A stretch of DNA of 64,000 nucleotides from Gemmatimonadota bacterium (GTDB lineage Bacteria > Gemmatimonadota > Gemmatimonadetes > Gemmatimonadales > GWC2-71-9): contig PNAE01000007.1 in NCBI GenBank assembly GCA_003169895.1, positions 564,967-628,966 on the forward strand, in the 5' to 3' direction. The notes under the pieces were generated by a model. That model saw nothing but the letters and a program-made list of their open reading frames with translations. It did no database searches and was not told where the DNA came from. Positions 1 through 64,000 of this stretch are shown one piece after another. The stretch's first letter is position 1. Each line of letters starts with the position of its first letter. A program made the translations under genes and the position numbers.

Positions 1-1
1 G

Positions 2-1006
2 GACCCCCATACCCACGCAGTGTGGGGCGGCGACCGACTGGAGGATTTCGAAGCCCGCAGTCGCGGCGCGAGCTATCAGGAGATTCTCGCTCGCGGCGGC
101 GGCATTCGCAGCACGGTCGAGGCAACGGAGTTCGACGATGCCGGCTGGCTCGCGGAGCTGGCCGAAGAACGACTCGATCTGCTGATCAGCAGCGGCGCCG
201 GCACGATCGAGGTCAAGAGTGGCTACGGTTTCTCGCACGAAGGCGAAATCACGTCGCTCGAAGCCATTCGCATCCTTGCCGAGCAGTCACCGGCCACCGT
301 CCTGGCGACACTGCTGATTCACGTGCCGCCCCGCGATCCAGCCGAGCGCGATGAGTACGTCGAGATGGTGGCCCGCGGGCTGATCGCCGAGACGGCGCGG
401 CGGAAGCTTGCCAGCGCGGTCGACGTCTTCGTCGAGCGCGAAGCGTTCAGCGTGGCCGAGGCGCGGATCATCTTTTCGGCGGCACGCGACGCCGGCCTCC
501 GCGTCAAGGCGCACGTCGACCAATTTCACGCCATTGGCGGCCTCGAGCTGGCAATCGAATTCAACGCGTTGTCGGTTGATCATCTCGAAGCATCCGGTGC
601 GGCACAGATCGCAGCACTTGCTGCGAGCGACACGGTCGGAGTGCTCCTGCCCGGCGTGACCCTCCATCTCGGCATTCCCGCGGCGCCAGGGCGGGCCCTG
701 ATTGACGCGGGTGCTGCCGTGGCAGTGGGCACCGACCTCAATCCGGGTTCGTCGCCGCTGTTCTCGACCCAGCTGGCCATGGCGCTGGCGGTCCGGCTCA
801 ATCGCCTCACCGTTTGCGAGGCCCTGACAGCCGCGACCGCCAATGCCGCTGCGGCCCTCGGCCTGCGCGACACCGGCAGGCTCGCTCCGGGTCAGCGGGC
901 CGATTTCATCATCAGTGATGGTCCCGACTGGCGCGATCTCGTGTACACTCTGGGCGGCGCGCCGGTCGAGCGGCTATTCCTCGGCGGCAAGGAGCTGACG
1001 TTCTGA
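2..1006 (+). CDS. hutI: Imidazolonepropionase, 5' end cut by window edge
   Basis: Hydrolyses 4-imidazolone-5-propionate to N-formimidoylglutamate, the third step of cytosolic histidine degradation. The frame is open from base 2 and begins DPHTHAVWGGDR, the conserved metal-binding HTH segment of the amidohydrolase fold, so the true start lies upstream. About 334 residues are visible; the family usually has about 400-410, so roughly 70-80 are missing. Further family marks are KAHVDQFH, the DHL segment and the late metal-ligand stretch GTDLNPGSS. hutH follows 32 bases after the stop, so the two are probably co-transcribed. The GTG at 20 is only an internal codon of this frame. Confidence 0.95.
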   Translation, partial: DPHTHAVWGGDRLEDFEARSRGASYQEILARGGGIRSTVEATEFDDAGWLAELAEERLDLLISSGAGTIEVKSGYGFSHEGEITSLEAIRILAEQSPATVLATLLIHVPPRDPAERDEYVEMVARGLIAETARRKLASAVDVFVEREAFSVAEARIIFSAARDAGLRVKAHVDQFHAIGGLELAIEFNALSVDHLEASGAAQIAALAASDTVGVLLPGVTLHLGIPAAPGRALIDAGAAVAVGTDLNPGSSPLFSTQLAMALAVRLNRLTVCEALTAATANAAAALGLRDTGRLAPGQRADFIISDGPDWRDLVYTLGGAPVERLFLGGKELTF

Positions 1007-1038
1007 CGGACATCGATTCCGAAGTCATCCAGGTCGGG

Positions 1039-2544
1039 ATGCCGTTGTCGCTGCGTGACGTGATGCGCGTTGCCAACGACGGCGCTCCGGTCGCACTCGC
1101 CGACGGCGCGCGCGAACGCATCGCCCACAGCCGGCGCTACATCGAGCGCATCGTTGCGGAAGGCCGCACCGTATACGGGGTCACTACCGGATTCGGCAAG
1201 CTTGCCAATGTGCGGATTGCCCCGGAGGACGTGCAACAGCTGCAACGCAACCTGGTCCGGTCGCACGCCATGGGTGTCGGCGAGCATTTCTCGCAGGAAA
1301 TCGTGCGCGCCATGCTACTGCTGCGCGCCCAGTCGCTCTCGTTCGGAAACAGCGGTGTCCGTATCGAGGTGATCGAGCTGCTGCTGGCCTTGCTCAATCA
1401 CGGAATTCATCCGGTGATTCCGTCGCAGGGCTCGGTGGGCGCCAGCGGCGACCTGGCGCCCCTGGCCCATATGGCGCTGGCCCTGATCGGCGAGGGCAAG
1501 GTCGAATTCCTCGACGCGATGCTGCCGGCGGCGGGCGCGCTGGCGGAGGTCGGTCTTGCGCCGATCACTCTGGAAGCCAAGGAAGGGCTGGCGCTGATCA
1601 ACGGCACCCAGGCGATGACGGCGATCGGCGCCCTGACGGTGTTCGACGCGCTCGAGCTCGCCACCGCCGCCGACATCGCGGCCTCCATGTCACTCGAGGC
1701 CCTGAAGGGATCGCGCACTCCTTTCGACCTGCGGGTGACCGCGCTGCGCAATCACCCCGGTGCGGCAGAAACCGCAGCGAACGTGCTCGCCGTCTCCGCC
1801 GGCTCACCGATTCACGCATCCCATGCCGACTGCGACAAGATCCAGGATGCGTATTCGCTGCGTTGTGTGCCACAGGTGCATGGTGCGTCACGGGATGCAC
1901 TGCGGCACGCCGCCGAGGTCCTCACCCGCGAGATCAACGCCGTCACCGACAACCCGCTGGTTTTCGCCGACGATGATATGGTTATCTCGGCCGGCAACTT
2001 CCACGGCCAGCCGATCGCGCTGGTGATGGACTACGCCAAGATCGCCATCGCCGAGTTGGCGGACATCGCTGAGCGGCGAGTGGAACACATGATGGACCCG
2101 GCGGTGTCCGGCCTGCCCGGATTCCTGGCGCATCAGGGCGGGCTGCACTCAGGCCTGATGATCTCGCAATACACCGCGGCGGCGCTGGTCAGCGAAAACA
2201 AGGTGCTGGCGCACCCGGCCAGCGTCGATTCGATTCCGACCAGCGCCAATCAGGAAGACCACGTGTCGATGGGCACCATCAGTGCACGTCAATGCGCGAT
2301 GATCCTCGAAAACGCGCGTTGGGTGATCGCGATCGAAGTGTTGAGTGCCACGCAGGCGCTCGAGTTTCACCTGCCACTCGAAGCCGGCCCAGGCGTCGGT
2401 GCCGCCGTGAAGCTGGTACGCAGCGTGGTACCGCCGCTGGACGCCGATCGAATCATGACCGGCGATCTTGCCGCGGTGCGGGATCTCATCGTGTCGCGTG
2501 GGCTGCGGGATGCCGTGGAGGCGGTGGTCGGGACGCTGCACTAG
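1039..2544 (+). CDS. hutH: Histidine ammonia-lyase
   Basis: Removes ammonia from L-histidine to give urocanate, the first step of histidine degradation; cytosolic homotetramer in the family. The 501-residue length is normal. The Ala-Ser-Gly triad that cyclises to the MIO electrophile is residues 135-137 inside GSVGASGDLAPLAHM. Other family marks are YGVTTGFGKL near residue 47, the SHADC segment, and QEDHVSMG toward the C-terminus. ATG 1039 follows a weak GGTCGGG purine stretch. It sits directly after hutI, as in many hut operons; hutU is not in the window and may lie upstream. Confidence 0.97.
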   Translation: MPLSLRDVMRVANDGAPVALADGARERIAHSRRYIERIVAEGRTVYGVTTGFGKLANVRIAPEDVQQLQRNLVRSHAMGVGEHFSQEIVRAMLLLRAQSLSFGNSGVRIEVIELLLALLNHGIHPVIPSQGSVGASGDLAPLAHMALALIGEGKVEFLDAMLPAAGALAEVGLAPITLEAKEGLALINGTQAMTAIGALTVFDALELATAADIAASMSLEALKGSRTPFDLRVTALRNHPGAAETAANVLAVSAGSPIHASHADCDKIQDAYSLRCVPQVHGASRDALRHAAEVLTREINAVTDNPLVFADDDMVISAGNFHGQPIALVMDYAKIAIAELADIAERRVEHMMDPAVSGLPGFLAHQGGLHSGLMISQYTAAALVSENKVLAHPASVDSIPTSANQEDHVSMGTISARQCAMILENARWVIAIEVLSATQALEFHLPLEAGPGVGAAVKLVRSVVPPLDADRIMTGDLAAVRDLIVSRGLRDAVEAVVGTLH

Positions 2545-2624
2545 GAAACGGCCGGCCGTCAATCGATCGGTACAACGGGTTCGCGGCACTAGTCTCCTAG
2601 GACCGCCCCCTGGAGGCGCGCTCC

Positions 2625-3455
2625 CTATTTCCCGCACTCCTTCAGCACCCGCGCACTCATCGAATCCGGCCTTCCCAGCGATTCTGCATGCACCAGACTC
2701 CCGCCGGTGACGCGGAACCATTCCGGGGTCCCACCGCCACGCGTATTGCGGAGAAAGCCGGTCTGCCGCACCAGGTCCAGCGTGATCGATGTTTCCGCGC
2801 TGTCGGTCACCGGATCACGGCGCACGTCGGCATAGTCGTAGGCGTTCCCGTTGGCGTCGTACCGCACCATCACGCGCCGGGCCACCGGATGGTCCGCCGT
2901 CCCGAAGATCATCAGCAACGCCTTGTGACCTTCGGGGAGATCGGGAACCCGGATGTTGCCGCACGCAGCCCCGCTGGTGAACGCCGGCACCGCGGCATGG
3001 AAGCTGTCCACGCTGATTGAAACGATGCTGTTGCGGCTCCCGTCCGGCCCGACGATGACGCCGGTCGGCGCCGGCTCCATTGTTACCGGCATGGCCTCGC
3101 GCTTGGTGCGAAAATTGTACGACCAGCTCCAGCCCTGGTGCCGATCGAGCCGCTCGATCCGGAAGGCGATCATCGACTTGCCCGGTGGCACCACGAGGTT
3201 TGCCGGGTGCTCGCCGCAATTCTGCCGGATGTTCTCGCAGCGCGTGATGACGACCGCCTCGATGGTGATCGGCTGCTTGGTGTTGTTGCGCACGTACACC
3301 GCGCGGCCGCCGCTGTCGGCCTCCATCACGTCCCACGTCGAGAGCGGAACGGCCGGGTTGCCGCCCTGGGCGCGCACGGCGCCGGCTCCAGCGCCACAGG
3401 CGAGAAGGGCGAGCATGGTGCTGCGCATGGTGAAGAAACTCACGGCATATCTCAC
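2625..3455 (-). CDS. Secreted protein of unknown function
   Basis: Not recognised. The preferred start is GTG 3455, which overlaps the stop of the upstream gene as GTGA and has GGAGG about 12 bases upstream; this gives 276 residues. A later ATG at 3428 would also keep the signal peptide (MRSTMLALLACGAGAGAVRAQ). The mature part is soluble-looking and beta-rich. It contains paired cysteines (RCENIRQNC) that could form a disulfide in the periplasm, and another Cys in the middle (GAACGN). Translational coupling to the lipoprotein gene upstream suggests a shared role in the envelope. No catalytic motif is visible. Confidence 0.75.
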   Translation of the reverse strand: MRYAVSFFTMRSTMLALLACGAGAGAVRAQGGNPAVPLSTWDVMEADSGGRAVYVRNNTKQPITIEAVVITRCENIRQNCGEHPANLVVPPGKSMIAFRIERLDRHQGWSWSYNFRTKREAMPVTMEPAPTGVIVGPDGSRNSIVSISVDSFHAAVPAFTSGAACGNIRVPDLPEGHKALLMIFGTADHPVARRVMVRYDANGNAYDYADVRRDPVTDSAETSITLDLVRQTGFLRNTRGGGTPEWFRVTGGSLVHAESLGRPDSMSARVLKECGK

Positions 3456-4198
3456 CTTGGGTCGCCGCCTCCGATCGATGGATAGACCAGCGCCCACTCC
3501 TTGATTCCGGCAAACAACAAGTCATCCGCTCGCTCAACTGCTGTATTCGATGCTCCCTGGCTCTTCGCAGGGACCTGTTCGCTCAGCTCGCTCTCGAGCA
3601 TGACGGGATCGCGCGTCGGATATTGCACCAGCAGGTAGCAGGTGACGGTCGCCTTGGAAGAGGAGTTGACCAGCAGCCGTGACAGGCACCTCGCTTCGCC
3701 TCTTTCCCGGTACGTGTACGCATGGGATGACACGAGCTCGCCAGGCTTCATGCGAAACGTCTTGGCGTCGTACATCGCATAGATGTCACGTGCAGCCTCG
3801 GCCGCCGCTCGATGCGTCGCTGACGAATCGTTCGGCGTCTGGCCCGGCGCTGGCTGAACGCGCGTCCACGACGCTCTGCCGAGCTTGCCGATGGCACTGA
3901 GCGTGTTGCCTTGAATCAATTGATACGTGCCGTCGTCGACCCACGGCATCGTCGTCGACCGCAGCGTGTACTTGCCGTTCCTGGCCTCGAACACTCCGCT
4001 GTGTGATGGAACTCCGCCCGGGCCTTCCGCATGAAAGGCATAGGTGCCTTCCGCATGAATCTCCCAAACCCATCGCGCGACGCCGTCCGTGTTGGGCACG
4101 TTCAACTCCCAGGTGCCGACGAGACCGGAGTCGACCTTCGACGAAAAGCATGACGGTGCAACGAGGAGGAGCAGCAGTATCGCGACCGCGTAACGCAT
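3452..4198 (-). CDS. Putative lipoprotein of unknown function
   Basis: Starts at ATG 4198 behind a clear GGAGG (upstream sequence GGAGGATGGGCC). The first 17 residues form a short hydrophobic signal ending in VAPSC, an acceptable lipobox, so it is probably lipid-anchored in the envelope. The next part, GLVGTWELNV with later WVWEIHAEGTYAFHAEG and GKYTL, resembles lipocalin-like or META-type beta domains that begin with a G-x-W segment; that is only a resemblance. The C-terminal half is helical and ends by overlapping the next gene. 248 residues. Function unknown. Confidence 0.75.
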   Translation of the reverse strand: MRYAVAILLLLLVAPSCFSSKVDSGLVGTWELNVPNTDGVARWVWEIHAEGTYAFHAEGPGGVPSHSGVFEARNGKYTLRSTTMPWVDDGTYQLIQGNTLSAIGKLGRASWTRVQPAPGQTPNDSSATHRAAAEAARDIYAMYDAKTFRMKPGELVSSHAYTYRERGEARCLSRLLVNSSSKATVTCYLLVQYPTRDPVMLESELSEQVPAKSQGASNTAVERADDLLFAGIKEWALVYPSIGGGDPR

Positions 4199-4258
4199 GG
4201 CCCATCCTCCATTGTCGATTCGTATCCTATCGCGAGAGCAAGGTGGTGGCAAATCTGC

Positions 4259-6328
4259 TCACCCCCGCTGCAGCAGTTGAATCGCCGCATCCACCGACTC
4301 CTGCGTCCCCACGAGCACGAGCAAGTCCCCCGCCTCGAGCCGTTCCGTCTTGCTCGGCGCCGGGATCGCCGTATCTCCTCGGGTGACACCGAGAATGCTC
4401 GCCCCGGTGCGCCCCCGCACGCCAAGTTCCGCCAGGGTCCGCCCAGCGGCGTAATGCAGCGGCTCGACCCGGAACGGCGTCGGCACGCCCAAGCCGGGCA
4501 GCATGTGCGTCGCCGTCGTGAACCGGTCGGCGGCGCCCTCCATTGTCGGAATCATCATCTCGGCCGTGCCTTGCTCGGGCGGCAGCGCCGACCGCACCGC
4601 GTCCACGAGAATTTCTGCTCCGGCACGTATGTGCCCTTCCAGGTTGCGTGCGCTGCGCCAGGCGGTGATCGCCAGCAGGCCGAGTACCGCGCCGAGCAGC
4701 AGTGCGCCGCGGAACGGCGGCACGAAGGGCTGGGTGATCGCCAGCACGGGAAGGGCGGTCAGCAGCAGGATCGAGATCTCGAGCGTCACCACCAGCGCGC
4801 GGCGGGGAGCGTCAGCGCGGTCCACGGCTCCGGTGCTGGGAAGTGCCGTGCGCGCGAGCGCCATCGCGATAGCGCGTGCCGTGCGGCCGATGCCCATCCC
4901 GAACGGTGTTGCGACCGCCACTGCGACCACGGCGAGCGCGATCGCGGTCAGCTGCGGTTCGACTCGTCCGGCCAGCGCCCGAGCGACGGCCGGATACAGC
5001 AGGAATGCCGCGATCACCACGACCGCGGTGAGCACCGCGTCGAGCACCAGCCACTGGACGAGTCCGCGCAGCAGCGCTCCGCGCGTACGCCGGACCGGCG
5101 CCCGGCGCAATTGATCGACCCAGCTGGCATATAACGTGGCGTAGGTCTGCAATGGCCGCGGCAGCTTGCGATCTACCCACGACGTGATGCGACCGGATGA
5201 TCCGATCAGCAGCGGCGTCGCCAGCGTGGTGATCGCCGACACGGCCACTGCCACCGGAAAGAGGAATTCTCGCACCGCGCCGGTGGCGACTCCCAGCGAC
5301 ACGATGATGAAGGAGAACTCGCCGATCTGCGCCATGCTGAGGCCGGTGCGCACCGCTGCCTGCGTGCCGCGGCCGGCCAGGAAGGCGCCCAGGCTCACGC
5401 TGACGACTTTCCCCACGATGACTACAACCGTCAGGAGGACGACGACGGCCCAATGCTGCGCGATCAACGCCGGATCGATCAGCATGCCGACCGCGACGAA
5501 GAACACCGCCGCGAAGATGTCGCGCACCGGCTTCACCAGCTCGGCGACCTGGGGACCCTTGCCCGATTCGGCAATCAGCGATCCGGCGATGAACCCGCCC
5601 AATGCCACGGAATAACCAAGCGCCCGCGCGAGCAGTGCGAAGGCAAAACAGAGTCCGATGGAGGTGATCACGATGGTTTCGGCACGCACGGTCTTCACGA
5701 TCCGGCGGATCAGGCGCGGAACCACCACCAGCCCGATGGTCACCCAGATGAACAGCAGCGTGAACATCCGCAACACGGTGACGAGGAGCGACGGCGACGC
5801 CGCGCCACCCGTGAGCGACCCGAGTCCCGCGAGAAAGAGCACCGCCACCAGGTCCTCGACCACCAGCACACCCATGACCTGGTCGCGCAGCTTGCGATCG
5901 ATGCCGCGTTCCTCGAATGTCTTCGCGATGATCGTGGTGCTCGACGCCGTGATCATCGCCCCGGTGAACAGCGCCTCCCGGAAGCTCCACCCGAGCACCC
6001 GAGCGACACCGATGCCGAGCCACGCCATCAGCGAGACATCGATGATCGACGTGATGGCGACACTGCCGCCCACCCGCAGCAGCCGGCGCACCGAGAACTC
6101 GAGCCCGACCGCGAACAGCAGCAGGATGACGCCGACCTCGGCCAGCGTCTCCGTGGTGGCGTGGTCGGCGGTCATCGCCGTCATGATGTGGGGACCGACC
6201 AGCAGGCCGGCCAGCAGGTAGCCGAGAATGACCGGCTGCCTGAGACGGTGAAACACGACCGTGGTCACGGCGGCCGCGCACAGGATCAGCGCGAAGGTCG
6301 TGAGAAATGTTGGTGTGGAAGGCTGCAA
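4259..6328 (-). CDS. Kef-type cation:proton antiporter (CPA2) with C-terminal TrkA-C domain
   Basis: Inner-membrane monovalent cation/proton exchanger. The N-terminal half has about a dozen hydrophobic segments with CPA2 marks: GYLLAGLLVGP, LLFAVGLEFS and ASSTTIIAK. A second membrane block follows, then a C-terminal regulatory TrkA-C domain (about the last 75 residues, GRTLAELGVRGRTGASILGV onward). There is no NAD-binding RCK/TrkA-N domain between them, unlike KefB and KefC. No ATG precedes the first membrane segment; TTG 6328 gives 689 residues and avoids most overlap with the TetR gene. The frame stays open to 6478. The TetR-type gene just upstream, same strand, may control it. Confidence 0.88.
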   Translation of the reverse strand: MQPSTPTFLTTFALILCAAAVTTVVFHRLRQPVILGYLLAGLLVGPHIMTAMTADHATTETLAEVGVILLLFAVGLEFSVRRLLRVGGSVAITSIIDVSLMAWLGIGVARVLGWSFREALFTGAMITASSTTIIAKTFEERGIDRKLRDQVMGVLVVEDLVAVLFLAGLGSLTGGAASPSLLVTVLRMFTLLFIWVTIGLVVVPRLIRRIVKTVRAETIVITSIGLCFAFALLARALGYSVALGGFIAGSLIAESGKGPQVAELVKPVRDIFAAVFFVAVGMLIDPALIAQHWAVVVLLTVVVIVGKVVSVSLGAFLAGRGTQAAVRTGLSMAQIGEFSFIIVSLGVATGAVREFLFPVAVAVSAITTLATPLLIGSSGRITSWVDRKLPRPLQTYATLYASWVDQLRRAPVRRTRGALLRGLVQWLVLDAVLTAVVVIAAFLLYPAVARALAGRVEPQLTAIALAVVAVAVATPFGMGIGRTARAIAMALARTALPSTGAVDRADAPRRALVVTLEISILLLTALPVLAITQPFVPPFRGALLLGAVLGLLAITAWRSARNLEGHIRAGAEILVDAVRSALPPEQGTAEMMIPTMEGAADRFTTATHMLPGLGVPTPFRVEPLHYAAGRTLAELGVRGRTGASILGVTRGDTAIPAPSKTERLEAGDLLVLVGTQESVDAAIQLLQRG

Positions 6329-6375
6329 TCGCGGTTCCGGTATGCGGGTGAATGGTGCGGACCAGGGGCTGGAGG

Positions 6376-6987
6376 CTAGCCCCCAGCCGTCGGTCCCCCC
6401 ACCGCAATGGGTCGCCAGGCGATCGCCTCCCACGCGGCCTCCAGCGTCGCCAGCGCGTGGGGATGGTTCGCGGTCCACTCACGACTCGCCACCCGCTCCG
6501 CCGCAAATGTCACGAGCGTGAGCCACACGGAGGTCCACAGCTCCACCACGCCGGCACGCACACTGCCCTCCTGCTTGCCGTGCGCAATCAGGTGCTCGAG
6601 ACCATGACGCATCTCGCCAGCCGCCGCGCGCGCCGGTTCGTCCAGTTCGCGCGTCAGCCGCCAACCCAGCAGCAGCCGGATCCGCGCCGGATCCCTTTCG
6701 GCACATTCGAGCCACTTGCGCCCTAGCGCGGTCAACCGCAGGCCTACCGACTGGCCGCTCCCTGCCGCGACCTCGCGCACCGACGCAGCCCCCCACTGCT
6801 GGACTTCCTGATAGGCGGCGTTGAGCAACGCCTGCTTGCTCGGGAAGTGACGGTAAATCGTCCCCTCGGCCACCCCGGCCCGCCGCGCCAGGATCGGCGT
6901 GGTCGTGGCGTGATAACCGGTCGTGGTGAACAATTCCCGCGCCGCTTCCAGCAATCGATCACGGGTCGTGTGTTCGGGGTCCGACAT
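6376..6987 (-). CDS. TetR/AcrR-family transcriptional regulator
   Basis: DNA-binding repressor-type protein of 203 residues. The N-terminal helix-turn-helix (about residues 8-55) is typical: RLLEAARELFTTTGYHATT, then a recognition segment AGVAEGTIYRHFPSK. The C-terminal part is an all-helical ligand/dimer domain with no recognisable ligand. ATG 6987 has AAAGG a few bases upstream. It is divergent from the saccharopine-dehydrogenase-like gene and upstream of the antiporter gene, so it could regulate either or both. A shared promoter lies at 7010-7016. Confidence 0.92.
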   Translation of the reverse strand: MSDPEHTTRDRLLEAARELFTTTGYHATTTPILARRAGVAEGTIYRHFPSKQALLNAAYQEVQQWGAASVREVAAGSGQSVGLRLTALGRKWLECAERDPARIRLLLGWRLTRELDEPARAAAGEMRHGLEHLIAHGKQEGSVRAGVVELWTSVWLTLVTFAAERVASREWTANHPHALATLEAAWEAIAWRPIAVGGPTAGG

Positions 6988-7009
6988 GGGGCCTTTCCCG
7001 GCTAGGAGC

Positions 7010-7016
7010 TATTTTA
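7010..7016. promoter_or_regulatory. Shared divergent -10 region
   Basis: TATTTTA reads TATTTT on the plus strand (toward the gene at 7047, leader about 25 bases) and TAAAAT on the minus strand (toward the TetR gene at 6987, leader about 16 bases containing AAAGG). The assignment rests on the hexamers and spacing alone; no clear -35 was found. Confidence 0.4.
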
Positions 7017-7046
7017 CCCCTCACATTTGCCACCCAAGGTTCGAAC

Positions 7047-8195
7047 ATGAAGATGCTGGTACTCGGCGCCGGACTGCAGGGCTCAGCCTGCGCCTTTGAT
7101 CTACTCCAGGACCGCGAAGTCACCCAGGTGACCCTGGCCGACATCCACCCCGATCGGATGGCCCGGTTCCTCTCCAGCCCCAACGACCCCCGGCTCCGCC
7201 CGGTGGCACTCGACGTCACGGATCATACCGCCGTCAGCAACCTCATGACGGGCCATGTCGCGGTGATGAGTGCCCTGCCGTACTACTTCAACGGACACAT
7301 GGCCACCCTCGCCGTCGCATCCGGCTGCCACTTCGCCGACCTCGGCGGCAACACGAAGATCGTCATGGAGCAGAAGCAGCTCGATTCCGAGGCGCAGGCC
7401 AAGGGCCTCTCGATCATGCCGGATTGCGGACTTGCGCCCGGCATGGTCAACATCCTCGCTGCCGAAGGCATCCGCCGGCTCGACAAGACCGACCGCGTCC
7501 GCATCCTTGTCGGCGGCCTGCCGCAGCATCCGGAGCCGCCGCTCAACTACCAGATCGTCTACTCGATCGAAGGCGCGCTCGACTACTACACCACCCCGTC
7601 ATGGATCCTGCGCGATGGCAAGCGTATCACCATCGATGCGCTGAGCGAGCTGGAATACGTCGAGTTCCCGACGCCGGTCGGCAGGCTCGAAGCCTTCCAT
7701 ACCGGCGGCGGAATCTCGACGATGCCGTTCACCTGGGAAGGCCAGATCCGGGAAATGGAATACAAGACACTCCGCTATCCCGGTCACGTCGCGATCATGA
7801 AGCCGATCCGCGACCTCGGCCTGCTCGATCTCGAGCCCACCATGGTGAAGGGTCACGCCGTCGTCCCGCGCGACGTCTTCATTGCCTGCGTCGGTCCCAA
7901 GCTGACCAAGCCGGAAGGCCGTGACTTGGTCGCCCTTCGCGTCATTGTCAGCGGCCAGAAGCACGGCAAACCGGCCGGTACCACGTTCGACCTGATCGAT
8001 TACTTCGACGAGGCGCATCACGTGTCGGCGATGATGCGCACGACTGGATATTCGCTCTCGGTCACCGGCTTCGTTCAGGCGCGCAGGCAGGTCATTCGCT
8101 TCGGCGTCACCACACCGGACGAAGGTATGCCCTTTGATCGTTATGTGGACGGATTGAAACAGCGGGGAATCGTGATCAGAGAAGCCAGTAACTGA
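7047..8195 (+). CDS. Saccharopine dehydrogenase-family oxidoreductase (lysine 6-dehydrogenase-like)
   Basis: 382 residues. The start MKMLVLGAGLQG carries a Rossmann NAD(P)-binding glycine motif at residues 7-12. Later family-like segments include GNTKIV, DCGLAPGMVNIL and the long C-terminal catalytic/dimer domain. Its length and layout fit single-domain members such as L-lysine 6-dehydrogenase or carboxynorspermidine-type enzymes rather than the bifunctional eukaryotic saccharopine protein. The substrate is not certain. It stands alone, divergent from the TetR gene, and ends right at a heptad-repeat palindrome (the TGA is one base before it). Confidence 0.85.
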   Translation: MKMLVLGAGLQGSACAFDLLQDREVTQVTLADIHPDRMARFLSSPNDPRLRPVALDVTDHTAVSNLMTGHVAVMSALPYYFNGHMATLAVASGCHFADLGGNTKIVMEQKQLDSEAQAKGLSIMPDCGLAPGMVNILAAEGIRRLDKTDRVRILVGGLPQHPEPPLNYQIVYSIEGALDYYTTPSWILRDGKRITIDALSELEYVEFPTPVGRLEAFHTGGGISTMPFTWEGQIREMEYKTLRYPGHVAIMKPIRDLGLLDLEPTMVKGHAVVPRDVFIACVGPKLTKPEGRDLVALRVIVSGQKHGKPAGTTFDLIDYFDEAHHVSAMMRTTGYSLSVTGFVQARRQVIRFGVTTPDEGMPFDRYVDGLKQRGIVIREASN

Positions 8196-8296
8196 AACAA
8201 GGAACAGCGAACAAGTAACAAGGAGATCAGCCGCCGCCTCCTTGGGTGGGGCAGTTGATCTCCTTCTTACTTCTTACTTGTTCGCTGTTCCTTGTT
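8196..8296. repeat. Heptad-repeat palindrome H1
   Basis: Left arm 8196-8228 reads in 7-bp steps: AACAAGG, AACAGCG, AACAAGT, AACAAGG, then AGATC. The right arm 8257-8296 is its reverse complement except that AACAAGG is replaced by two units, AAGAAGT and AAGAAGG. The arms are therefore 33 and 40 bases long, a difference of exactly one unit. The first 21 bases are identical. The loop is about 28 bases. It fills the space between the stop of the gene at 8195 and the stop of the convergent gene at 8304. Confidence 0.85.
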
Positions 8297-8303
8297 GCAG
8301 TCC

Positions 8304-9431
8304 CTACCAGGCCCATCCACTGCTCACGTACATTCTCGCCTTTCCTTGGGCGGCGCCAACGGTGGCCGTGAGCACGGCGTTGCGGAGGAGGCGGAGCGAA
8401 ACGCCTCCGCCGGCCCCTACAATCCAGTCCTCCAGCGGTCCGCTCCGCGACTGGCGCTCCGCTACGTCAGTCGACGCGGTGAACGCGATGGACTCCTGTC
8501 CCGCGCGAGCGCCGTCCACAAATGCCAGCACCGCGAGCGCCCCACCGGGAAAGGTGAAGAGGTCGTGTCGCCCTTCCGCCGACGCGAGGATCACCCGGCG
8601 TCCGGCGTCGAAGGCGGGCGGGAGCGTGCGATTCGACTGGAATCCTCCACCAACAACGAATTCGTCTTCCCAGGCCGGGACAGTGCGCCATGCGTCCGGT
8701 GTACCGCTGCCCTCACCGTATGCGCGATAACCAGCCCGCGCAGTGAAGCGCGTCGCCGGTCCGACTGGCAGCCAGCCGCTTGCCAGCACGTAACCGCCGC
8801 GATAGGTACCGTGGCTCGATCCCATGATGACCCCCCCCTGCAGCAACGCTCCGCTCCGCGTGTCATATTCGCGGTCGCGCAGATCCACCACGATCGCAAT
8901 TCGCCCCCGCTCCTCCACCTGCGTCTCGTTGTCTTCGGGATGGCCCTCGACGACGCTGGTCGCACGGACCCAGCCACCTCGTGCCGCGAGCGCCACCGGC
9001 CCGAAAATCCTGCGCGTGAGCTCGACCTCAGCAGACTGGCGCGACCACAGTTCCGACGGATCGCCCACCCGGAAGCCGAAGATCGAGAGCGCGGCAAGTC
9101 GTTCGCGGTCTGCCTGCGCCACGACCTGAAGGCGCCACCCCGGAGCCAACCGATGCATGTCGGCTTCCGCGCGGAGCAGCCAGGTATCACGGGTCGAATA
9201 CCCGGCGTCGACGGCAACCTGCCGATCGACCGACGTCCGCGCGTCCCAACGCGATTGCTGGAACCAGGTGATCCGGGCAACCGCCATCACACCATTGCCC
9301 GGTTCGGCGGTAACGTACGGGAAATACGAGAGGCGCCAGGGATAGGCTTGCGTCGTGTCCTGCGCATCGACTCCCGACGCGATTATCAGCAGTGTTGCGG
9401 CGGCAATTGCAACTGATCTGGGTCCGCTCAA
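8304..9431 (-). CDS. BamA/Omp85-like outer-membrane barrel protein
   Basis: Predicted outer-membrane protein of 375 residues. The best start is TTG 9431, which overlaps the stop of the upstream asparaginase gene as TTGA and directly precedes a signal peptide (SGPRSVAIAAATLLIIASGVDA). Most of the chain alternates hydrophobic and polar residues. Segments such as DLRDREYDTRSGALLQGG are typical of the C-terminal Omp85/surface antigen barrel. The protein ends in aromatic SSGWAW, as many barrel proteins end in an aromatic residue. There is no POTRA domain. Role unknown; coupling to a periplasmic hydrolase may hint at uptake or secretion. Confidence 0.72.
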   Translation of the reverse strand: MSGPRSVAIAAATLLIIASGVDAQDTTQAYPWRLSYFPYVTAEPGNGVMAVARITWFQQSRWDARTSVDRQVAVDAGYSTRDTWLLRAEADMHRLAPGWRLQVVAQADRERLAALSIFGFRVGDPSELWSRQSAEVELTRRIFGPVALAARGGWVRATSVVEGHPEDNETQVEERGRIAIVVDLRDREYDTRSGALLQGGVIMGSSHGTYRGGYVLASGWLPVGPATRFTARAGYRAYGEGSGTPDAWRTVPAWEDEFVVGGGFQSNRTLPPAFDAGRRVILASAEGRHDLFTFPGGALAVLAFVDGARAGQESIAFTASTDVAERQSRSGPLEDWIVGAGGGVSLRLLRNAVLTATVGAAQGKARMYVSSGWAW

Positions 9432-10453
9432 GAAAACAGCACCGCACAATCCTCCTTGCGCGGACCCTTCTCGTCGCACACCGCGAACGGCGACGCCGTC
9501 ATCGCCGCTGCCCCGTACTCGCCGGCCTTGTTCACGGCGTAGTACTGCAACTGGAAGGTCGGGCGCCCATTGGCGCCGATCCAGCGCGCCGGAATCATCG
9601 TCATCACCCGCTTGAGCGTCGCAAGTGCTGCATCCTTTGGGTGCATGCCGCGGCGCATGCTCTCGACGGTGAGAAACCCGCCCGCCGCCATGATGTTCGC
9701 TTCACCCAGCCCGGTCGAGCCCGCAGCACCGACATCGTTGTCGGTGTACTGCCCCGCTCCCACGATTCCCGAGTCGCCGACGCGGCCGGGAATCTTCCAT
9801 GACAGACCACTCGTCGAGACCAGCGACGAGATGTCGCCGGCCGTGTTCACCAGCATCATCGGGCAAGTGCCCGTGGTGTATTTCACCATCCTCTCGCTCG
9901 CGGGTTCGTCGACATAGTTGTCGTTGGGGCTCAGGTTGGCACGCCAGTGCAGCCACGCCTCGCGCGACGCCGGCGTGAGCAGGTCCTCGACCTGGTAGCC
10001 GTACGACACCGCGAACCGCTGCGCGTCCTTCCCCACCAGCATGATGTGGTTGGTGTACTTCATGATCAGCCGCACGATTTCGCTCGGCGTCTTGATTCCC
10101 TCCAGCGCACCGACTGCCCCGGCTCGCTTGCTTGGACCATGCATGCACGAGGCATCGAGTTGCACCACACCCTCGGCGTTGGGCAGCCCGCCGTAGCCGA
10201 CCGATTGATCGTTGGGGTCGAGCTCGACGAGCTTGACTGCCTCGACACCCGCATCGAGCGTGTCGGTACCCTTGATCATCGATTCCACAGCCCGCTGCAT
10301 GCCGCGAAGGCCGTTTTCACTGCCGACGGTGCATGGCCGCGCCAGCGATCTCCGCAGAATGTATGGTGCGGCCATCACGTCCTTGGGGAGCAGTGCCCCA
10401 CCAGCCACGGCGGCACCGGCGGCGCCCAGAAATGAACGGCGGGATACGGACAC
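9428..10453 (-). CDS. Tat-exported N4-(beta-N-acetylglucosaminyl)-L-asparaginase
   Basis: Ntn-type hydrolase that cleaves the Asn-sugar bond of glycosylasparagine, or isoaspartyl/asparagine substrates in related members. Residues 1-29 are a twin-arginine signal (SRRSFLG, then an Ala-rich hydrophobic stretch), so it is exported folded. The predicted self-cleavage site is Gly195-Thr196 in TTGTCPMM, with Thr196 as the new N-terminal nucleophile; lysosomal-type enzymes have Asp-Thr here, while plant-type asparaginases have Gly-Thr. IPGRVGDSGIVGAG and GAAGSTGLGE match the binding loops. 341 residues, normal length. Confidence 0.9.
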   Translation of the reverse strand: MSVSRRSFLGAAGAAVAGGALLPKDVMAAPYILRRSLARPCTVGSENGLRGMQRAVESMIKGTDTLDAGVEAVKLVELDPNDQSVGYGGLPNAEGVVQLDASCMHGPSKRAGAVGALEGIKTPSEIVRLIMKYTNHIMLVGKDAQRFAVSYGYQVEDLLTPASREAWLHWRANLSPNDNYVDEPASERMVKYTTGTCPMMLVNTAGDISSLVSTSGLSWKIPGRVGDSGIVGAGQYTDNDVGAAGSTGLGEANIMAAGGFLTVESMRRGMHPKDAALATLKRVMTMIPARWIGANGRPTFQLQYYAVNKAGEYGAAAMTASPFAVCDEKGPRKEDCAVLFS

Positions 10454-10558
10454 GACTCGACTCCGGATGGTGGACGCAGGAACCTACGCGCCTGCCCCGA
10501 GCGTAGCGAGGGGGCTGCATCGGTGTCGCGAGGGGCCACTGCCCGCCCGGGCCGGCGG

Positions 10559-10564
10559 TAGATT
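10559..10564 (+). promoter_or_regulatory. -10 box of a probable leaderless promoter
   Basis: TAGATT fits TANNNT and ends 7 bases before ATG 10572. No Shine-Dalgarno sequence lies in between (AGTCCCG), so the transcript probably begins at or next to the start codon. Confidence 0.5.
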
Positions 10565-10571
10565 AGTCCCG

Positions 10572-11633
10572 ATGAATCCCGCCCACACCCGCCTGGACCC
10601 CGCGATCTTTCACTTACCCGTCGAGCGCATGCGCGCGGGATACTATTCCGACAAGTACTTCGTGCGCGCCCGTGACGTGCTGCAGCGCGACCACCACAAT
10701 CCGCGCGTCACCTTGCAGGTGTTCGGCAAGGCCGACGCGTTGCTGGGCGGCATTGACGAAGCCATCGCCATCCTGAAGCTCTGCAGCGACGACTGGTCCG
10801 CACTCGAGGTGAAGGCGCTGTACGACGGCGACGCGATCGCGCCGTGGGAAGTGGTGCTCGAGATCGAAGGGCCCTATGCCCATTTCGCCCATCTCGAAAC
10901 CCTGTACCTCGGCGTTCTCGCCCGGCGCACCCGGGTCGGCACGAACACCCGTCGCGTCGTGGAGGCCGCCCGCCCCAAGGAGATCATGTTCTTTCCGGCA
11001 CGCCACGATCACTGGCTGGTCCAGACCGGCGACGGCTATGCGGCTCACATCGCCGGTGCCATTGGCGTGTCGACCGATGCGCAGGCCTCCTGGTGGGGCA
11101 GCGAAGGCATCGGTACGGTGCCACATGGCCTCATCGCCGCGTATGGCGGGGACAGCGTCCTCGCGTCGCAGAAGTTCCTCGAGCACATGGACGGCGGAGT
11201 ACGGCTCGTCACACTGGTCGACTTCGAGAATGACTGCGTGCGCACCTCGGTGGACCTCGCCAACGCCCTGGGCCATTCCCTCTATGGAGTTCGCATCGAC
11301 ACCAGCGAGATGCTGGTCGACAAGTCGGTGATGCCGATGATGGGCCGCGCCAAGCCCACAGGCGTCACGCCGCAATTGGTGCGCAACGTGCGCAATGCGC
11401 TCGATGCCGCGGGACATTCCGCGGTGCGGATCGTCGTCTCCGGGGGCTTCAATGCCGACAAGATCCGCGAATTCGAGACCCTGCGCGTGCCCGTGGACGC
11501 ATATGGCGTTGGCTCATCCCTGTTCCAGGGGCGCTTCGATTTCACCGCGGATGTGGTGCGACGTGAGGGAACACCGTGTGCCAAGGTCGGGCGTGCGTAT
11601 CAGCCCAGTCCGAGGTTGGAGCGGGTGCGATAA
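10572..11633 (+). CDS. pncB: Nicotinate phosphoribosyltransferase
   Basis: Joins nicotinate to PRPP to form nicotinate mononucleotide in the Preiss-Handler NAD salvage pathway. The 353-residue product starts at ATG 10572, just before the typical N-terminal region with YYSDKYFVRARDVL. Other marks are the substrate-channel residues of the type II PRTase fold: GTNTRRVVEAA, the GTVPH segment, VDFEND, RIDTSE and the phosphate-binding VSGGFNADKI. The frame is open further upstream but that part is not protein-like. Its stop overlaps the nicotinamidase start (TAATG), so the two are coupled. Confidence 0.92.
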   Translation: MNPAHTRLDPAIFHLPVERMRAGYYSDKYFVRARDVLQRDHHNPRVTLQVFGKADALLGGIDEAIAILKLCSDDWSALEVKALYDGDAIAPWEVVLEIEGPYAHFAHLETLYLGVLARRTRVGTNTRRVVEAARPKEIMFFPARHDHWLVQTGDGYAAHIAGAIGVSTDAQASWWGSEGIGTVPHGLIAAYGGDSVLASQKFLEHMDGGVRLVTLVDFENDCVRTSVDLANALGHSLYGVRIDTSEMLVDKSVMPMMGRAKPTGVTPQLVRNVRNALDAAGHSAVRIVVSGGFNADKIREFETLRVPVDAYGVGSSLFQGRFDFTADVVRREGTPCAKVGRAYQPSPRLERVR

Positions 11634-12316
11634 TGCAGCACGATCCCTCGGTCACTTCGTTCCCTCGGGATGACCCGCCCCAAACAGGGCGCGTCATCTG
11701 CTGGGACGTCGATACCCAGGTCGACTTCATCATGGCGAACGGCAAGCTCGCGGTGCCCGGCGCCGAAGCCATCCTCCCCAACCTCGCGGCGCTCACCGAC
11801 TGGGCACACCGATCCGGCATTCGCATCGTGGCCACCGCCGACGACCACGACGTCGGTCATGCCGAGATCACCGATCATCCGGACTGGCAGACGACCTTCC
11901 CACCGCACTGCATGCGTGGCACCGACGGTCAGAAGAAAGTCAGCGCCACAGCTCTCCGCGATCCGCTCGTGCTGCAACCCGTGCCACTCGATCCGGCCGA
12001 TGTCGTCCGGGCCGTGCAGGCGCATCGCGGCGACATCCTGCTCAACAAGCCCGGCACCGACGTGTTTCGCTGGAATCCGAACGCGGCGACCGTGCTCGCC
12101 AGCCTGGCACCTGATTGCGTCATCGTCTACGGCGTCGCCACGGACTTCTGCGTCCGCGCGGCAGTGGCCGGGCTCGCGCGTTTGCACCCCCAAGGAAGCC
12201 TGGTCATCGTCGCCGATGCGATTCGCGGCATCAACGAAGCCGCCAGCGCGGCCTTGATGCTCGAGTGGCCCGCCGCCGGCCACGCGGTGATGACGACCGC
12301 CGAGGTCCTCGGGTGA
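11633..12316 (+). CDS. pncA: Nicotinamidase (isochorismatase-like hydrolase)
   Basis: Deamidates nicotinamide to nicotinate, which the coupled upstream gene product then uses. 227 residues from ATG 11633. The cysteine-hydrolase triad is visible: Asp27 (CWDVDTQVDF), Lys139 (LLNKPGTDVF) and Cys173 (GVATDFCVRAA). The metal-site region is TADDHDVGHAE. Overlaps its neighbours on both sides (TAATG upstream, GTGA downstream), so the three genes form a tight operon. Confidence 0.93.
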   Translation: MQHDPSVTSFPRDDPPQTGRVICWDVDTQVDFIMANGKLAVPGAEAILPNLAALTDWAHRSGIRIVATADDHDVGHAEITDHPDWQTTFPPHCMRGTDGQKKVSATALRDPLVLQPVPLDPADVVRAVQAHRGDILLNKPGTDVFRWNPNAATVLASLAPDCVIVYGVATDFCVRAAVAGLARLHPQGSLVIVADAIRGINEAASAALMLEWPAAGHAVMTTAEVLG

Positions 12317-13383
12317 CGCTGTCGGGTCGCTTCTTCATCCCGGGACCGGTCGAGATCGATCCGGAAGTGGCGGAGGCAATGCTGCGTCCGATGATCGGAC
12401 ATCGCGGCACCGAAGCCCGCGAGCTGGTCACCCGTTTGCAACCGGGACTGCGAGCGCTGTTCGGCACCGAGCGACCGGTGATGCTGGCGACCGGCTCCTC
12501 CACCGCGATGATGGAGGCGGCGGTACGATCCGGCGTTCGCGAGCAGGTCCTCTGCATCGTCGGCGGCACGTTCGGCGCACGATTCGCCGACGTCGCCGAA
12601 CGGTGCGGCAAGGACGTGGTTCGGCTGCACGTGCACCGCGGCGCGGTGCTGGAACCTGAGCTGCTCGAGCAGATGCTGGATGGACCGCCCGTCGACGCCG
12701 TCACGATGGTTCATTCGGAGACATCAACCGGCGCCTTGGCGCCCGTACAACAGCTCATCGCGAGCTTCCGCCAACTCGATGACGTCATCACGATCGTTGA
12801 CGCCGTGTCGTCGGTGGGCGGCATGGCCATCGAGACGGATCTGTGGGGCGCTGACTTTCTCTTCGCGGGATCACAGAAGGCGATTGGCATCCCCCCCGGC
12901 CTTGCATTCGGCGTCGTCAGCGATCGCTTCATCGAACGGGCGAATTCAATCGACGATCGCGGCTTTTACCTGGACGCAATCGATCTGCTCCAGGCCGCAG
13001 CAGAGTCCCGGTTTCCGCAGACACCGGCGCTTCCCGTCGTATACGCCCTCGACATCCAGCTCGCCCGCATTGCACGCGAAGGACTCGCCGCCCGCTTTGC
13101 CCGCCATCGCCGCATGCGTGAGCAGGTTGAAGCGTGGATCGGCCAGCACGATCGCTGCGGAATCATGGCGCCACCCGGCCGCCGATCCGATACCGTCACG
13201 GCGCTCACCCTGCACCCTGACCGTTCCGCGAGGACAGTTGCCCGCGCCCTGGCCGAGCAACATTGGCAAGTTGCCGTTGGCATCGACGAGGATGAGGATC
13301 ATGTCATCCGCATCGGCCACATGGGGGACGTCACACCGCAACAGCTCGAACCGCTTCTCGCGGCGATCGAGCCGTTGCTATGA
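12313..13383 (+). CDS. Class V aminotransferase, alanine/serine-glyoxylate type
   Basis: PLP-dependent transaminase of 356 residues; GTG 12313 overlaps the nicotinamidase stop as GTGA. The N-terminus FFIPGPVEIDPEVAEAML is typical of the alanine-glyoxylate / serine-pyruvate / 2-aminoethylphosphonate branch. Asp163 (IVDAVSSVGG) holds the pyridine nitrogen and Lys189 (FAGSQKAIGIPPG) is the Schiff-base lysine. The amino donor cannot be told from sequence. Its place at the end of an NAD salvage operon is unusual, and its link to NAD metabolism is unknown. A hairpin follows at 13425. Confidence 0.88.
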   Translation: MTLSGRFFIPGPVEIDPEVAEAMLRPMIGHRGTEARELVTRLQPGLRALFGTERPVMLATGSSTAMMEAAVRSGVREQVLCIVGGTFGARFADVAERCGKDVVRLHVHRGAVLEPELLEQMLDGPPVDAVTMVHSETSTGALAPVQQLIASFRQLDDVITIVDAVSSVGGMAIETDLWGADFLFAGSQKAIGIPPGLAFGVVSDRFIERANSIDDRGFYLDAIDLLQAAAESRFPQTPALPVVYALDIQLARIAREGLAARFARHRRMREQVEAWIGQHDRCGIMAPPGRRSDTVTALTLHPDRSARTVARALAEQHWQVAVGIDEDEDHVIRIGHMGDVTPQQLEPLLAAIEPLL

Positions 13384-13424
13384 TCCGTTTTCACATGCAA
13401 AGCCGAAACCGTCACCAATAGCAA

Positions 13425-13452
13425 AACGCCGCCGTGCAGATCCGCCGGCGTT
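13425..13452 (+). terminator. Hairpin after the pncB-pncA-aminotransferase operon
   Basis: AACGCCG (13425-13431) pairs with CGGCGTT (13446-13452) around a 14-base loop that can itself pair partly. No T-run follows, so it is only terminator-like. Confidence 0.4.
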
Positions 13453-13617
13453 GCCTCGTCGGGATCATTACTGCATCCGACTGAAATGTTGCAATGTGGG
13501 ACAGGGTCATCGTGCCGCCATCGTTGGTCAGCCTTAACGCCGGGACCGCAAGCCCGTCGTTGGACTGTGCAAGGGCTGGTCTTCGGTCCGATTACCCAAC
13601 TGCGAGAGGTTGCTCCA

Positions 13618-14448
13618 ATGACGCGTACTCGACTTATGGCGGCCGGGCTGTTCATCGTCGCCGCCGCCTGTAGCAGCACGGACATGACAACGAGCGATAC
13701 CACCGCGGCCAGCGACCTCGTCGTCACCTCGGATGTCGCGGCCGACGCCGCCGACGGTTTTGCGGAAGACGTCGACGTCATGACTGGCATGGACGGCCGA
13801 ATCGGCAACATCTCCGCGGACGTCCGTGGTGCCTTCTTCCTCTCGCTTGGCGGTTGGCGGCCCGGTCTGACCGGCTGCACCTTCGTCGGCGGTGTGTTCA
13901 CCTGCCCGGACACGCTCAGGAATGGCCTGAACGTGAGCCGCGTCGTCACGCTCAAGGATGCTGCCGGCGACACCGAGTCGGTCTACGATTCGCTGCTCAC
14001 CGCATCGATCAATATCATCGCAGACATTTCTGGCGACCGGACGCACGGACCGTGGTCGGCAACCGTCGCTCGGCACCGCGAGATCAACATCACGGGACTT
14101 GCCGGCATCGAGACAACCCGTGCCGTCAATGGTACCGGCAACGAGACAGTCTCCCAGTCGCGCGTTACCAGGAACGACAGCACCCGGTCGTACACGATTG
14201 TCGGTTCGAGCGTCATCACCAATGTCGTCATGCCGGTGCGAAGCTCCGATGGCGGAAACGGCTGGCCGATTTCCGGCTCGATCACGCGGACGTTGACGAT
14301 CACCCTCACGTCCGGCCCGAATGCGGGCAAGACCGAAACGAGGACGATTACCCTCACGTTCGATGGCACTTCGACGCCGACGGCCAGCGTCAACGGACGG
14401 CAGTTCACGATCGATTGCGTGAACCACACGGCGGCGCCGCACGGCTGA
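13618..14448 (+). CDS. Putative lipoprotein of unknown function
   Basis: 276 residues from ATG 13618, preceded by a GAGAGG stretch about 9 bases upstream. Residues 1-17 are a lipoprotein signal and Cys18 (IVAAACSS) is the lipidation site. The rest is Thr/Ser-rich with many short beta-like segments and two cysteines (GCTFVGGVFTCPDT) that may form a disulfide. No family is recognised. A heptad-repeat palindrome begins 15 bases after the stop. The GC-rich 13453-13617 stretch upstream shows no clear promoter. Confidence 0.8.
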   Translation: MTRTRLMAAGLFIVAAACSSTDMTTSDTTAASDLVVTSDVAADAADGFAEDVDVMTGMDGRIGNISADVRGAFFLSLGGWRPGLTGCTFVGGVFTCPDTLRNGLNVSRVVTLKDAAGDTESVYDSLLTASINIIADISGDRTHGPWSATVARHREINITGLAGIETTRAVNGTGNETVSQSRVTRNDSTRSYTIVGSSVITNVVMPVRSSDGGNGWPISGSITRTLTITLTSGPNAGKTETRTITLTFDGTSTPTASVNGRQFTIDCVNHTAAPHG

Positions 14449-14462
14449 CGTCGGTGGTGGGG

Positions 14463-14567
14463 GAGACGAGAGACGAGAGACGAGAAAAGCAAACGGTAAG
14501 AAGGGGGTTCCGGTTTCGCCTGGATCCCCTTCTCTCGTCTCGCGTCTCTCTTCTCTCCGCTCTCTTT
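14463..14567. repeat. Heptad-repeat palindrome H2
   Basis: The left arm starts with three GAGACGA units (14463-14483) followed by GAAAAGC and AAACGGT. The right arm (about 14530-14567) reads CTCTCGT, CTCGCGT, CTCTCTT, CTCTCCG, CTCTCTT, also in 7-bp steps. The arms are imperfectly complementary. The inner part AAGGGGGTTCC / GGATCCCCTT extends the hairpin. It fills the gap between the lipoprotein gene and leuS. Confidence 0.75.
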
Positions 14568-14586
14568 TCCGGCGATATTGGCCGGC

Positions 14587-17040
14587 ATGTCCAATGCCCG
14601 TATCGAATACGATCCTTCCGTCGTTGAGGCCAAGTGGCGCGCCCGCTGGCAAGTGCTCCGAACCAACGAGCCCGACCTCGATCACGCGCCACGCCCGTTC
14701 TACAACCTGATGATGTTCCCGTATCCATCGGCGGAAGGGTTGCACGTCGGCAACCTGTTCGCCTTCACCGGAGCCGACGTGTTCGGCCGGTTCAAGCGGA
14801 TGCAGGGGTGGAATGTCTTTGAGCCGATCGGGTTCGATGCGTTCGGAATTCATTCCGAAAACTTCGCGCTCAGGATGGGGATGCACCCCGCCGAGCTGAT
14901 TCCCCGGAACATCGCCAACTTCACGCGACAGCTGAGCGGCATGGGGGGCATGTTCGCGTGGGATCACTCGCTTTCCACGACGGACCCCCGCTACTACAAA
15001 TGGACCCAGTGGATCTTCCTGCAGTTGTTCCAGCGCGGCCTGGCGTACAAGAAGAAGGGTGCCGTGAACTGGTGCCCCACGGACAAGACCGTGCTGGCCA
15101 ACGAGCAGGTCATCGCGGGGGCATGTGAGCGGTGCGGTTCAATGGTGGAACTGCGGGTGCTGGAACAATGGTACTTCCGGATTACCGATTACGCCGAGCG
15201 CCTGCTCCGCAATCTCGACGACCCGGCGAAGATGGATTGGTCGGCGTCGACCGTTCTGGCGCAGAAGAACTGGATCGGCCGGTCGGAGGGCGCGGAGATC
15301 CGCTTTCGTGTGGCCGGTCGCGACGATATCACGATTCCGGTGTATACCACGCGACCCGACACCTTGTTCGGCGCGACGTTCCTCGTCCTTGCGCCGGAGC
15401 ATCCATCGGTCGACTCGATCACGTCGTCGTCAGCCCGAGCGTCAGTCGAGGGCTACCGTGCCGAGGTATCGACCAGGGACCTCGTGTCGCGCAAGGTTGG
15501 CGACAAGGAGAAGAGCGGCGTCTTCGTCGGCGCTCATGTCGTCAATCCGGCGACCGGTCGCGAGATTCCCGTCTGGATCGCCGACTACGTGCTCATGGAC
15601 TATGGCACCGGTGCGATCATGGCGGTTCCCGGGCATGACGAGCGGGATTTTATTTTTGCAGCGCGGTTCGGCCTGCCCATTGTGCGCGTCGTTGCCAACG
15701 AGCATGAGACGGCTGACACGCCGATCGAGGTTGCGTACGTCGACCTCGAGCATGGCCGCATGGTCAATTCCGGCGTGTTTGACGGCATGGTGCCGGTCGA
15801 CGCCAAGCGTTCCATCACGCAATGGCTCGAGGCTCAGGACCATGGCGCCGGATCGGTACAGTATCGCCTCTACGACTGGTGCATTTCACGCCAGCGGTAC
15901 TGGGGCCCGCCGATTCCGATCATCTATTGCGACCAATGTGGCCCGGTTCCCGTTCCGGAAGACCAACTGCCGGTGTTGCTGCCACCGATCGAAGACTTCC
16001 GTCCCGACGATTCTGGCGTGTCACCGCTGGCGCGCCACGCCGCGTGGTATCACGCTCCCTGTCCGCGCTGTGGTGGCCCCGGCCGGCGCGAAACCGATGT
16101 CTCCGACACATTCCTTGATTCCGCCTGGTATTTTCTCCGATATCCCAGCACCGATTTCGACGATCGCCCGTTCGATGCCGATCGAACCCGCCGATGGTTA
16201 CCGGTACCCAGTTACATCGGCGGCAACGAGCATGCGGTGCTGCACCTGCTGTATGCACGGTTCATCACCATGGTGCTGCACGACGCCGGCCTGCTTCCCT
16301 TCGAGGAGCCGTTTCGCCGCTTCCGCGCGCATGGCTTGATCATCAAGGACGGCGCCAAGATGTCCAAGTCGAAGGGTAACGTGGTCAACCCCGACGACTA
16401 CATCGTGCGCTGGGGTGCCGACACGCTGCGCACTTATTTGATGTTCCTGGGGCCGTATCAGGAAGGCGGTGACTTCCGCGACGCCGGCATCAGCGGTCCC
16501 CGTCGCTTCCTCGATCGGATCTGGGAACTCGTGTCCGCGGCGATGGACCCCGACTGCCGTGACGCGGAGATTCATCGTGACGTACTGATCAAGTGGCATC
16601 AGACCAAGGAGCGGGTCACCGCCGACCTCGAGAGCCTGCACTACAACACTGCCATCGCCGCGCTGATGGGGCTTGTGAACGCGCTCCGTGAGCAGAACTG
16701 TTCGGAGCACGGTGTAGTCAGTGAGCTCGTGCAGATGACCGCGCCCTTCGCCCCCCACTTCGCCGAGGAGTGCTGGGGGCGGCTCGGCCATGCGGCATCG
16801 GTGTTCGATTCGGCGTGGCCGGCGCATGACGATGCCCTCACCGTCAGCGATGACGTCACGATCGTCGTGCAGGTGAATGGCAAGGTGCGCGGCAACCTGA
16901 TCGTGGCGCGCAGCGCTGACGAAGCGGTCGTCCGTCGGATGGCCCAACAAGAAGACGGCGTACGGCGTCATCTGGCCGGGAAGACAATTCGCAGGACGGT
17001 GTATGTGCCCGGGCGCCTGGTGAACTTCGTGGTGCACTGA
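14587..17040 (+). CDS. leuS: Leucyl-tRNA synthetase
   Basis: Charges tRNA-Leu; class I synthetase, cytosolic. 817 residues from ATG 14587 (a TTG 9 bases upstream is possible). The HIGH-like motif is HVGN in YPSAEGLHVGN, and KMSKS is residues 591-595 in GAKMSKSKGNVVNPDDY. The CP1 editing domain is present, with TTRPDTLFGATF and the DYGTGAIMAVPGHDERD segment. The Cys pairs CERCG and CPRCGG suggest zinc-binding knuckles. The anticodon-binding and C-terminal domains are complete. No Shine-Dalgarno is visible; GATATT lies 7 bases before the ATG. Confidence 0.97.
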   Translation: MSNARIEYDPSVVEAKWRARWQVLRTNEPDLDHAPRPFYNLMMFPYPSAEGLHVGNLFAFTGADVFGRFKRMQGWNVFEPIGFDAFGIHSENFALRMGMHPAELIPRNIANFTRQLSGMGGMFAWDHSLSTTDPRYYKWTQWIFLQLFQRGLAYKKKGAVNWCPTDKTVLANEQVIAGACERCGSMVELRVLEQWYFRITDYAERLLRNLDDPAKMDWSASTVLAQKNWIGRSEGAEIRFRVAGRDDITIPVYTTRPDTLFGATFLVLAPEHPSVDSITSSSARASVEGYRAEVSTRDLVSRKVGDKEKSGVFVGAHVVNPATGREIPVWIADYVLMDYGTGAIMAVPGHDERDFIFAARFGLPIVRVVANEHETADTPIEVAYVDLEHGRMVNSGVFDGMVPVDAKRSITQWLEAQDHGAGSVQYRLYDWCISRQRYWGPPIPIIYCDQCGPVPVPEDQLPVLLPPIEDFRPDDSGVSPLARHAAWYHAPCPRCGGPGRRETDVSDTFLDSAWYFLRYPSTDFDDRPFDADRTRRWLPVPSYIGGNEHAVLHLLYARFITMVLHDAGLLPFEEPFRRFRAHGLIIKDGAKMSKSKGNVVNPDDYIVRWGADTLRTYLMFLGPYQEGGDFRDAGISGPRRFLDRIWELVSAAMDPDCRDAEIHRDVLIKWHQTKERVTADLESLHYNTAIAALMGLVNALREQNCSEHGVVSELVQMTAPFAPHFAEECWGRLGHAASVFDSAWPAHDDALTVSDDVTIVVQVNGKVRGNLIVARSADEAVVRRMAQQEDGVRRHLAGKTIRRTVYVPGRLVNFVVH

Positions 17041-17087
17041 ACCCTTTTCCGTTCACATTTCGCGCCTTTCTCGAGCTCTGGCCCTCA

Positions 17088-17423
17088 ATGACCATCGCAT
17101 TCGATGAGTTCCTGCGCGTCGACATCCGGGTCGGCCGTATCGTCGCCGCCCGGCTCAATCCGGCCGCGATCAAGCCGGCATTCCATCTCCAGGTCGACTT
17201 CGGGCCGGAGATCGGCGTCAGGCATTCGAGTGCGCAGTTGACGGTGCACTACACGGAAGACTCGTTGATCGGTCGCACGGTGGTCGCGGTGATCAACTTT
17301 CCCCCCAAACGCATCGCCGGCGTGAAGAGCGAAGCCCTCGTCCTGGGAGTGCCGGATCCGGCGGGAGCGGTCGTGCTGCTTGGTCCGGACCAGGATGTAC
17401 CGCTCGGCGGGAGGATGTTCTAG
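17088..17423 (+). CDS. csaA: CsaA-like tRNA-binding-domain chaperone
   Basis: 111 residues, a single OB-fold tRNA-binding domain of the EMAP/CsaA type: DIRVGRIVAARLN at the start, the core of VDFGPEIGVRHSSAQL, and VINFPPKRIAGVKSEALVLG near the end. CsaA in Bacillus assists protein export and binds unfolded peptides. Follows leuS by 47 bases and may share its transcript. Convergent with the SRPBCC gene; only two bases separate the stops. Confidence 0.9.
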   Translation: MTIAFDEFLRVDIRVGRIVAARLNPAAIKPAFHLQVDFGPEIGVRHSSAQLTVHYTEDSLIGRTVVAVINFPPKRIAGVKSEALVLGVPDPAGAVVLLGPDQDVPLGGRMF

Positions 17424-17425
17424 GA

Positions 17426-18019
17426 CTACCTCGTAGGCATTGGCCGGCCTTCGAGCCGGGCCTTGAGGCGCTTGAGTTCGAGTTCGGACACGACGCGGAA
17501 CGCCGCGGTCAGCACCTTCGATCCGAAGTTGAGCAGCACGCCACCAACCTTGCCGCTGGTGTCGCCGCGCCGCGTCCGCATTTCATCGATCATCGGTGAC
17601 GCGATCGTGGTGATGACAATGGTGGAATCGCCCGCCGGAACCAGCGAGTCCCGTCGCGTGGCGACGACGTTGTCGCTGGTGTCCGCGCGCATCTGCAGCA
17701 CCAGCAGCCGGTCGGGCGTCACCTCGGCCACGGTCCACGTGTAACGCTGCCGCGGGCGACCCGAATTGCCGGTTTCGACGTGGAGCGTATCACCGACCAC
17801 CAGCAAGCCATGGTGTGATGCGGCAATCTGGCTCCCTGCGGCCATCCAGACGCCCATCGAATCGGGATCGGCCAACGACGTGAACACCCGCTCCGGCGAT
17901 GCCGCGATCACAACGGTCGCCGAATCGCCACCAGCGGTGAGTTTCCTGTACCCCAGCCAGCCCAGGCCAGCCAGCGCCACGACGAGGACCAGCGCACCTC
18001 CGACGATCCACTTCCACAT
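17426..18019 (-). CDS. Membrane-anchored SRPBCC-domain protein
   Basis: 197 residues. One N-terminal membrane helix (IVGGALVLVVALAGLGWLGY, about residues 5-24) is followed by a soluble START/polyketide-cyclase-like domain: TVVIAASPERVFTSLADPDSM at its start is a common SRPBCC beginning, and a long C-terminal helix (SELELKRLKARLEG) closes the fold. Such domains bind lipids or other hydrophobic ligands. The specific ligand is unknown. A heptad palindrome lies upstream between this gene and the sigma factor gene. Confidence 0.75.
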   Translation of the reverse strand: MWKWIVGGALVLVVALAGLGWLGYRKLTAGGDSATVVIAASPERVFTSLADPDSMGVWMAAGSQIAASHHGLLVVGDTLHVETGNSGRPRQRYTWTVAEVTPDRLLVLQMRADTSDNVVATRRDSLVPAGDSTIVITTIASPMIDEMRTRRGDTSGKVGGVLLNFGSKVLTAAFRVVSELELKRLKARLEGRPMPTR

Positions 18020-18051
18020 GCAGGAGCTCCACGCAAGAGACGGCGCGGCCT

Positions 18052-18142
18052 AGAAGCTAACGGCTAGGAGCCAGGAGCCCGAAGCTGGGAGCCGCTCCAC
18101 GCTCCTCGCCCCCAGACCTTCGTTCCCAGCTCCCGGCTTCGG
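18052..18142. repeat. Heptad-repeat palindrome H3
   Basis: Left arm in 7-bp steps: AGAAGCT, AACGGCT, AGGAGCC, AGGAGCC, CGAAGCT, GGGAGCC (18052-18093). The right arm around 18125-18142 (CCCAGCTCCCGGCTTCGG) is complementary to the last units with few mismatches. It lies in the divergent gap between the SRPBCC gene and the sigma factor gene, ending about 34 bases before the promoter of the latter. Confidence 0.7.
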
Positions 18143-18175
18143 AAACTCCGCGACCCATTCCCCCCGTCCGGCATC

Positions 18176-18181
18176 TATACT
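18176..18181 (+). promoter_or_regulatory. -10 box of a probable leaderless promoter
   Basis: TATACT ends 6 bases before ATG 18188 (spacer GTTGCC). It is close to the sigma-70 consensus, and no Shine-Dalgarno sequence is present. Confidence 0.6.
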
Positions 18182-18187
18182 GTTGCC

Positions 18188-18742
18188 ATGACCAGAGCCC
18201 TGACGATGGACGCCATTTCCCTGCCCGATGCCGATGCCGTGATAGCCCGGGCGCGACTCGGGGATCCGGTGGCCCTGGAAGCACTCTACCGGGCCTACGC
18301 CACGCCGGTCTACAACCTGTCCCGCCGGATCTGCCGCACCACCGAGGATGCCGAGGACATTCTGCAGGAGACCTTTTTCGAGGTGTGTCGTAGTATCCGC
18401 AACTACCGTGGGGATGGCTCGATTTGGGGCTGGATTCGTAGCGTCGCCTCCAGCAAAGCCCTCATGCGGCTCCGCCGGAACAAGTACCGCGACACCGACG
18501 AGCTCAACGACGATTTCGCTCCGACGCGGGCGGCCACACCGGGTCTCCGAATGGACCTCGAATCGGCGCTGGCGCGGCTCTCCGAGACTGCCCGTGCGGT
18601 GGTCTGGCTGCACGATGTCGAGGGCTACACCCACGAGGAGATCGCCGGGCAGATGGGCAAGACCGTGAGCTTCTCCAAGTCACAGCTGGCCCGGGCGCAC
18701 ACGCGCCTGCGGAGCTGGCTGGGTGAGGAGTCCCTCGCATGA
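18188..18742 (+). CDS. ECF-type RNA polymerase sigma factor
   Basis: 184 residues with the two ECF domains. Region 2 is about residues 24-90 (LEALYRAYATPVYNLSRR, then EDAEDILQETFFEV for -10 recognition) and region 4 about 120-180 (LETA-type helix, GYTHEEIAGQMGKTVSFSKSQ). The downstream gene encodes a zinc-type anti-sigma factor and overlaps it as ATGA, so this is a sigma/anti-sigma pair followed by a PDZ protein. The ATG has no ribosome site but TATACT 6 bases upstream. The first residues MTRALTMD allow an alternative start at Met7. Confidence 0.92.
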   Translation: MTRALTMDAISLPDADAVIARARLGDPVALEALYRAYATPVYNLSRRICRTTEDAEDILQETFFEVCRSIRNYRGDGSIWGWIRSVASSKALMRLRRNKYRDTDELNDDFAPTRAATPGLRMDLESALARLSETARAVVWLHDVEGYTHEEIAGQMGKTVSFSKSQLARAHTRLRSWLGEESLA

Positions 18743-19347
18743 TCACGCACCTTTCGATGGAGCAACTGGTCGCGCTGCGCGACGGCGATCGCAGCGAACC
18801 CGGCCACGCCGAGGCCCATCGCCATTTCGCAGGGTGCAGTCGCTGCCAGGTGGAACTGGATCGGTTGCACCAGCGCACGGCGCGGCTTCGTGCCTTGCCG
18901 ACCCTGGTGCCCGCGGGCAACGAATTCCCCGCCGTGCGCCAGCGCATCGCGGTTGAACGCCGGCAACGCAACTGGCGCACCGCGGCAACGGTTGGTATTG
19001 CGGCTGCCGCCACGCTCGTGTTCGCCATCATCGGCCGCGACATCGTGCATCCGACCCGGCTCGATGCCGAGCAGCAGTTGCAGAGCGCAATGAGCACGTC
19101 GCAGCAGCTCGAGCACCAGCTGCACGCGTGGAACTCCGATCAACGCGTGGTTGACGGCCGCACTGCGATGGTGGTGATTCAACTCGAGAACCAGATCGCC
19201 GACCTGGACGCGCAGCTCGTCGCGGCAGCCACGCTGCAACGCACCGCCCGGATCGAACATGAACTCAAGCTCTGGCGGCAGCGCGTCGGCCTGATGAACG
19301 CCCTGGTCGACGTGCACCTCACGAATGCAAGCAGCGTGGGTCTCTGA
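18739..19347 (+). CDS. Zinc-finger anti-sigma factor
   Basis: 202 residues. The N-terminal cytosolic part has the HxxxCxxC motif of zinc anti-sigma domains (HFAGCSRC, residues 28-35). A single membrane helix follows (AATVGIAAAATLVFAIIG, about residues 84-101). The outer part (HPTRLDAEQQLQ onward) is a coiled-coil-like helix rich in Gln and Leu that would lie in the periplasm. It should hold the upstream sigma factor at the membrane until a signal releases it. ATGA overlap with the sigma gene. Confidence 0.85.
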   Translation: MITHLSMEQLVALRDGDRSEPGHAEAHRHFAGCSRCQVELDRLHQRTARLRALPTLVPAGNEFPAVRQRIAVERRQRNWRTAATVGIAAAATLVFAIIGRDIVHPTRLDAEQQLQSAMSTSQQLEHQLHAWNSDQRVVDGRTAMVVIQLENQIADLDAQLVAAATLQRTARIEHELKLWRQRVGLMNALVDVHLTNASSVGL

Positions 19348-19373
19348 TCGATTCACCCGGAAGGAGTGGTACC

Positions 19374-20645
19374 ATGCGTCACCTCGTTGCCCTTGGTCTC
19401 TGCATTTGCGTTGCCGTCTCGGCCGCCGCACAGACCGAAGTCATTATCCGGCGGCCCGGCGAGAAGGATCAGGTGATCCATCTCGACAGCACGTACACCA
19501 GGGAATCCGTGGCCAAGGTACAGGCGGAGCTGCGCAAGGCCACCACGTCGGTGCGCGAAAACGTCCAGAAAATGCAGCAGCTAACCAATGAACGGATGCT
19601 GCAGGAACCGGTTCGGATCAACACACTGGCGCTGAAGGATGCCGAGATCGCAACACAGAACCTGATCGCCCCGATGATGAAGCACATCGCGGCGCTGCAG
19701 CGCCAGCCTCACCTCGGCATTGGCGTCGATATCCGGCCGCGGGATACCGACAAGTGGGGCGCGTATGTCAACATGGTGACTCCCGGCAGCCCCGCCGACA
19801 AGGCCGGTATCCTGTCTGGCGACATCATCATGCGGATCGCAGGCAAGTCGCTGACCGAAAGGCCGGCCAAGGGCGAGGGCCGGGAAGAATCGAGCCCGGG
19901 CCTGCGGTTGATTAGTATCGCCTCGCAACTCGAGGCGGGAAAACCGGTCGACGTCGAGCTGCGGCGCGGCAGCCAGAACCGGACCGTCAAGGTCACGCCG
20001 GTCGAGGATGACGACAGGGTGGCGATTGCCCGCGTGATGCCAGACCGCAGCCCGATGGCGGGAAGACTCGCCTGGACCATGCCCGGACGTTCATTGGGTG
20101 GTACACTCGCCCCGCCCGAAGCGATGCTGCAGTTCGATGCGCCGTCGACGAGTGCATTTTCAAATGGCATGTCGAGCGCCTACTTCTACTCCTTCGGTAG
20201 CAACGGCCTGTTCGGCAACCTCGAACTGGCCCCAGTGAACGAGAAGCTCGGTGCCTACTTCGGCACCAATGAGGGCGTACTGGTCGTCAACACAATGACT
20301 GAACGGCCGTTCATCGTGCGAGGGATGCAAGCTGACACGATATATCGCCTGGACGGCCGCAGTGGGCTTGGGCGCCGCGTGGACAGTGTCCGCACGGGAG
20401 CTCGCCGCTTGGCCATGGCCGGTAGCGCCACTGCCGATTCGTTCGAGATGCAAGGCGTTCCGGTCCGAGCGGTCAACACCCTCGGCCTTGAGCCCGGCGA
20501 CGTGATCGTGTCGGTCGATGGCCGGAAGGTCACCACGCCGTCGCAGCTGATGCGCATCGTGTCCACGTATGACCGGGGCGAGGAATTTAAGCTGCAGATC
20601 ATGCGGCAGAAGCGCGCCGAAGCACTCACGGTCAAGATGCCCTGA
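19374..20645 (+). CDS. Periplasmic protein with two PDZ domains
   Basis: 423 residues, signal peptide in the first 20 (VALGLCICVAVSAAAQ). PDZ 1 is about residues 112-220 (HLGIGVDIRP, then VTPGSPADKAGILSGDIIMRI), PDZ 2 about 330-420 (LGLEPGDVIVSVDGRKV). No protease triad is visible between them, so it is a binding or sensing protein rather than a DegS/HtrA protease. GGAAGGAG lies just upstream of the ATG. Following the sigma and anti-sigma genes by 26 bases, it may sense misfolded envelope proteins for that pair. A strong hairpin follows. Confidence 0.82.
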   Translation: MRHLVALGLCICVAVSAAAQTEVIIRRPGEKDQVIHLDSTYTRESVAKVQAELRKATTSVRENVQKMQQLTNERMLQEPVRINTLALKDAEIATQNLIAPMMKHIAALQRQPHLGIGVDIRPRDTDKWGAYVNMVTPGSPADKAGILSGDIIMRIAGKSLTERPAKGEGREESSPGLRLISIASQLEAGKPVDVELRRGSQNRTVKVTPVEDDDRVAIARVMPDRSPMAGRLAWTMPGRSLGGTLAPPEAMLQFDAPSTSAFSNGMSSAYFYSFGSNGLFGNLELAPVNEKLGAYFGTNEGVLVVNTMTERPFIVRGMQADTIYRLDGRSGLGRRVDSVRTGARRLAMAGSATADSFEMQGVPVRAVNTLGLEPGDVIVSVDGRKVTTPSQLMRIVSTYDRGEEFKLQIMRQKRAEALTVKMP

Positions 20646-20667
20646 GATCCGCCTCTCCCGGCACGCC

Positions 20668-20699
20668 AGCGGGGCGCCGACCTGTGTCGGCACCCCGCT
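20668..20699 (+). terminator. Strong hairpin after the sigma/anti-sigma/PDZ operon
   Basis: AGCGGGGCGCCGAC (20668-20681) pairs with GTCGGCACCCCGCT (20686-20699) over 14 bp with one mismatch and a CTGT loop. No T-run follows; the -10 box of the next gene begins six bases later. Confidence 0.7.
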
Positions 20700-20704
20700 G
20701 CGCT

Positions 20705-20710
20705 TAACTT
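20705..20710 (+). promoter_or_regulatory. -10 box of a probable leaderless promoter
   Basis: TAACTT ends 6 bases before ATG 20717 (spacer GCCGGC); no Shine-Dalgarno sequence. It sits right behind the terminator hairpin of the preceding operon. Confidence 0.45.
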
Positions 20711-20716
20711 GCCGGC

Positions 20717-21109
20717 ATGACCCGACGAACTCAGCTGTTCACCCGCGCGCTGCTACTGCGGTGCCCGCACTGCGGCGGGCGCGGCCTCTTCCGTCATTGG
20801 CTGGCGATGAAGGAATCCTGTCCGGTCTGCGGACTCTCCCTCGCAACCGGCAATCGCGTGGGTGCCTACATCTTCAACATCGCCGGAGCCGAGATCGTCA
20901 TGACGATCGTCATCGTGGCGATCGTAGTGCGAACCTGGCCGGCGCCGCCATGGAACGTCTTGCAATACCTCGCTCCGACCATGATGCTGCTCGTGCCGCT
21001 CGTGTTCTATCCCTTCTCCAAGCTGTTGTGGGTCGCGATGGACCTCGCGATGCATCCGAATGCCGAGCCGGACGCCCGGGTCCACGGCGCAGTGAGACGT
21101 GAGACGTGA
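20717..21109 (+). CDS. DUF983-family membrane protein with zinc-ribbon-like start
   Basis: 130 residues. The start has two Cys pairs, Cys16/Cys19 (RCPHCGG) and Cys35/Cys38 (SCPVCG), as in DUF983 proteins, then two membrane helices (about residues 52-72 and 85-108). Function unknown in the family; some members lie near heme-copper oxidase genes, which is not the case here. The last codons and the TGA (RRET stop) lie inside the heptad repeat H4. Confidence 0.88.
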   Translation: MTRRTQLFTRALLLRCPHCGGRGLFRHWLAMKESCPVCGLSLATGNRVGAYIFNIAGAEIVMTIVIVAIVVRTWPAPPWNVLQYLAPTMMLLVPLVFYPFSKLLWVAMDLAMHPNAEPDARVHGAVRRET

Positions 21110-21161
21110 GGATGGCGGTCTCGCTTCTCTCGTCTCTCGTCTCTCGTTTCACGTCTCACTT
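21092..21161. repeat. Heptad-repeat palindrome H4 between convergent genes
   Basis: Left part: GTGAGAC, GTGAGAC, GTGAGGA (21092-21112). Right part: CTCTCGT three times (21127-21147), TTCACGT, CTCACTT (to 21161). The arms are complementary in their outer units, and the inner units differ (GTGAGAC versus GAGAGAC). The repeat supplies the final codons and TGA stops of both flanking genes, so both proteins end in -ET. Confidence 0.8.
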
Positions 21162-21718
21162 CCCCACCTCCGCCACACGATCGCGACGAGAAAGTACGCG
21201 GTCACCGCGGCCACGGTCACATCGCTCAGGAAATGCGCCTGCGCTTCGACCCGACTCAGGGCACATGCTGTCGCGAGCCCGATCCACACCGGCCATGCGC
21301 GAGGATAGATCCGGCACAACAACCATCCGGCACTGAAGGCAACCAGCGCGTGGCTGCTCGGCAGCCCGAACTCGGCGCCGTGAAATGGGCGATCGGTGAA
21401 CGCCCGGAACACATAATGACCTTCGTGCAGGTGGGGTCGCTCGCGCCGCAGGAGCACCTGCAGCATGGCACAGATGACGCCTCCCGCGGTCGGCACCAGT
21501 CCCAGCAACAGTCCGTTGCGATTGTCGCGGGTCTGCAGCCAGAGCGCCAGCGCCACCAACCACCAGACCGGGAGATAGCCAACGGTGCGTAGCATCCGGC
21601 CAAGGTCGTGGTCGTAGACAGCGAGATCGACCAGGTGCACATACGCCCAGCGATCGGCGAGATGTGCCGCAACGATTGTCATGATCGCCAGCAGGGCAAT
21701 GCGAACCGGCGCGCGCAT
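21149..21718 (-). CDS. PAP2-family membrane phosphatase
   Basis: Membrane phosphatase of the type-2 phosphatidic acid phosphatase fold, acting on lipid phosphates or undecaprenyl pyrophosphate in known members; substrate unknown here. 189 residues with about five membrane helices. The three active-site motifs are present: LLRRERP (residues 89-95), PSSH with His123, and SRVEAQAHFLSD with Arg156, His162 and Asp166. It starts leaderless from a promoter shared with the DUF3187 gene. Its last residues (GSET) come from the heptad repeat. Confidence 0.9.
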   Translation of the reverse strand: MRAPVRIALLAIMTIVAAHLADRWAYVHLVDLAVYDHDLGRMLRTVGYLPVWWLVALALWLQTRDNRNGLLLGLVPTAGGVICAMLQVLLRRERPHLHEGHYVFRAFTDRPFHGAEFGLPSSHALVAFSAGWLLCRIYPRAWPVWIGLATACALSRVEAQAHFLSDVTVAAVTAYFLVAIVWRRWGSET

Positions 21719-21738
21719 GAGGTCAATATATTCGGATC
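21719..21738. promoter_or_regulatory. 20-bp divergent leaderless promoter pair
   Basis: The whole gap between two divergent ATGs is 20 bp. Its centre AATATATT is a palindrome. It provides TATATT at 21727-21732 (plus) and TATATT on the minus strand (21730-21725). Each hexamer ends exactly 6 bases before its ATG (21739 on plus, 21718 on minus). There is no room for a Shine-Dalgarno site beyond GACCTC/CGGATC. Confidence 0.65.
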
Positions 21739-22707
21739 ATGCGTCATACCTGTGTGTGGTTGTTGCTCGCCGCCGTCGCCGGACGGCCTGTCGCCGCATC
21801 AGCGCAGGACATTCCGCCATACGTACCGGCGAATCCGCTGCTCGAGTCACGGAGCGCGCTCTATGCCCAGCCGTACATATCACCGCATCAGGGCTGGCAG
21901 GTTCGATTCGTCACCGACTATTACAACGCCGTTGAAGTGGCGGACAGCCATGGACCTGATCCGCGACAGAGCGTGTTTGACGCCGAAGTCCTGCAGGCCG
22001 ATCTCTGGGTCACGGGCGATGTGTCCCGGAAGGTTTTCGTGCTCGCCAACCTGCCGGTGCGAGGCGGCTATGCCGGCTTTCTCGATGGCTTTCTGATCTG
22101 GTATCATCACCTGACTGGACTTTCAGTGCCGGCGCGCGACCAGCTGCCGCGGAACACTTTTCAGTGGCGCTTGGATCTGCCCGACTCCAGCATCCGTCGC
22201 GCCAATCCCGGAACCTTCATCGGCGACCTGCGCACCGCCATCGGGTTTCGCCTCGGCCGTGCGGAAGTGATCGCGAGCCTGACGCTGCCCACAGCGACGC
22301 TCGGCGACGACGGCTGGACGCGGCACGTGATTGGATCGTCGGTCGCGCTGATCGACGAACTGGTGCGAAACTCGAGATTCACGGTCGACGCGAGCGCCAC
22401 CGCCGGCATCACGCCCACGCAGGGGCGCCTGGCGCGCTATCAGCGCAGTGTATTCGCCGCCGGCCTGCTGAGTGGTCGCTGGCGGTTCGCGGGGGAGCAA
22501 GCCGTGTTCGGCAGCATCTGGGCCCAGTCGAGCAGTTGGAAGGGGACTGGGTTCAATGCGGTTGACGACCCGGAGATTTCGACCGACTTCGGATTCCTGC
22601 TGCACCTGAAACGCCGCTGGCCGGAGCTGCAGCTCGGGATGACGCAGGACCTCCTGCCGCCGGGTCCCGCAATGGACGTCGGCTTTTCGGTCGGCCTGCG
22701 CTGGTAG
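21739..22707 (+). CDS. DUF3187-family secreted/outer-membrane protein
   Basis: 322 residues with a signal peptide (VWLLLAAVAGRPVAASAQ). The mature part shows alternating polar/hydrophobic strands and segments such as LPVRGGYAGFLDGFLIWYHHLTGL and LPTATLGDDGW that fit DUF3187, a group of predicted outer-membrane proteins related to transporters of the MetA-pathway type. It ends in GLRW, a common barrel ending. Function unknown. The ATG is leaderless. It abuts the convergent next gene with no gap (stops form TAGCTA). Confidence 0.75.
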   Translation: MRHTCVWLLLAAVAGRPVAASAQDIPPYVPANPLLESRSALYAQPYISPHQGWQVRFVTDYYNAVEVADSHGPDPRQSVFDAEVLQADLWVTGDVSRKVFVLANLPVRGGYAGFLDGFLIWYHHLTGLSVPARDQLPRNTFQWRLDLPDSSIRRANPGTFIGDLRTAIGFRLGRAEVIASLTLPTATLGDDGWTRHVIGSSVALIDELVRNSRFTVDASATAGITPTQGRLARYQRSVFAAGLLSGRWRFAGEQAVFGSIWAQSSSWKGTGFNAVDDPEISTDFGFLLHLKRRWPELQLGMTQDLLPPGPAMDVGFSVGLRW

Positions 22708-23241
22708 CTAGACCCGCGCGGCGTCGTTGTTTGTGCCGAGCGGCGTGCGGTTCATCGCCGTCTTCAGCGCGGGATGATGCCGCCACAGCCAGGTCACCAT
22801 CACCGCACCGGCCAGCGCATTCGCCGCCAGCACGCCAATGAACGGGAACAGGCCGCGCACCACCTCGGAACCAATCCAGAGCACGCCGTAGAAGAACACC
22901 ACGAACGCGACCATCACCTGGAGCACCGCATACCGCGCCAGGCTGCTCGACTCCGACGCGCGCACCAGCGCGGCGAGTAACAACCCGAACGCCACGAAGG
23001 CGATGACGTGAAAGGCGGTGTACGCCACCACTGCGGTCATGTCCGGTGCGGCAGGCGTCGTCGGTGTATGCAGGATAAACGCCTGGCCCAGCACGCTCGG
23101 CGTCATCAGCGGCCGACCCCGCAGCACATCGACGATGAGATAGAACAGGGCCACCACCGCGGCGCCGAGCAGCCCGGTGATGATCCCTTCGCGGCGCATT
23201 GCGGCATCGCGCGGCGGGCGCGTAATGAATGGCTCTGTCAT
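22708..23241 (-). CDS. Multi-pass membrane protein of unknown function
   Basis: 177 residues with about four hydrophobic segments: GIITGLLGAAVVALFYLIVD, then two in the middle (VVAYTAFHVIAFVAFGLLLAAL; YAVLQVMVAFVVFFYGVLWI) and one near the end (LFPFIGVLAANALAGAVMVT). No charged catalytic motif stands out. GGGAG lies about 8 bases before ATG 23241. The gene is followed by nothing on its strand; upstream lies the YggX-like gene. Confidence 0.8.
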   Translation of the reverse strand: MTEPFITRPPRDAAMRREGIITGLLGAAVVALFYLIVDVLRGRPLMTPSVLGQAFILHTPTTPAAPDMTAVVAYTAFHVIAFVAFGLLLAALVRASESSSLARYAVLQVMVAFVVFFYGVLWIGSEVVRGLFPFIGVLAANALAGAVMVTWLWRHHPALKTAMNRTPLGTNNDAARV

Positions 23242-23289
23242 TGGTTCTCCCTGACCGGGGCGTGAGGAAGGGGACGAATGAAGGTGCCG

Positions 23290-23541
23290 TCAGGGCACGC
23301 GGTCGGACGCCCCTTCGCCGAAGAGGAACTGTTCCATGTTGCGCAACAGGAACTCCCGGGCCTTGGGCTGATGCGGAATCAGCGCGTAATGGTTGATCAA
23401 CTGCTGCTGGGTCTTGACCCATTCGGCCCAGCAGGACTTGCAGACGGTGTCGAAGATGCGCTGGCCGAGCTCGTTGGGAAATGGCTTGAACGCCTGCCGC
23501 TCTCCATCCTGCCCGCATCGCGCACAATGGATGGTGGTCAT
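23290..23541 (-). CDS. YggX-like iron-trafficking protein with four cysteines
   Basis: 83 residues. The body follows the Fe(II)-trafficking protein YggX: FPNELGQRIF, then SCWAEWVKTQQQLINHYAL, PKAREFLLRNMEQFLFGEG. YggX in enterobacteria protects Fe-S proteins from oxidative damage. Unlike that protein, which has one conserved N-terminal Cys, this one has two pairs, Cys6/Cys9 (HCARCG) and Cys34/Cys37 (VCKSCW), which could bind zinc or iron. The ATG is leaderless (TAGTTT 7 bases upstream). Confidence 0.82.
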   Translation of the reverse strand: MTTIHCARCGQDGERQAFKPFPNELGQRIFDTVCKSCWAEWVKTQQQLINHYALIPHQPKAREFLLRNMEQFLFGEGASDRVP

Positions 23542-23548
23542 GGGTGCA

Positions 23549-23554
23549 AAACTA
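23549..23554 (-). promoter_or_regulatory. -10 box of a probable leaderless promoter
   Basis: On the minus strand TAGTTT ends 7 bases before ATG 23541 (spacer TGCACCC). No Shine-Dalgarno sequence. Confidence 0.5.
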
Positions 23555-23562
23555 GTTCCGGC

Positions 23563-23862
23563 CTATTCGCCCCGCTTGAGCGCCTTGACACCGCTGGCGG
23601 TGCCGAGTCCGGTGGCGCCGCCTACGATCAGCGCCGTCCCCATTCCCGCCAGGTGCAGCACGTGCAGCAACGTGACGACGGGGACGAGCACGATGGTCGC
23701 GAGCAACGCCGCCACCCATGGGGCGATTGGATGGCGTACCGCGTCGACGAATCGCAGCCGGTTGCGGACATACTCCCGCGCCAGACCAAAGGCGAAGATT
23801 CCGGCAGCCACCGTGACCAGCAGCCCTACCAGACTGAATACCCAGCCAAAGAAGTGCAGCAT
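23563..23862 (-). CDS. Small membrane protein of unknown function
   Basis: 99 residues with three hydrophobic segments (FGWVFSLVGLLVTVAAGIFAF; WVAALLATIVLVPVVTLLHV; ALIVGGATGLGTASG). No known domain recognised. On the same strand as the YggX-like gene, 21 bases upstream of it. A possible -10 (TAATCT) lies about 12 bases before the start. Confidence 0.7.
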   Translation of the reverse strand: MLHFFGWVFSLVGLLVTVAAGIFAFGLAREYVRNRLRFVDAVRHPIAPWVAALLATIVLVPVVTLLHVLHLAGMGTALIVGGATGLGTASGVKALKRGE

Positions 23863-23953
23863 GGCGAACTCATCAGATTAGAGGCTTGTTTCACTACGGA
23901 ACAGCCGACCGGAAAGATTCAATCCAGCAACTTCGCACTCTCGCTCGCGCTGT

Positions 23954-26221
23954 TTACCGCCGGAAAAGGTAGGCGACTTTCACGAAGAATCCGTCCTGCT
24001 CCCGCCGCAGGTCGCGAAACGTCAGCGCCCGGTCGCCGTCGAGCGTCGATCCGTAGCCCAGGAACACGACCGTACCCGGATGCGGCTGGTACGATGCCAG
24101 CCAGTCGATTCGCAGGCTATCAGTCCGCGACGCTCCGACCGGTGTGCCGTTGATTGCCAGCGGAAGGCCTGTTGCGGCGTCCTCGAGCGCTGCCTGCCGC
24201 TGCGAACGGTATTCGGCGACGACGCGAAAGAAGAGCGCGCGATTGGGTTGTACTTCAAGCTTGAGGCGCGGGATGATCGTGCGAGCGAACTCGGTCCCGT
24301 CGCGGGCTCGCCGCAAGCGCGAATAAGTAAGTGTGGCGAAGAGCCGGGTCGCTTGCGTGGGGCGAACGGTCAGCGTGCCGGTGATGTTGAGCGCGCTTCC
24401 GCGCGCTGCTTCCGGGAAGATCGTCGTAGTGCCGCCCGCGACGCCGAGAGCCGCCTCGTAATGCTGGAACAGCGGCGTACCGACGGTGAGAGTACCGGCG
24501 ACTGCGCCAAACACGCCGCTGGAGGGTGTGAATGGCACCAGACCGCTCGGACCGGAGAGCGCGTACTGCGCGTAGGTGGCGGGATCGAATCGCACGAATG
24601 CGTCGGCGACGGTTCCGTTCACGTTCCAGCCACCTCGCAATCGCACGGACCCGTTCAGGTCGCCATCACCCTCGATAGGCCGGTGGCGCAAGAAATCATT
24701 GTATCGCCATACCTGCGGCAGCCCGCCATACACGGTGACCTGCTCGATCAGTGCCTTGCGTGGGCCGTACCACGAGAATCGGTTGAAGGCGTGCCCCATG
24801 ACCACGCCAGTCCGCGGGACGAAACCGCTCTGCGCGGCGAAGTCCTGATCGATGCCGGTAAGCTTGTAATTGAAGCCCCAGCCCCGCCCGGTGCGGTCGT
24901 ACTCCAGATCCCAGAGCGGGGCGGTCCGGGTGGTGCCGCCCGACGAGTCGCGCGTGGACGAGCCCGCGAGTTGCGCCTGCACGTAATACACGCCGCCAAA
25001 GAGCAGCCGGGTGTCGGCCGATGCGACCCGGTTGAACGCGCCGCTCTGCTCCCGGTCGGTCACGGTAAGACCTGCCGCCGAGTTGGCCCCGATGTCACGG
25101 CGAACGCGGGTAAGGTTGGCCACTGCGTCCGGCGCGCCGGCCTCCTGGTCGACGGCGGTCAGCTGCGCGACGGTCCAGGCGCCGAACTTGCCGGTCAACT
25201 TCGCGCCGCCGGCGGGATCAGCGATGGTACGCGTGTAGACCAGATTGTTGGGCGAGGCGAACAACTCGATCCCTTCGAGGAAGAAGGGCCGACGCTCGGG
25301 ATAGAACAGCGCAAACCGCTGGTTGATCGTGACCAGACCCGCATCGGACTCGACCTGCGAAAAATCCGGGTTGATCGTGCCGTCGACGGTGAGGTTCGTG
25401 AAGCCGAAACGCAGGTTGCCGCCGACCGCCGGCTGCACGTCGCCACGGCTGAACGACCCGTCCGCCTGCCGATTGCCGGGCAGTTGTGCGGTCACCTCCG
25501 GTTCCAGTTCGACGACGACGCCGCGGTGAATGCCGTGGATCCCGGTGATCGTGCCGGCTTGCGCCAGGAATGATTCGCTCGCACGCCGGACATCGGTCCA
25601 GGTATCCTCGTATCCGGTGCGCTGCGTCAATCGGTCGACGTTGATCCCCCAGGTCTGCTCATCACCGCCTCCGTACCGGAGCGACTTGAACGGAATCCGC
25701 ATCTCGATCACGTACCCGAAAGCGGTGCGCTGTCCGCTGCTCTGGTACTGGAAGTCGGGATTCCGGTCGATCGTCCCCGAGGTGAAGCCGCTGGCGGAAA
25801 AACCTCCTTCGCTGCGGACGCCGTCGTCCTGCACGCCGAGGGGATTGCTGCCGAAGAAATACGCCCGGCGTCGGTCATTGAACGTATCGAGGTAGATCAT
25901 CACCTCGTCGTCACTGGCGATGTTGTCACGGCTGGCGACAGTGGCGTGTACCAAGTCCGGCTCCCGGTCGTACGCGAGGATACCGAAGTAGATGGCGGTG
26001 GGAGAGTACCACACGAGTACCACGGTCGAATCCTCGGCAGGGCGTGAATCGACCGGGCGATACTGCTTGAAGCCATCGAGCCGGGCTGCCTGGCGCCATA
26101 CCGGCTCGTCAAGGAGGCCATCGACCGCGATATCCGCCTCGATCCGCGGGATGCGGACGGAAGGAGCCTGCCCAGCGAGCTTCGTGGCGAATAGGAGTCC
26201 CAGGAACAAGGTCGATTTCAT
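23954..26221 (-). CDS. DUF5916 outer-membrane protein with CBM9-like N-terminal domain
   Basis: 755 residues from ATG 26221, with a short signal (STLFLGLLFATKLAGQ). Residues about 25-200 form a carbohydrate-binding family 9-like domain (IAVDGLLDEPVWRQAARLDGF, SDDEVMIYLDTFNDRRRAYFF). The rest is DUF5916, a predicted barrel, with GINVDRLTQRTGYEDTWTDV, FFLEGIELF and a C-terminus FVKVAYLFRR. Such proteins are common in Gemmatimonadota and Bacteroidota, next to peptidase or glycan genes; the role is not known. TATCTT lies 8 bases before the ATG. Confidence 0.85.
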   Translation of the reverse strand: MKSTLFLGLLFATKLAGQAPSVRIPRIEADIAVDGLLDEPVWRQAARLDGFKQYRPVDSRPAEDSTVVLVWYSPTAIYFGILAYDREPDLVHATVASRDNIASDDEVMIYLDTFNDRRRAYFFGSNPLGVQDDGVRSEGGFSASGFTSGTIDRNPDFQYQSSGQRTAFGYVIEMRIPFKSLRYGGGDEQTWGINVDRLTQRTGYEDTWTDVRRASESFLAQAGTITGIHGIHRGVVVELEPEVTAQLPGNRQADGSFSRGDVQPAVGGNLRFGFTNLTVDGTINPDFSQVESDAGLVTINQRFALFYPERRPFFLEGIELFASPNNLVYTRTIADPAGGAKLTGKFGAWTVAQLTAVDQEAGAPDAVANLTRVRRDIGANSAAGLTVTDREQSGAFNRVASADTRLLFGGVYYVQAQLAGSSTRDSSGGTTRTAPLWDLEYDRTGRGWGFNYKLTGIDQDFAAQSGFVPRTGVVMGHAFNRFSWYGPRKALIEQVTVYGGLPQVWRYNDFLRHRPIEGDGDLNGSVRLRGGWNVNGTVADAFVRFDPATYAQYALSGPSGLVPFTPSSGVFGAVAGTLTVGTPLFQHYEAALGVAGGTTTIFPEAARGSALNITGTLTVRPTQATRLFATLTYSRLRRARDGTEFARTIIPRLKLEVQPNRALFFRVVAEYRSQRQAALEDAATGLPLAINGTPVGASRTDSLRIDWLASYQPHPGTVVFLGYGSTLDGDRALTFRDLRREQDGFFVKVAYLFRR

Positions 26222-26229
26222 TGCGGCGG

Positions 26230-26235
26230 AAGATA
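26230..26235 (-). promoter_or_regulatory. Possible -10 box of the DUF5916 gene
   Basis: Minus-strand TATCTT ends 8 bases before ATG 26221. It fits the TANNNT pattern seen elsewhere, with slightly longer spacing. Confidence 0.4.
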
Positions 26236-26247
26236 TGGACAACAGGC

Positions 26248-26315
26248 GTGAAACGTAAAACGGGGTCTCCGATTCAATTGGAGCCCCGTTTCACCATTCA
26301 CGTTTCACGTTTCAC
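26248..26315. repeat. Heptad-repeat palindrome H5
   Basis: Left arm: GTGAAAC, GTAAAAC, then GGGGTCTCC (26248-26270). Right arm (26280-26315) read on the minus strand: GTGAAAC, GTGAAAC, GTGAATG, GTGAAAC, then GGGGCTCC. The arms share the inner GGGGxxCC and differ by two whole 7-bp units. The loop is about 9 bases. It separates the stop of the MacB-like operon (26333) from the DUF5916 gene. Confidence 0.85.
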
Positions 26316-26332
26316 ACCTGATGTCTTGCGGC

Positions 26333-27547
26333 CTACTCGTACCTCAGGGCCTGAATCGGATCCAGCCCCGCCGCGCGCTTGGCCGGCCAGAGCCCAAAGA
26401 ACAAGCCGACCAGGCCGGAGAATGCAAACGAACTGATGATGGCGACCGGCGAGATGACCGTCGTCGTGCCGTACTGCTTGCTCACGAAGACCGAGGCAGC
26501 GACACCGATCAGGATCCCGAGCGTGCCGCCGGAAATGCACAACACCAGGGCTTCAACGAGGAACTGCAGCATGATGGTGAGCTTGGTTGCGCCCAGCGCC
26601 TTGCGGATGCCGATCTCCTTGGTGCGTTCGGTAACCGACACCAGCATGATGTTCATGATACCGATGCCGCCAACGATGAGCGACACGGCGGCGATGGACA
26701 GGAGCAGGGTCGAGAAGGTCTGCGCCGTCTGCTGCTGGGTCGCCAGGAAGTCCTTGGGGGAGCGGATCTGGAAGTTGTCATCCTGCCCGGGCCGGAGCTT
26801 GTGCTGCTTGCGGAGGACGCGTTCAATGTCGACCATCCCCTGTTCCAGCGGCGTGCCGCCGCGCACGATAACCGAGATCGAACGGAGCAGGTCGTTACCG
26901 AATACGCGGTAGCGGGCGGTGCTGAGCGGAATGAGGATCTGCTCGTCCGGATTCTGGAAGCCGGTCGAACCCTTGGAGCTGAGCACGCCGATCACCTCGA
27001 ACGGAATCTGACGGATCGTGATGGTCTGGCCGATCAGCGCGGTGGGGTTTGCGTCGAGCAGCTTCGGCACGTCAGATCCGATGACAGCGTAGCGTTCCCG
27101 TGCCGCGTCGTCACCATCGGTGAAATACCGACCGTTGGTGATGGTGTAGTTGTGCGCGGAAACGTAGTTCGCCGTCGTACCGACGATGCTGGTGTTGATG
27201 TTGTTGTTGAGATAGACGACCTGCTGGTTGCGTGACAACTCCGGCACAACTGCCACCAGCGTGGTCGCCTCCACCTTGAGCGAATCTGCGTCGGCCACGT
27301 GCATCGCGGCCCGATCCTGCGTCGCAGCGCCGCCCATGCCACGCCCCATGCCGGGGTTGATGGTGATCAGGTTCGCACCGAGGGCATTGATGCGGTCCTG
27401 CACCGCTTTCTGGGCACCGCTGCCCATTGCCACTACCGTGATCACCGCCGCAACGCCGATGATGACGCCCAGCATCGTCAGGGCCGCGCGGAGCTTGTTG
27501 GCGCGGATGCTGCCGAAGGCGACCCGGACCGTTTCACCGATCAGCAT
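26333..27547 (-). CDS. MacB-like ABC transporter permease
   Basis: 404 residues. One N-terminal membrane helix (ALTMLGVIIGVAAVITVVAMGSG, residues 20-42) is followed by a large periplasmic MacB domain (about 45-270) and three C-terminal helices with the FtsX-type segment (TKEIGIRKALGATKLTIMLQFLVE). It lacks its own ATPase, which is a separate gene in this operon. Forms a tripartite efflux or lipoprotein/peptide export pump with the MacA-like adaptor and TolC-like channel encoded upstream. ATG 27547 overlaps the MacA stop by one base (TGATG). Last gene of the operon. Confidence 0.92.
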   Translation of the reverse strand: MLIGETVRVAFGSIRANKLRAALTMLGVIIGVAAVITVVAMGSGAQKAVQDRINALGANLITINPGMGRGMGGAATQDRAAMHVADADSLKVEATTLVAVVPELSRNQQVVYLNNNINTSIVGTTANYVSAHNYTITNGRYFTDGDDAARERYAVIGSDVPKLLDANPTALIGQTITIRQIPFEVIGVLSSKGSTGFQNPDEQILIPLSTARYRVFGNDLLRSISVIVRGGTPLEQGMVDIERVLRKQHKLRPGQDDNFQIRSPKDFLATQQQTAQTFSTLLLSIAAVSLIVGGIGIMNIMLVSVTERTKEIGIRKALGATKLTIMLQFLVEALVLCISGGTLGILIGVAASVFVSKQYGTTTVISPVAIISSFAFSGLVGLFFGLWPAKRAAGLDPIQALRYE

Positions 27548-29097
27548 CAGGGACTGCCTCTCCCGCCGCGGGCCGCGCCGGGTGCCGCGGTGGCGCCGGG
27601 AGTACCCGCCGCAGGCTTTGCCTGGCCCGGGAGGCCGGAGTTCTGACTCATCCGCTGCTGCAGTTGTTGCTGACTCTGCACCAGCGACGCGCTCGGCAGC
27701 ATCAACACCGAATCGCCTTCCGCGAGGCCGACCTTGACTTCGGAGTAGTCGAGATCGGTGAGCCCCGTCTGGATGTAGACCGGCTTGGCCTTGCGATTCT
27801 TCAGTGTGAACACGATATAGCGCCCGCCAGAACTGAAGTCGCCGCCACCGCGACCGCCGCGTCCACCCCGGCCACCACTCGTTCCATTCCCACCACCGGC
27901 CATCCCGGCCCGACCACCGCTGGTCCCGGCGTTGTCGGTCGCACCACTGCCGCCGCGGCTGCTGCTATCGCCCCCGCCGCTCCGTCGGCCGTGCTTGCTC
28001 CCACTGGTATCAGCGGCAGCACGCCGTCCGCCGCGAGTGGTGTCGGGCATCACGGCGCCGGCATTCGGCGGCGGCAATGGCGCTTGCGCGCCGGTATCCG
28101 ACTGCTGCGCCATCTGGTCGGTAAACGTCTTCTTGGCATCCGCCAGCATCTGCTGCAAGTCGGTGGGGTTGATGCCGAGCACCGTTCCCGCACTCGTGAC
28201 GTCCTTTTCGGTGCGCAGTGCGGCGTTCGGGACGGTAAGCACGTTGTTGCGCTGCCCCACGGCGATCCGCACGTCGGCATTCATGCCTGGCTTGAGCAGG
28301 TTGTCCTTGTTGCCGATGCGGATGTCGACCGGGAACATGGTGACATTCTGGATCGTGTCAGCCTGCGGCTCGATCTTGAGCACTTCGCCCTTGAACGGCC
28401 GATTCGGAAACGCCGCGACAATCACGTCGGCCTGCTGACCGGGGTGTAGCTTGCCGACGTCCGTCTCGTCCACCCAGGTCTTGACCTGGACGAGGGACAG
28501 GTCGGCCATCGTGAGAATCACGGTGCCGCCGCTGGCGCTGCTGTTGGGCGACGAGATCACCGTGCCACGCTGCACCGCCTCGGCGATCACCGTGCCGGTG
28601 ATCGGCGCCAGCACCTGCGTGTCACCCAGCCCGATCTTCGCGTTCTCGAGCGCAATGTTGTCGCGCACCACGGCTGCGTTAGCCACCGACTTTGCCAGCT
28701 GCGCGGCCTCCAGCTCCTGCTGGGTGACCGCACGGGCGGCGAACAGGTCCTGCTCGCGCTTGAGCTGGGCCTGGGCGTTCGCCAGCTGCGCACTGTCGAC
28801 TTGCAGCGTGGCCTTGGCGGTCGCCACGTCGTTCGCCGGAATGCGCTGATCGACCTGCACGATCAGCGTGCCGTGCTTCACCACGTCGCCGGTTGACACC
28901 TTGACGTCCAGGATTTCGCCGGACGCCTTGGATTTGACCTGGACAATGGTGTCCGGATTGATCGCGCCCGACGCCTGCGCCGTGACGATGATGTCACGCC
29001 GCTGGACTGGAACCGCCTGGTAGATCGGCGCCGGTGGCGGCTTGTGACATGCGCCGACAAACAGGAGCGCCAGCACGAAGCGTAGAGCGGACTTCAC
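27547..29097 (-). CDS. MacA-like membrane-fusion adaptor with Gly-rich insertion
   Basis: 516 residues, longer than usual. Lipoprotein-type start with Cys17 (LLFVGACHK). The lipoyl/hairpin/beta-barrel layout is intact: [19 protein letters not shown], a coiled-coil hairpin (about 95-155), then [11 protein letters not shown] and [11 protein letters not shown]. Residues 356-426 are a Gly/Ser/Arg-rich low-complexity insertion within the membrane-proximal domain, after which the beta structure resumes ([14 protein letters not shown]). The GTG start overlaps the ATPase stop as GTGA. A second Gly-rich stretch closes the C-terminus. Confidence 0.9.
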
Positions 29098-29852
29098 GAG
29101 GCAACCTCCGCAGAACTTGTGTCGCGCGCGACCTTGCCGTCCTTGAGTATGATCTGACGGTTGGCGTGCGCGGCGATATCAGGCTCATGGGTGACGATGA
29201 TGATGGTCTGCCCATCGGCATGCAGCTTCTTGAAGAGATTCATGATCTCTTCGGAGGTCGTCGAATCGAGATTACCGGTTGGCTCGTCCGCCAGCAGGAT
29301 CGACGGGTTGTTGACCAGGGCGCGCGCGATCGCAACGCGCTGCCGCTGACCGCCCGACAACTCGTTGGGCTTGTGGTCCATGCGATCGCCGAGGCCGACG
29401 GACGTGAGCGCTCCCTTGGCGCGCTCACGTCGCACCTTGCTCGATGCGCCGGCGTACACCAGCGGCAATTCGACGTTGGCCAGTGCCGACGCGCGCGGCA
29501 GCAGGTTGAACGTCTGGAAGACGAAGCCAATCTCCTTGTTCCGGATCCGGGCCAGCGCGTCATCCCCCAGTTCGCTGACCCGGTAGCCGTTGAGCCAGTA
29601 CTCCCCTTCGCTTGGCGTGTCGAGGCAGCCGATCAGATTCATCATCGTCGACTTGCCGGAGCCTGACGGACCCATGATGGCGACGAACTCGTTCTTCCGG
29701 ATCGTCATGTCGACGCCCTGCAGCGCGCGCACCCGCTCGGTACCCATCTGATATTCGCGCTGCAGGTTCCGCGTGACGATCACCGCGTCACGCGGAACGT
29801 CGGCGGGGAGTGCGGCCATCCGCTCGGCGGTGGTCCTGATGTCCTTGGCCAC
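29094..29852 (-). CDS. MacB-type ABC transporter ATPase
   Basis: 252 residues from GTG 29852, whose G is also the last base of the TolC stop (TAGTG). Walker [11 protein letters not shown]-loop [11 protein letters not shown], signature [15 protein letters not shown], Walker [14 protein letters not shown] and the switch His in VTHEPDIA are all present. It belongs to the LolD/MacB group that drives mechanotransmission pumps. A Gln/Arg linker at the start ([20 protein letters not shown]) is not conserved. Pairs with the permease two genes downstream. Confidence 0.94.
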
Positions 29853-31174
29853 TAGAGTCTCCGTCCGATGAGAGCTTCCAACTGGGCTTTCGCCTGCAGC
29901 CACGCGAATCGCGCCTGGACCAGGCTGACCTGTGCCTGCGTCAGCAACAGCTGCGCTTGGTCCACGTCCACGATCGTCGCGTTGCTGCCGATCTGATACC
30001 GCGCCACTACGACCCGGAGGTTCTCCGTCGAGGCGTCAACCGATGTCTGCGCCACGATTATTTGCGCCTGGGTGCTCGCCAGCGACACCAGCTGTTGCGT
30101 CACCGACGCGGTCACCGCCAGCTGCTCGTCGGCGAGCAGTGCATTCGCGTTATCGACCTGCACCGCCGCCTGCTCGATCTGCAGCTCACGAGAAAAGCCG
30201 TTGAACAGGGGCCAGCTGAGGCTCAGGTTGAGCGACCGGCTCTGGCGGAGGGTGTAGTTCGAGTCGGCATTGTTGCCGCTGTAACCCAGCCCCGCCGACA
30301 GGCCCAGCGTGGGCCAGTAACTGCTCTTGCTCGAGGCATACGAGGCGCGCGCCGCGTTCACGTTCGCCACGAACGTGCGCACGGCCGGCGAGTTGGCGAG
30401 CGCCTCGTTGCGAATCGCCGTCGTGTCGAAGGTCGGCATGGAGCGGTAATACGACGAGTCGTCGATTGCGGCAACCAGCCGGGGAGCGCCGACCAGATGG
30501 CCGAGATTGGCCTCGGCGGTCACCAGCTGCGCGTCCGCCTGCAGCACGGCAAGTTGTGCGTTGGCCAGCGTGACCAGCGCGCTGAGTGAATCAGAGCGAG
30601 CCGCCGACCCCGCCTGCAGCTTGGCGACCGCCACCCGCAGTTGCGCCTCCGCGCTCACGGCGCTGGCAGAGTCCACCCGGGCCAGCTGCCCGGCGGCGAG
30701 GACCGCAAAAAAGGCATTCGTCACGGTCAGCACGTTCTGCGCCTTCGTGTTCAGCAGGTTGGCGTCGGCGAACACCTCGTTCGCGCGGGCCGCCGCCAGA
30801 TCGTTGCTGCGCCGGAATCCGTCGAACAGCGTCAGGCTCGAGCTGGCGCTCATCGACACCGACTGGCTGCTACGGTTGCCGCTGATGATCTGACCGGTGT
30901 TCGGGTCGGAGCGCGACGGCCCTTGCGAGAACGATCGACTGCCACCCGACGACACGGAGAGCGAAGGCAGGAAGGCACCATGCCTCGCCCGAACCGTGGC
31001 TTCGTCGACGCTCACGGTTCCTTGCGCGGAAATGATCGATGGCTGTGTCTGTTCCGACAGCTTGATCGCCTGCTCGAGCGTGACCGCGGTGACTGGCACC
31101 TGCTGCGCCGTGAGCGGGCTGGTGAAAACAAGCGCCGCGATAGCGGCGCTCAGAAGCTTCTCAGTGCGGTCCAC
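29852..31174 (-). CDS. TolC-family outer-membrane channel
   Basis: 440 residues from GTG 31174, with GAGGAGG about 8 bases upstream. A signal peptide ends at SPLTAQ. Two tandem OEP repeats form the TolC barrel and helical tunnel; marks include [18 protein letters not shown] at the start, [15 protein letters not shown] in the second half and ending [18 protein letters not shown]. Coding overlaps the Spy-like gene by 14 bases. Serves as the exit duct for the MacA/MacB-like parts downstream. Confidence 0.92.
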
Positions 31175-31682
31175 GATCAAATCCTCCTCGCGGACCCTGT
31201 CCGCCTGGACTCCCGGTGCAAGGTCCTCCGCTGCCGGCGGGGCCCTGGTCGCGCACCCGCTTGCGCTGCTCATCATCGGCGCGGTTCATCGAGTCATACC
31301 GCGCCTGCTGCGGAGCCGTCAGCAGCATGCGGATTTCGGTACGGGTCTGCGCCCGCCGAGTTTCGACTGCCGGCCGGATCTGCTGGAAGAGCGACTCCAT
31401 CGGCTGCCGGAGCTGCTGCCGGAGTGAATCCATCACGGTCATGCCCCGGCAGGTGATCGCCGTAATGCTGTCCCGTTTCGCGAGATCAAGATCGAGTTTC
31501 AGCCGGCGATCGAGGATGCCGCCATAGCCGCCATTACCCCGACCCGGGCCGCGCCCGCCGCGCAGGACCCAAGGCGCCTTGCCACTGCGCGCGGCCATGG
31601 CCACGCTTGCGCCGCCGACGATCAGCCCGAGGACGAATGCCAAGCCCACCACCGTCATCGCACGGGTGCGTGAGGCGATCAC
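31161..31682 (-). CDS. Spy/CpxP-like periplasmic sensor protein
   Basis: 173 residues from GTG 31682 (GTGA overlap with the upstream stop). One N-terminal membrane helix (TVVGLAFVLGLIVGGASVAM), a Gly/Arg-rich linker, then a helical domain (LKLDLDLAKRDSITAITCRG, TRTEIRMLLTAPQQARYDSM) that resembles the LTxxQ-type Spy/CpxP/ZraP and CnrX metal-sensor fold. The C-terminus is Gly/Pro-rich with a final His. Probably a periplasmic stress sensor or chaperone for the ECF sigma system encoded here. Membrane topology is inferred. Confidence 0.7.
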   Translation of the reverse strand: MIASRTRAMTVVGLAFVLGLIVGGASVAMAARSGKAPWVLRGGRGPGRGNGGYGGILDRRLKLDLDLAKRDSITAITCRGMTVMDSLRQQLRQPMESLFQQIRPAVETRRAQTRTEIRMLLTAPQQARYDSMNRADDEQRKRVRDQGPAGSGGPCTGSPGGQGPRGGFDRGPH

Positions 31683-32026
31683 GGAGTGTCCGCGGCCGTC
31701 ATCGACGCCAGCAAGATGTTCGCCCCGGGCGTCGAACCGTCGAGGAGCTGGCCGGCGGCAGACGTCACCGTGGTGGCATCTGATTCGTCGACGGCACCGA
31801 AGGCCTTCAGGCCCCAGCCTGCCAGCAGGGTGACCAGCGAGGCGGCAACCAAGCCCTGCCAGAACCAGCCCGCCAACTCTTCGTCCCAACTCCGAGGACG
31901 TTCCTGACGCAGACGGGCGCACGCGCGATTGACAAAGGCCGCGCCGAATGGCATGGCCAGCGCCTCACGCAGAGCGGCGCCCAATTCAGCGTCCGGCGCC
32001 GAATCGAACAGCGAATGTTCACTCAT
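31679..32026 (-). CDS. Small single-pass protein, probable anti-sigma factor
   Basis: 115 residues. The N-terminal part (about 1-52) is cytosolic and helical, followed by one membrane helix (WQGLVAASLVTLLAGWGLKAF) and a short outer tail. It has no HxxxCxxC zinc motif. It directly follows and overlaps an ECF sigma gene by 8 bases, the usual place of an anti-sigma factor; that is the basis for the role. The C-terminal tail is short and Thr/Ala/Asp-rich. Confidence 0.55.
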   Translation of the reverse strand: MSEHSLFDSAPDAELGAALREALAMPFGAAFVNRACARLRQERPRSWDEELAGWFWQGLVAASLVTLLAGWGLKAFGAVDESDATTVTSAAGQLLDGSTPGANILLASMTAADTP

Positions 32027-32573
32027 CCCACTCCTCCTTCACCGTGCTCAGTACCCGACGCAACGCGCGGCGGCCATGGAACACATCGGATTTCACCGTG
32101 CCTTCCGGGATCCGCAGCAGCGCCGCGATCTCGGCCTGCGCATACCCTTCAGCATCGAACAGCACCACCGCCAGCCGCTGCCGCTCCGGCAATGTGGCGA
32201 GTGCGGCGCGCAGCCTCTCACCCAGGTCGATGTCTCCTGCCTCGCGCGCCGGGTTGTCCCGGGACGCCGGCGAGATCGTATCCAGGGAATCCGCCGCCCG
32301 GACCCGCCGTCGACGTCGCAGGTCGCGCGCCGCGTTGACTACGATCTGCATCAGCCATGGCCGGAAGGCCTTGCTGGGATCGTACCGCGCGATCGCCCGC
32401 CAGGCGGAGAGAAATCCCTCTTGGGCGGCATCGTCGGCGTCTTCCCGATCCTCAAGAATCGTGTAAGCGACGCGGCGAGCCATCGCCTGGTGTAGTTCGA
32501 TCAGCGCCCCGAAGGCGTCGGCGTCGCCCTTGCCCGCCCGGGCAGCGAGCGTTGCCTCATCCACGCCCGTCAT
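32019..32573 (-). CDS. ECF RNA polymerase sigma factor of the efflux operon
   Basis: 184 residues. Region 2: FGALIELHQAMARRVAYTIL, then DREDADDAAQEGFLSAWRAI. Region 4: LATLPERQRLAVVLFDAEGY, AQAEIAALLRIPEGTVKSDV, the typical ECF recognition helix. First gene of a seven-gene overlapping operon that ends at 26333 with a tripartite pump. It likely controls that operon by autoregulation. No ribosome site or TANNNT box is obvious before ATG 32573. Confidence 0.92.
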   Translation of the reverse strand: MTGVDEATLAARAGKGDADAFGALIELHQAMARRVAYTILEDREDADDAAQEGFLSAWRAIARYDPSKAFRPWLMQIVVNAARDLRRRRRVRAADSLDTISPASRDNPAREAGDIDLGERLRAALATLPERQRLAVVLFDAEGYAQAEIAALLRIPEGTVKSDVFHGRRALRRVLSTVKEEWDE

Positions 32574-32601
32574 ACGCGGCCACTTGGAGGCAGGTTGAGG
32601 G

Positions 32602-34017
32602 TCATCCGCGGGATCGGTGCCCCAATGCGCGGACCAACAGCGCCATGCCGGCGGCCGCGGCCAGCAGGGATGAGGTCCAGGCCATTGGCTTGGGAAAGAC
32701 GGCGAAAAGCACCGCAGAAACCAGAAGGATCAGCGCCAGGGGGCCAAAAATGGCGGCCCGCGCGCCTTGAACAATGCTACCCAGCAGGACGATCGCCCGA
32801 ACGCGGCGCTCGCGGAAGGAACGGGAATGCGGCGCCTGCGTGGTATCAGCCGGCGCCTGCCGGGACAGCGCGGGGAAGACCTTCCGGCCCATCACCGTCG
32901 GGATCCGGCGCGGGCGGAGCAATACCTCGCTGGATTGGGACAGGTCCTTGAGAAATTGCCGCTCCATCTCGTGGGCCAGGGCCTCGCCATAGACGAAGAC
33001 ATCAATCTCCCAGTTGGCGAGCAGGCTGGAAGGATTGAGGTTGCTCGACCCAATCCGCACCCACCGGCTGTCTGCCACCATGGTCTTGGCGTGCAGCATC
33101 GGTCCGTTCCACTCCCAGATCCTGACTCCCGCGCGCAGCAGGCCGCGATAGCCGACGCGTGACAGGTTTCGAACTGCCCGAATGTCGCTGCTTCCCGGCA
33201 GGAGCAGGCGGACATCGGCGCCGTCGCGGGCGGCGTCCTTGAAGGCCTGGTACATGCGTTGCGGCGCCGACAGATAAGCCTCGGTCACCCAGATCCTCGC
33301 GGCACTGACGCCTAGCAGAAGATCGATGGTCCGGTAACCACGTTCGCGGCCAGGCTCGGTCGCTACGACACGCACCTCCGTGTCGCCGGCGACCGGGGGC
33401 GGATCTTCGAGTTCCCGGGCATCGTCCGGCGCGGCACCGCCGTTGAAGGTCCAGGCCCGGTGAAAAGTCGTATCCAACTCACGCGCGGCGGGGCCCTCGA
33501 GTGCGATGGCCGTGTCACGCCACGGCAGCCGTCCCTTGGCGGCGTCGCCAAGCCATTCGTCCCCGATGCACAGCCCGCCGATCACCGCGTGCTCACCATC
33601 GACGACCAGCAGTTTCCTGTGATCGCGCGCGAAAACCAGCAGTGGATCAGTCATGCTGAATGGTCCAAACCCGCGGACCTCCACCCCGGCATCACGCAGC
33701 CTGCGCCAGAACCGGCGCGAGGTAGTGAACGAGCCTACCCAGTCGTACATCACCCGCACCACGATGCCCGAGCGCGCCCGCTCCATCAGCCGCTCGGCGA
33801 AGCCTCGGCCGCAGCTATCGCCGTGGATGATGTAGTTCTCGAGATGGATGCGCCGCTTGGCACCCTCGATCTGGGCATACATCGCGGCGTACGTAGCGGG
33901 CCCGTCGATCAGCAGCTCGGCCCGATTGCCCGGGGTGGCCGCCGAGCCGGCGGCCCGGCCAAACGCCCGTTGCAGCGCGTCCCGCGTCGGTCGAGCCGCG
34001 ACCTCCGGTGCGGTCAC
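32602..34017 (-). CDS. Phospholipase D-family cardiolipin synthase-like protein
   Basis: 471 residues. Two HxK(x)4D motifs of the PLD superfamily: HRKLLVVD in the first half and HAKTMVAD in the second, each followed by a GG or GSSN segment (IGGLCIG; IGSSNLN). No N-terminal membrane segment; two hydrophobic segments lie at the C-terminus (REAAIFGPLALILLVSAVLFAV region and SSLLAAAAGMALLVRAL region). The layout fits ClsB-type cardiolipin synthase with an added C-terminal membrane anchor. GTG 34017 overlaps the upstream HD gene stop as GTGA. Confidence 0.85.
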   Translation of the reverse strand: MTAPEVAARPTRDALQRAFGRAAGSAATPGNRAELLIDGPATYAAMYAQIEGAKRRIHLENYIIHGDSCGRGFAERLMERARSGIVVRVMYDWVGSFTTSRRFWRRLRDAGVEVRGFGPFSMTDPLLVFARDHRKLLVVDGEHAVIGGLCIGDEWLGDAAKGRLPWRDTAIALEGPAARELDTTFHRAWTFNGGAAPDDARELEDPPPVAGDTEVRVVATEPGRERGYRTIDLLLGVSAARIWVTEAYLSAPQRMYQAFKDAARDGADVRLLLPGSSDIRAVRNLSRVGYRGLLRAGVRIWEWNGPMLHAKTMVADSRWVRIGSSNLNPSSLLANWEIDVFVYGEALAHEMERQFLKDLSQSSEVLLRPRRIPTVMGRKVFPALSRQAPADTTQAPHSRSFRERRVRAIVLLGSIVQGARAAIFGPLALILLVSAVLFAVFPKPMAWTSSLLAAAAGMALLVRALGHRSRG

Positions 34018-34604
34018 CCGGCGCCCAGGCCCAGTTCCGACTGATGCGGGCGCAACGCCGCGATCACCTCGGCGATCACCTCATCGAGGGGCAGCCCCAG
34101 CTCGGCGGCCCCCTGATGGACGTCGTCGCGGCTCACCCCCCTGGCAAACGCCTTGTCCTTCAGCTTCTTGATCACCGATCGCGGCTCGAGATCGGTCAGC
34201 GATTTGCCCGGGCGCACCAGCGCGCAGGCGACGACGAACCCGCACAATTCGTCGACCGCAAATAGCACCCGGGCGAGGTCTGTCTCGCGCGCCACACCCG
34301 TGTACGCGGCGTGACCCAGGATCGCCGCACAGCCTTCCTCCGGAAACCCATCAGCGCGAAGATGACGCACGCCCTCACTCGGATGCTCGCGATCAGGCGC
34401 GTGAGCGTCGTTGGGAAACCGCTCGTAATCGAAGTCATGCAGCAGGCCCACCGATCCCCACCATTCCGGATCGGCGCCATACCGGACAGCGAAATGGCGC
34501 ATCGCCAGTTCGACGGCGTGCATGTGGGTGCGCAGCGCAGGCGAGGTGGTCCAGGAGAACACCAGGTCCGCAGCGCGTGAGCGAGGCCAAGTTGACGGCG
34601 GCAT
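34014..34604 (-). CDS. HD-domain hydrolase
   Basis: 196 residues. HD-type metal motif with HAVELAMRHFAVRYG upstream, LLHDFDYERFP (the HD pair) and an AILGHAAYTG segment followed by AVDELCGFVVA. Such small HD proteins (YfbR-like, HDIG-related) are nucleotide phosphohydrolases or dehydratases; substrate unknown. TAATCT lies 7 bases before ATG 34604, fitting a leaderless start. Coupled to the PLD gene downstream. Confidence 0.85.
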   Translation of the reverse strand: MPPSTWPRSRAADLVFSWTTSPALRTHMHAVELAMRHFAVRYGADPEWWGSVGLLHDFDYERFPNDAHAPDREHPSEGVRHLRADGFPEEGCAAILGHAAYTGVARETDLARVLFAVDELCGFVVACALVRPGKSLTDLEPRSVIKKLKDKAFARGVSRDDVHQGAAELGLPLDEVIAEVIAALRPHQSELGLGAG

Positions 34605-34611
34605 GGATGGA

Positions 34612-34617
34612 AGATTA
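34612..34617 (-). promoter_or_regulatory. -10 box of a probable leaderless promoter
   Basis: Minus-strand TAATCT ends 7 bases before ATG 34604 (spacer TCCATCC). It overlaps the end of palindrome H6. Confidence 0.5.
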
Positions 34618-34714
34618 GAGAGGGAACAGATCAGAGAGAAGAGAGAAATCAGTCCGTCAGAACCTCGCGGAACGGCAAGTGTCTCTCGCCGCTCGTCTCT
34701 AGTCTCTCTTCGCC
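34612..34714. repeat. Heptad-repeat palindrome H6
   Basis: The left arm (about 34618-34652) is built from AGAGAGG-, TCAGAGA- and GAAGAGA-like 7-bp units. The right arm (34682-34709) reads TCTCTCG, CCGCTCG, TCTCTAG, TCTCTCT. The arms are loosely complementary (GA-rich against TC-rich). It fills the space between the HD gene start and the DUF6941-like gene stop, both on the minus strand. Confidence 0.6.
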
Positions 34715-34715
34715 T

Positions 34716-35135
34716 TCAATGCAGCTGCCCCGGCGGGGCGCCCGCCAACGTCGCCTGGAAGGCAACCCGCGCCACTTCGATCTGGTCGACCGAAATGACG
34801 AAGGCGTATTCACCGGCGGCCGCGAGCGGCAGGTCGAACACCAGCACCGCGGGGGCTTCGAGATCGACGACGCCGGCGGGTGGCTCGTTGACCTGCATCA
34901 TGCCGGTCTGCTCCAGGGCAACCTCACCGGCAGGATCGAGCAGCCGGACGCGCAGCTCATGGCTGCCGAGCTCAGTGCGGCGGCCGCGCAGGTGAAGGAC
35001 CAGGTGCGCGCGCGGATGCATCGCGGGGAACTGCTGCACGGCGACGTGGCGCCAGATGCCCAGCACCGACAGCTTCCCATGCTGATCGAGCAGTGCGTAA
35101 TCGCAGAGCAGCGCGAGATCGACTCGCGTATTCAG
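34716..35135 (-). CDS. DUF6941-like protein with probable CTG start
   Basis: 139 residues if translation begins at CTG 35135. That codon overlaps the cyclophilin stop as CTGA, and the resulting N-terminus ([20 protein letters not shown]) has the form [11 protein letters not shown] expected for this family; it continues [16 protein letters not shown]. The first ATG, 35066, would remove 23 residues including the conserved LLCDYA segment. The rest is a beta-rich single domain ending in PPGQLH. Function unknown. Confidence 0.75.
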
Positions 35136-35581
35136 CTCACCCGGATCGAGCGAATCACGTCACCCTGCTGCATCGCATTGACCAGATCCATGCCGCTGGT
35201 GACCTGACCGAAGACGGTGTGCACCCGGTCGAGGTGTGGCTGCGGAGTGTGGCAGATGAAGAACTGGCTGCCGCCGGTATCCTTCCCGGCGTGCGCCATG
35301 GACAGCGTGCCCGCCACATGCTTGTGGGTGTTGCGCGACGTCTCGCACTTGATCGTGTAGCCCGGGCCGCCGCTCCCGGCGCGCGGGTGATTCGGCGTCT
35401 TGGACAGCGGGTCGCCACCCTGGATCATGAAGTTCTTGATCACGCGATGAAACCGGGTGCCATCATAGAACTCGCTGTTGGCGAGCTTTTCGAAGTTCGC
35501 CACCGTGTTCGGGGCCTCCTCGTCAAAGAGCTCGGCGGTGACGGTGCCTTTGTCGGTATCGAAAGTGGCGGTCTTGGGCAT
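35132..35581 (-). CDS. Cyclophilin-type peptidyl-prolyl cis-trans isomerase
   Basis: 149 residues, cytosolic (no signal). Catalyses X-Pro isomerisation. Core cyclophilin motifs: [21 protein letters not shown] with the catalytic Arg, [19 protein letters not shown], and [19 protein letters not shown]. The length fits the small bacterial PpiB type. Coupled to the DUF6941-like gene downstream. Endonuclease III lies 51 bases upstream. Confidence 0.95.
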
Positions 35582-35632
35582 CGGTATCTGGGGATGAGGT
35601 TGGCGGTAAGGATAACCGGTCGATGCATGGCG

Positions 35633-36370
35633 TCATGCCCTCGACCCACGACGGTTGACGCCCAGTCGCTTCACCGCCGCCCGCCCGGCCTTAAACGCTG
35701 ACGGACAACGGTCGTTCAACACGCATGCCTCGCACTTGGGCCGGTTCGCCACACACACGCGCCGGCCATGCCAGATCAGCAGGTGGCTCACGAGTGCCCA
35801 GTCTTCCCGTGGCAGCAGCGTCATCAAGTCCTGCTCGACCTTCTCCGGATCGGTGTGCCGGGTCAGCCGCAGCAGCGCAGACAGGCGCAGCACGTGGGTG
35901 TCGACGGTGACCCCCTCGCTGATACCGTAGGCGTTGCCGAGGACCACGTTGGCCGTCTTGCGCCCCACGCCCGGCAGCGAACGCAACTCGGCCATGGTGC
36001 GCGGAATCCTGCCGTCGTGATCCGCTACGACGGCCCGCGCCATCCCGATGAGGTTCTTCGTCTTGTTGCGAAAGAACCCGGTCGAACGGATGACGGTTTC
36101 GAGCTCCTCCGGCGTGGCCTGGGCCAGCGCGCTCGCATCGCGCCATCGCTTGAACAGCGCCGGTGTCACCGCGTTGACGCGCACGTCGGTGCATTGAGCC
36201 GACAGGATGGTCGCAACCAGCAATTGGTAGGGATTCTGGTAGGCGAGCTCGCAATCGGCGTCGGGATAGGCCTGCTTGAGTCGCGCGACAACCTGCATCG
36301 CGCGCCGTCGCAGGGCCGTCCGGGACTCGCGCGTCCAGGTCCGTGCGGCGACTAGTCTCGGTGGCGGCAT
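35633..36370 (-). CDS. nth: Endonuclease III
   Basis: Base-excision repair DNA glycosylase/AP-lyase. 245 residues from ATG 36370 (the frame extends to a TTG at 36400). The HhH motif LPGVGRKTANVVL carries the catalytic Lys, VDTHVLR the catalytic Asp. The C-terminal 4Fe-4S loop CVANRPKCEACVLNDRC has the C-x6-C-x2-C-x5-C spacing. ILSAQCTD starts the conserved core. Starts 11 bases after the end of PolX/PHP; the two may form a repair unit. Confidence 0.96.
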   Translation of the reverse strand: MPPPRLVAARTWTRESRTALRRRAMQVVARLKQAYPDADCELAYQNPYQLLVATILSAQCTDVRVNAVTPALFKRWRDASALAQATPEELETVIRSTGFFRNKTKNLIGMARAVVADHDGRIPRTMAELRSLPGVGRKTANVVLGNAYGISEGVTVDTHVLRLSALLRLTRHTDPEKVEQDLMTLLPREDWALVSHLLIWHGRRVCVANRPKCEACVLNDRCPSAFKAGRAAVKRLGVNRRGSRA

Positions 36371-36380
36371 CAGTTGATCG

Positions 36381-38096
36381 TCAGCGTCGTGCGCGGGCAA
36401 AGGCCACGAAGCCCGTCACGTCGCGGCAATTGAGAACCGCGCTCGGTCCGAGTCCTCCCTTCCGAGCGATGCCGACGCCGTACTCGACGTTATCCAGTCC
36501 GGCGATATTGTGCGCATCGGCGCCGATCGAAATCATCACGCCGCGCTCGCGCGCAGTGGCCAGCACGCGCCAGTCGAGATCAAGGCGATGCGGATCGGCG
36601 TTGATCTCCATCGCCACGCCGGTCGCCGCCGCCCGCGCGAGGACCCGGTCGAGATCGATCGAGTAGGCATCGCGTGACAGCAGGAGCCTTCCAGTCGGGT
36701 GCCCGACGATGGTCAGGTACGGCGAATCCATCGCCCGGCAGACCCGTTCGGTCATGTCGTCACGGCTGAGGTTGAAGCGTGAGTGAATTGATCCGATGAT
36801 GAAATCGAATCCGGCCAGCACGTCGTCCGGGTAATCGAGGACACCATCCACGAGGATGTCGCTCTCGATGCCCTTGAGGACGCGGAACCCCGACAGCGTG
36901 CCGTTCACGGCGTCAATCTCATCCCATTGGCGCCGGACACCGTCCACCGATAGGCCCCCGGCGTACGCGGCCGCGCGCGAGTGATCGGTAATCCCGGCGT
37001 ACTGATACCCGGCGGCCTGACATACCTTCGCGATCTGCTCGACCGAGTTGCTGCCGTCCGACGCGCTGGTGTGGCAGTGCAGGAAACCTCGCAGGTCGGC
37101 CAGCTCGACCAGCGGTGGCACCGCCCGGACGACCTCGTCCCCGAACTCGCGTAGCTCCGGCGGAATCCACTCCAGGTCGAGCGCGGAGTAGAGCGCCGCC
37201 TCCGTCGGCGTGGCCACAAAGCGGCTGCCCTCCCACAACGCCGCCCCGGCGAGGTTGAACCCCTTGCGGGCCGCATGTGCGGCCAACGCCGCAAGATGCG
37301 CCTCGCTGCCGGTCGCCTGCACCAGCACCGCACCGAAATTCTGCGGCGGCGTCACCACCACCTGAACGCTGCTTCCGCCGGCGAAACGCAATGTCACGCG
37401 ACGCTCGTCGCCGCCGGCGATTTCGTTGACGCCGGGCATCGTGCTCAGTTGCCGGAACACATCTTCCGGCGGTACGTCGGCCACGAGTACGGTCACCAGT
37501 TCGCGCACCACCTCGCAGCGCCGGCGCACTTCGCCAGCGGTGTGCGCCGAAAGAATGTGCGGCAACCGCGCGAACGCTTCCCGGAACGCCTCCGCTTCGT
37601 GTCGCGCGTGGTGCGACAGGCGCCACTGACTCGCCTGACGCAGGAACGCGATGCCCTTGAGGACTTTCTCCGCCGTACGGGCTCCGAAGCGCGGCAGTGC
37701 GGCGAGTCGCCCATCGCGCGCGGCGTCCTCGAGATCGGGCAGCGTGTCGATGCCGAGCGTCTCCTGGATCTGGCGGATCTTGGCGACGCCGAGCCCGGGT
37801 ATGCCGAGCATGTCGACCAGTCCGGCGGGAACCTCGTCCCGCAGTTGTTCGAGAATCCCGGCTCGGCCGGTGGTTACCAGTTCGGTGACGATCTGCAGGA
37901 TCGCGGGCCCGATTCCCTTGGTGTGCGTGAGGGAGCCATCGGCGATGCCGGTTTCGAGGTCGCCCGGAACGCCAAGAATGCTGCGCGCCGCCGCCGTGAA
38001 TGCCCGCACGCGGAACGGATTCTCGCCCTTGAAGTCGAGATAAGCGGCAATCTGCTCGAGCGAGCGCGACACGCCGGTACGGTCCATCATCGGCAT
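36381..38096 (-). CDS. PolX-like protein with PHP domain, polymerase site degenerate
   Basis: 571 residues. N-terminal HhH and 8-kDa-like region (LEQIAAYLDFKGENPFRVRAF; GIGPAILQI), a polymerase-X palm-like domain, then a C-terminal PHP domain. In the palm, the usual catalytic Asp-x-Asp is replaced (RELVTVLVAD where KDLDFII is expected) and the third Asp is Gln (SVQVVV). The PHP site is intact: LHCHTSASDGSNSV, GITDHSRAAAY, FIIGSIHSRF, VGHPTGRLL, EINADPHRLD, GADAHN. So it probably acts as a PHP phosphoesterase or 3'-5' exonuclease in repair, not as a polymerase. Confidence 0.88.
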   Translation of the reverse strand: MPMMDRTGVSRSLEQIAAYLDFKGENPFRVRAFTAAARSILGVPGDLETGIADGSLTHTKGIGPAILQIVTELVTTGRAGILEQLRDEVPAGLVDMLGIPGLGVAKIRQIQETLGIDTLPDLEDAARDGRLAALPRFGARTAEKVLKGIAFLRQASQWRLSHHARHEAEAFREAFARLPHILSAHTAGEVRRRCEVVRELVTVLVADVPPEDVFRQLSTMPGVNEIAGGDERRVTLRFAGGSSVQVVVTPPQNFGAVLVQATGSEAHLAALAAHAARKGFNLAGAALWEGSRFVATPTEAALYSALDLEWIPPELREFGDEVVRAVPPLVELADLRGFLHCHTSASDGSNSVEQIAKVCQAAGYQYAGITDHSRAAAYAGGLSVDGVRRQWDEIDAVNGTLSGFRVLKGIESDILVDGVLDYPDDVLAGFDFIIGSIHSRFNLSRDDMTERVCRAMDSPYLTIVGHPTGRLLLSRDAYSIDLDRVLARAAATGVAMEINADPHRLDLDWRVLATARERGVMISIGADAHNIAGLDNVEYGVGIARKGGLGPSAVLNCRDVTGFVAFARARR

Positions 38097-38749
38097 CAGG
38101 GCAACTCCTCGCCGTTCAGCACGCCCAGCCCGAGCAACAGCAATTCTTCCGGCGCGCTGATCCCATGCAGGCTGGCTGCTTCGCCTCCCGACATGGTCGG
38201 TGCGAACAGCGGCGTGCCATCGGCGCGAGCTACATTGTCCGGCACCGGGCCCTCGATCGCGATCACCGATACACCGGGACGTTCAACGTGCACGCCAAAG
38301 CACGCCACCAACCGCAATCCAGCGTCGGTCGGCACCGCGAACCAGCCGTCGAGTGGTTCAAATGCCGCGTCCTCGGCCAGGCGGCCCCAGATCAGCCGTG
38401 GTGCGATCTGAATGTAGCGAGTCGCGTCAGTCCGGATTCCGGGATGCCGCGTCGCGGGCGCCCGGAATGGGCGGCACAGCACCCGCGTCGCGGCTTCGTC
38501 CAGGTAGCGCGTCCGTTCGCCATCCCGCCAGAACAGGTATGCGGCGTGAACGAGCGCCACGAAGTCGTCCACTGCCTCGCCGAGGCCTTCGTCGGGGCGT
38601 AGCTCTCGCATCAGTTCGAGCGCCGGTGCAGCGAGCAGGAACGTGTTGAGGTCGGATCGCTCGCCCAGTTCGGCGTGGATCGCCGGCAGCTGCTCGGCGC
38701 GAAAGCCGCCAAACAGCAGGTCAAATGGATGCGGCCGTGACGGATTCAT
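38096..38749 (-). CDS. Conserved-looking protein of unknown function
   Basis: 217 residues from ATG 38749, overlapping the hydrolase stop (ATGA) and ending in TGATG with PolX. Soluble, no signal peptide. Segments such as FDLLFGGFRAEQLPAIHAEL, AYLFWRDGERTRYLDEAAT and RYIQIAPRLIWGRL show a regular alpha/beta pattern. No motif known to me. Tight coupling on both sides suggests a shared unit with PolX/PHP and the hydrolase. Confidence 0.7.
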   Translation of the reverse strand: MNPSRPHPFDLLFGGFRAEQLPAIHAELGERSDLNTFLLAAPALELMRELRPDEGLGEAVDDFVALVHAAYLFWRDGERTRYLDEAATRVLCRPFRAPATRHPGIRTDATRYIQIAPRLIWGRLAEDAAFEPLDGWFAVPTDAGLRLVACFGVHVERPGVSVIAIEGPVPDNVARADGTPLFAPTMSGGEAASLHGISAPEELLLLGLGVLNGEELP

Positions 38750-39549
38750 GCGCGTGGCAGAAAGGGGTCGAGCGCACCAACGAACGCGTCCGGGGCTTCG
38801 ACATAGGGAACGTGCCCGCATTCCGCGAGCACCTGCAACGGTGCCCGCAGCGCGTCCGCGGTCGCGCGCGCGCTGGACAGCGGTATCGGATCGTCGTCAC
38901 CGTGGACCACGACGGCAGGCACGTTCAGGTGACCCAGCTCCGGCCGGATGTCAAAGTCATCACCGAGCGAATCCCAGACCGCCTGCTGGGTACGTCCGGT
39001 AATGCGAAACGGCGTCAGCTCGTGCGCCCGATGTGGATCATGGAAGTATCCAGCAACCGCGAGTTCGAACAACCGCCGGTTGTAGCTCGCCATATCGCCG
39101 GACCGGAGTCCGCTGGCCTGGAGCGCGGCGCGCGCGGTGACCAGTTCCGGAATCGCATTGCGGCGCGCGAGGTTCTGCTCGAAGACAAGTCGCTCGCGCC
39201 GGGCCGCGGGGGCCGGTGACACCAGCGCGAGCGATGCGACCCGGCCTGGATAGGTGATTGCGAACAGCATCGCCAGCAGCGCACCCCAGGAATACCCGCA
39301 GAGATGCAGCTGCCGCATCCCCCAGATGTCCCGCAAGGCCTCCAGATCATCGACGTGCTCGCGCCAGCCGACCGGTACGTCGCGGCCAACGGGCGAGCGC
39401 CCACCGCCGCGCTGGTCGTAATAAATCAGGGTACGGTTGTGCGCCAGACGGTCGAACCCGGGCAGCAGATAGTCATGATGTGCGCCCGGGCCACCGTGCA
39501 GTACCACGACGTCGGGCCCGTGGCCGCTGCGATGCTCGTACAGCTCCAC
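38746..39549 (-). CDS. Alpha/beta hydrolase, proline iminopeptidase-like
   Basis: 267 residues from GTG 39549. Core marks of the proline iminopeptidase branch: VVLHGGPGAHHDYLLP oxyanion loop, IYYDQRGGGRS, and nucleophile Ser87 in LCGYSWGALLA. The acid is in VHGDDDPIPL and the His in ECGHVPYVEAPD. No signal peptide. Cleaves N-terminal Pro or acts on a small ester/amide; substrate unknown. Overlaps the next gene as ATGA. Confidence 0.9.
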   Translation of the reverse strand: MELYEHRSGHGPDVVVLHGGPGAHHDYLLPGFDRLAHNRTLIYYDQRGGGRSPVGRDVPVGWREHVDDLEALRDIWGMRQLHLCGYSWGALLAMLFAITYPGRVASLALVSPAPAARRERLVFEQNLARRNAIPELVTARAALQASGLRSGDMASYNRRLFELAVAGYFHDPHRAHELTPFRITGRTQQAVWDSLGDDFDIRPELGHLNVPAVVVHGDDDPIPLSSARATADALRAPLQVLAECGHVPYVEAPDAFVGALDPFLPRA

Positions 39550-39566
39550 GCCACGGACGCTCCGAA

Positions 39567-40022
39567 TCAGAGCAGCACCGCCAGCGCATCGGCAATCTGC
39601 CGTACCGCGCGCTCTTCGTCGGTGGTGAATGGATCGGACACGTCGGAGTCAACGTCGATCTGGCCGAGAATGTGGCTGCCGCGCCGGATCAGGACGACGA
39701 GTTCCGAGCGCGTGAATACGTTGCAGGCGATGTAGTTCTGCACCGCGCGCACGTCGCCTACGTTCTGGTCGTCGCCAGTAGCGACGGCGGTACCGCAGAC
39801 TCCGCGGCCCACCGCGATCCGTGTATGCTCGGTCTCGCGGCCACTGAACGCTTCGAGCACCAACTCATCTCCGCGAAGCATGTAGACGTATACCGAGGTG
39901 TACGGCGGTCCGGCGTCATGGATCAGATGCGTCGCGAGCGCGAGCAGCTGCTGTCTCGAATTCCCGTGATTGAACGCGGCACGCAGCCGGGTCACGATCT
40001 TGTCGCTGTCGAGGATGGACAT
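39567..40022 (-). CDS. GAF-domain protein, free methionine-R-sulfoxide reductase-like
   Basis: 151 residues from ATG 40022, with AAAGGA about 8 bases upstream. A single GAF domain. Two Cys 24 residues apart, Cys76 (VGRGVCGTAV) and Cys100 (QNYIACNVFTRSELVV), match the spacing of the catalytic pair of E. coli fRMsr, which reduces free Met-R-sulfoxide. The third fRMsr Cys is absent (His66 at that place). It could be a reductase with two Cys or a sensor. Antisense overlap with the upstream ECF-S gene is minimal. Confidence 0.78.
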   Translation of the reverse strand: MSILDSDKIVTRLRAAFNHGNSRQQLLALATHLIHDAGPPYTSVYVYMLRGDELVLEAFSGRETEHTRIAVGRGVCGTAVATGDDQNVGDVRAVQNYIACNVFTRSELVVLIRRGSHILGQIDVDSDVSDPFTTDEERAVRQIADALAVLL

Positions 40023-40071
40023 CCCGCAATCCTTTGGCCTGAGCAGGTACATTCTACCGACCCCGACACCG

Positions 40072-40659
40072 GTGAACCACTACTTGCGCATCTCGCCACG
40101 TCTGTTCGCGCTGGTTCCTGCCGCCGTGGCGATCAACCTGGTGATGGGTGCCATCGTCAAGGAGCTGTCGCTGCCGGTGTATCTCGACACCGTCGGGACG
40201 GTGCTCGTGGCGGTCCTGGTCGGTTTCGGGGGCGGAGCGCTCGTCGGCACGATCAGCCAGCTGCTCATCGGATTGCTCACGGGCTATCAGTCCCTGCCCT
40301 TCGTGGTAATCCAGTGGTTGCTGGCGCTGCTGGTCGCGGCAGCGACCCGGCGGGGCGGTTTCGCATCCGTGTGGCGAACCGTCGCATGGGGCGTTGCGTG
40401 CGGACTCTGCTGCGGCGCCGCCTCGGCGGTGATTGCGTACCTGCTGTTCCGCGGCGCGACCGGCGGCGGCGTGGTCTGGGTGACGGCGGCGTTGCGGGTG
40501 GTCGGATTGCCGCTGCCGGTCGCCGTGGCCATCGGATCAGGCACCACGGATGTGCTCGACAAAGGCATCGTCATCGTGGCCGTGGGCACGCTGTTGCGGG
40601 CCCTTCCGAGGCGGATACTGGGTCGCTTTCCGCTCGCTGCCCGCGCCGCCGCGCAATGA
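40072..40659 (+). CDS. ECF transporter substrate-specific (S) component
   Basis: 195 residues from GTG 40072; about six membrane helices, rich in Gly and Ala (PRLFALVPAAVAINLVMGAIV; DTVGTVLVAVLVGFGGGALVG, then a helix with GTISQLLIGLLTGY). This is the layout of S components that bind vitamins or metal ions. The substrate cannot be told. Followed with ATGA overlap by the T component and then the fused ATPase, so a complete group-II-like or group-I ECF transporter is encoded. A TTG at 40084 is an alternative start. Confidence 0.78.
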   Translation: MNHYLRISPRLFALVPAAVAINLVMGAIVKELSLPVYLDTVGTVLVAVLVGFGGGALVGTISQLLIGLLTGYQSLPFVVIQWLLALLVAAATRRGGFASVWRTVAWGVACGLCCGAASAVIAYLLFRGATGGGVVWVTAALRVVGLPLPVAVAIGSGTTDVLDKGIVIVAVGTLLRALPRRILGRFPLAARAAAQ

Positions 40660-41387
40660 CGCTGGCCCGGCGGGCGCATCCGTTTACCAGCGGAACCGTC
40701 ACGCTCGCCCTGATCGCGCTCGCGCTGGTGTTATCGTCGACCCGCCAGACTGCCGCGCTCTACATCGCCACCATCGTCATTGCATTGTCGACCGGGGCGG
40801 GACGTGGTGTGCGCACCGGCCTCGTCACCGTGGCACCGATTTGGGTGCTGCTGTTTCTGCTGCAAGGCGTTCTTGGTGACGGTGCCCGCATCGCGGCGCC
40901 GTGGGGTGGCACCCTTTCAGGGCCAGGCCTGCACTGGGCCTTGTCGCAGGGAACCAGGCTGGCGGTCATCGCGACGGCATCGCTCGCCTTTGCGAGCAGC
41001 TTTGATCCTCATCGCTTCCTGCAGGCGGCCATTGCGCGGCGCTGGTCGTTCGGCGCCGCATTCCTGTTGGTAGCCACGCTTGACGCCGCCGACCGGCTGG
41101 GCGAGCAGGCGCGTCAGCTGCGCGAAGCGCAGCGCGCCCGCGGCCTGCATGTCACGGGGTCACTCCGGACGCGCGCCGGCGCCCTTCCCGCACTGGTATT
41201 CCCGCTGCTGCTCGCGTCGATGACCGAGGCAGACGACCGCGCGCTGGCGCTGGAGACGCGCGGGCTGATGCTCCGCGGCCCGCGTACCGCCACCGATCCC
41301 CCACACGATACCGCGCCCGACCGGATCGTGCGGTGGCTCGCATTCGTCGCGGTGCTCGCTGGCGTCATCTGGCGAGTGCGCAGCTGA
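40656..41387 (+). CDS. ecfT: ECF transporter transmembrane (T) component
   Basis: 243 residues. Four to five membrane helices (LALIALALVLSST; LYIATIVIALSTGAG; VAPIWVLLFLLQGVLG; VATASLAFASSF region). The coupling helices carry the two Ala-Arg-Gly motifs: REAQRARGLHV and ALETRGLML (the second reads TRG). These bind the ATPase grooves. ATGA overlap upstream with S and TGATG overlap downstream with the ATPase. Confidence 0.88.
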   Translation: MTLARRAHPFTSGTVTLALIALALVLSSTRQTAALYIATIVIALSTGAGRGVRTGLVTVAPIWVLLFLLQGVLGDGARIAAPWGGTLSGPGLHWALSQGTRLAVIATASLAFASSFDPHRFLQAAIARRWSFGAAFLLVATLDAADRLGEQARQLREAQRARGLHVTGSLRTRAGALPALVFPLLLASMTEADDRALALETRGLMLRGPRTATDPPHDTAPDRIVRWLAFVAVLAGVIWRVRS

Positions 41388-43063
41388 TGTGGTTCAGGAC
41401 GCACGCGCTGCGGGTGCGGTATCCGGCGCAGGAACGCTGGGCGGTTGACGGTGTTGACGTTGAGATCCGACCGGGCATGGTGACCTGGCTCAGCGGTGCG
41501 CTGGGGAGCGGAACCAGCACGCTCCTTCTCGCGCTGGCGGGTTTGGCTCCGCGGCTCACGGGAGGTAAGCGCGAAGGTGACGTGATGGCCGACGATGACG
41601 ACAGCGCCACGCTTGCTCCATTGCGGTCCGGGATCGCCTACCTCGGGCCCTCACCGGCGCTGCAGCTCAGCGGCATTGCGGAAACCGTACGCGACGAGAT
41701 CGCCGTGGGCCCGATGAATCTGGGCGAGCCGCGTGAGAAGATTGCCGCCGCCACCGACCGCGCGATCGGTCGCCTGCGGCTCGCGGACCTCGCTGACCGC
41801 CCGCCGGGCGCGCTCTCCAGCGGAGAAACCCAACGGGTGCTGCTGGCGGCACTGCTGGCCGCCAGGCCGCGCGCCTGGTTGCTTGACGAACCATTTTCCG
41901 CGTTGGATCAGGCCGCCACCGTGCAAGTGCAAGGCCTGTTGCGCGAGTTGGCACGCGACGGCGCGACGGTAATTGTCTCCTGCGATGACGCTGACATCAT
42001 GCTCGACGTCGCCGATCGCTTGATCGTGATGCGGGCCGGACGGATCGCGCTCGATGGCAATCCGCGCGAGCTGCTCGCCGGCAACGAAATCATCGCGACC
42101 GGCGCCAGCACCACCGATGCCGCCGTGTTGGCGCACGATGCCGGGCTCGCCGTGCCACGTCCGTTGACGCGGGAGCAGCTGGTCCAAATCGTCCTTTCCA
42201 CATGGCACTCAGGACTCGCGCCGAGGACGCGATCCGCGGCCGGTGCACATGCGACTCCGTTTTCAACGTCGGGTTCAGCTTCGGCGGTACGGATGACCGA
42301 CGTCGCGTTTGCCTATCCCCATGGCCCGGAAGTGCTCCACGGCGTCAGTCTCGATATCCAGGCCGGCGAGGCGGTCGGGGTCTTCGGGGCCAACGGCGCC
42401 GGCAAGTCGACGTTGCTCCGATTGGCGATGGCGCTCGAGCACCCCGCGATGGGTACAGTCGCCACTCTCGGCCGGGACACTGCGCGGTGCCACCCCGAGG
42501 ATTTCGCACCACACGCCGGGTTCCTGTTCCAGCAACCAGAGCGTCAGCTCTTCGCAACGTCGGTTCGGGCCGAATGTGCTTTCGCCCCGCGCCTCGCCGG
42601 CTGGAGCGAACCCCGGGTGCGGGAGGCGGTGATCGCCACGTTAGACCTGCTGGGACTTGCCGATACTGCCGATGAGCACCCCTATGACCTGCCATTGCCG
42701 CGGCGGCGGCTGCTCGCGCTGGCTACGATCCTCACGGCCGATCCTGAGCTCCTCCTGCTCGACGAACCGACGGCCGGGCTGGATTTCGCTTCACGCGAAC
42801 GCGTTATCGGCGTCATTCGTGAATGGACCCGGCGCGGCAGGACGGTGGTGGCCATCACGCACGATGCGGTCTTCGCTCACGAGGCGTTGCAGCGCGGGGT
42901 GGTGGTGGATCATGGCCGCGTCGTTCAGGACGGTCCAATGCGGGACGTCATCGATGACGACCGCATGCTGCGGCCGGCGGCATTGGCAGTTGCACTGGCA
43001 CTGGGACTCGCGCCGGGCAGCGACCGCCGGGCGGAGGTGGCCGGCATCCTACGGTCACACTAA
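41387..43063 (+). CDS. Fused ECF transporter ATPase with one degenerate site
   Basis: 558 residues, two ABC domains in one chain. NBD1: Walker A is SGALGSGTSTLL with Thr43 in place of the Lys; Q-loop Gln missing (YLGPSP); signature LSSGE (143-147) intact; Walker B LLDEPF intact; switch His replaced by Asp200. NBD2: Walker A GANGAGKST (Lys340), Q-loop FLFQQPERQLF, Walker B LLLDEPTAGLD and His492 intact, but the signature is LPLPRR. Thus one composite site (NBD2 Walker + NBD1 signature) is complete and the other is degenerate on both faces. Powers the S and T components. Confidence 0.92.
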   Translation: MWFRTHALRVRYPAQERWAVDGVDVEIRPGMVTWLSGALGSGTSTLLLALAGLAPRLTGGKREGDVMADDDDSATLAPLRSGIAYLGPSPALQLSGIAETVRDEIAVGPMNLGEPREKIAAATDRAIGRLRLADLADRPPGALSSGETQRVLLAALLAARPRAWLLDEPFSALDQAATVQVQGLLRELARDGATVIVSCDDADIMLDVADRLIVMRAGRIALDGNPRELLAGNEIIATGASTTDAAVLAHDAGLAVPRPLTREQLVQIVLSTWHSGLAPRTRSAAGAHATPFSTSGSASAVRMTDVAFAYPHGPEVLHGVSLDIQAGEAVGVFGANGAGKSTLLRLAMALEHPAMGTVATLGRDTARCHPEDFAPHAGFLFQQPERQLFATSVRAECAFAPRLAGWSEPRVREAVIATLDLLGLADTADEHPYDLPLPRRRLLALATILTADPELLLLDEPTAGLDFASRERVIGVIREWTRRGRTVVAITHDAVFAHEALQRGVVVDHGRVVQDGPMRDVIDDDRMLRPAALAVALALGLAPGSDRRAEVAGILRSH

Positions 43064-43078
43064 AGATGGAGGGACCCG

Positions 43079-44140
43079 ATGGCCGTACCAGTAGCCGCAC
43101 TCTTCGCAGCGGCGATCTATCAGGTCCGCTCCTCACTTTCGGACGCAGAGGAATTGGACCACACCGTCAGCCTGCTGATCTGGGCGGCCACTGATGATGG
43201 CGCCGTCAGCTTTGAGGTCTTCGGCGACGACCTGCGGATCAACGGCACACCGCTCTCGCTCGAAGCGCCCGGCACGGCGGTGATCCGGCATGCGTTGGTG
43301 GACCATCATACCGCGCGTCTGGCGCTGCCGCCGGCGCTTTCGGCGAGACAATGGCGAGCCGTCGTCGAACTGTATGCCTCGGCGCCTGGCCTCTATGGCT
43401 CGGTAGACGATCTTCGCGACGCACTCCGGTTCAACGTCCCGGATGCCGTCGTGTCTGCCACCAGCGGCTCGGCCGCCGAAGGGGACCTTCGCCAGTCATT
43501 GTTCGAGCTCCCCGGGTTGCGGGGCAGCTCGGCGACGCTCGACCCGGCACCCACCATGGATCCGCATGATGCGATGCTCACCGAGCTCACCGCGCGTCTC
43601 GACCCGTTGCTGCAGGCCGCGGAGACCGCGCGAGCCCAGGCAGACTACCATGCATTGGCAGATACGTTGTTGCAGATTCACGACTTGGCGCAGGTCAACG
43701 ACGGCGAACTGCGGGCCATCGTGATACGGGAGCGGCGGCGCGTCGTGCCACAGGACGTGCTGGACACCATGGCGCGTCTGATTCCGAAGCCCGCCTCCCC
43801 CACCATCATCGCGCGCGTCCTTGGCACCCTGGGGCACGACGGGGCCGCGGCACTCCTCAGTGCGCTGAACGGTGCGCCGGGGCCGCAGGAGCGGCGCGCG
43901 TACATCGACGCACTCGTCGCCTGTCGCGATTGCGACCAGACGATCGTCGAAGCCCTGAGTAACGAGCGCGCCGAACTTGTTCGCGACGCCGCAGAAGTCG
44001 TCGGCCGCAAGCGATTGGTGCAGGCGGTACCCCTCCTTGCCCATCTGCTTCGCCATGCCAAGGTGGACGTCCGAACGACCGCGTGGCATGCTCTGGAAAT
44101 GATCGGCACACCGGAAGCGCTGCGAGCCCTTCGCAAGTAG
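43079..44140 (+). CDS. HEAT-repeat protein
   Basis: 353 residues from ATG 43079 behind a clear GGAGG (8 bases upstream). The C-terminal third has alpha-helical HEAT-like repeats (ASPTIIARVLGTLGHDGAAALL; ELVRDAAEVVGRKRLVQAVPLL; VRTTAWHALEMIGTPEALRAL). The N-terminal part looks like an independent alpha/beta domain, and a linker with many Ala/Leu is in between. HEAT proteins are scaffolds. Follows the ECF ATPase by 15 bases; function unknown. Confidence 0.8.
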   Translation: MAVPVAALFAAAIYQVRSSLSDAEELDHTVSLLIWAATDDGAVSFEVFGDDLRINGTPLSLEAPGTAVIRHALVDHHTARLALPPALSARQWRAVVELYASAPGLYGSVDDLRDALRFNVPDAVVSATSGSAAEGDLRQSLFELPGLRGSSATLDPAPTMDPHDAMLTELTARLDPLLQAAETARAQADYHALADTLLQIHDLAQVNDGELRAIVIRERRRVVPQDVLDTMARLIPKPASPTIIARVLGTLGHDGAAALLSALNGAPGPQERRAYIDALVACRDCDQTIVEALSNERAELVRDAAEVVGRKRLVQAVPLLAHLLRHAKVDVRTTAWHALEMIGTPEALRALRK

Positions 44141-44156
44141 GGCACTGCGTGGCGGT

Positions 44157-44162
44157 TAGCTT
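44157..44162 (+). promoter_or_regulatory. -10 box of a probable leaderless promoter
   Basis: TAGCTT ends 7 bases before ATG 44170 (spacer TTGTGCC); no Shine-Dalgarno sequence. Confidence 0.45.
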
Positions 44163-44169
44163 TTGTGCC

Positions 44170-44931
44170 ATGCTCGCCGCGTTGACACCGGTTCGAAACG
44201 TGATCGCCACCGTCTGGACCTGGTTTGTGCTGGCGACGCTGCTGCTGCTGTTCTTCCCCGCCATCATGGTCTGGCGCATCGTCGGCTGGCCGTTCGACCG
44301 GATGAACTACCTCGGCGGCCGGTTGTTCCGACTCGCCGGAGCGTTCACTGCGCGCCTCACTCCCCGCTGGCATTTCACCGTGCGCGGCACCCTGCCGGCC
44401 GACCCGCGGCATCCATACGTTGTGGTCGCCAACCACGAATCCTTCGCCGACATGCTGCTGCTTTGCCTGCTCCCCTGGGAAATGAAGTGGCTGAGCAAGG
44501 TCGAGATCATGTGGGTCCCACTACTCGGCTGGCTGATGTGGGCGGCACGCGACGTCGGGGTGAAGCGCGGTCGCGCCGCCAGTGCCAGGCTGGCGATGGC
44601 CGCGTGCCGCGAACGACTGGCCGGCAGGGTGTCGGTGATCATCTTTCCCGAAGGCACCCGGTCGCCGACCGACCAGTTGCTGCCGTTCAAGGATGGCGCC
44701 TTCCGACTGGCGATCGAGGCAGGAGTGCCGATCCTGCCATTGGCGATCTACGGCACGCGCAACGCGATCGCCCGCCATGATTGGCGAATCCATCCCGCGA
44801 CTGCGGTCGTTGAGGTACTCGAACCCGAGCCGACGACGGGCGTCGATCAGCACGAGCTGAAGCAAAGGGTGCGGAGCAGGATCGAAGCGGCGAGGGAAAG
44901 GCTACGCCAGGAGACCATGAGCAACGACTAA
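44170..44931 (+). CDS. PlsC-type 1-acyl-glycerol-3-phosphate acyltransferase
   Basis: 253 residues. N-terminal membrane helix (VWTWFVLATLLLLFFPAIMVW, residues 15-35), then the PlsC acyltransferase domain. The HX4D motif is His89-Asp94 (NHESFAD); later motifs are DVGVKRG, IFPEGTRS and VPILPLAIYGTRN. Transfers an acyl chain to lysophosphatidate or a similar acceptor in phospholipid synthesis. The frame is open upstream, but ATG 44170 matches the family start and the promoter. Confidence 0.92.
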   Translation: MLAALTPVRNVIATVWTWFVLATLLLLFFPAIMVWRIVGWPFDRMNYLGGRLFRLAGAFTARLTPRWHFTVRGTLPADPRHPYVVVANHESFADMLLLCLLPWEMKWLSKVEIMWVPLLGWLMWAARDVGVKRGRAASARLAMAACRERLAGRVSVIIFPEGTRSPTDQLLPFKDGAFRLAIEAGVPILPLAIYGTRNAIARHDWRIHPATAVVEVLEPEPTTGVDQHELKQRVRSRIEAARERLRQETMSND

Positions 44932-44935
44932 TCTG

Positions 44936-45400
44936 TCATCGCTCTGCGTAGACCTTCGAATGCCCCTGCGCATCGAACGAGTAGATCGTGTAGTGTGGTC
45001 CGGCCATGTCCATCCCTGGCGCGCTCGCAGGCATCCCCGGTGCCGCCAATCCTTTGATGCCAGCCGGCTTGTCGGCCAGCAGCTTCTTGACCAGATCGGC
45101 GGGCACGTGACCTTCGATCACATAGCCGCCAACAAAGGCCGTGTGACATGACTCCAGGGCCGCGGTTACGCCGTTGCTCCGTTTGAGATCGGTGAACTGA
45201 TCCCGGTCTTCCACCGACACCGTAAACCCCTCCCGCCTCATGTACTCGACCCACTTGGCGCAGCAACCACAGGTGGCTGACTTCACCACTCGCATCGGCG
45301 GGAGCGCCACGGGCACGCTGTGCCACGCGGTGAGCGTCGCGCCACCGATCAGCATGGTTACCGCAGCGGCAAGGCGGCTGACCCGACCCAGATTCGACAT
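44936..45400 (-). CDS. DUF411 copper-binding periplasmic protein
   Basis: 154 residues from ATG 45400, with GAGGGA directly upstream of it (a GTG six bases earlier is possible). Signal-type N-terminus. The DUF411 marker is the Cys-rich KSATCGCCAKWVEYMRREGF (Cys44, Cys46, Cys47), followed by CHTAFVGGYVIEGHVPADLV; Met-rich stretch near the end (GMPASAPGMDMAGP). Members handle copper in the periplasm. Convergent with the acyltransferase gene. Confidence 0.88.
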   Translation of the reverse strand: MSNLGRVSRLAAAVTMLIGGATLTAWHSVPVALPPMRVVKSATCGCCAKWVEYMRREGFTVSVEDRDQFTDLKRSNGVTAALESCHTAFVGGYVIEGHVPADLVKKLLADKPAGIKGLAAPGMPASAPGMDMAGPHYTIYSFDAQGHSKVYAER

Positions 45401-45438
45401 ATGCACTCCCTCGGGAAGATGCTACAGATTGACCCGGC

Positions 45439-45801
45439 TCACTTGCGGAAAGCGAAGTAGACCGCGCCAACCAGGCAAAGCGCGGCCCAGAGATGGTCCA
45501 ACTTCAATGTCTGGCCCATGGCGAACACCGCGAACGGCACGAATACGAGGAGCGTGATCACCTCCTGCATCACCTTGAGCTGCGGCAGCGTCATGGCGGA
45601 AAACCCGATGCGGTTGGCCGGCACCTGGAGCAGGTACTCGAACAGCGCGATGCCCCAACTCACCAAGGCGACTATGTACCATGGCCGATTCGCCATCGTT
45701 CTCAGGTGACCGTACCACGCAACCGTCATGAAGCTGTTCGAGCCAAGCAGCAGAACCGCAGTCCGTATCAGGACGCCGCTGGGAATGGATGCGGTAGGCA
45801 T
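45439..45801 (-). CDS. DUF486-family membrane protein (DMT-like)
   Basis: 120 residues. Four membrane helices. Marks of DUF486: SNSFMTVAWYGHLR, VSWGIALFEYLLQVPANRIGF, and QLKVMQEVITLLVFVPFAVF, then LWAALCLVGAVYFAFRK. The family resembles small multidrug-type transporters of the drug/metabolite superfamily; substrate unknown. Stands alone between DUF411 and the coiled-coil lipoprotein. Confidence 0.92.
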   Translation of the reverse strand: MPTASIPSGVLIRTAVLLLGSNSFMTVAWYGHLRTMANRPWYIVALVSWGIALFEYLLQVPANRIGFSAMTLPQLKVMQEVITLLVFVPFAVFAMGQTLKLDHLWAALCLVGAVYFAFRK

Positions 45802-45846
45802 GTGGAAGTAGTAAGAACTGTGAAGCCCGGAGGAAAGGGCATGAAC

Positions 45847-45880
45847 GCAAGCAGGGGAGCCTCGCGGCCCCCCTGCTTGC
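45847..45880 (-). terminator. Hairpin after the coiled-coil lipoprotein gene
   Basis: An 11-bp perfect stem (GCAAGCAGGGG at 45847-45857 against CCCCTGCTTGC at 45870-45880) with a 12-base loop lies 20 bases downstream of the stop at 45901. The flanks show weak 7-bp periodicity, so it may also be a degraded heptad element. Confidence 0.5.
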
Positions 45881-45900
45881 TTCTCGGTTCTGCTCCGCCC

Positions 45901-46806
45901 TCAGTCGCGGACCAGGATCAGGTACTTCCCTGCGTCCCAGAACGCCGGCGATGTCACATGCAGATCACCCTTCACCCTGCCGTTCTGCTGGATGTTCGCG
46001 CTCAGGTACGTCGGGCTCTGGCGCGTGATGATCTTGTACTCCTTGTTCGGCTCCGGCACCGTCAGGACAGTGTCCCGACGACGGTCGAGGCGCTGGAACA
46101 ACTCGGGCTTGAGCTCGCGCGCCGGCTCCAGCGTCTTGCTCCCAAATACCAAAAACTTGCTGCCTTCCGGGACCAGGATGCCGCGTTTCACCAGCTCGTC
46201 CTTGGTGCCCACGGCATAGTAGACCGTGTTGGCGAGGTCGACGACATGCGTCAGTGTATCCCGCACGGCAGCCTTCTCCGTGCTGAGCACCGCCGACTGC
46301 TGGGTCAGGGTATCCACCCGTCCCGCAAGCGTCGTGATTTGCTGCTTCTGCTGCGTGATCAACGCCTCCTGCTGCTCCGCCGATGCCTTGAGGTCGGTGA
46401 TCGTCTTCTGGTAGGCGTCAAGTTGTTCGCTCAGCTGTTTCTTCTCACTGGCGTAGGTCGCTGACATCGCACTAATCCGCTTCTTGCCGGCGACAATCTG
46501 CTGCTCCGCCGCATTCAGTCGCGCGATCACCTCGCGGACCTTCCCCAACATGACTGCACGATTCTCGGCTGTGCCCGTTAACGGGCGGTCGCTCGTGGAT
46601 ACCGGGCTCACGCCGAGACCCTTCACGGCGACGAGATCGGAGTTGATGTCCGCCATCATCTGCGTGGTGGCAAGTACATCATTGACGAGCGAATCCTTCT
46701 GCTCGCTGACCCGCTGCTGCTCCAGCACCAAGTCGTCATATCGCTTCTTGCTCACGCATCCTGCGAGCGCCCCGGCCGCAACGAGTGCAAAAATGATCCT
46801 GCGCAT
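45901..46806 (-). CDS. Coiled-coil lipoprotein
   Basis: 301 residues from ATG 46806 with GGAGAG about 6 bases upstream. Cys17 (VAAGALAGCVS) is the lipidation site. A long coiled coil spans about residues 20-190 (KKRYDDLVLEQQRVSEQKDSL; SEQLDAYQKTITDLKASAEQ; TTLAGRVDTLTQQSAVLSTEK). A C-terminal globular beta domain follows (YYAVGTKDELVKRGILVPE onward) ending in KYLILVRD. Resembles periplasmic tether or sensor proteins with unknown role. A hairpin lies downstream. Confidence 0.8.
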   Translation of the reverse strand: MRRIIFALVAAGALAGCVSKKRYDDLVLEQQRVSEQKDSLVNDVLATTQMMADINSDLVAVKGLGVSPVSTSDRPLTGTAENRAVMLGKVREVIARLNAAEQQIVAGKKRISAMSATYASEKKQLSEQLDAYQKTITDLKASAEQQEALITQQKQQITTLAGRVDTLTQQSAVLSTEKAAVRDTLTHVVDLANTVYYAVGTKDELVKRGILVPEGSKFLVFGSKTLEPARELKPELFQRLDRRRDTVLTVPEPNKEYKIITRQSPTYLSANIQQNGRVKGDLHVTSPAFWDAGKYLILVRD

Positions 46807-47069
46807 AGCTACTCTCCGCTTGGATGGTCGACATTTCGAGAGACGATTGACCTGCTCGAACCGTGCACAGACGGGCCCGGTTGGGCCACTCCCCCGGTCC
46901 CCCACTTTAACCGGGCGAACCGTTCGGATCCAGTTGCCACGGCTGCGGTTACCGGCTTTCGCGAGAACCCTGCTGCCGGCGGCACAACCCCTGGATCACG
47001 CACCACGTACATTCTGAGGCGGCCACGCCGCCCAATTCAGGAAACGTCCTCATTCCGACAAGGTTCCCC

Positions 47070-47618
47070 ATGCGATTCTCGCTGCTGCTAGCACTTTTCC
47101 TGCCAGTTGCCGCAGGCGCACAGTCCGGCCAGCGCGGCCGCAACGGACCCGCGGGTCAAGGGGGATTTCCAGCGGCCAGCGCCCCGGCCACGCCACAGCA
47201 GATCATTGCGCCGGAGGTTCCGGTGCTCGAAGGCCTGCCGCACGCCGTGAAGGTGGGCAATACCGTCTACGTTGGCGCGATGGTGCCGCTGGACTCGGCC
47301 GGACGGTTGGTCGGTGTCGGCGATCTTGCGGCCCAAGCCCGGCAGGCCGTCCGGAATCTTGCGGCCGTGATGCGAGCCGCGCGGGGCGCGCCGGGCGACG
47401 TTATCCAGGCAACCATCTACATCCGCGACCTTACGCCGGACAAGGTCGTCATCGTCCGGAACGCCGTGCTGGACGGCCTGGATCGGGCCACGCCACCGGC
47501 GTTGAGCGTGATCGGAGTGAGCGCTCTCACCGAGCCGGGCATCGAGATCATGATTGATGCAATCGGACAACTCCGCAGCGAATTCCCCGACCGGAGCAGG
47601 CTGGGCCGGGAGCGGTAG
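47070..47618 (+). CDS. Secreted RidA-family protein
   Basis: 182 residues; AAGG precedes ATG 47070 and a signal peptide (FSLLLALFLPVAAGAQ) makes it periplasmic. The RidA/YjgF fold covers about residues 47-165: LPHAVKVGNTVYVGAMVP, AQARQAVRNLAAVMRAA, DVIQATIYIRDLTPD and PPALSVIGVSALTEPGIEIMID. The canonical RidA Arg in the active-site CPARA-type region is not seen as such. The role in the periplasm is unknown; most RidA proteins are cytosolic enamine/imine deaminases. Confidence 0.85.
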   Translation: MRFSLLLALFLPVAAGAQSGQRGRNGPAGQGGFPAASAPATPQQIIAPEVPVLEGLPHAVKVGNTVYVGAMVPLDSAGRLVGVGDLAAQARQAVRNLAAVMRAARGAPGDVIQATIYIRDLTPDKVVIVRNAVLDGLDRATPPALSVIGVSALTEPGIEIMIDAIGQLRSEFPDRSRLGRER

Positions 47619-47630
47619 GGCGCCGGCTCC

Positions 47631-47996
47631 TCACGCCTCCGACTCTTGCCACAACTGGACGCGGTTCCCTTCGGGGTCGTCGAACCACGCGTAATCCCCG
47701 GCGGGCGTTTCCTGCCGTTCATCGACGGTCACGCCGAGGTCAACCAGGTACTCGACGAGATCATCGAGGTTCTTCACCCGCCAGCTGATCTCGACGAAAT
47801 GGCGCTCGTGGCCGAGTGGATGCTTGGTCTGGTGAATGGCGAAGGCCGTTCCGCTCAGTTCGCACCACCACTCATGGCTTCCCGGCTCCCGGGTGAAAAA
47901 GATGCCGAGATGCTTTTCGTACCACTGGGCGAGTGAATCGGCGTGATCGGCGAAAAGCACCACTCCGCCGATCCCGTCCACGGTCTGCCGATCCAT
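47631..47996 (-). CDS. VOC/glyoxalase-family protein
   Basis: 121 residues from ATG 47996, with AGGAG about 7 bases upstream. Two beta-alpha-beta-beta-beta modules: GGVVLFADHADSLAQWYEKHLGI and DLGVTVDERQETPAGDYAWFDDPEGNRVQLW. Metal-binding residues near the second module are those of the small VOC proteins (His/Glu). Substrate unknown. Confidence 0.85.
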   Translation of the reverse strand: MDRQTVDGIGGVVLFADHADSLAQWYEKHLGIFFTREPGSHEWWCELSGTAFAIHQTKHPLGHERHFVEISWRVKNLDDLVEYLVDLGVTVDERQETPAGDYAWFDDPEGNRVQLWQESEA

Positions 47997-48019
47997 TCAG
48001 CTGCTCCTGGTCGAAATGG

Positions 48020-48493
48020 TCAGTTACAATGTGCGCTATCGGCGCGCTCGTGGACGATGACGCGGAATGGCGCGGGGGTAATCGGGGTCGCGACCGCTAC
48101 CGCCGGCGTCGTCAACTCCTGGGTCACGCCACAGCCCTTGGCGGGCGTATGAAGCGTCACTGTCAGCAAGGCGGAATCTCGCACCGTTTGGCCACGCTCG
48201 AGGCTGAGATGATAGCCGCCGGTCGGCTTGGTGCCGACCGCAATGACGATGACGCGCCACTTCGTGAAATCCACCAGCGGCAATGCGGGTCGCATTCCGG
48301 CAACCGGATACATCTGCGTCCAGGCGGAGCGAAAACTACCGGAGTCGCGATACACCAGTGTCTGCGGCAAGACCCAGACGGCCTGCTCGCTGTGGCCAAG
48401 TTCTGCCGCATGCCAGCTGGCGGACCGGTGGGCGCCAGCGGCGGCGATGCCTGCGCCGACAAGCCAAAGGGCGAACCGCTGCGCCGCTACCAT
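48020..48493 (-). CDS. PrcB-like secreted protein
   Basis: 157 residues from ATG 48493, whose start overlaps the YfiT-like stop (ATGGTAG). N-terminal membrane/signal segment (FALWLVGAGIAAAGA). The C-terminal part has the PrcB-type motif KWRVIVIAVGTKPTGGYHLSL, later CGVTQELTTPAVAVATP, as in the protease-complex subunit PrcB of spirochaetes. No catalytic residue; interaction role unknown. A short C-terminal tail ends in HCN. Confidence 0.72.
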   Translation of the reverse strand: MVAAQRFALWLVGAGIAAAGAHRSASWHAAELGHSEQAVWVLPQTLVYRDSGSFRSAWTQMYPVAGMRPALPLVDFTKWRVIVIAVGTKPTGGYHLSLERGQTVRDSALLTVTLHTPAKGCGVTQELTTPAVAVATPITPAPFRVIVHERADSAHCN

Positions 48494-49017
48494 CCGCGGC
48501 GGGAACGAAGGGTGGTTACGTGGGCCGTATGATGCCTGCCATGCCAGGCATAAAGCGCCGCCGTGTGGGCCAGCGTCATCGAGCGCTTGTGCTCGGGATG
48601 CGTGAAGGTCCGCTGCCACTGTTCCGGCGTGAAGGTGTCGATCAATGCCACCCAGCGTACGTGTAGGCCGTCGAGTATCTGCAGGGATGGCGCCACCGGC
48701 AGCGTCCGCGCGTCGGGCAACTCGGCCCATCGCGTCTCATCGTACGGTTTGATGGTTGGCGCGTCTTCCGTCAATGCCAACCGGAACCGGCAATATGCGT
48801 TCAGGTGCGAGTCGGCCACGTGATGCACCACCTGCCGCGAGGTCCAGCCACCGTCGCGGTATGGAGTGTCGAGCTGCGCGTCATTCAACCCGGCGACTGC
48901 GGCCCGCATCCGCTCAGGAAAATCGGTGAGGTCGCGGCGCAACTGGGCGACGGTCGCCGCCTCCCACGCAGTTGGCGCCGAAAAGCGTCCCACCGGATAG
49001 CGCAGATCGCCGGTCAC
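48487..49017 (-). CDS. DinB/YfiT-type bacillithiol-transferase-like protein
   Basis: 176 residues from GTG 49017. Four-helix DinB fold of the YfiT branch: LRYPVGRFSAPTAWEAATV, DGGWTSRQVVHHVADSHLNAY, PTIKPYDETRWAELPDA and ALYAWHGRHHTAHV, with three conserved His that bind Zn or Ni. YfiT of Bacillus is a metal-dependent S-transferase for bacillithiol. Whether this genome makes bacillithiol is not shown. Start codon choice is based on the family N-terminus. Confidence 0.88.
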   Translation of the reverse strand: MTGDLRYPVGRFSAPTAWEAATVAQLRRDLTDFPERMRAAVAGLNDAQLDTPYRDGGWTSRQVVHHVADSHLNAYCRFRLALTEDAPTIKPYDETRWAELPDARTLPVAPSLQILDGLHVRWVALIDTFTPEQWQRTFTHPEHKRSMTLAHTAALYAWHGRHHTAHVTTLRSRRGW

Positions 49018-49060
49018 AGGGTGCCGAGCATTGCCGTGCTCCTCTCAGGGTCACTGGAGC

Positions 49061-50191
49061 CTATGCGGGAATGGGGCGTCCGACAACCCGTTGCCAGCCT
49101 TCCGGATCCGTGACACCCTCGGTGCACCACGCCAGCACGCGCGAACCACGCCCCAGAGCGACGTGATCCCGCACGGCGGCATAGGCCGGATCCTGCATCA
49201 ATGCCATCAATCCCGCGACGCCCGCCCCACCGGACTCGCCGGCGAACACCGGCGGGTCGTCGCCTTGCGCCATCGCCAACCGTCGCATCGCCCGCTCTGC
49301 CCAGATGTCGGGAATGGCAATGAAGGCATCAACGCTCTGTCGCAAGACGTCGAACGCATCGGTCGACGGATACCCGCAATTGAGGCCCGCCATGATGGTA
49401 TGGAGCGAACCGGTTGCGGGTGTCGGTTGGCCGACCCGAACCGACTGGAGCAGGCATGCGGCCTCCGTTGGCTCGATCACGACGATTCGTGGACGCGCCG
49501 CACCGTAGTGGTGCCAGTAGTACTGCACCATCGCGCCGGCCCAGGTACCGACGCCCGCGTGCAACAGCACGACGTCGACCTCGGGCTGCTCAGGAGCATG
49601 CACCGCCGGCTCCAGTTCGCGTGCCATGGTCCAGTAGCCGGCGCCAATCCAGTCCGGCACCTCGCGGTACCGGTCAGTGGCGGTGTCCTGTATCACGATC
49701 CAGCCGCGGTTGTCCGCGGCGTCCAGCGCGAGCCGGACTGCGGCGTCGTACCCGTCGTCCACCAGCACAACCTCGGCACCCTCGTTCTGGATCGCTGCGA
49801 TCCGTGCCGGCACCGAATGGCCCGGCATGAAGATCACCGCGCGATAGCCAAGTTGCCGTGCCATCCAAGCAACCGCCCGCCCGTGGTTGCCGTCGGTAGC
49901 AGTGGTGAACACCGCGTCGACCGGCACATCGTGCGTGGCGAGCCAGTGATGCATCGCGAACGATGCGCCCAGCCCCTTGAACGCGTTGAGGCCAAAGCGA
50001 TGGGATTCATCCTTGAGCAGCACCGATGCCAGCTGCAACTCCGCGGCCAGCCGGTCGAGTCGGCGAAGTGGCGTGGCGGCGTAGCTCCGCAGCCCACGAT
50101 GGAAGCTGCCCGCGAGGTCGGCGAGTGCGGATACTTTAGCGATATTAGGCGGCGGTGCCGTGTTGCGGATCAGCAGGAACGGATCGTTCAC
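49061..50191 (-). CDS. dpaL: Diaminopropionate ammonia-lyase-like PLP enzyme
   Basis: 376 residues from GTG 50191, overlapping the DUF4286 stop (GTGA). Type II PLP fold. The Schiff-base Lys is Lys72 in GLNAFKGLGASF; the phosphate-binding loop is TDGNHGRAVAWMA. Family marks: FMPGHSVPARIAAIQNEGAEV, GGAGVAGLMALM. Converts 2,3-diaminopropionate to pyruvate and ammonia in known members (YgeX), and some act on D-Ser or threonine-like amino acids. The length is slightly short for DpaL (~400). Confidence 0.88.
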   Translation of the reverse strand: MNDPFLLIRNTAPPPNIAKVSALADLAGSFHRGLRSYAATPLRRLDRLAAELQLASVLLKDESHRFGLNAFKGLGASFAMHHWLATHDVPVDAVFTTATDGNHGRAVAWMARQLGYRAVIFMPGHSVPARIAAIQNEGAEVVLVDDGYDAAVRLALDAADNRGWIVIQDTATDRYREVPDWIGAGYWTMARELEPAVHAPEQPEVDVVLLHAGVGTWAGAMVQYYWHHYGAARPRIVVIEPTEAACLLQSVRVGQPTPATGSLHTIMAGLNCGYPSTDAFDVLRQSVDAFIAIPDIWAERAMRRLAMAQGDDPPVFAGESGGAGVAGLMALMQDPAYAAVRDHVALGRGSRVLAWCTEGVTDPEGWQRVVGRPIPA

Positions 50192-50490
50192 CCCGACGTC
50201 CAGCCTTGCAGCTGCACCCAGACCTCCCGGGTCACGGCAACGCCGTCAGGAAACCGGTCGTGGAATTCACCGCGCAGCCGCTCCGCGTGTTGCGTGAGAT
50301 AGCGATCGAGGTCGGCCTGGGTCGCTGCCTGGTACACGGTTCGAAACCTGTCCTCGTCGGCGCGATCGAAATGAATGGCGACGAAAGATCCGGTCGCAAG
50401 CATGTTGGGGATGTGGGTGTTCCGGATCCAGCGCTCGAGCATCGGCGCTGCGGTGGCGGAGCACTCGAGGGTGACTTCGTAATGGATCAC
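50188..50490 (-). CDS. DUF4286-family small protein
   Basis: 100 residues from GTG 50490 (GTGA overlap with AlaX stop). A single alpha/beta ferredoxin-like module: MIHYEVTLECSATAAPMLERW at the start, FRTVYQAATQADLDRYLTQH in the middle. Typical of DUF4286, a group of small proteins with no known function. Its position between AlaX and DpaL with 4-base overlaps on both sides links it to that operon. Confidence 0.88.
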   Translation of the reverse strand: MIHYEVTLECSATAAPMLERWIRNTHIPNMLATGSFVAIHFDRADEDRFRTVYQAATQADLDRYLTQHAERLRGEFHDRFPDGVAVTREVWVQLQGWTSG

Positions 50491-51668
50491 GGCCGGTCCC
50501 CGTATACGACCGTTCGCGCAGCCTGCTCCAGCGCATCCGCGGATGGCGCGGTGCCCTGCGCGACTCGTTCCGAGCCACCGCCCCGACCGCCCACCGTACC
50601 GAGCGCGGCCTTGAGGGTGGCGCCGGCATGGAGCGCGCTGTCAGCGCTGGTCGCGAAGTAGATGGTTGGTGGCGTCTGCGTGACGGCGGCGAAAACGGCA
50701 CGTTCGAGCGGCGCCACCGCCTGCGCCATCTGGCGCACGATGCTGGGCGATTCGGCATCGGGCCGATACACAATCCGCCGCACGCCGTCGTCGCTGGGTC
50801 CGATTGCGTCGAACATCGCACGGACGCGCGATACCGCAACCTCCGCCTCCAGCGTTGCCAGCTGTTCGCGCAGCGCCTTGATCTCCCGATGCTTCGCTGG
50901 CACCAATGTGGTGAGCTCGGTTACGGCACACTCCATCTCCAGCGCCAGCGCATCGAGCGCGGCACCGTTCTCCCGGGCATGAGCCAGCACTCGGTCGCCG
51001 GCCAGGAAACCCATCCGTACGTGGGTGCGGATCTTTTCCATCCCAAGCAGCAGCATCGGTCCGATCTCGCTGGTGCGTGTCACATGGGTGCCCCCGCATG
51101 CGCTACGGTCAATATCCGCGATGCTGATCACTCGAATCAGCCCGGTGCGCGCCGGCGGCTTCCGCAGGCCGGCGGCTTCGGCCGCCGCGGCATCTTCAAA
51201 GCTCACCAGTACCGGACGGGCTTGGGCGACGACGTCGTTGGCTGCTCGCTGCAACGCGATGAGGTTCTGCTCCGGCGCAGCGGCCACGTCGAACTCGATC
51301 GTCGAATGCGTGGGTCCGAAATGCACGCTCACCGTGTCCCAGCCGAAGCGATCGCTCGCGAGGGCGGAGAGCAGATGCTGTGCGGTATGCTGCTGCATGT
51401 GGTCGCGGCGCCGCGCTCCGTCCACGTGGCCGTGGACCGGTCCCAGCCCCACAGGCGCATCGACGACATGCACGATCCGCGCACCCTCGTCGATGACGTC
51501 CACGACGCGCGAATTTCCGAGGTGGCCGATATCGTGCGGCTGGCCGCCCGAAGTGGGGTAGAAGGCCGTGCGGTCGAGGACGACGTGCAGGGCGTCGTTG
51601 CCGTATTCGATCACGGTCGCGTCAAAATCGAGCAGCGCGGCGTCGTGATAGTAGAGCCGGTCGGTCAC
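50487..51668 (-). CDS. AlaX-type alanyl-tRNA editing protein with DHHA1 domain
   Basis: 393 residues from GTG 51668 (GTGA overlap with MOSC stop). N-terminal AlaRS-type editing domain with zinc ligands HTAQH (HMQQHTAQHLLSAL) and CGGTH (RSACGGTHVTRT). A coiled-coil linker (about 225-290), then a C-terminal DHHA1 domain ending in KAALGTVGGRGGGSERVAQG. Hydrolyses mis-charged Ser- or Gly-tRNA-Ala, acting in trans. A freestanding AlaX with DHHA1 is the AlaX-L type. Confidence 0.93.
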   Translation of the reverse strand: MTDRLYYHDAALLDFDATVIEYGNDALHVVLDRTAFYPTSGGQPHDIGHLGNSRVVDVIDEGARIVHVVDAPVGLGPVHGHVDGARRRDHMQQHTAQHLLSALASDRFGWDTVSVHFGPTHSTIEFDVAAAPEQNLIALQRAANDVVAQARPVLVSFEDAAAAEAAGLRKPPARTGLIRVISIADIDRSACGGTHVTRTSEIGPMLLLGMEKIRTHVRMGFLAGDRVLAHARENGAALDALALEMECAVTELTTLVPAKHREIKALREQLATLEAEVAVSRVRAMFDAIGPSDDGVRRIVYRPDAESPSIVRQMAQAVAPLERAVFAAVTQTPPTIYFATSADSALHAGATLKAALGTVGGRGGGSERVAQGTAPSADALEQAARTVVYGDRP

Positions 51669-52465
51669 ACCGGTTGAACCTCGTCGCCCACCTGAAGCGT
51701 CCCGGTACCACGAGGAACGAGGTTCTGGCCGAAGATGGCGCCGAGGCCGCCGACGGTCCGGAATGTCGCCAGGGTGCGGAGCGGCTCCTGCCGTGCGTCC
51801 CGTGCCCCGGATAGCTGATCGGTCGTCGTGACGACGCAGCGCGCGCACGGCTTCACGGCATCGCAGACGAGCCCACCAAGGCGGATCGCGCGCCAGCCAT
51901 CTTCACTCCACTCCGTGGCGCCGGCGACCACGGCACTTGGCCGGAATCGGTCCATTGGTATCTGCTCGTCGAGCCGCGTGTTGAGGTCGTCGAGTGACTC
52001 CTGCAACGCCACCATCATCGGATACCCGTCGGTGAACGCTGTCTCGGCATCCACGCAGGGCGAGAATTCGGGGTCAACGGGGTTCCGTGCATGCACGCCA
52101 AAGAAGACCAGCCGACACCGCTGCCCGATCACCTCCGAGAACCAATCAGCCGCGGCATCGCCCTGGTCAGTGGCGACGATGTCGCTGCGCCCCCATACGC
52201 GAACCACGCGATCGGCGCCGTCCGGATCGATGTACAGCCGCGTCGACTCGTTCCCACGGCCCGCGACCGTCAAACTTGATCCGTCCAGCGCCGGCCGGAG
52301 CGTCGCCAGCAACGGGTTTTCCCGCTGGCTGATGAAGTGCTCCGCATCGTCCACGAGCATCAGGCGCCGATCGCCGACCAGTCCGAGCCGATCGACGGCG
52401 ACCGACGCCACTGACACCCCGCGACATCCCTTGATCGGGTAGACGTTGAGATGAGTTATCCGCAT
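51665..52465 (-). CDS. MOSC-domain protein (YcbX-like)
   Basis: 266 residues from ATG 52465. N-terminal MOSC_N beta-barrel (ITHLNVYPIKGCRGVSVASV, the YPIKG segment), then the MOSC domain with the catalytic Cys in CDAVKPCARCVVTT and a C-terminal FGQNLVPRGTGTL. MOSC proteins take part in molybdenum-cofactor-linked reductions (mARC/YcbX). Ends overlapping AlaX. First gene of a four-gene overlapping operon. Confidence 0.92.
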   Translation of the reverse strand: MRITHLNVYPIKGCRGVSVASVAVDRLGLVGDRRLMLVDDAEHFISQRENPLLATLRPALDGSSLTVAGRGNESTRLYIDPDGADRVVRVWGRSDIVATDQGDAAADWFSEVIGQRCRLVFFGVHARNPVDPEFSPCVDAETAFTDGYPMMVALQESLDDLNTRLDEQIPMDRFRPSAVVAGATEWSEDGWRAIRLGGLVCDAVKPCARCVVTTTDQLSGARDARQEPLRTLATFRTVGGLGAIFGQNLVPRGTGTLQVGDEVQPV

Positions 52466-52478
52466 GGCCTCGGACAAA

Positions 52479-52862
52479 CTACTTCGCCGCCGGATCGTTC
52501 TGCATCACGCCGAAGATGTTCCCCTCGGTGTCCTTCCCATACGCCAGCCAGCCGACCCCGGGTATCGCCGTCTTCGGGAGTGCGATCGTGCCGCCGTTGG
52601 CGGCGATTGCGCTGACGGTTTCGTCGCACGACACCACGTCCATCGTCACCGGACAGGCGTTGACCGCCTGGCCTTCAGTGGGCGGCGGTCCTCGGCGGGG
52701 GACCAGGCCACCGTCGAACCCGATGCCGTCGCCCGTCCGAATAATCCAGTACGGCATCGGTCCGGCCCATTGGGTGAACTTCCAGCCGAACAGAGCCGAG
52801 TAGAACGCTGCGGCTCGGTCGGGATTGTCGGCGTGAATCTCGAAATGGACCGGACGGTTCAT
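52479..52862 (-). CDS. VOC-family (glyoxalase/bleomycin resistance-like) protein
   Basis: 127 residues from ATG 52862, preceded by GGGAGGAATT. Two VOC modules: VHFEIHADNPDRAAAFYSAL, FGWKFTQWAGP and GWLAYGKDTEGNIFGVMQND. The family binds small ligands or metals; many such single proteins are PhnB/antibiotic-resistance-like. Substrate unknown. It lies upstream of the MOSC operon (13 bases to the next start). Confidence 0.9.
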   Translation of the reverse strand: MNRPVHFEIHADNPDRAAAFYSALFGWKFTQWAGPMPYWIIRTGDGIGFDGGLVPRRGPPPTEGQAVNACPVTMDVVSCDETVSAIAANGGTIALPKTAIPGVGWLAYGKDTEGNIFGVMQNDPAAK

Positions 52863-52973
52863 CCGCGAATTCCTCCCACATGAGTGAACGTGAATCTGGC
52901 CAGCTCCGATAATACGGCTTACCGCCGACGGTAGCACCTGCCATCTTTCAGCAACCTCTCCATCCGGCCTTCC

Positions 52974-55010
52974 ATGCGCGCAACGATCCAGCTGGTTGTC
53001 ATGCTCTCCACGCCGTTGACCCTCCCAGCCCAGGCACCGCTCAGTCACGATCTCATGCCGGTACCCGCGTCGGTGACGCTCTCATCCGAGCAACTCCGGA
53101 TCGATAGCAACTTCGCGGTCGCGATCGTTCGTCACCGCGACGTCCGGCTCGAGCGCGCGATCACCCGTACGATCACGCGCCTCGAGGGGCGAGTGGGCAT
53201 GCCCCTCTCGCGGCGATTCGGCAGTGACCGTGGCGCCACGCTCGTCATCGACGTCGCCGGACCTGGGTTCCGCGTGCCGGATCCAGCTGAAGACGAGTCG
53301 TACGACTTGAACGTTTCAGCCAGCCAGGCGGTGCTGACGGCACCCACCGTCGTGGGGGCCATGCGCGGATTGGAAACGTTCCTGCAGTTGCAGGCCGCGG
53401 ACGGACACGGGGTGTTCGCTCAAGGGGCCGAGATCCGCGATGCACCCCGCTTTCGCTGGCGAGGCCTGCTGCTCGATGTCTCCCGGCACTTCGAACCCGT
53501 GGACGTGATCAAGCGCACCCTGGATGGCATGGCGGTCGTCAAGCTCAATGTGTTTCACTGGCACCTGTCCGACGATCAGGGATTCCGGGTCGAAAGCCTG
53601 CGCCTCCCCAGGCTCCAGCAGCTGGGCAGCGACTCGCTGTTCTATACGCAGGAGCAGATTCGCGACATCGTCGCGTACGCCGCAGACCGCGGGATTCGCG
53701 TCATGCCGGAATTCGACATGCCGGGCCACTCGAGCGCGTGGTTCGTGGGGTATCCAAACCTGGCCAGCGGACCGGGACCGTTCGAAATCGCGCGTACCTG
53801 GGGCACGTTTGCCCCGACGATGGATCCCACGAAGGAATCGACCTACAGGTTCCTCGACACGTTCATCGGCGAGATGGTTGCTCTCTTCCCGGACCACTAC
53901 TGGCACGTTGGCGGTGACGAGGTCGAACCGAAGCAGTGGCACGAGAACCCGGCGATCCAGGCGTGGATGAAGGGACATGGCATCGCAAACGAGGTGGCGC
54001 TGCACACTGCGTTCAACAAGCGACTCTTTGCCATCGTACAGAAGCATGACAAGATTCCGGTGGGATGGGACGAGATCTTCCAGCCCGACCTGCCGACCGC
54101 CGCGGTCATCCAGTCGTGGCGCAGTTCCGAGGCTCTGGGAGCCTCGGCCAAGGCAGGATTCCGTGGCATCCTGTCGGCACCCTACTACATCGACCACCAG
54201 AAGGCGACGTCCGAATTCTATCTCCCGGATCCGATCCCGGCGGGTTCCGATCTGACCGGCGCGGAGCGGGCGCTCGTCCTGGGCGGCGAAGCCTGCATGT
54301 GGAGCGAATACATCACGCCGGAGACGATCGACTCGCGCATCTGGCCCCGGCTTGCGGCGATCGCCGAGCGATTCTGGTCACCGGGAAGCGTGAACGACGT
54401 GACGGACATGTATCGCCGCCTCGAGGTGACTTCGCGCCGGCTCGGCGAAGTCGGCCTGGGCCATGAAGACCATACCCGTCGCATGGTGCGGCGGCTCGCG
54501 GGTGATTCCGCGCCGCTGTTCGAGGCGCTGCTCGACTATGTGCGACCGCGGGATTTTGGCGGCAGCGGGACCAGCCAGATGGTGCCGCACACTCAGCTCA
54601 TCGATGCCGCGGTTGCCGATCCACACGCCACCTGGGACCTGGCTGGCCGCGCTCGCAGGGCTGGGACGGGCGACGTTGCGGCGGCAACGCAACTGCGCGC
54701 CGACTTCCGGCGAATGACGGGATTCTACTCCCGCTTGCTGGCAGTCAAGGACCGGATTCCCGAGGCGACCGATGCGCTTCAGGTGGCCGGCGCATTGGAT
54801 CAACTGGGCCACGTCGGCCTCGAGGCCCTGGACTTCGCCGCACGTCGGACGTCCCCGGGCCCCCAATGGCGCGTCGATGCCGATTCGGCACTCGCAGCCG
54901 TGGCGCCGGATCGCATGCGCCAGTGGCAGTTGCGTCCCGTCGTCGCGGATGCTGTACGTCTCCTCGTCGACGCGGCGAGGGCCCTTCCGTCGCCCGGCGG
55001 TTCACTCTAA
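52974..55010 (+). CDS. Beta-N-acetylhexosaminidase (GH20)
   Basis: 678 residues with a signal peptide (QLVVMLSTPLTLPAQ). GH20b N-terminal domain, then the TIM-barrel with catalytic Asp315-Glu316 (YWHVGGDEVEPKQW), FHWHLSDDQGFR substrate segment and GGEACMWSEY near the end. Removes terminal GlcNAc/GalNAc from glycans or chitooligosaccharides outside the cytoplasm. Opens a locus with a DUF1080 lipoprotein, an MFS permease and CutC. Possible -10 TAATAC lies at 52911 with a long leader. Confidence 0.95.
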   Translation: MRATIQLVVMLSTPLTLPAQAPLSHDLMPVPASVTLSSEQLRIDSNFAVAIVRHRDVRLERAITRTITRLEGRVGMPLSRRFGSDRGATLVIDVAGPGFRVPDPAEDESYDLNVSASQAVLTAPTVVGAMRGLETFLQLQAADGHGVFAQGAEIRDAPRFRWRGLLLDVSRHFEPVDVIKRTLDGMAVVKLNVFHWHLSDDQGFRVESLRLPRLQQLGSDSLFYTQEQIRDIVAYAADRGIRVMPEFDMPGHSSAWFVGYPNLASGPGPFEIARTWGTFAPTMDPTKESTYRFLDTFIGEMVALFPDHYWHVGGDEVEPKQWHENPAIQAWMKGHGIANEVALHTAFNKRLFAIVQKHDKIPVGWDEIFQPDLPTAAVIQSWRSSEALGASAKAGFRGILSAPYYIDHQKATSEFYLPDPIPAGSDLTGAERALVLGGEACMWSEYITPETIDSRIWPRLAAIAERFWSPGSVNDVTDMYRRLEVTSRRLGEVGLGHEDHTRRMVRRLAGDSAPLFEALLDYVRPRDFGGSGTSQMVPHTQLIDAAVADPHATWDLAGRARRAGTGDVAAATQLRADFRRMTGFYSRLLAVKDRIPEATDALQVAGALDQLGHVGLEALDFAARRTSPGPQWRVDADSALAAVAPDRMRQWQLRPVVADAVRLLVDAARALPSPGGSL

Positions 55011-55057
55011 CCTTCGGCGTCCCATCCAGTTGGCTCTCCTCAATCCGGGGTCATTCC

Positions 55058-55780
55058 ATGTTTCGACGCGCGTGCATGCCGCTGGCCGCGTCCGCCATCA
55101 CCGTCCTGATTGGTGCGTGCGGGGGCCCATCACAGCGTTCTCGGGATACTGAAATCGTACCAAGAGATACCGCTCACACCGGCGGGTGGATTTCGCTGTT
55201 CGATACCCGGACGCTCACCGGATGGCACGCTTATCAGCAACCGAGTGGCGTCACGACGGGCTGGAGCGTTGACGCCGGCGCGATTCGCACCGATGGCAAT
55301 GGGCGCGACTTGGTGAGTGACCAGCAGTACAGTTCGTTCGAACTCGATCTCGAGTGGAAGGTCGCTCCCGGCGCGAACAGCGGGATCTTCTACTGGGCGA
55401 ACGAAGGCACCAACGAGATCTACGAGAACGCGCCGGAAATGCAGGTGCTGGACAACCTCGGGCACCCCGACGGCAAGTCGCCCTACACCGCCGCCGGATC
55501 GCTCTATGCCCTCTATCCGGCGCCGCTCACGGCGGTGAAGCCGGTCGGCGAATGGAACCAGGTGCGCATCGTCGCGCATGGCTCCAGGGTCCAGCAATGG
55601 CTCAATGGAGTCAAGGTTGTCGACGTGAACTTCAATTCAAAGGCGACGAAGACCACGATCGCTGCCAGCAAGTTCAAGGAGTGGCTGACATTCGGGAAGT
55701 CGCGCCGTGGCCACCTCGGGCTGCAATCTCACGGCGGTACGGTCTGGTTCCGCAACCTCCGAATCAAGGACTTCTCATGA
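55058..55780 (+). CDS. DUF1080 lipoprotein, 3-keto-disaccharide hydrolase-like
   Basis: 240 residues from ATG 55058 with GGGG about 7 bases upstream. Lipobox LIGAC, Cys21, so it is on the outer or inner membrane face. The DUF1080 domain: [17 protein letters not shown], then [21 protein letters not shown], a jellyroll fold. Recently described members cleave 3-keto-glycosides (3-keto-disaccharide hydrolase). A GMC oxidoreductase and Gfo/Idh enzyme in the same locus fit that pathway. ATGA overlap with the MFS gene. Confidence 0.9.
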
Positions 55781-56991
55781 GCGTCCGCGTGCGCCTGCAG
55801 GCGATGATGTTCCTCCAGTATTTCATCTGGGGCAGCTGGTTCGTCACGATGGGGACGTATCTGTCGCAAACCCGGCAGTTCACCGGACAGCAGATCGGCC
55901 TGGCGTACGGTGCGACCGCGATTGCCGCACTAGTGAGTCCATTCTTCATCGGGATGATCTCCGATCGGTTTTTCGCATCGGAACGAATGCTGGCAGCGCT
56001 GCATCTTCTCGGCGCGGTGGTGATGTTCCTGGTCTCGACCCAGACGTCGTTCGGCTCCTTCTATCCGTTGCTGATTCTGTACGCGCTGTGCTACATGCCC
56101 ACGCTGTCACTCACGAATTCGATCGCATTTCATCACGTTACCGACCCGGCGCGCGAGTTTCCGTGGATTCGAGCCTTGGGCACGTTTGGCTGGATTGTCG
56201 CGGGATACGTAGTCGGCAAGGCGCTCCATGCCGACGCGCTGGCCACGCCGATGCGGCTCGCCGCTGGGGCTTCGATAGTGATGGCAGTCTTCGCCCTGAT
56301 GCTGCCGCACACGCCGCCGCGAGCCAGCGGCACGCCGTTCACGGTGCGGGACGCCTTCGGGCTGGACGCGCTTTCGCTGCTCAAGGACCGCTCGTTCCTG
56401 ATGTTCTGCCTCGGCTCGTTCCTGCTCTGCATTCCGTTGCAGTTCTACTACTCCTTTGCCAATCCGTTCCTCAACGAGATCGGCGTCAAGGACGCCGCGT
56501 TCATCCAGTCCTTCGGGCAGATGTCGGAGCTGCTGTTCATCGTGGCCCTCCCGCTCCTGCTGCGTCAGTTCGGCATCAAGTGGATCATGGTGGTCGGAAT
56601 GCTGGCGTGGTCGTTGCGATACTTCGCGTTCGCGCATGGCAACGCGGACAACATGTTCTGGTTGATCATAGTCGGCATTCTCCTGCACGGCGTCTGCTAC
56701 GACTTCTTCTTCGTCGCCGGACAGATCTATACCGACGAGCGCGCGGGCGCCCGGATCCGCGGCGCCGCACAGGGATTCCTCAATTTCCTCACCAATGGCC
56801 TCGGGTACTTCATCGGGTCGTTCGTGTCGGGACGTGTCGTCGGCGCGCACGCGTCGTCGCCAACCCAGCACAACTGGCACGCGATCTGGATGGTCCCCGC
56901 GATCGGGGCAGCCGCGATTCTCGTGATCTTTGCGGTCGCGTTCAGGCCGGGAAATGCGGCCGTGAGCCGTGAACCCCAGGCGGCGAGGTAG
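55777..56991 (+). CDS. NupG-like MFS sugar/nucleoside permease
   Basis: 404 residues, about 12 membrane helices. Resembles NupG/XapB and related sugar [52 protein letters not shown] and [16 protein letters not shown]. Probably imports the sugar released by the upstream hydrolases. Its C-terminus (SREPQAAR) lies in the left arm of the heptad element H7. The substrate is inferred from the locus only. Confidence 0.9.
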
Positions 56992-57050
56992 CCGCGCAGG
57001 TCGCACGCGAGCGTGGATACCGGGCTCATGGCTCATGGCTCGCGGCTGCT
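56959..57050. repeat. Heptad-repeat palindrome H7 spanning two coding ends
   Basis: Left arm: GCCGTGA twice (56959-56972), inside the last codons of the MFS gene. Right arm: GGCTCAT, GGCTCAT, GGCTCGC, GGCTGCT (57023-57050), which covers the start of CutC. The arms are loosely complementary (GCCGTGA against TCATGGC). Confidence 0.55.
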
Positions 57051-57783
57051 CCTCGAAGCCTGCGTCGACACCCTCGCCTCTGCGGTCAATGCCGAGCGTG
57101 GTGGCGCTGACCGCGTCGAACTGTGCGCCGATCTCGCCGATGCTGGCACGACGCCGAGCCACGGCGTCCTGTCGAGCGTCCTCCAGCGGCTGAGCATTCC
57201 CGTATTTCCCATCATCCGGCCGCGAGGCGGCGGGTTCGTCTACGACGACGGCGACATCACCATCATGCGGGCCGACTTGCGTCACGCGCGCGAGCTTGGG
57301 GCACCGGGGGCGGTGATCGGCGGGCTGACCGCCGCCGGGGAAGTCGCCGCCGACGTCATCGCGATGCTGAGGGATGAAGGGCGTGACATGCAGCTCACCT
57401 TCCATCGCGCCTTCGATGTCTGCCGCGACGCTGCGGCCGCGCTCGAGACATTAATCCGGCTTGGGGTGGACCGGGTGTTGACGTCGGGTCAGCGGGCCAC
57501 TGCGTGGGAAGGCCGCGAGACGATCGCTGCCCTCGTGCGCCAAGCCGCGGGACGCATCACGATTCTTGCCGGTGGGAGCATCACCGAATCGAATGCCGCA
57601 GACCTGATCCGCTTCACCGGTGTGGTCGAGTTGCACGTACGCGGAGTCACGCTGCAACGGGATGCCGGACCCGACCACCGGATTCCATTTCGTAAGGCGC
57701 TGCCCGAAGACGAATCCGCCCGCGCAGTCACCGATCCTGCGCGAATCGCCGCGGTGCGCCAGGCCGTGGCAATTACGAACTAG
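57028..57783 (+). CDS. cutC: CutC copper homeostasis-like protein
   Basis: 251 residues from ATG 57028 (a GTG at 57013 is also possible); the body starts [23 protein letters not shown]-barrel with the usual [30 protein letters not shown] and [14 protein letters not shown] segments. CutC proteins have been linked to copper but the enzyme role is unclear. The first residues MAHGS are encoded by the heptad repeat. Its stop shares CTAG with the convergent YbjQ gene. Confidence 0.93.
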
Positions 57784-58151
57784 GCCGGATGCGCCTCCTC
57801 AGCGATCACCGCCGTGCCGTAGCACAGTACTTCGGTCACGCCGGCCATCACCTCCGTGGCGTCGTAGCGAATGCCGATCACAGCATTCGCACCGATATTC
57901 TGCGCATGCGCGATCATGATGTCGAACGCCGTCTCGCGCGCCTGCTCACACATCGACGTGTACAGCGTGATGTTGCCACCGAAGAGTGTCTGGATTCGCG
58001 CACCGAAGTTACCGAAAATGGAACGCGATCGCACGACGATTCCGCGCACCAGGCCGAGGGACTGAAGGATGGTGCAGTCTGGCAGGTCAAACCCGGTGGT
58101 GGTGAGTTCGTGCGGAATCACCGCACTGCCGCGTCGCGTCAAGGTTGCCAT
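57780..58151 (-). CDS. YbjQ-family (UPF0145) protein
   Basis: 123 residues from ATG 58151, overlapping the Gfo/Idh gene stop by 13 bases. YbjQ marks: [20 protein letters not shown], then [28 protein letters not shown]. The family forms pentamers and has a heavy-metal-binding-like fold; function unknown. The first ten residues ([10 protein letters not shown]) are not family-like; a later start is possible but none is obvious. Confidence 0.88.
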
Positions 58152-59386
58152 GCGCCTCTCGCCACCGCCGGGAGAAACTGGTCGAGCCCGCGCGGCGGAA
58201 ACGCGAGCGTCTTGCCCTGTTCGGCGCTCATGTAGGCCGCCATGAGGAGCTGCATCACTTCGAGCCCATCCTGCCACGTGAGCAGCGGTGCCTCCTTGCC
58301 AAGGAAGGCCCGCACAAAATGGCGGTCCTCGGCGACATAGCCGTACGTCGCGGCTTCGTCCGGGACGACCGGCATCAACCCCGTTTCGGCGTTCTGTTTT
58401 TCCACCAGGTCTTCACCGGCCCTGCCGCGAATATCGCGGGAGAAGAAACAGTTCAACTCGGAGTTGAGCGTGTTCCAGCTCATCGAGTATTCGGGCCCGA
58501 GCAGTTCGCCGGACAGTCTGAGTCCCGGACCCACGAAGCTCCACGATGTCGTCGCCTCGCCGACGGCGGTGAGTCCTTCGGGTGTCTCGTAGGTGACGGT
58601 CACCGAGGCAAAATCCTCCGACGGCCGCTTGGCGTAGTCCACCGCCTTGCCGAATCGCGTCTTGAGCTGCTTGACGTAGGCCGGACGGGTCCACTTGAGC
58701 GAGGCGATGCGTCCATCAATCGATACCGGCCGCAACGTGGATCGCGCGGCACCCGGCTGCGTGAGCAGGAAGCGAACGACTTCGATCGAGTGACACATCA
58801 TGTCGTTGAGCACTCCGCCGCCCTGTTTCTCTCCCTGCCAGAACCAGGCGTTGTGCGGCCCCGAATGTTCTTCGGCGGCGCGGGCGAGGTAGGGCCGCCC
58901 CGCGGTGCGCGCGCCCCGGGCCCAGATCAGGTCGCGGCCCCGAACCAGGCCCGGCGCAAAGAGCTGGTTTTCCAGGTACCCGTGCGCCATGCCCGCTTGC
59001 GTTACCAGCCTGAACACCTGCTTCGCTTCGGCTACGCTACGCGCCAGCGGCTTTTCACACGCGATGCCGCGCAGCGTGCCCTTGCCACGCATCACGGTGT
59101 CGCAGATCTCCGCGACATTCTCGACCCGGGTATGGTTGGGACCGCAGAGCCAGATGGCATGGATGTCCGGATCGGCGACCATCTCGGTGATCGACCGGTA
59201 CGGCTTCGCGTCACCTACCTCGAGGTCGCGGGCGAGCCGGGCGGCGCTCGCGGCGTTCTTCGCGTTCGGGCTCCAGACGCCGCGGACGTCGCCGTCGCGC
59301 ACACCCGGCCACCCTTGAATGTGAAACCGGGTGTTGAAGCCCGACCCGATAAATCCAACACCTAGGCGCGTCGGTGATTTCGTCAT
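58139..59386 (-). CDS. Gfo/Idh/MocA-family oxidoreductase
   Basis: 415 residues from ATG 59386. Rossmann domain at the start ([17 protein letters not shown]), the EKPL signature ([16 protein letters not shown]) with the Lys used in catalysis, then the alpha/beta domain. No signal peptide, so it is cytosolic. In 3-keto-sugar pathways such enzymes reduce or oxidise the imported keto-sugar. Runs with the G2DH-3 and GMC genes on the same strand; H8 lies in the gap upstream. Confidence 0.93.
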
Positions 59387-59419
59387 GGTTCTCGATGCAT
59401 TGGTGGTGGCTAATTGCTC

Positions 59420-59515
59420 GCCATGCGCCATGGGCCATGAGCCCCACGCGGTCGGCTCGGCCAGAACCCCGGGTCCCGCGCCGAGCCTCCCGTCGGGGGC
59501 TCACGGCTCATGGCC
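59420..59515. repeat. Heptad-repeat palindrome H8
   Basis: Left arm: GCCATGC, GCCATGG, GCCATGA, GCCCC (59420-59445). Right arm: GGGGGCT, CACGGCT, CATGGCC (59495-59515), roughly the reverse complement. The right arm contains the stop and last two codons (WP) of the gluconate dehydrogenase subunit gene. Confidence 0.65.
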
Positions 59516-60140
59516 AGCTACTGACTCCCAGCCGCCGGTAGTTTTCCGCCGGGCATCCCGTCCATTCCGGGACGGCTGTGTTGCCGACGTAACCGAGATC
59601 CTTGACGCCCAGCTCCGACGTAAAGAAGCCGGTCGCGGTGAAATCACGGAACGAGTTGAACCACGCTACACCGAGCGCCATCTCGGGCCGGCTGCGGCGA
59701 GGGTAAGCCACATCATCGAGCACCAGCCGGCGCTGCGCATCGGTGCAGTCGACAAAGTCCTGGTCGAATCGCTGGTGGCATTCATGATCAAGCCACGCCA
59801 GCCCGCCACGGTTCGCCGTTCGGAGGCCCGGCTCGAGGTCGAGCATGGTGTCCATGAATTCTGGCACGCCGGCGTCGGTCGCCGAGCCGCTGGTGGCATC
59901 CTTCGGAATCACGTAGTTCACCAGTGACTGGACCGTCGCCCATTCGTGAGCCGTGTACACCTTTGGCGCGTACGCAGCACCGGCAGATACTGCGGCGAGC
60001 TTGCGGGTGGAGGCGATCCGGCTCGCTTCCATCGCCTGCGCTGGCCGCGGGATCAGGAACGCGCCGGCGGTCGCGGCCATTGCACCGACGATGTCGCGCC
60101 GGCTCATGGTCGGTCCCGCGGCATCAGGCGAGGAACTCAT
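59508..60140 (-). CDS. Gluconate 2-dehydrogenase subunit 3-like protein
   Basis: 210 residues. Tat signal (TMSRRDIVGAMAATAGAFLI), so the partner GMC subunit probably rides along to the periplasm. Soluble helical domain with YTAHEWATVQSLVNYVIPKD and GVPEFMDTMLDLEPGL typical of subunit 3, which helps the flavoprotein subunit fold. Together with the GMC protein it matches glucoside 3-dehydrogenase small/large subunits. ATGA overlap upstream; stop lies in H8. Confidence 0.92.
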   Translation of the reverse strand: MSSSPDAAGPTMSRRDIVGAMAATAGAFLIPRPAQAMEASRIASTRKLAAVSAGAAYAPKVYTAHEWATVQSLVNYVIPKDATSGSATDAGVPEFMDTMLDLEPGLRTANRGGLAWLDHECHQRFDQDFVDCTDAQRRLVLDDVAYPRRSRPEMALGVAWFNSFRDFTATGFFTSELGVKDLGYVGNTAVPEWTGCPAENYRRLGVSSWP

Positions 60141-61831
60141 AGCTTGCCCTCCTTCCGCTGCGCCGCGATGTAGCGCGACGTCCGCATCGACAGGGCCAGG
60201 ATGGTCCAGGTGGGATTCTTGTCCGCCTGGGTCACGAACGGCGCGCCATCAGCTACGAAGAGGTTCTTGCAGTCCCACGCCTGGCAATTGGCGTTCAGCG
60301 CGCTGGTGGTGGCAGTGCTGCCCATTCGCACGCCGCCGACCTCGTGAATGATCGAGCCACCGGTCGAGATGCCGTAGCCCTGCTCCTTCGTCGGCATGGT
60401 CGACCATACCTCCGCGCCCATCTCGTGGAGCAATGCGCGGAAGGTCTCCTGCATGTGCTTTGCCTGCAGATATTCGTGATCGCTCCACTTCCAGTGGAAC
60501 CGGAGCACCGGGATTCCCCACTGATCGACCATGTGCGGATCGAGCTCGCAGAACGAGTTCTCGTTCGGGATCATTTCGCCGCGACCCGAGAAGCCGATTG
60601 TCGATCCCCAATACTTGCGATAGTCGCTCTTGAGCGAGGTTCCGTATCCGCCACCGGACGGGTAATTCTGGATCCCACCCATGAAGCCGTACCCCGGCAT
60701 CCCCATGCCGCCCCAGATCTCGATGTGATAGCCACGCGGGAAATCGAGCTTGCTGTTGTCGAGCCACCATGGCATGTAGAGATGGGCGCCACCGACGCCG
60801 TCGCAGTTGTGCTGCGGCTGATCGTCCAGGGCCGGGATGTAACCGCCGACGTCGGTGCCGGTCGTGTCGGTGATGTACTTGCCGACCACACCGCTCGAGT
60901 TGGCGAGTCCGTGAGGGAACCTGGCTGATGTCGAATTGAGCAGGATCCTCGCCGATTCGCAGGCGCTGGCAGCCAGCACCACCACGTGCGCATCCACTCG
61001 CTTCTCCGCACGCGAAACCTTGTCGATGTAGACCACACCGTTCGCGAGACCGTCCGACCCCACCGTCACCTCGCGCACCATCGCATCGGTACGCAGCGTG
61101 AGCTTGCCGGTGCGCATGGCGGGCTCGATCAGAACGTTGGTCGACGAAAAGTTGGCGTTGACCCGGCAGCCGCGATTGCATTGACCGCAATAATGGCACG
61201 CCGGGCGGCCGTTGAGCGGGCGAGTCAGGATCGACAGGCGCGACGGGATGCATGTGACGGCCAGCTTGTCCGCCGCCTTCTTGACCAGCATTTCCCAGCA
61301 GCGCGGCTTGGGCGGGGGCAGGAACACGCCGTCAGGATGGTTACGCAATCCTTCGTGGCTTCCGAAGATTCCGACCAGGCGATCGACATCGTCATAGTGG
61401 GGCGCCATGTCGGCGTATGAAATCGGCCAATCATCGCCGAGGCCATCAGCAGTCTTGTGCTTGAAATCGTCCGGGCCAAACCGCAGCGAGATGCGGCCCC
61501 AGTGATTGGTGCGCCCACCGACCATGCGCGCTCGCCACCAGGAAAACTGGCTACCGGGTGCGGTGGTGAACGGTTCGCCAGGGACGGTCCATCCGCCAAT
61601 GCACGCATCGTGCTCGCCGAATGGCCGCTCGGTCGTCCCGCGGCCGCGGCGGGGCGTCTCCCATGGCTCGACAAACATGTCCGAGTCCTTGGTGTTGTCC
61701 CACATGCCGCCGGCCTCGAGCAGGATCACGTTGGCGCCGGCCCGGGTCAGCTCGTACGCGGCCATGCCACCACCAGCACCCGAGCCGACGATACAGACGT
61801 CGTATGCATCCCGTCGCGCATGAATTGGCAT
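60137..61831 (-). CDS. GMC-family FAD oxidoreductase, glucoside 3-dehydrogenase-like
   Basis: 564 residues from ATG 61831 with GGAGA nearby. FAD-binding motif VGSGAGGGMAAYEL (residues 15-28), the C-terminal HEVGG and PTWTILAL segments. In the middle is ACHYCGQCNRGCRVN, a Cys cluster of the type seen in glucoside 3-dehydrogenase large subunits that hold an Fe-S cluster. No signal of its own; it is co-encoded with a Tat-carrying subunit 3. Oxidises C3 of a sugar, electrons to a carrier. Confidence 0.93.
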   Translation of the reverse strand: MPIHARRDAYDVCIVGSGAGGGMAAYELTRAGANVILLEAGGMWDNTKDSDMFVEPWETPRRGRGTTERPFGEHDACIGGWTVPGEPFTTAPGSQFSWWRARMVGGRTNHWGRISLRFGPDDFKHKTADGLGDDWPISYADMAPHYDDVDRLVGIFGSHEGLRNHPDGVFLPPPKPRCWEMLVKKAADKLAVTCIPSRLSILTRPLNGRPACHYCGQCNRGCRVNANFSSTNVLIEPAMRTGKLTLRTDAMVREVTVGSDGLANGVVYIDKVSRAEKRVDAHVVVLAASACESARILLNSTSARFPHGLANSSGVVGKYITDTTGTDVGGYIPALDDQPQHNCDGVGGAHLYMPWWLDNSKLDFPRGYHIEIWGGMGMPGYGFMGGIQNYPSGGGYGTSLKSDYRKYWGSTIGFSGRGEMIPNENSFCELDPHMVDQWGIPVLRFHWKWSDHEYLQAKHMQETFRALLHEMGAEVWSTMPTKEQGYGISTGGSIIHEVGGVRMGSTATTSALNANCQAWDCKNLFVADGAPFVTQADKNPTWTILALSMRTSRYIAAQRKEGKL

Positions 61832-61982
61832 GACATCTCCGGATAGCTGTGTTCAGGAGATCGCGACCGAGCGTACGCGAGTGGTGTCACGTTTGCCGAT
61901 GGGGCGATCCGGTGCAAACCTAGGTGCGTTTGTCGGCGTCGAGAAGTAGCGAGGAAAGCAGGAGGGCGGGCGGGCTTGTGCG

Positions 61983-62570
61983 TCAACTCACGGCGAATCG
62001 GCACCGCGGCGCCACGCCATGCACGCATCGGGTGCTGACGCGCGCACCCGTCGCGGCGGCGAGCAATGCCCGGACCATTTCACAGCTGTCGGGACACTGC
62101 CGCACCGCATCCGCGAGCGGGCATGCCACGCCTTCGACCATGACGTGCTCCGTGTCTCGCCGCACAGTCGCGGCCGCCCCGAGCGATTCGAGCAATGTTC
62201 TGGCCAATTCGGCGGGGTCGCCTTGCATTGGCGCCGCGCGGCTCGCCGCAATACGCCGACCGGCGGCATTGAATACCGAATGCAATTCGGGCGGATCCAC
62301 TTTCTCGCCGAGAGCAGCCACCAGCGCGGCCAGCGCCGGCGCATAGGCCACCGAGAATTGCGCCTCGGCCTGAGCAGTCACGGCGTAGATCTGCGGCGGC
62401 TTCCCGGGACCGGCTCCGTGCCGGACACCAATCCGCCCCACAAGCCCGTCGCGCTCGAGCGCGGCCAGTTGGGCCCGAACGCCGTTGGCGGTCAGCCCGA
62501 CCACCGCCGCCAACTCATCGACCGTATGTGGGCGGTACCGAAGGAGGTCCAGCAATCGGTCACGGGTCAA
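61983..62570 (-). CDS. ArsR/SufR-like Fe-S cluster transcriptional regulator
   Basis: 195 residues from TTG 62570. N-terminal winged HTH (RLLDLLRYRPHTVDELAAVV; GLTANGVRAQLAALERDGLV). C-terminal cysteines spaced as in SufR-type sensors: VACPLADAVRQCPDSCEMV, then TRCVHGVAPRCRF, which could bind an Fe-S cluster. The only start in this frame is the TTG; if the C5 run at 62587-62591 had one base less, the gene would start at ATG 62601. It may repress an Fe-S or redox operon; the target is not seen in this window. Confidence 0.85.
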   Translation of the reverse strand: MTRDRLLDLLRYRPHTVDELAAVVGLTANGVRAQLAALERDGLVGRIGVRHGAGPGKPPQIYAVTAQAEAQFSVAYAPALAALVAALGEKVDPPELHSVFNAAGRRIAASRAAPMQGDPAELARTLLESLGAAATVRRDTEHVMVEGVACPLADAVRQCPDSCEMVRALLAAATGARVSTRCVHGVAPRCRFAVS

Positions 62571-62574
62571 CTGT

Positions 62575-62601
62575 TCACCACCACCAGGGGGTCAGGCTCA
62601 T
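62575..62601 (-). CDS. Tiny reading frame MSLTPWWW just upstream of the Fe-S regulator
   Basis: ATG 62601 opens a 9-codon frame (M-S-L-T-P-W-W-W-stop) that ends 4 bases before the regulator's TTG start, in the +1 frame. It could be a leader peptide with a three-Trp run, or the true N-terminus of the regulator broken by one base in a run of five C. No ribosome site; TTGATT lies 6 bases before the ATG. Not shown to be translated. Confidence 0.3.
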   Translation of the reverse strand: MSLTPWWW

Positions 62602-62652
62602 GGTTCAAATCAAACCGAACCCGCTCGTTTGCACAATATAACTACTAATTAC

Positions 62653-62682
62653 TTGACATATTATGAATATTTGCGATATTTC
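62653..62682 (+). promoter_or_regulatory. Sigma-70-like promoter of the DUF4142 gene
   Basis: TTGACA (62653-62658) is followed 17-18 bases later by ATATTT/TATTTC. This lies in an AT-rich island (about 62630-62690) between the divergent Fe-S regulator and the DUF4142 gene. The -35 is perfect, the -10 approximate. Confidence 0.5.
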
Positions 62683-62761
62683 AATCCGATCGGGCGGCGG
62701 GAACGTATCCCAGCTGCCAAATCACTCAACCCTGATCACCGAAACCGATCCCGGAGGATCC

Positions 62762-63313
62762 ATGCAGGTCGTTACGCTCGCCATCATCACCATGCTCACC
62801 CCGCTCCCGGCGAAGCCGGCTCATTCACCCGTCGTGCGTCGCGACGCCGTCGCTGTTCGTGTCGCGCTTGACGACGCCACGATCGTCGCCATTTTCGACG
62901 CGGCCAACACGGCCGACATTGAGACCGGCCAGCTCGGCGCCAGGAAGGGATCTACCCAGAAGATTCGTGATTATGGCGCGATGCTGGTGGCCGCTCATAC
63001 CGGCGCCCGGCAGCAAGGCCGCGATCTCGCCAAGAAACTCGGCGTCACGCCCACTCCTCCCAAGGACGATCAAAGCGCTGCGCAGCATGCGGCGGCGATG
63101 AAGCAGCTCCGGGGGGTCTCGGGAAAGGCCTTCGACCGCGCGTTCCTGGAGCATGAGATCGCGTACCACAAGGCAGTGATTGCCGCGGTGCAGAACACCC
63201 TGCTCCCGGCGATCCAGAACGCCCAGCTCAAGGCCCTCGTCATCCAGGTGTCGCCGGTATTTCTGCAGCACCAGCAGGTCGCGGAGCAGCTCCTCGCCGC
63301 CATGGGGAAGTAA
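62762..63313 (+). CDS. DUF4142-family secreted protein
   Basis: 183 residues from ATG 62762 with GGAGG about 5 bases upstream. Signal peptide (VVTLAIITMLTPLPAKPAH). The ferritin-like four-helix DUF4142 domain: AANTADIETGQLGARKGST, GAMLVAAHTGARQQGRDLAKK, FDRAFLEHEIAYHKAVI and NAQLKALVIQVSPVFLQH. These periplasmic proteins carry His but no confirmed metal site. Function unknown. A strong hairpin lies after the stop. Confidence 0.9.
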   Translation: MQVVTLAIITMLTPLPAKPAHSPVVRRDAVAVRVALDDATIVAIFDAANTADIETGQLGARKGSTQKIRDYGAMLVAAHTGARQQGRDLAKKLGVTPTPPKDDQSAAQHAAAMKQLRGVSGKAFDRAFLEHEIAYHKAVIAAVQNTLLPAIQNAQLKALVIQVSPVFLQHQQVAEQLLAAMGK

Positions 63314-63349
63314 GCGACCGCAACTGCACAGGGACAGGACGGACGTGTA

Positions 63350-63380
63350 GCCGGAGGGGGGCAGGGCGTCCCCCTCCGGC
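63350..63380 (+). terminator. Hairpin after the DUF4142 gene
   Basis: GCCGGAGGGGG (63350-63360) pairs with CCCCCTCCGGC (63370-63380), 11 bp perfect, 9-base loop. No T-run follows. Confidence 0.65.
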
Positions 63381-63547
63381 AGGTTGCGTCGTTACCCCGG
63401 CTGTGAGGTGCACCATGTTGGTCAGTTTTGCCAGTCAAGTGGCGGTAGCACCGGTCTCGCCCGCCCAGCGGGCCGGCCCGCACCCCCGATCAATCTGACC
63501 CCCGTCGTCACGCTCATCACACCCGGTTCCCCGGAAGGGGCGCTCTG

Positions 63548-64000
63548 ATGGAGTTCTTCAAGCGACTGATCGACTTCTTCACCCTCGGCTCGGACCGCCC
63601 GGTACGGCGATTATTCGCTTATTACACCGTGCTGGCCATCGTGTTGGTCATCCTCTTTCATTTTGTCCCCTACTTCGACCGGCTGTTCTCGGGCGAGCAC
63701 GTCAAGGCAATCACCGGCCCGGGCGTACTGCAGGACGCACTCGAAGGCGGCAAGGGCAAGCTGGTGGAAGTCCCCGTCCAGTCCCATCTCGATCTTGCGC
63801 TCACCACGGCGCTCGTCATGGTGAGCACGCTCGCCTTGATGCTGCCTGTCAGCTGGGTGTTCATGTCCGTTCGGCGAACGCGAGACTTCAGCCAGCACGT
63901 CGCCCAGACACTGATCCTCCTCCCCCTTGTGGTGGCCGGCATCGTGCTGGTGGTCCGGGCCAGTCTTGCGCTCGCGTTCAGCCTGGGCGGCATCGTCGCA
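63548..64000 (+). CDS. DUF4956-family membrane protein, 3' end cut by window edge
   Basis: 151 residues are visible from ATG 63548 (GGAAGGGG about 8 bases upstream) and the frame is still open at the right edge. Four hydrophobic segments (YYTVLAIVLVILFHFVPYF; TALVMVSTLALMLPVSWVF; TLILLPLVVAGIVLVVRASL; LALAFSLGGIVA). LPLVVAGIVLVV and LALAFSLGGIVA match DUF4956, whose members lie near spore-coat/CotH-like or phosphate genes. Function unknown. The gap before it holds only the hairpin. Confidence 0.85.
   Translation, partial: MEFFKRLIDFFTLGSDRPVRRLFAYYTVLAIVLVILFHFVPYFDRLFSGEHVKAITGPGVLQDALEGGKGKLVEVPVQSHLDLALTTALVMVSTLALMLPVSWVFMSVRRTRDFSQHVAQTLILLPLVVAGIVLVVRASLALAFSLGGIVA

Follow-up and report, generated by a model that had tools for sequence, protein, structure and literature searches.

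An ECF transporter operon with the gene order S-T-AA' lies on the forward (+) strand of the window, that is, the whole stretch of 64,000 nucleotides that was analysed. It consists of an ECF S component gene (40015..40659, start codon inferred), an EcfT gene of the CbiQ family (40656..41387; PF02361 at 38.4 bits with a cut-off of 25) and, as the last gene, a fused ECF ATPase gene (41387..43063) encoding 558 aa as NBD1, linker and NBD2. The EcfT gene overlaps the S component gene, and the ATG of the ATPase gene at 41387 overlaps the EcfT stop. PF00005 was matched twice in the fused ATPase by Pfam, which bears out the initial annotation of this gene as a fused ECF ATPase pair. The best specific NCBIfam models were TIGR04521 and TIGR04520 (ECF_ATPase_2 and ECF_ATPase_1, respectively), and the scores for TIGR04520 and TIGR04521 (259.4 and 277.9 bits) were below the respective equivalog cut-offs (315 and 330).

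The S component was matched to NF045596 (ECF_S_CD3073) with 85.7 bits (E 2.8e-24), under the curated cut-off of 180, and by sequence is a distant homologue of the CD3073 family, below the equivalog level. Its homology to CD3073-type S components was seen by pairwise and family-model comparison; a search of the plasmid records with the window S component gave no match at 1e-3. Two Arg motifs, QRARGL and ETRGL, are retained in EcfT, and two Arg-containing motifs in T couple to the NBDs (PMC3246461). A second EcfT was looked for in the source genome (98% complete) and none was found, so the window EcfT is the only one; partnering with another ECF module of the genome was rejected for the lack of a second EcfT. 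Because the ATPase, the sole EcfT and the S component are encoded in overlapping genes, the locus is read as a self-contained S-T-AA' ECF operon, and the genes supply what an ECF-type importer comprises: EcfT, an S component, two A-type NBDs and the two T Arg motifs. Nothing scoring above shuffled sequence was obtained in the promoter scan.

The ATP-site motifs were assigned by alignment. In NBD1, the Walker A is GALGSGTST (41495..41521), with Thr43 (codon 41513-41515) in place of Lys, the Q-loop region YLGPSPALQ (41639..41665) has a non-Gln residue (Pro88 in the alignment) and the switch His is replaced by Asp200 (41984..41986), while the signature LSSGE (41813..41827) and the Walker B LLDEP (Asp167-Glu168) are intact. 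In NBD2, the Walker A GANGAGKST (42386..42412), the Q-loop FLFQQPERQ with Gln382 (42530..42532), the Walker B LLLDEP with the catalytic Glu460 (42764..42766) and the switch THD with His492 (42860..42862) are all intact, and the former signature reads LPLPR (42689..42703) within the motif (Y)DLPxPxR(R/K). Apart from the intact NBD1 Walker B, these losses and retentions, including LPLPR(R) for the NBD2 signature, are those that the initial annotation had listed. When the two domains are paired head to tail, every motif defect would map to one composite site (site 1: NBD1 P-loop facing the NBD2 ex-signature) and the other (site 2) would be fully consensus. The only predicted complete site is the NBD2 P-loop with the NBD1 signature, as had been proposed, and a homodimer of NBD1 or of NBD2 would contain no complete site. 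The earlier description of site 1 as "fully degenerate" holds for the Lys, the Gln, the His and the signature, and it is slightly too strong because the NBD1 Walker B is intact.

A structure of the dimer, suggested in the initial annotation as a check, was predicted with AlphaFold2 from an alignment of ten two-domain rows (pLDDT 84, pTM 0.61), and a single-sequence AlphaFold2 model (pLDDT 36.8) was set aside. Over both domains, the model was superposed on 8wdb_D, a fused DppD with bound ATP (469 residues, Z 28.0, rmsd 4.4 A), and the relative placement of the NBDs is to be read with moderate confidence only at this pTM and rmsd. Modelled NBD2 alone was matched to CbiO 5x40_A (Z 32.4) and to the closed ATP-bound EcfA2 8bms_B (Z 30.9), and modelled NBD1 to EcfA-A' 4hlu_C (Z 27.7). 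The model thus resembles fused ATP-bound NBD dimers and is consistent with, though not proof of, the head-to-tail geometry. P-glycoproteins dominated the matches in PDB sequence searches, from which no motif comparison was obtained.

For the comparison of orthologues, 288 genomes of Gemmatimonadales were scanned after a scan of the family. NBD1 matches with E < 1e-70 were obtained in 36 genomes of the window's family (f1) and in 7 from another family (f3), and the next NBD1 match after these 43 orthologues in the order scan was at 1e-55. The motif table was made from the 43 NBD1s and 43 NBD2s of these genomes. At site 1, the Walker A Lys was found in 0/43 (Thr 18, Ala 15, Cys 9, Ser 1), and the same held for the Q-loop Gln, the switch His and an LSGGx signature in NBD2; in a single NBD1 row (G039) a Gln stands one column off the Q-loop position. 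The NBD1 Walker B Glu was retained in 35/43; of the other eight, the 7 f3 genomes have Asp and one genome has Asn. At site 2, the NBD2 Lys, Gln, Asp, Glu and His and the NBD1 LS(G/S)GE were present in 43/43; the LSSGE spelling is peculiar to the window genome, and LSGGE is found in the other 42. In place of the NBD2 signature stands (Y)DLPxPxR(R/K), which is itself conserved: Arg occurs in 43/43, Asp in 42/43 and Leu in 40/43. Such a motif pattern across 43 orthologous pairs is far beyond chance.

A pseudogene, local decay or a sequencing error in one strain might be suspected from the absence of several NBD1 catalytic residues. An intact NBD1 Lys and NBD2 signature in orthologues, which had been set beforehand as the refuting outcome for the asymmetry, was found in 0/43 and the defects in 43/43. 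The same losses in 43 genomes of two families, with open frames and with site 2 undamaged throughout, leave decay with scarcely any credibility, and local decay or sequencing error is refuted by the orthologues. Mean pairwise identities of NBD1 and NBD2 were 0.51 and 0.50 in f1 and 0.69 and 0.69 in f3, respectively, and dN/dS in the genus was 0.17-0.28 for both halves (dS 1.0-1.8, near saturation). Both NBDs are under purifying selection, and NBD1 is not drifting, since its identity equals that of NBD2 and dN/dS is equally low in both halves. The one-sided motor looks like design rather than decay, because the same losses recur in the 43 genomes and partly in distant relatives.

NBD1 and NBD2 are fused in the whole genus of the window except for one genome (G081); outside the genus, in f1 as in f3, they are encoded by separate adjacent genes. 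In another genome (G038) the two halves are on different contigs. The asymmetry is taken to be independent of the fusion, because relatives outside the genus mostly have two genes. In G081 (L010:4797-4860), the stop of the first of two ATPase genes cleanly overlaps a possible GTG start, and fusion and splitting thus vary even inside one genus. The asymmetry as a by-product of the fusion was rejected, as most relatives are split and G081 is split cleanly.

A fused pair of an intermediate kind was found in a third family of the order (f2; L130-L135, L084), in seven genomes: the NBD1 Lys is kept, the NBD1 Gln and His are lost and the NBD2 signature reads GDL(A/V)PQxQR. Comparison pairs outside Gemmatimonadota were taken from plasmid records, and they form a graded series. 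Both sites are consensus in Enterococcus faecalis, Monoglobus and Streptomyces cavourensis. In Natrononativus, Haloarcula, Vibrio, Enterococcus faecium and Rhodococcus, a single residue of the NBD2 signature is altered (LSxGQ/E) and the rest is intact; in Enterococcus raffinosus, the NBD2 signature and nothing else is replaced. The signature and the NBD1 His are lost in Paracoccus and likewise in Ligilactobacillus; the signature, Gln and His, sometimes with the Walker B, are lost in haloarchaea, Rubrobacter and Halorussus. The Walker A Lys is additionally lost in Thermomicrobium and the f1 and f3 Gemmatimonadota. Clear defects in the distant pairs were confined to the same composite site (site 1). 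Judged from these sequences, a milder same-sided asymmetry is widespread among paired ECF ATPases, and for this reason the window-type pair is regarded as the most extreme case in a graded series.

An altered NBD2 signature was found at all the compared loci with CD3073-type S components. These S components were identified by the family model in the window, f1, f2, f3, Haladaptatus, E. raffinosus and Streptomyces, by BLAST in Natrinema and Halomarina, and, in Paracoccus and Ligilactobacillus, only through resemblance to the S component of E. raffinosus. The CD3073-type ECF transporters of haloarchaea, E. raffinosus, Streptomyces, Paracoccus and Ligilactobacillus (L139-L143, L160, L295, L297) share with the window a homologous S component and the same-sided ATPase asymmetry; unlike in the window, their erosion is partial and the Walker A Lys is kept in all, and in E. 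raffinosus and the CD3073-type Streptomyces NBD1 is fully intact.

A maximum-likelihood tree was constructed from NBD1 plus NBD2 (491 columns). The three Gemmatimonadota families f1, f3 and f2 were grouped with Rubrobacter and Halorussus (100) and with Thermomicrobium (87). Haloarchaea, Streptomyces and E. raffinosus fell into a clade of their own (96), whose connection to the Gemmatimonadota clade was weak (42%). From the placement of f1/f3 relative to Thermomicrobium, the Walker A Lys was probably lost twice, once in each. Whether a whole lineage of ECF importers, from archaea to Gemmatimonadota, moved stepwise to a one-ATP motor, by loss of the NBD2 signature, then of the NBD1 Gln and His, and then of the Lys at least twice (in f1/f3 and, on a weaker branch, in Thermomicrobium), is an evenly balanced question.

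With high probability, the fused ATPase powers an importer of the ECF type (type III ABC), working as a head-to-tail NBD1:NBD2 dimer with a single hydrolytic site. Site 2, where the NBD1 LSSGE faces the Walker A, Q-loop, Walker B and His of NBD2, would bind and hydrolyse ATP, and its turnover would close and open the dimer, move EcfT and thereby tip the S component. Site 1, in which the NBD1 P-loop without Lys, Gln and His faces LPLPR, would hydrolyse no ATP and would serve as a hinge, either fixed or independent of ATP, or would at most retain a nucleotide without turnover. One ATP rather than two would then be spent per cycle, because site 1 would not hydrolyse. For the window protein we infer the dimer geometry, hydrolysis solely at site 2 and the one-ATP stoichiometry.

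Some nucleotide chemistry may persist at site 1, because the NBD1 Walker B Asp-Glu is kept in most orthologues. A special case of the one-site motor would be that site 1 binds ATP tightly without hydrolysis, as an essential glue that does not turn over. The retention of the Walker B Asp-Glu in 35/43 speaks for it, as does the ATP that remains non-hydrolysed in the degenerate site of exporters (PMC7756269); the loss of the Lys, Gln, His and facing signature strips most phosphate contacts and speaks against it, an objection weakened in turn by Pdr5, which functions despite a Walker A Lys-to-Cys replacement (PMC7756269). On balance this version is a tenable reading with somewhat less than an even chance. 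It is improbable that NBD1 has instead taken on a regulatory or structural role and that the module no longer transports, being a sensor or a non-transport ATPase. NBD1 would indeed be unable to act as a normal P-loop ATPase, and the S-component fold also occurs in receptors (PMC11109136), but the LSGGE-type signature required by NBD2 is retained by NBD1 in 43/43, EcfT has both Arg motifs, and the S and T genes are in the same operon.

Among known systems, the group II EcfA-EcfA'-T (ECF-FolT2, 8bms/5d3m) and CbiMQO (5x40) share with the window the S, T and two A units, the NBD fold and the pair of Arg motifs through which T couples to the NBDs. ATP is bound at both sites of ECF-FolT2, which both engage LSGGQ (PMC10368641), whereas site 1 of the window is without Lys, Gln, His and signature. 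The view in the initial annotation that known EcfA pairs have two working sites stands for the solved group II pairs, which bind ATP in both (PMC10368641); that no degenerate pair is known holds only as far as the literature searches go, as no degenerate ATP site in ECF transporters was found in the open literature searched, with most subscription papers outside that scope.

Pdr5, TAP, CFTR and ABCG5/G8 likewise pair a consensus composite site with a degenerate one (PMC7756269), so the exporter precedent cited earlier holds, though the importers RbsA and NupO are asymmetric as well (PMC11466899). These exporters differ from the window in that their membrane domains are fused, and they are not ECF transporters and have no S component. 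Like site 1, Pdr5 is without the Walker A Lys, the switch His and the facing signature (PMC7756269); its Walker B Glu is lost too, unlike in most window orthologues. Pdr5 is the closest counterpart in degree of degeneration, and its activity was abolished when all four degenerate motifs were made canonical (PMC7756269). RbsA/NupO resemble the window as importers with a fused NBD pair, one degenerate site and a lost Walker A Lys (PMC11466899); they differ in that the second NBD, and not the first as in the window, is the one without the Lys, and in being type II importers with a binding protein, not ECF. Degenerate sites are thus already known in exporters and in RbsA/NupO, and the ECF case is new in the literature searched.

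On the ATP cost per cycle of ECF transporters and the joint or alternating use of their sites, the authors of PMC10368641 only propose consecutive ATP binding and non-synchronous hydrolysis; a natural module with one eroded site bears on both questions. A module with an eroded site, together with its intermediate relatives, permits comparison beyond what mutation alone allows. If the assignment is true, type III importers join exporters and type II importers as carriers of the design with one consensus site; if the stepwise reading of the lineage is true, ECF transport and the expulsion of the S component need only one hydrolytic site.

Several minor observations were made at the loci compared. 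A neighbourhood conserved across the family (window 36381-40052 and 43079-44140) contains a PolX-like gene, an alpha/beta hydrolase gene, a GAF protein gene divergent from the ECF operon and a HEAT-repeat gene directly downstream of the operon, and the neighbourhoods in sister genera (L096, L097, L100) add M28 (PDZ), M42 and M20 peptidases and an OPT transporter. The fused ECF ATPases of the Haladaptatus and Halomarina plasmids (L139-L141) have NBD1 replacements of the Q-loop Gln by Glu, of the Walker B Asp-Glu by Gln-Gln and of the switch His by Gln, and they adjoin annotated nucleoside hydrolase genes, a lead on the substrate of the CD3073-type S component. The hints on the substrate conflict, as the neighbouring genes encode nucleoside hydrolases in haloarchaea and peptidases in Gemmatimonadota. 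In Ligilactobacillus salivarius pSF118-44 (L297:5816-6681), the NBD1 coding sequence of a CD3073-type ECF operon is divided between two overlapping frames, and the other operon genes are open. On a Thermomicrobium roseum plasmid (L144:2674-5385), a single 903-residue protein combines the two ECF NBDs with an EcfT domain (PF02361 at 650-853), and in this A-A-T fusion the NBD1 Walker A Lys is replaced by Leu, with an asymmetric site.
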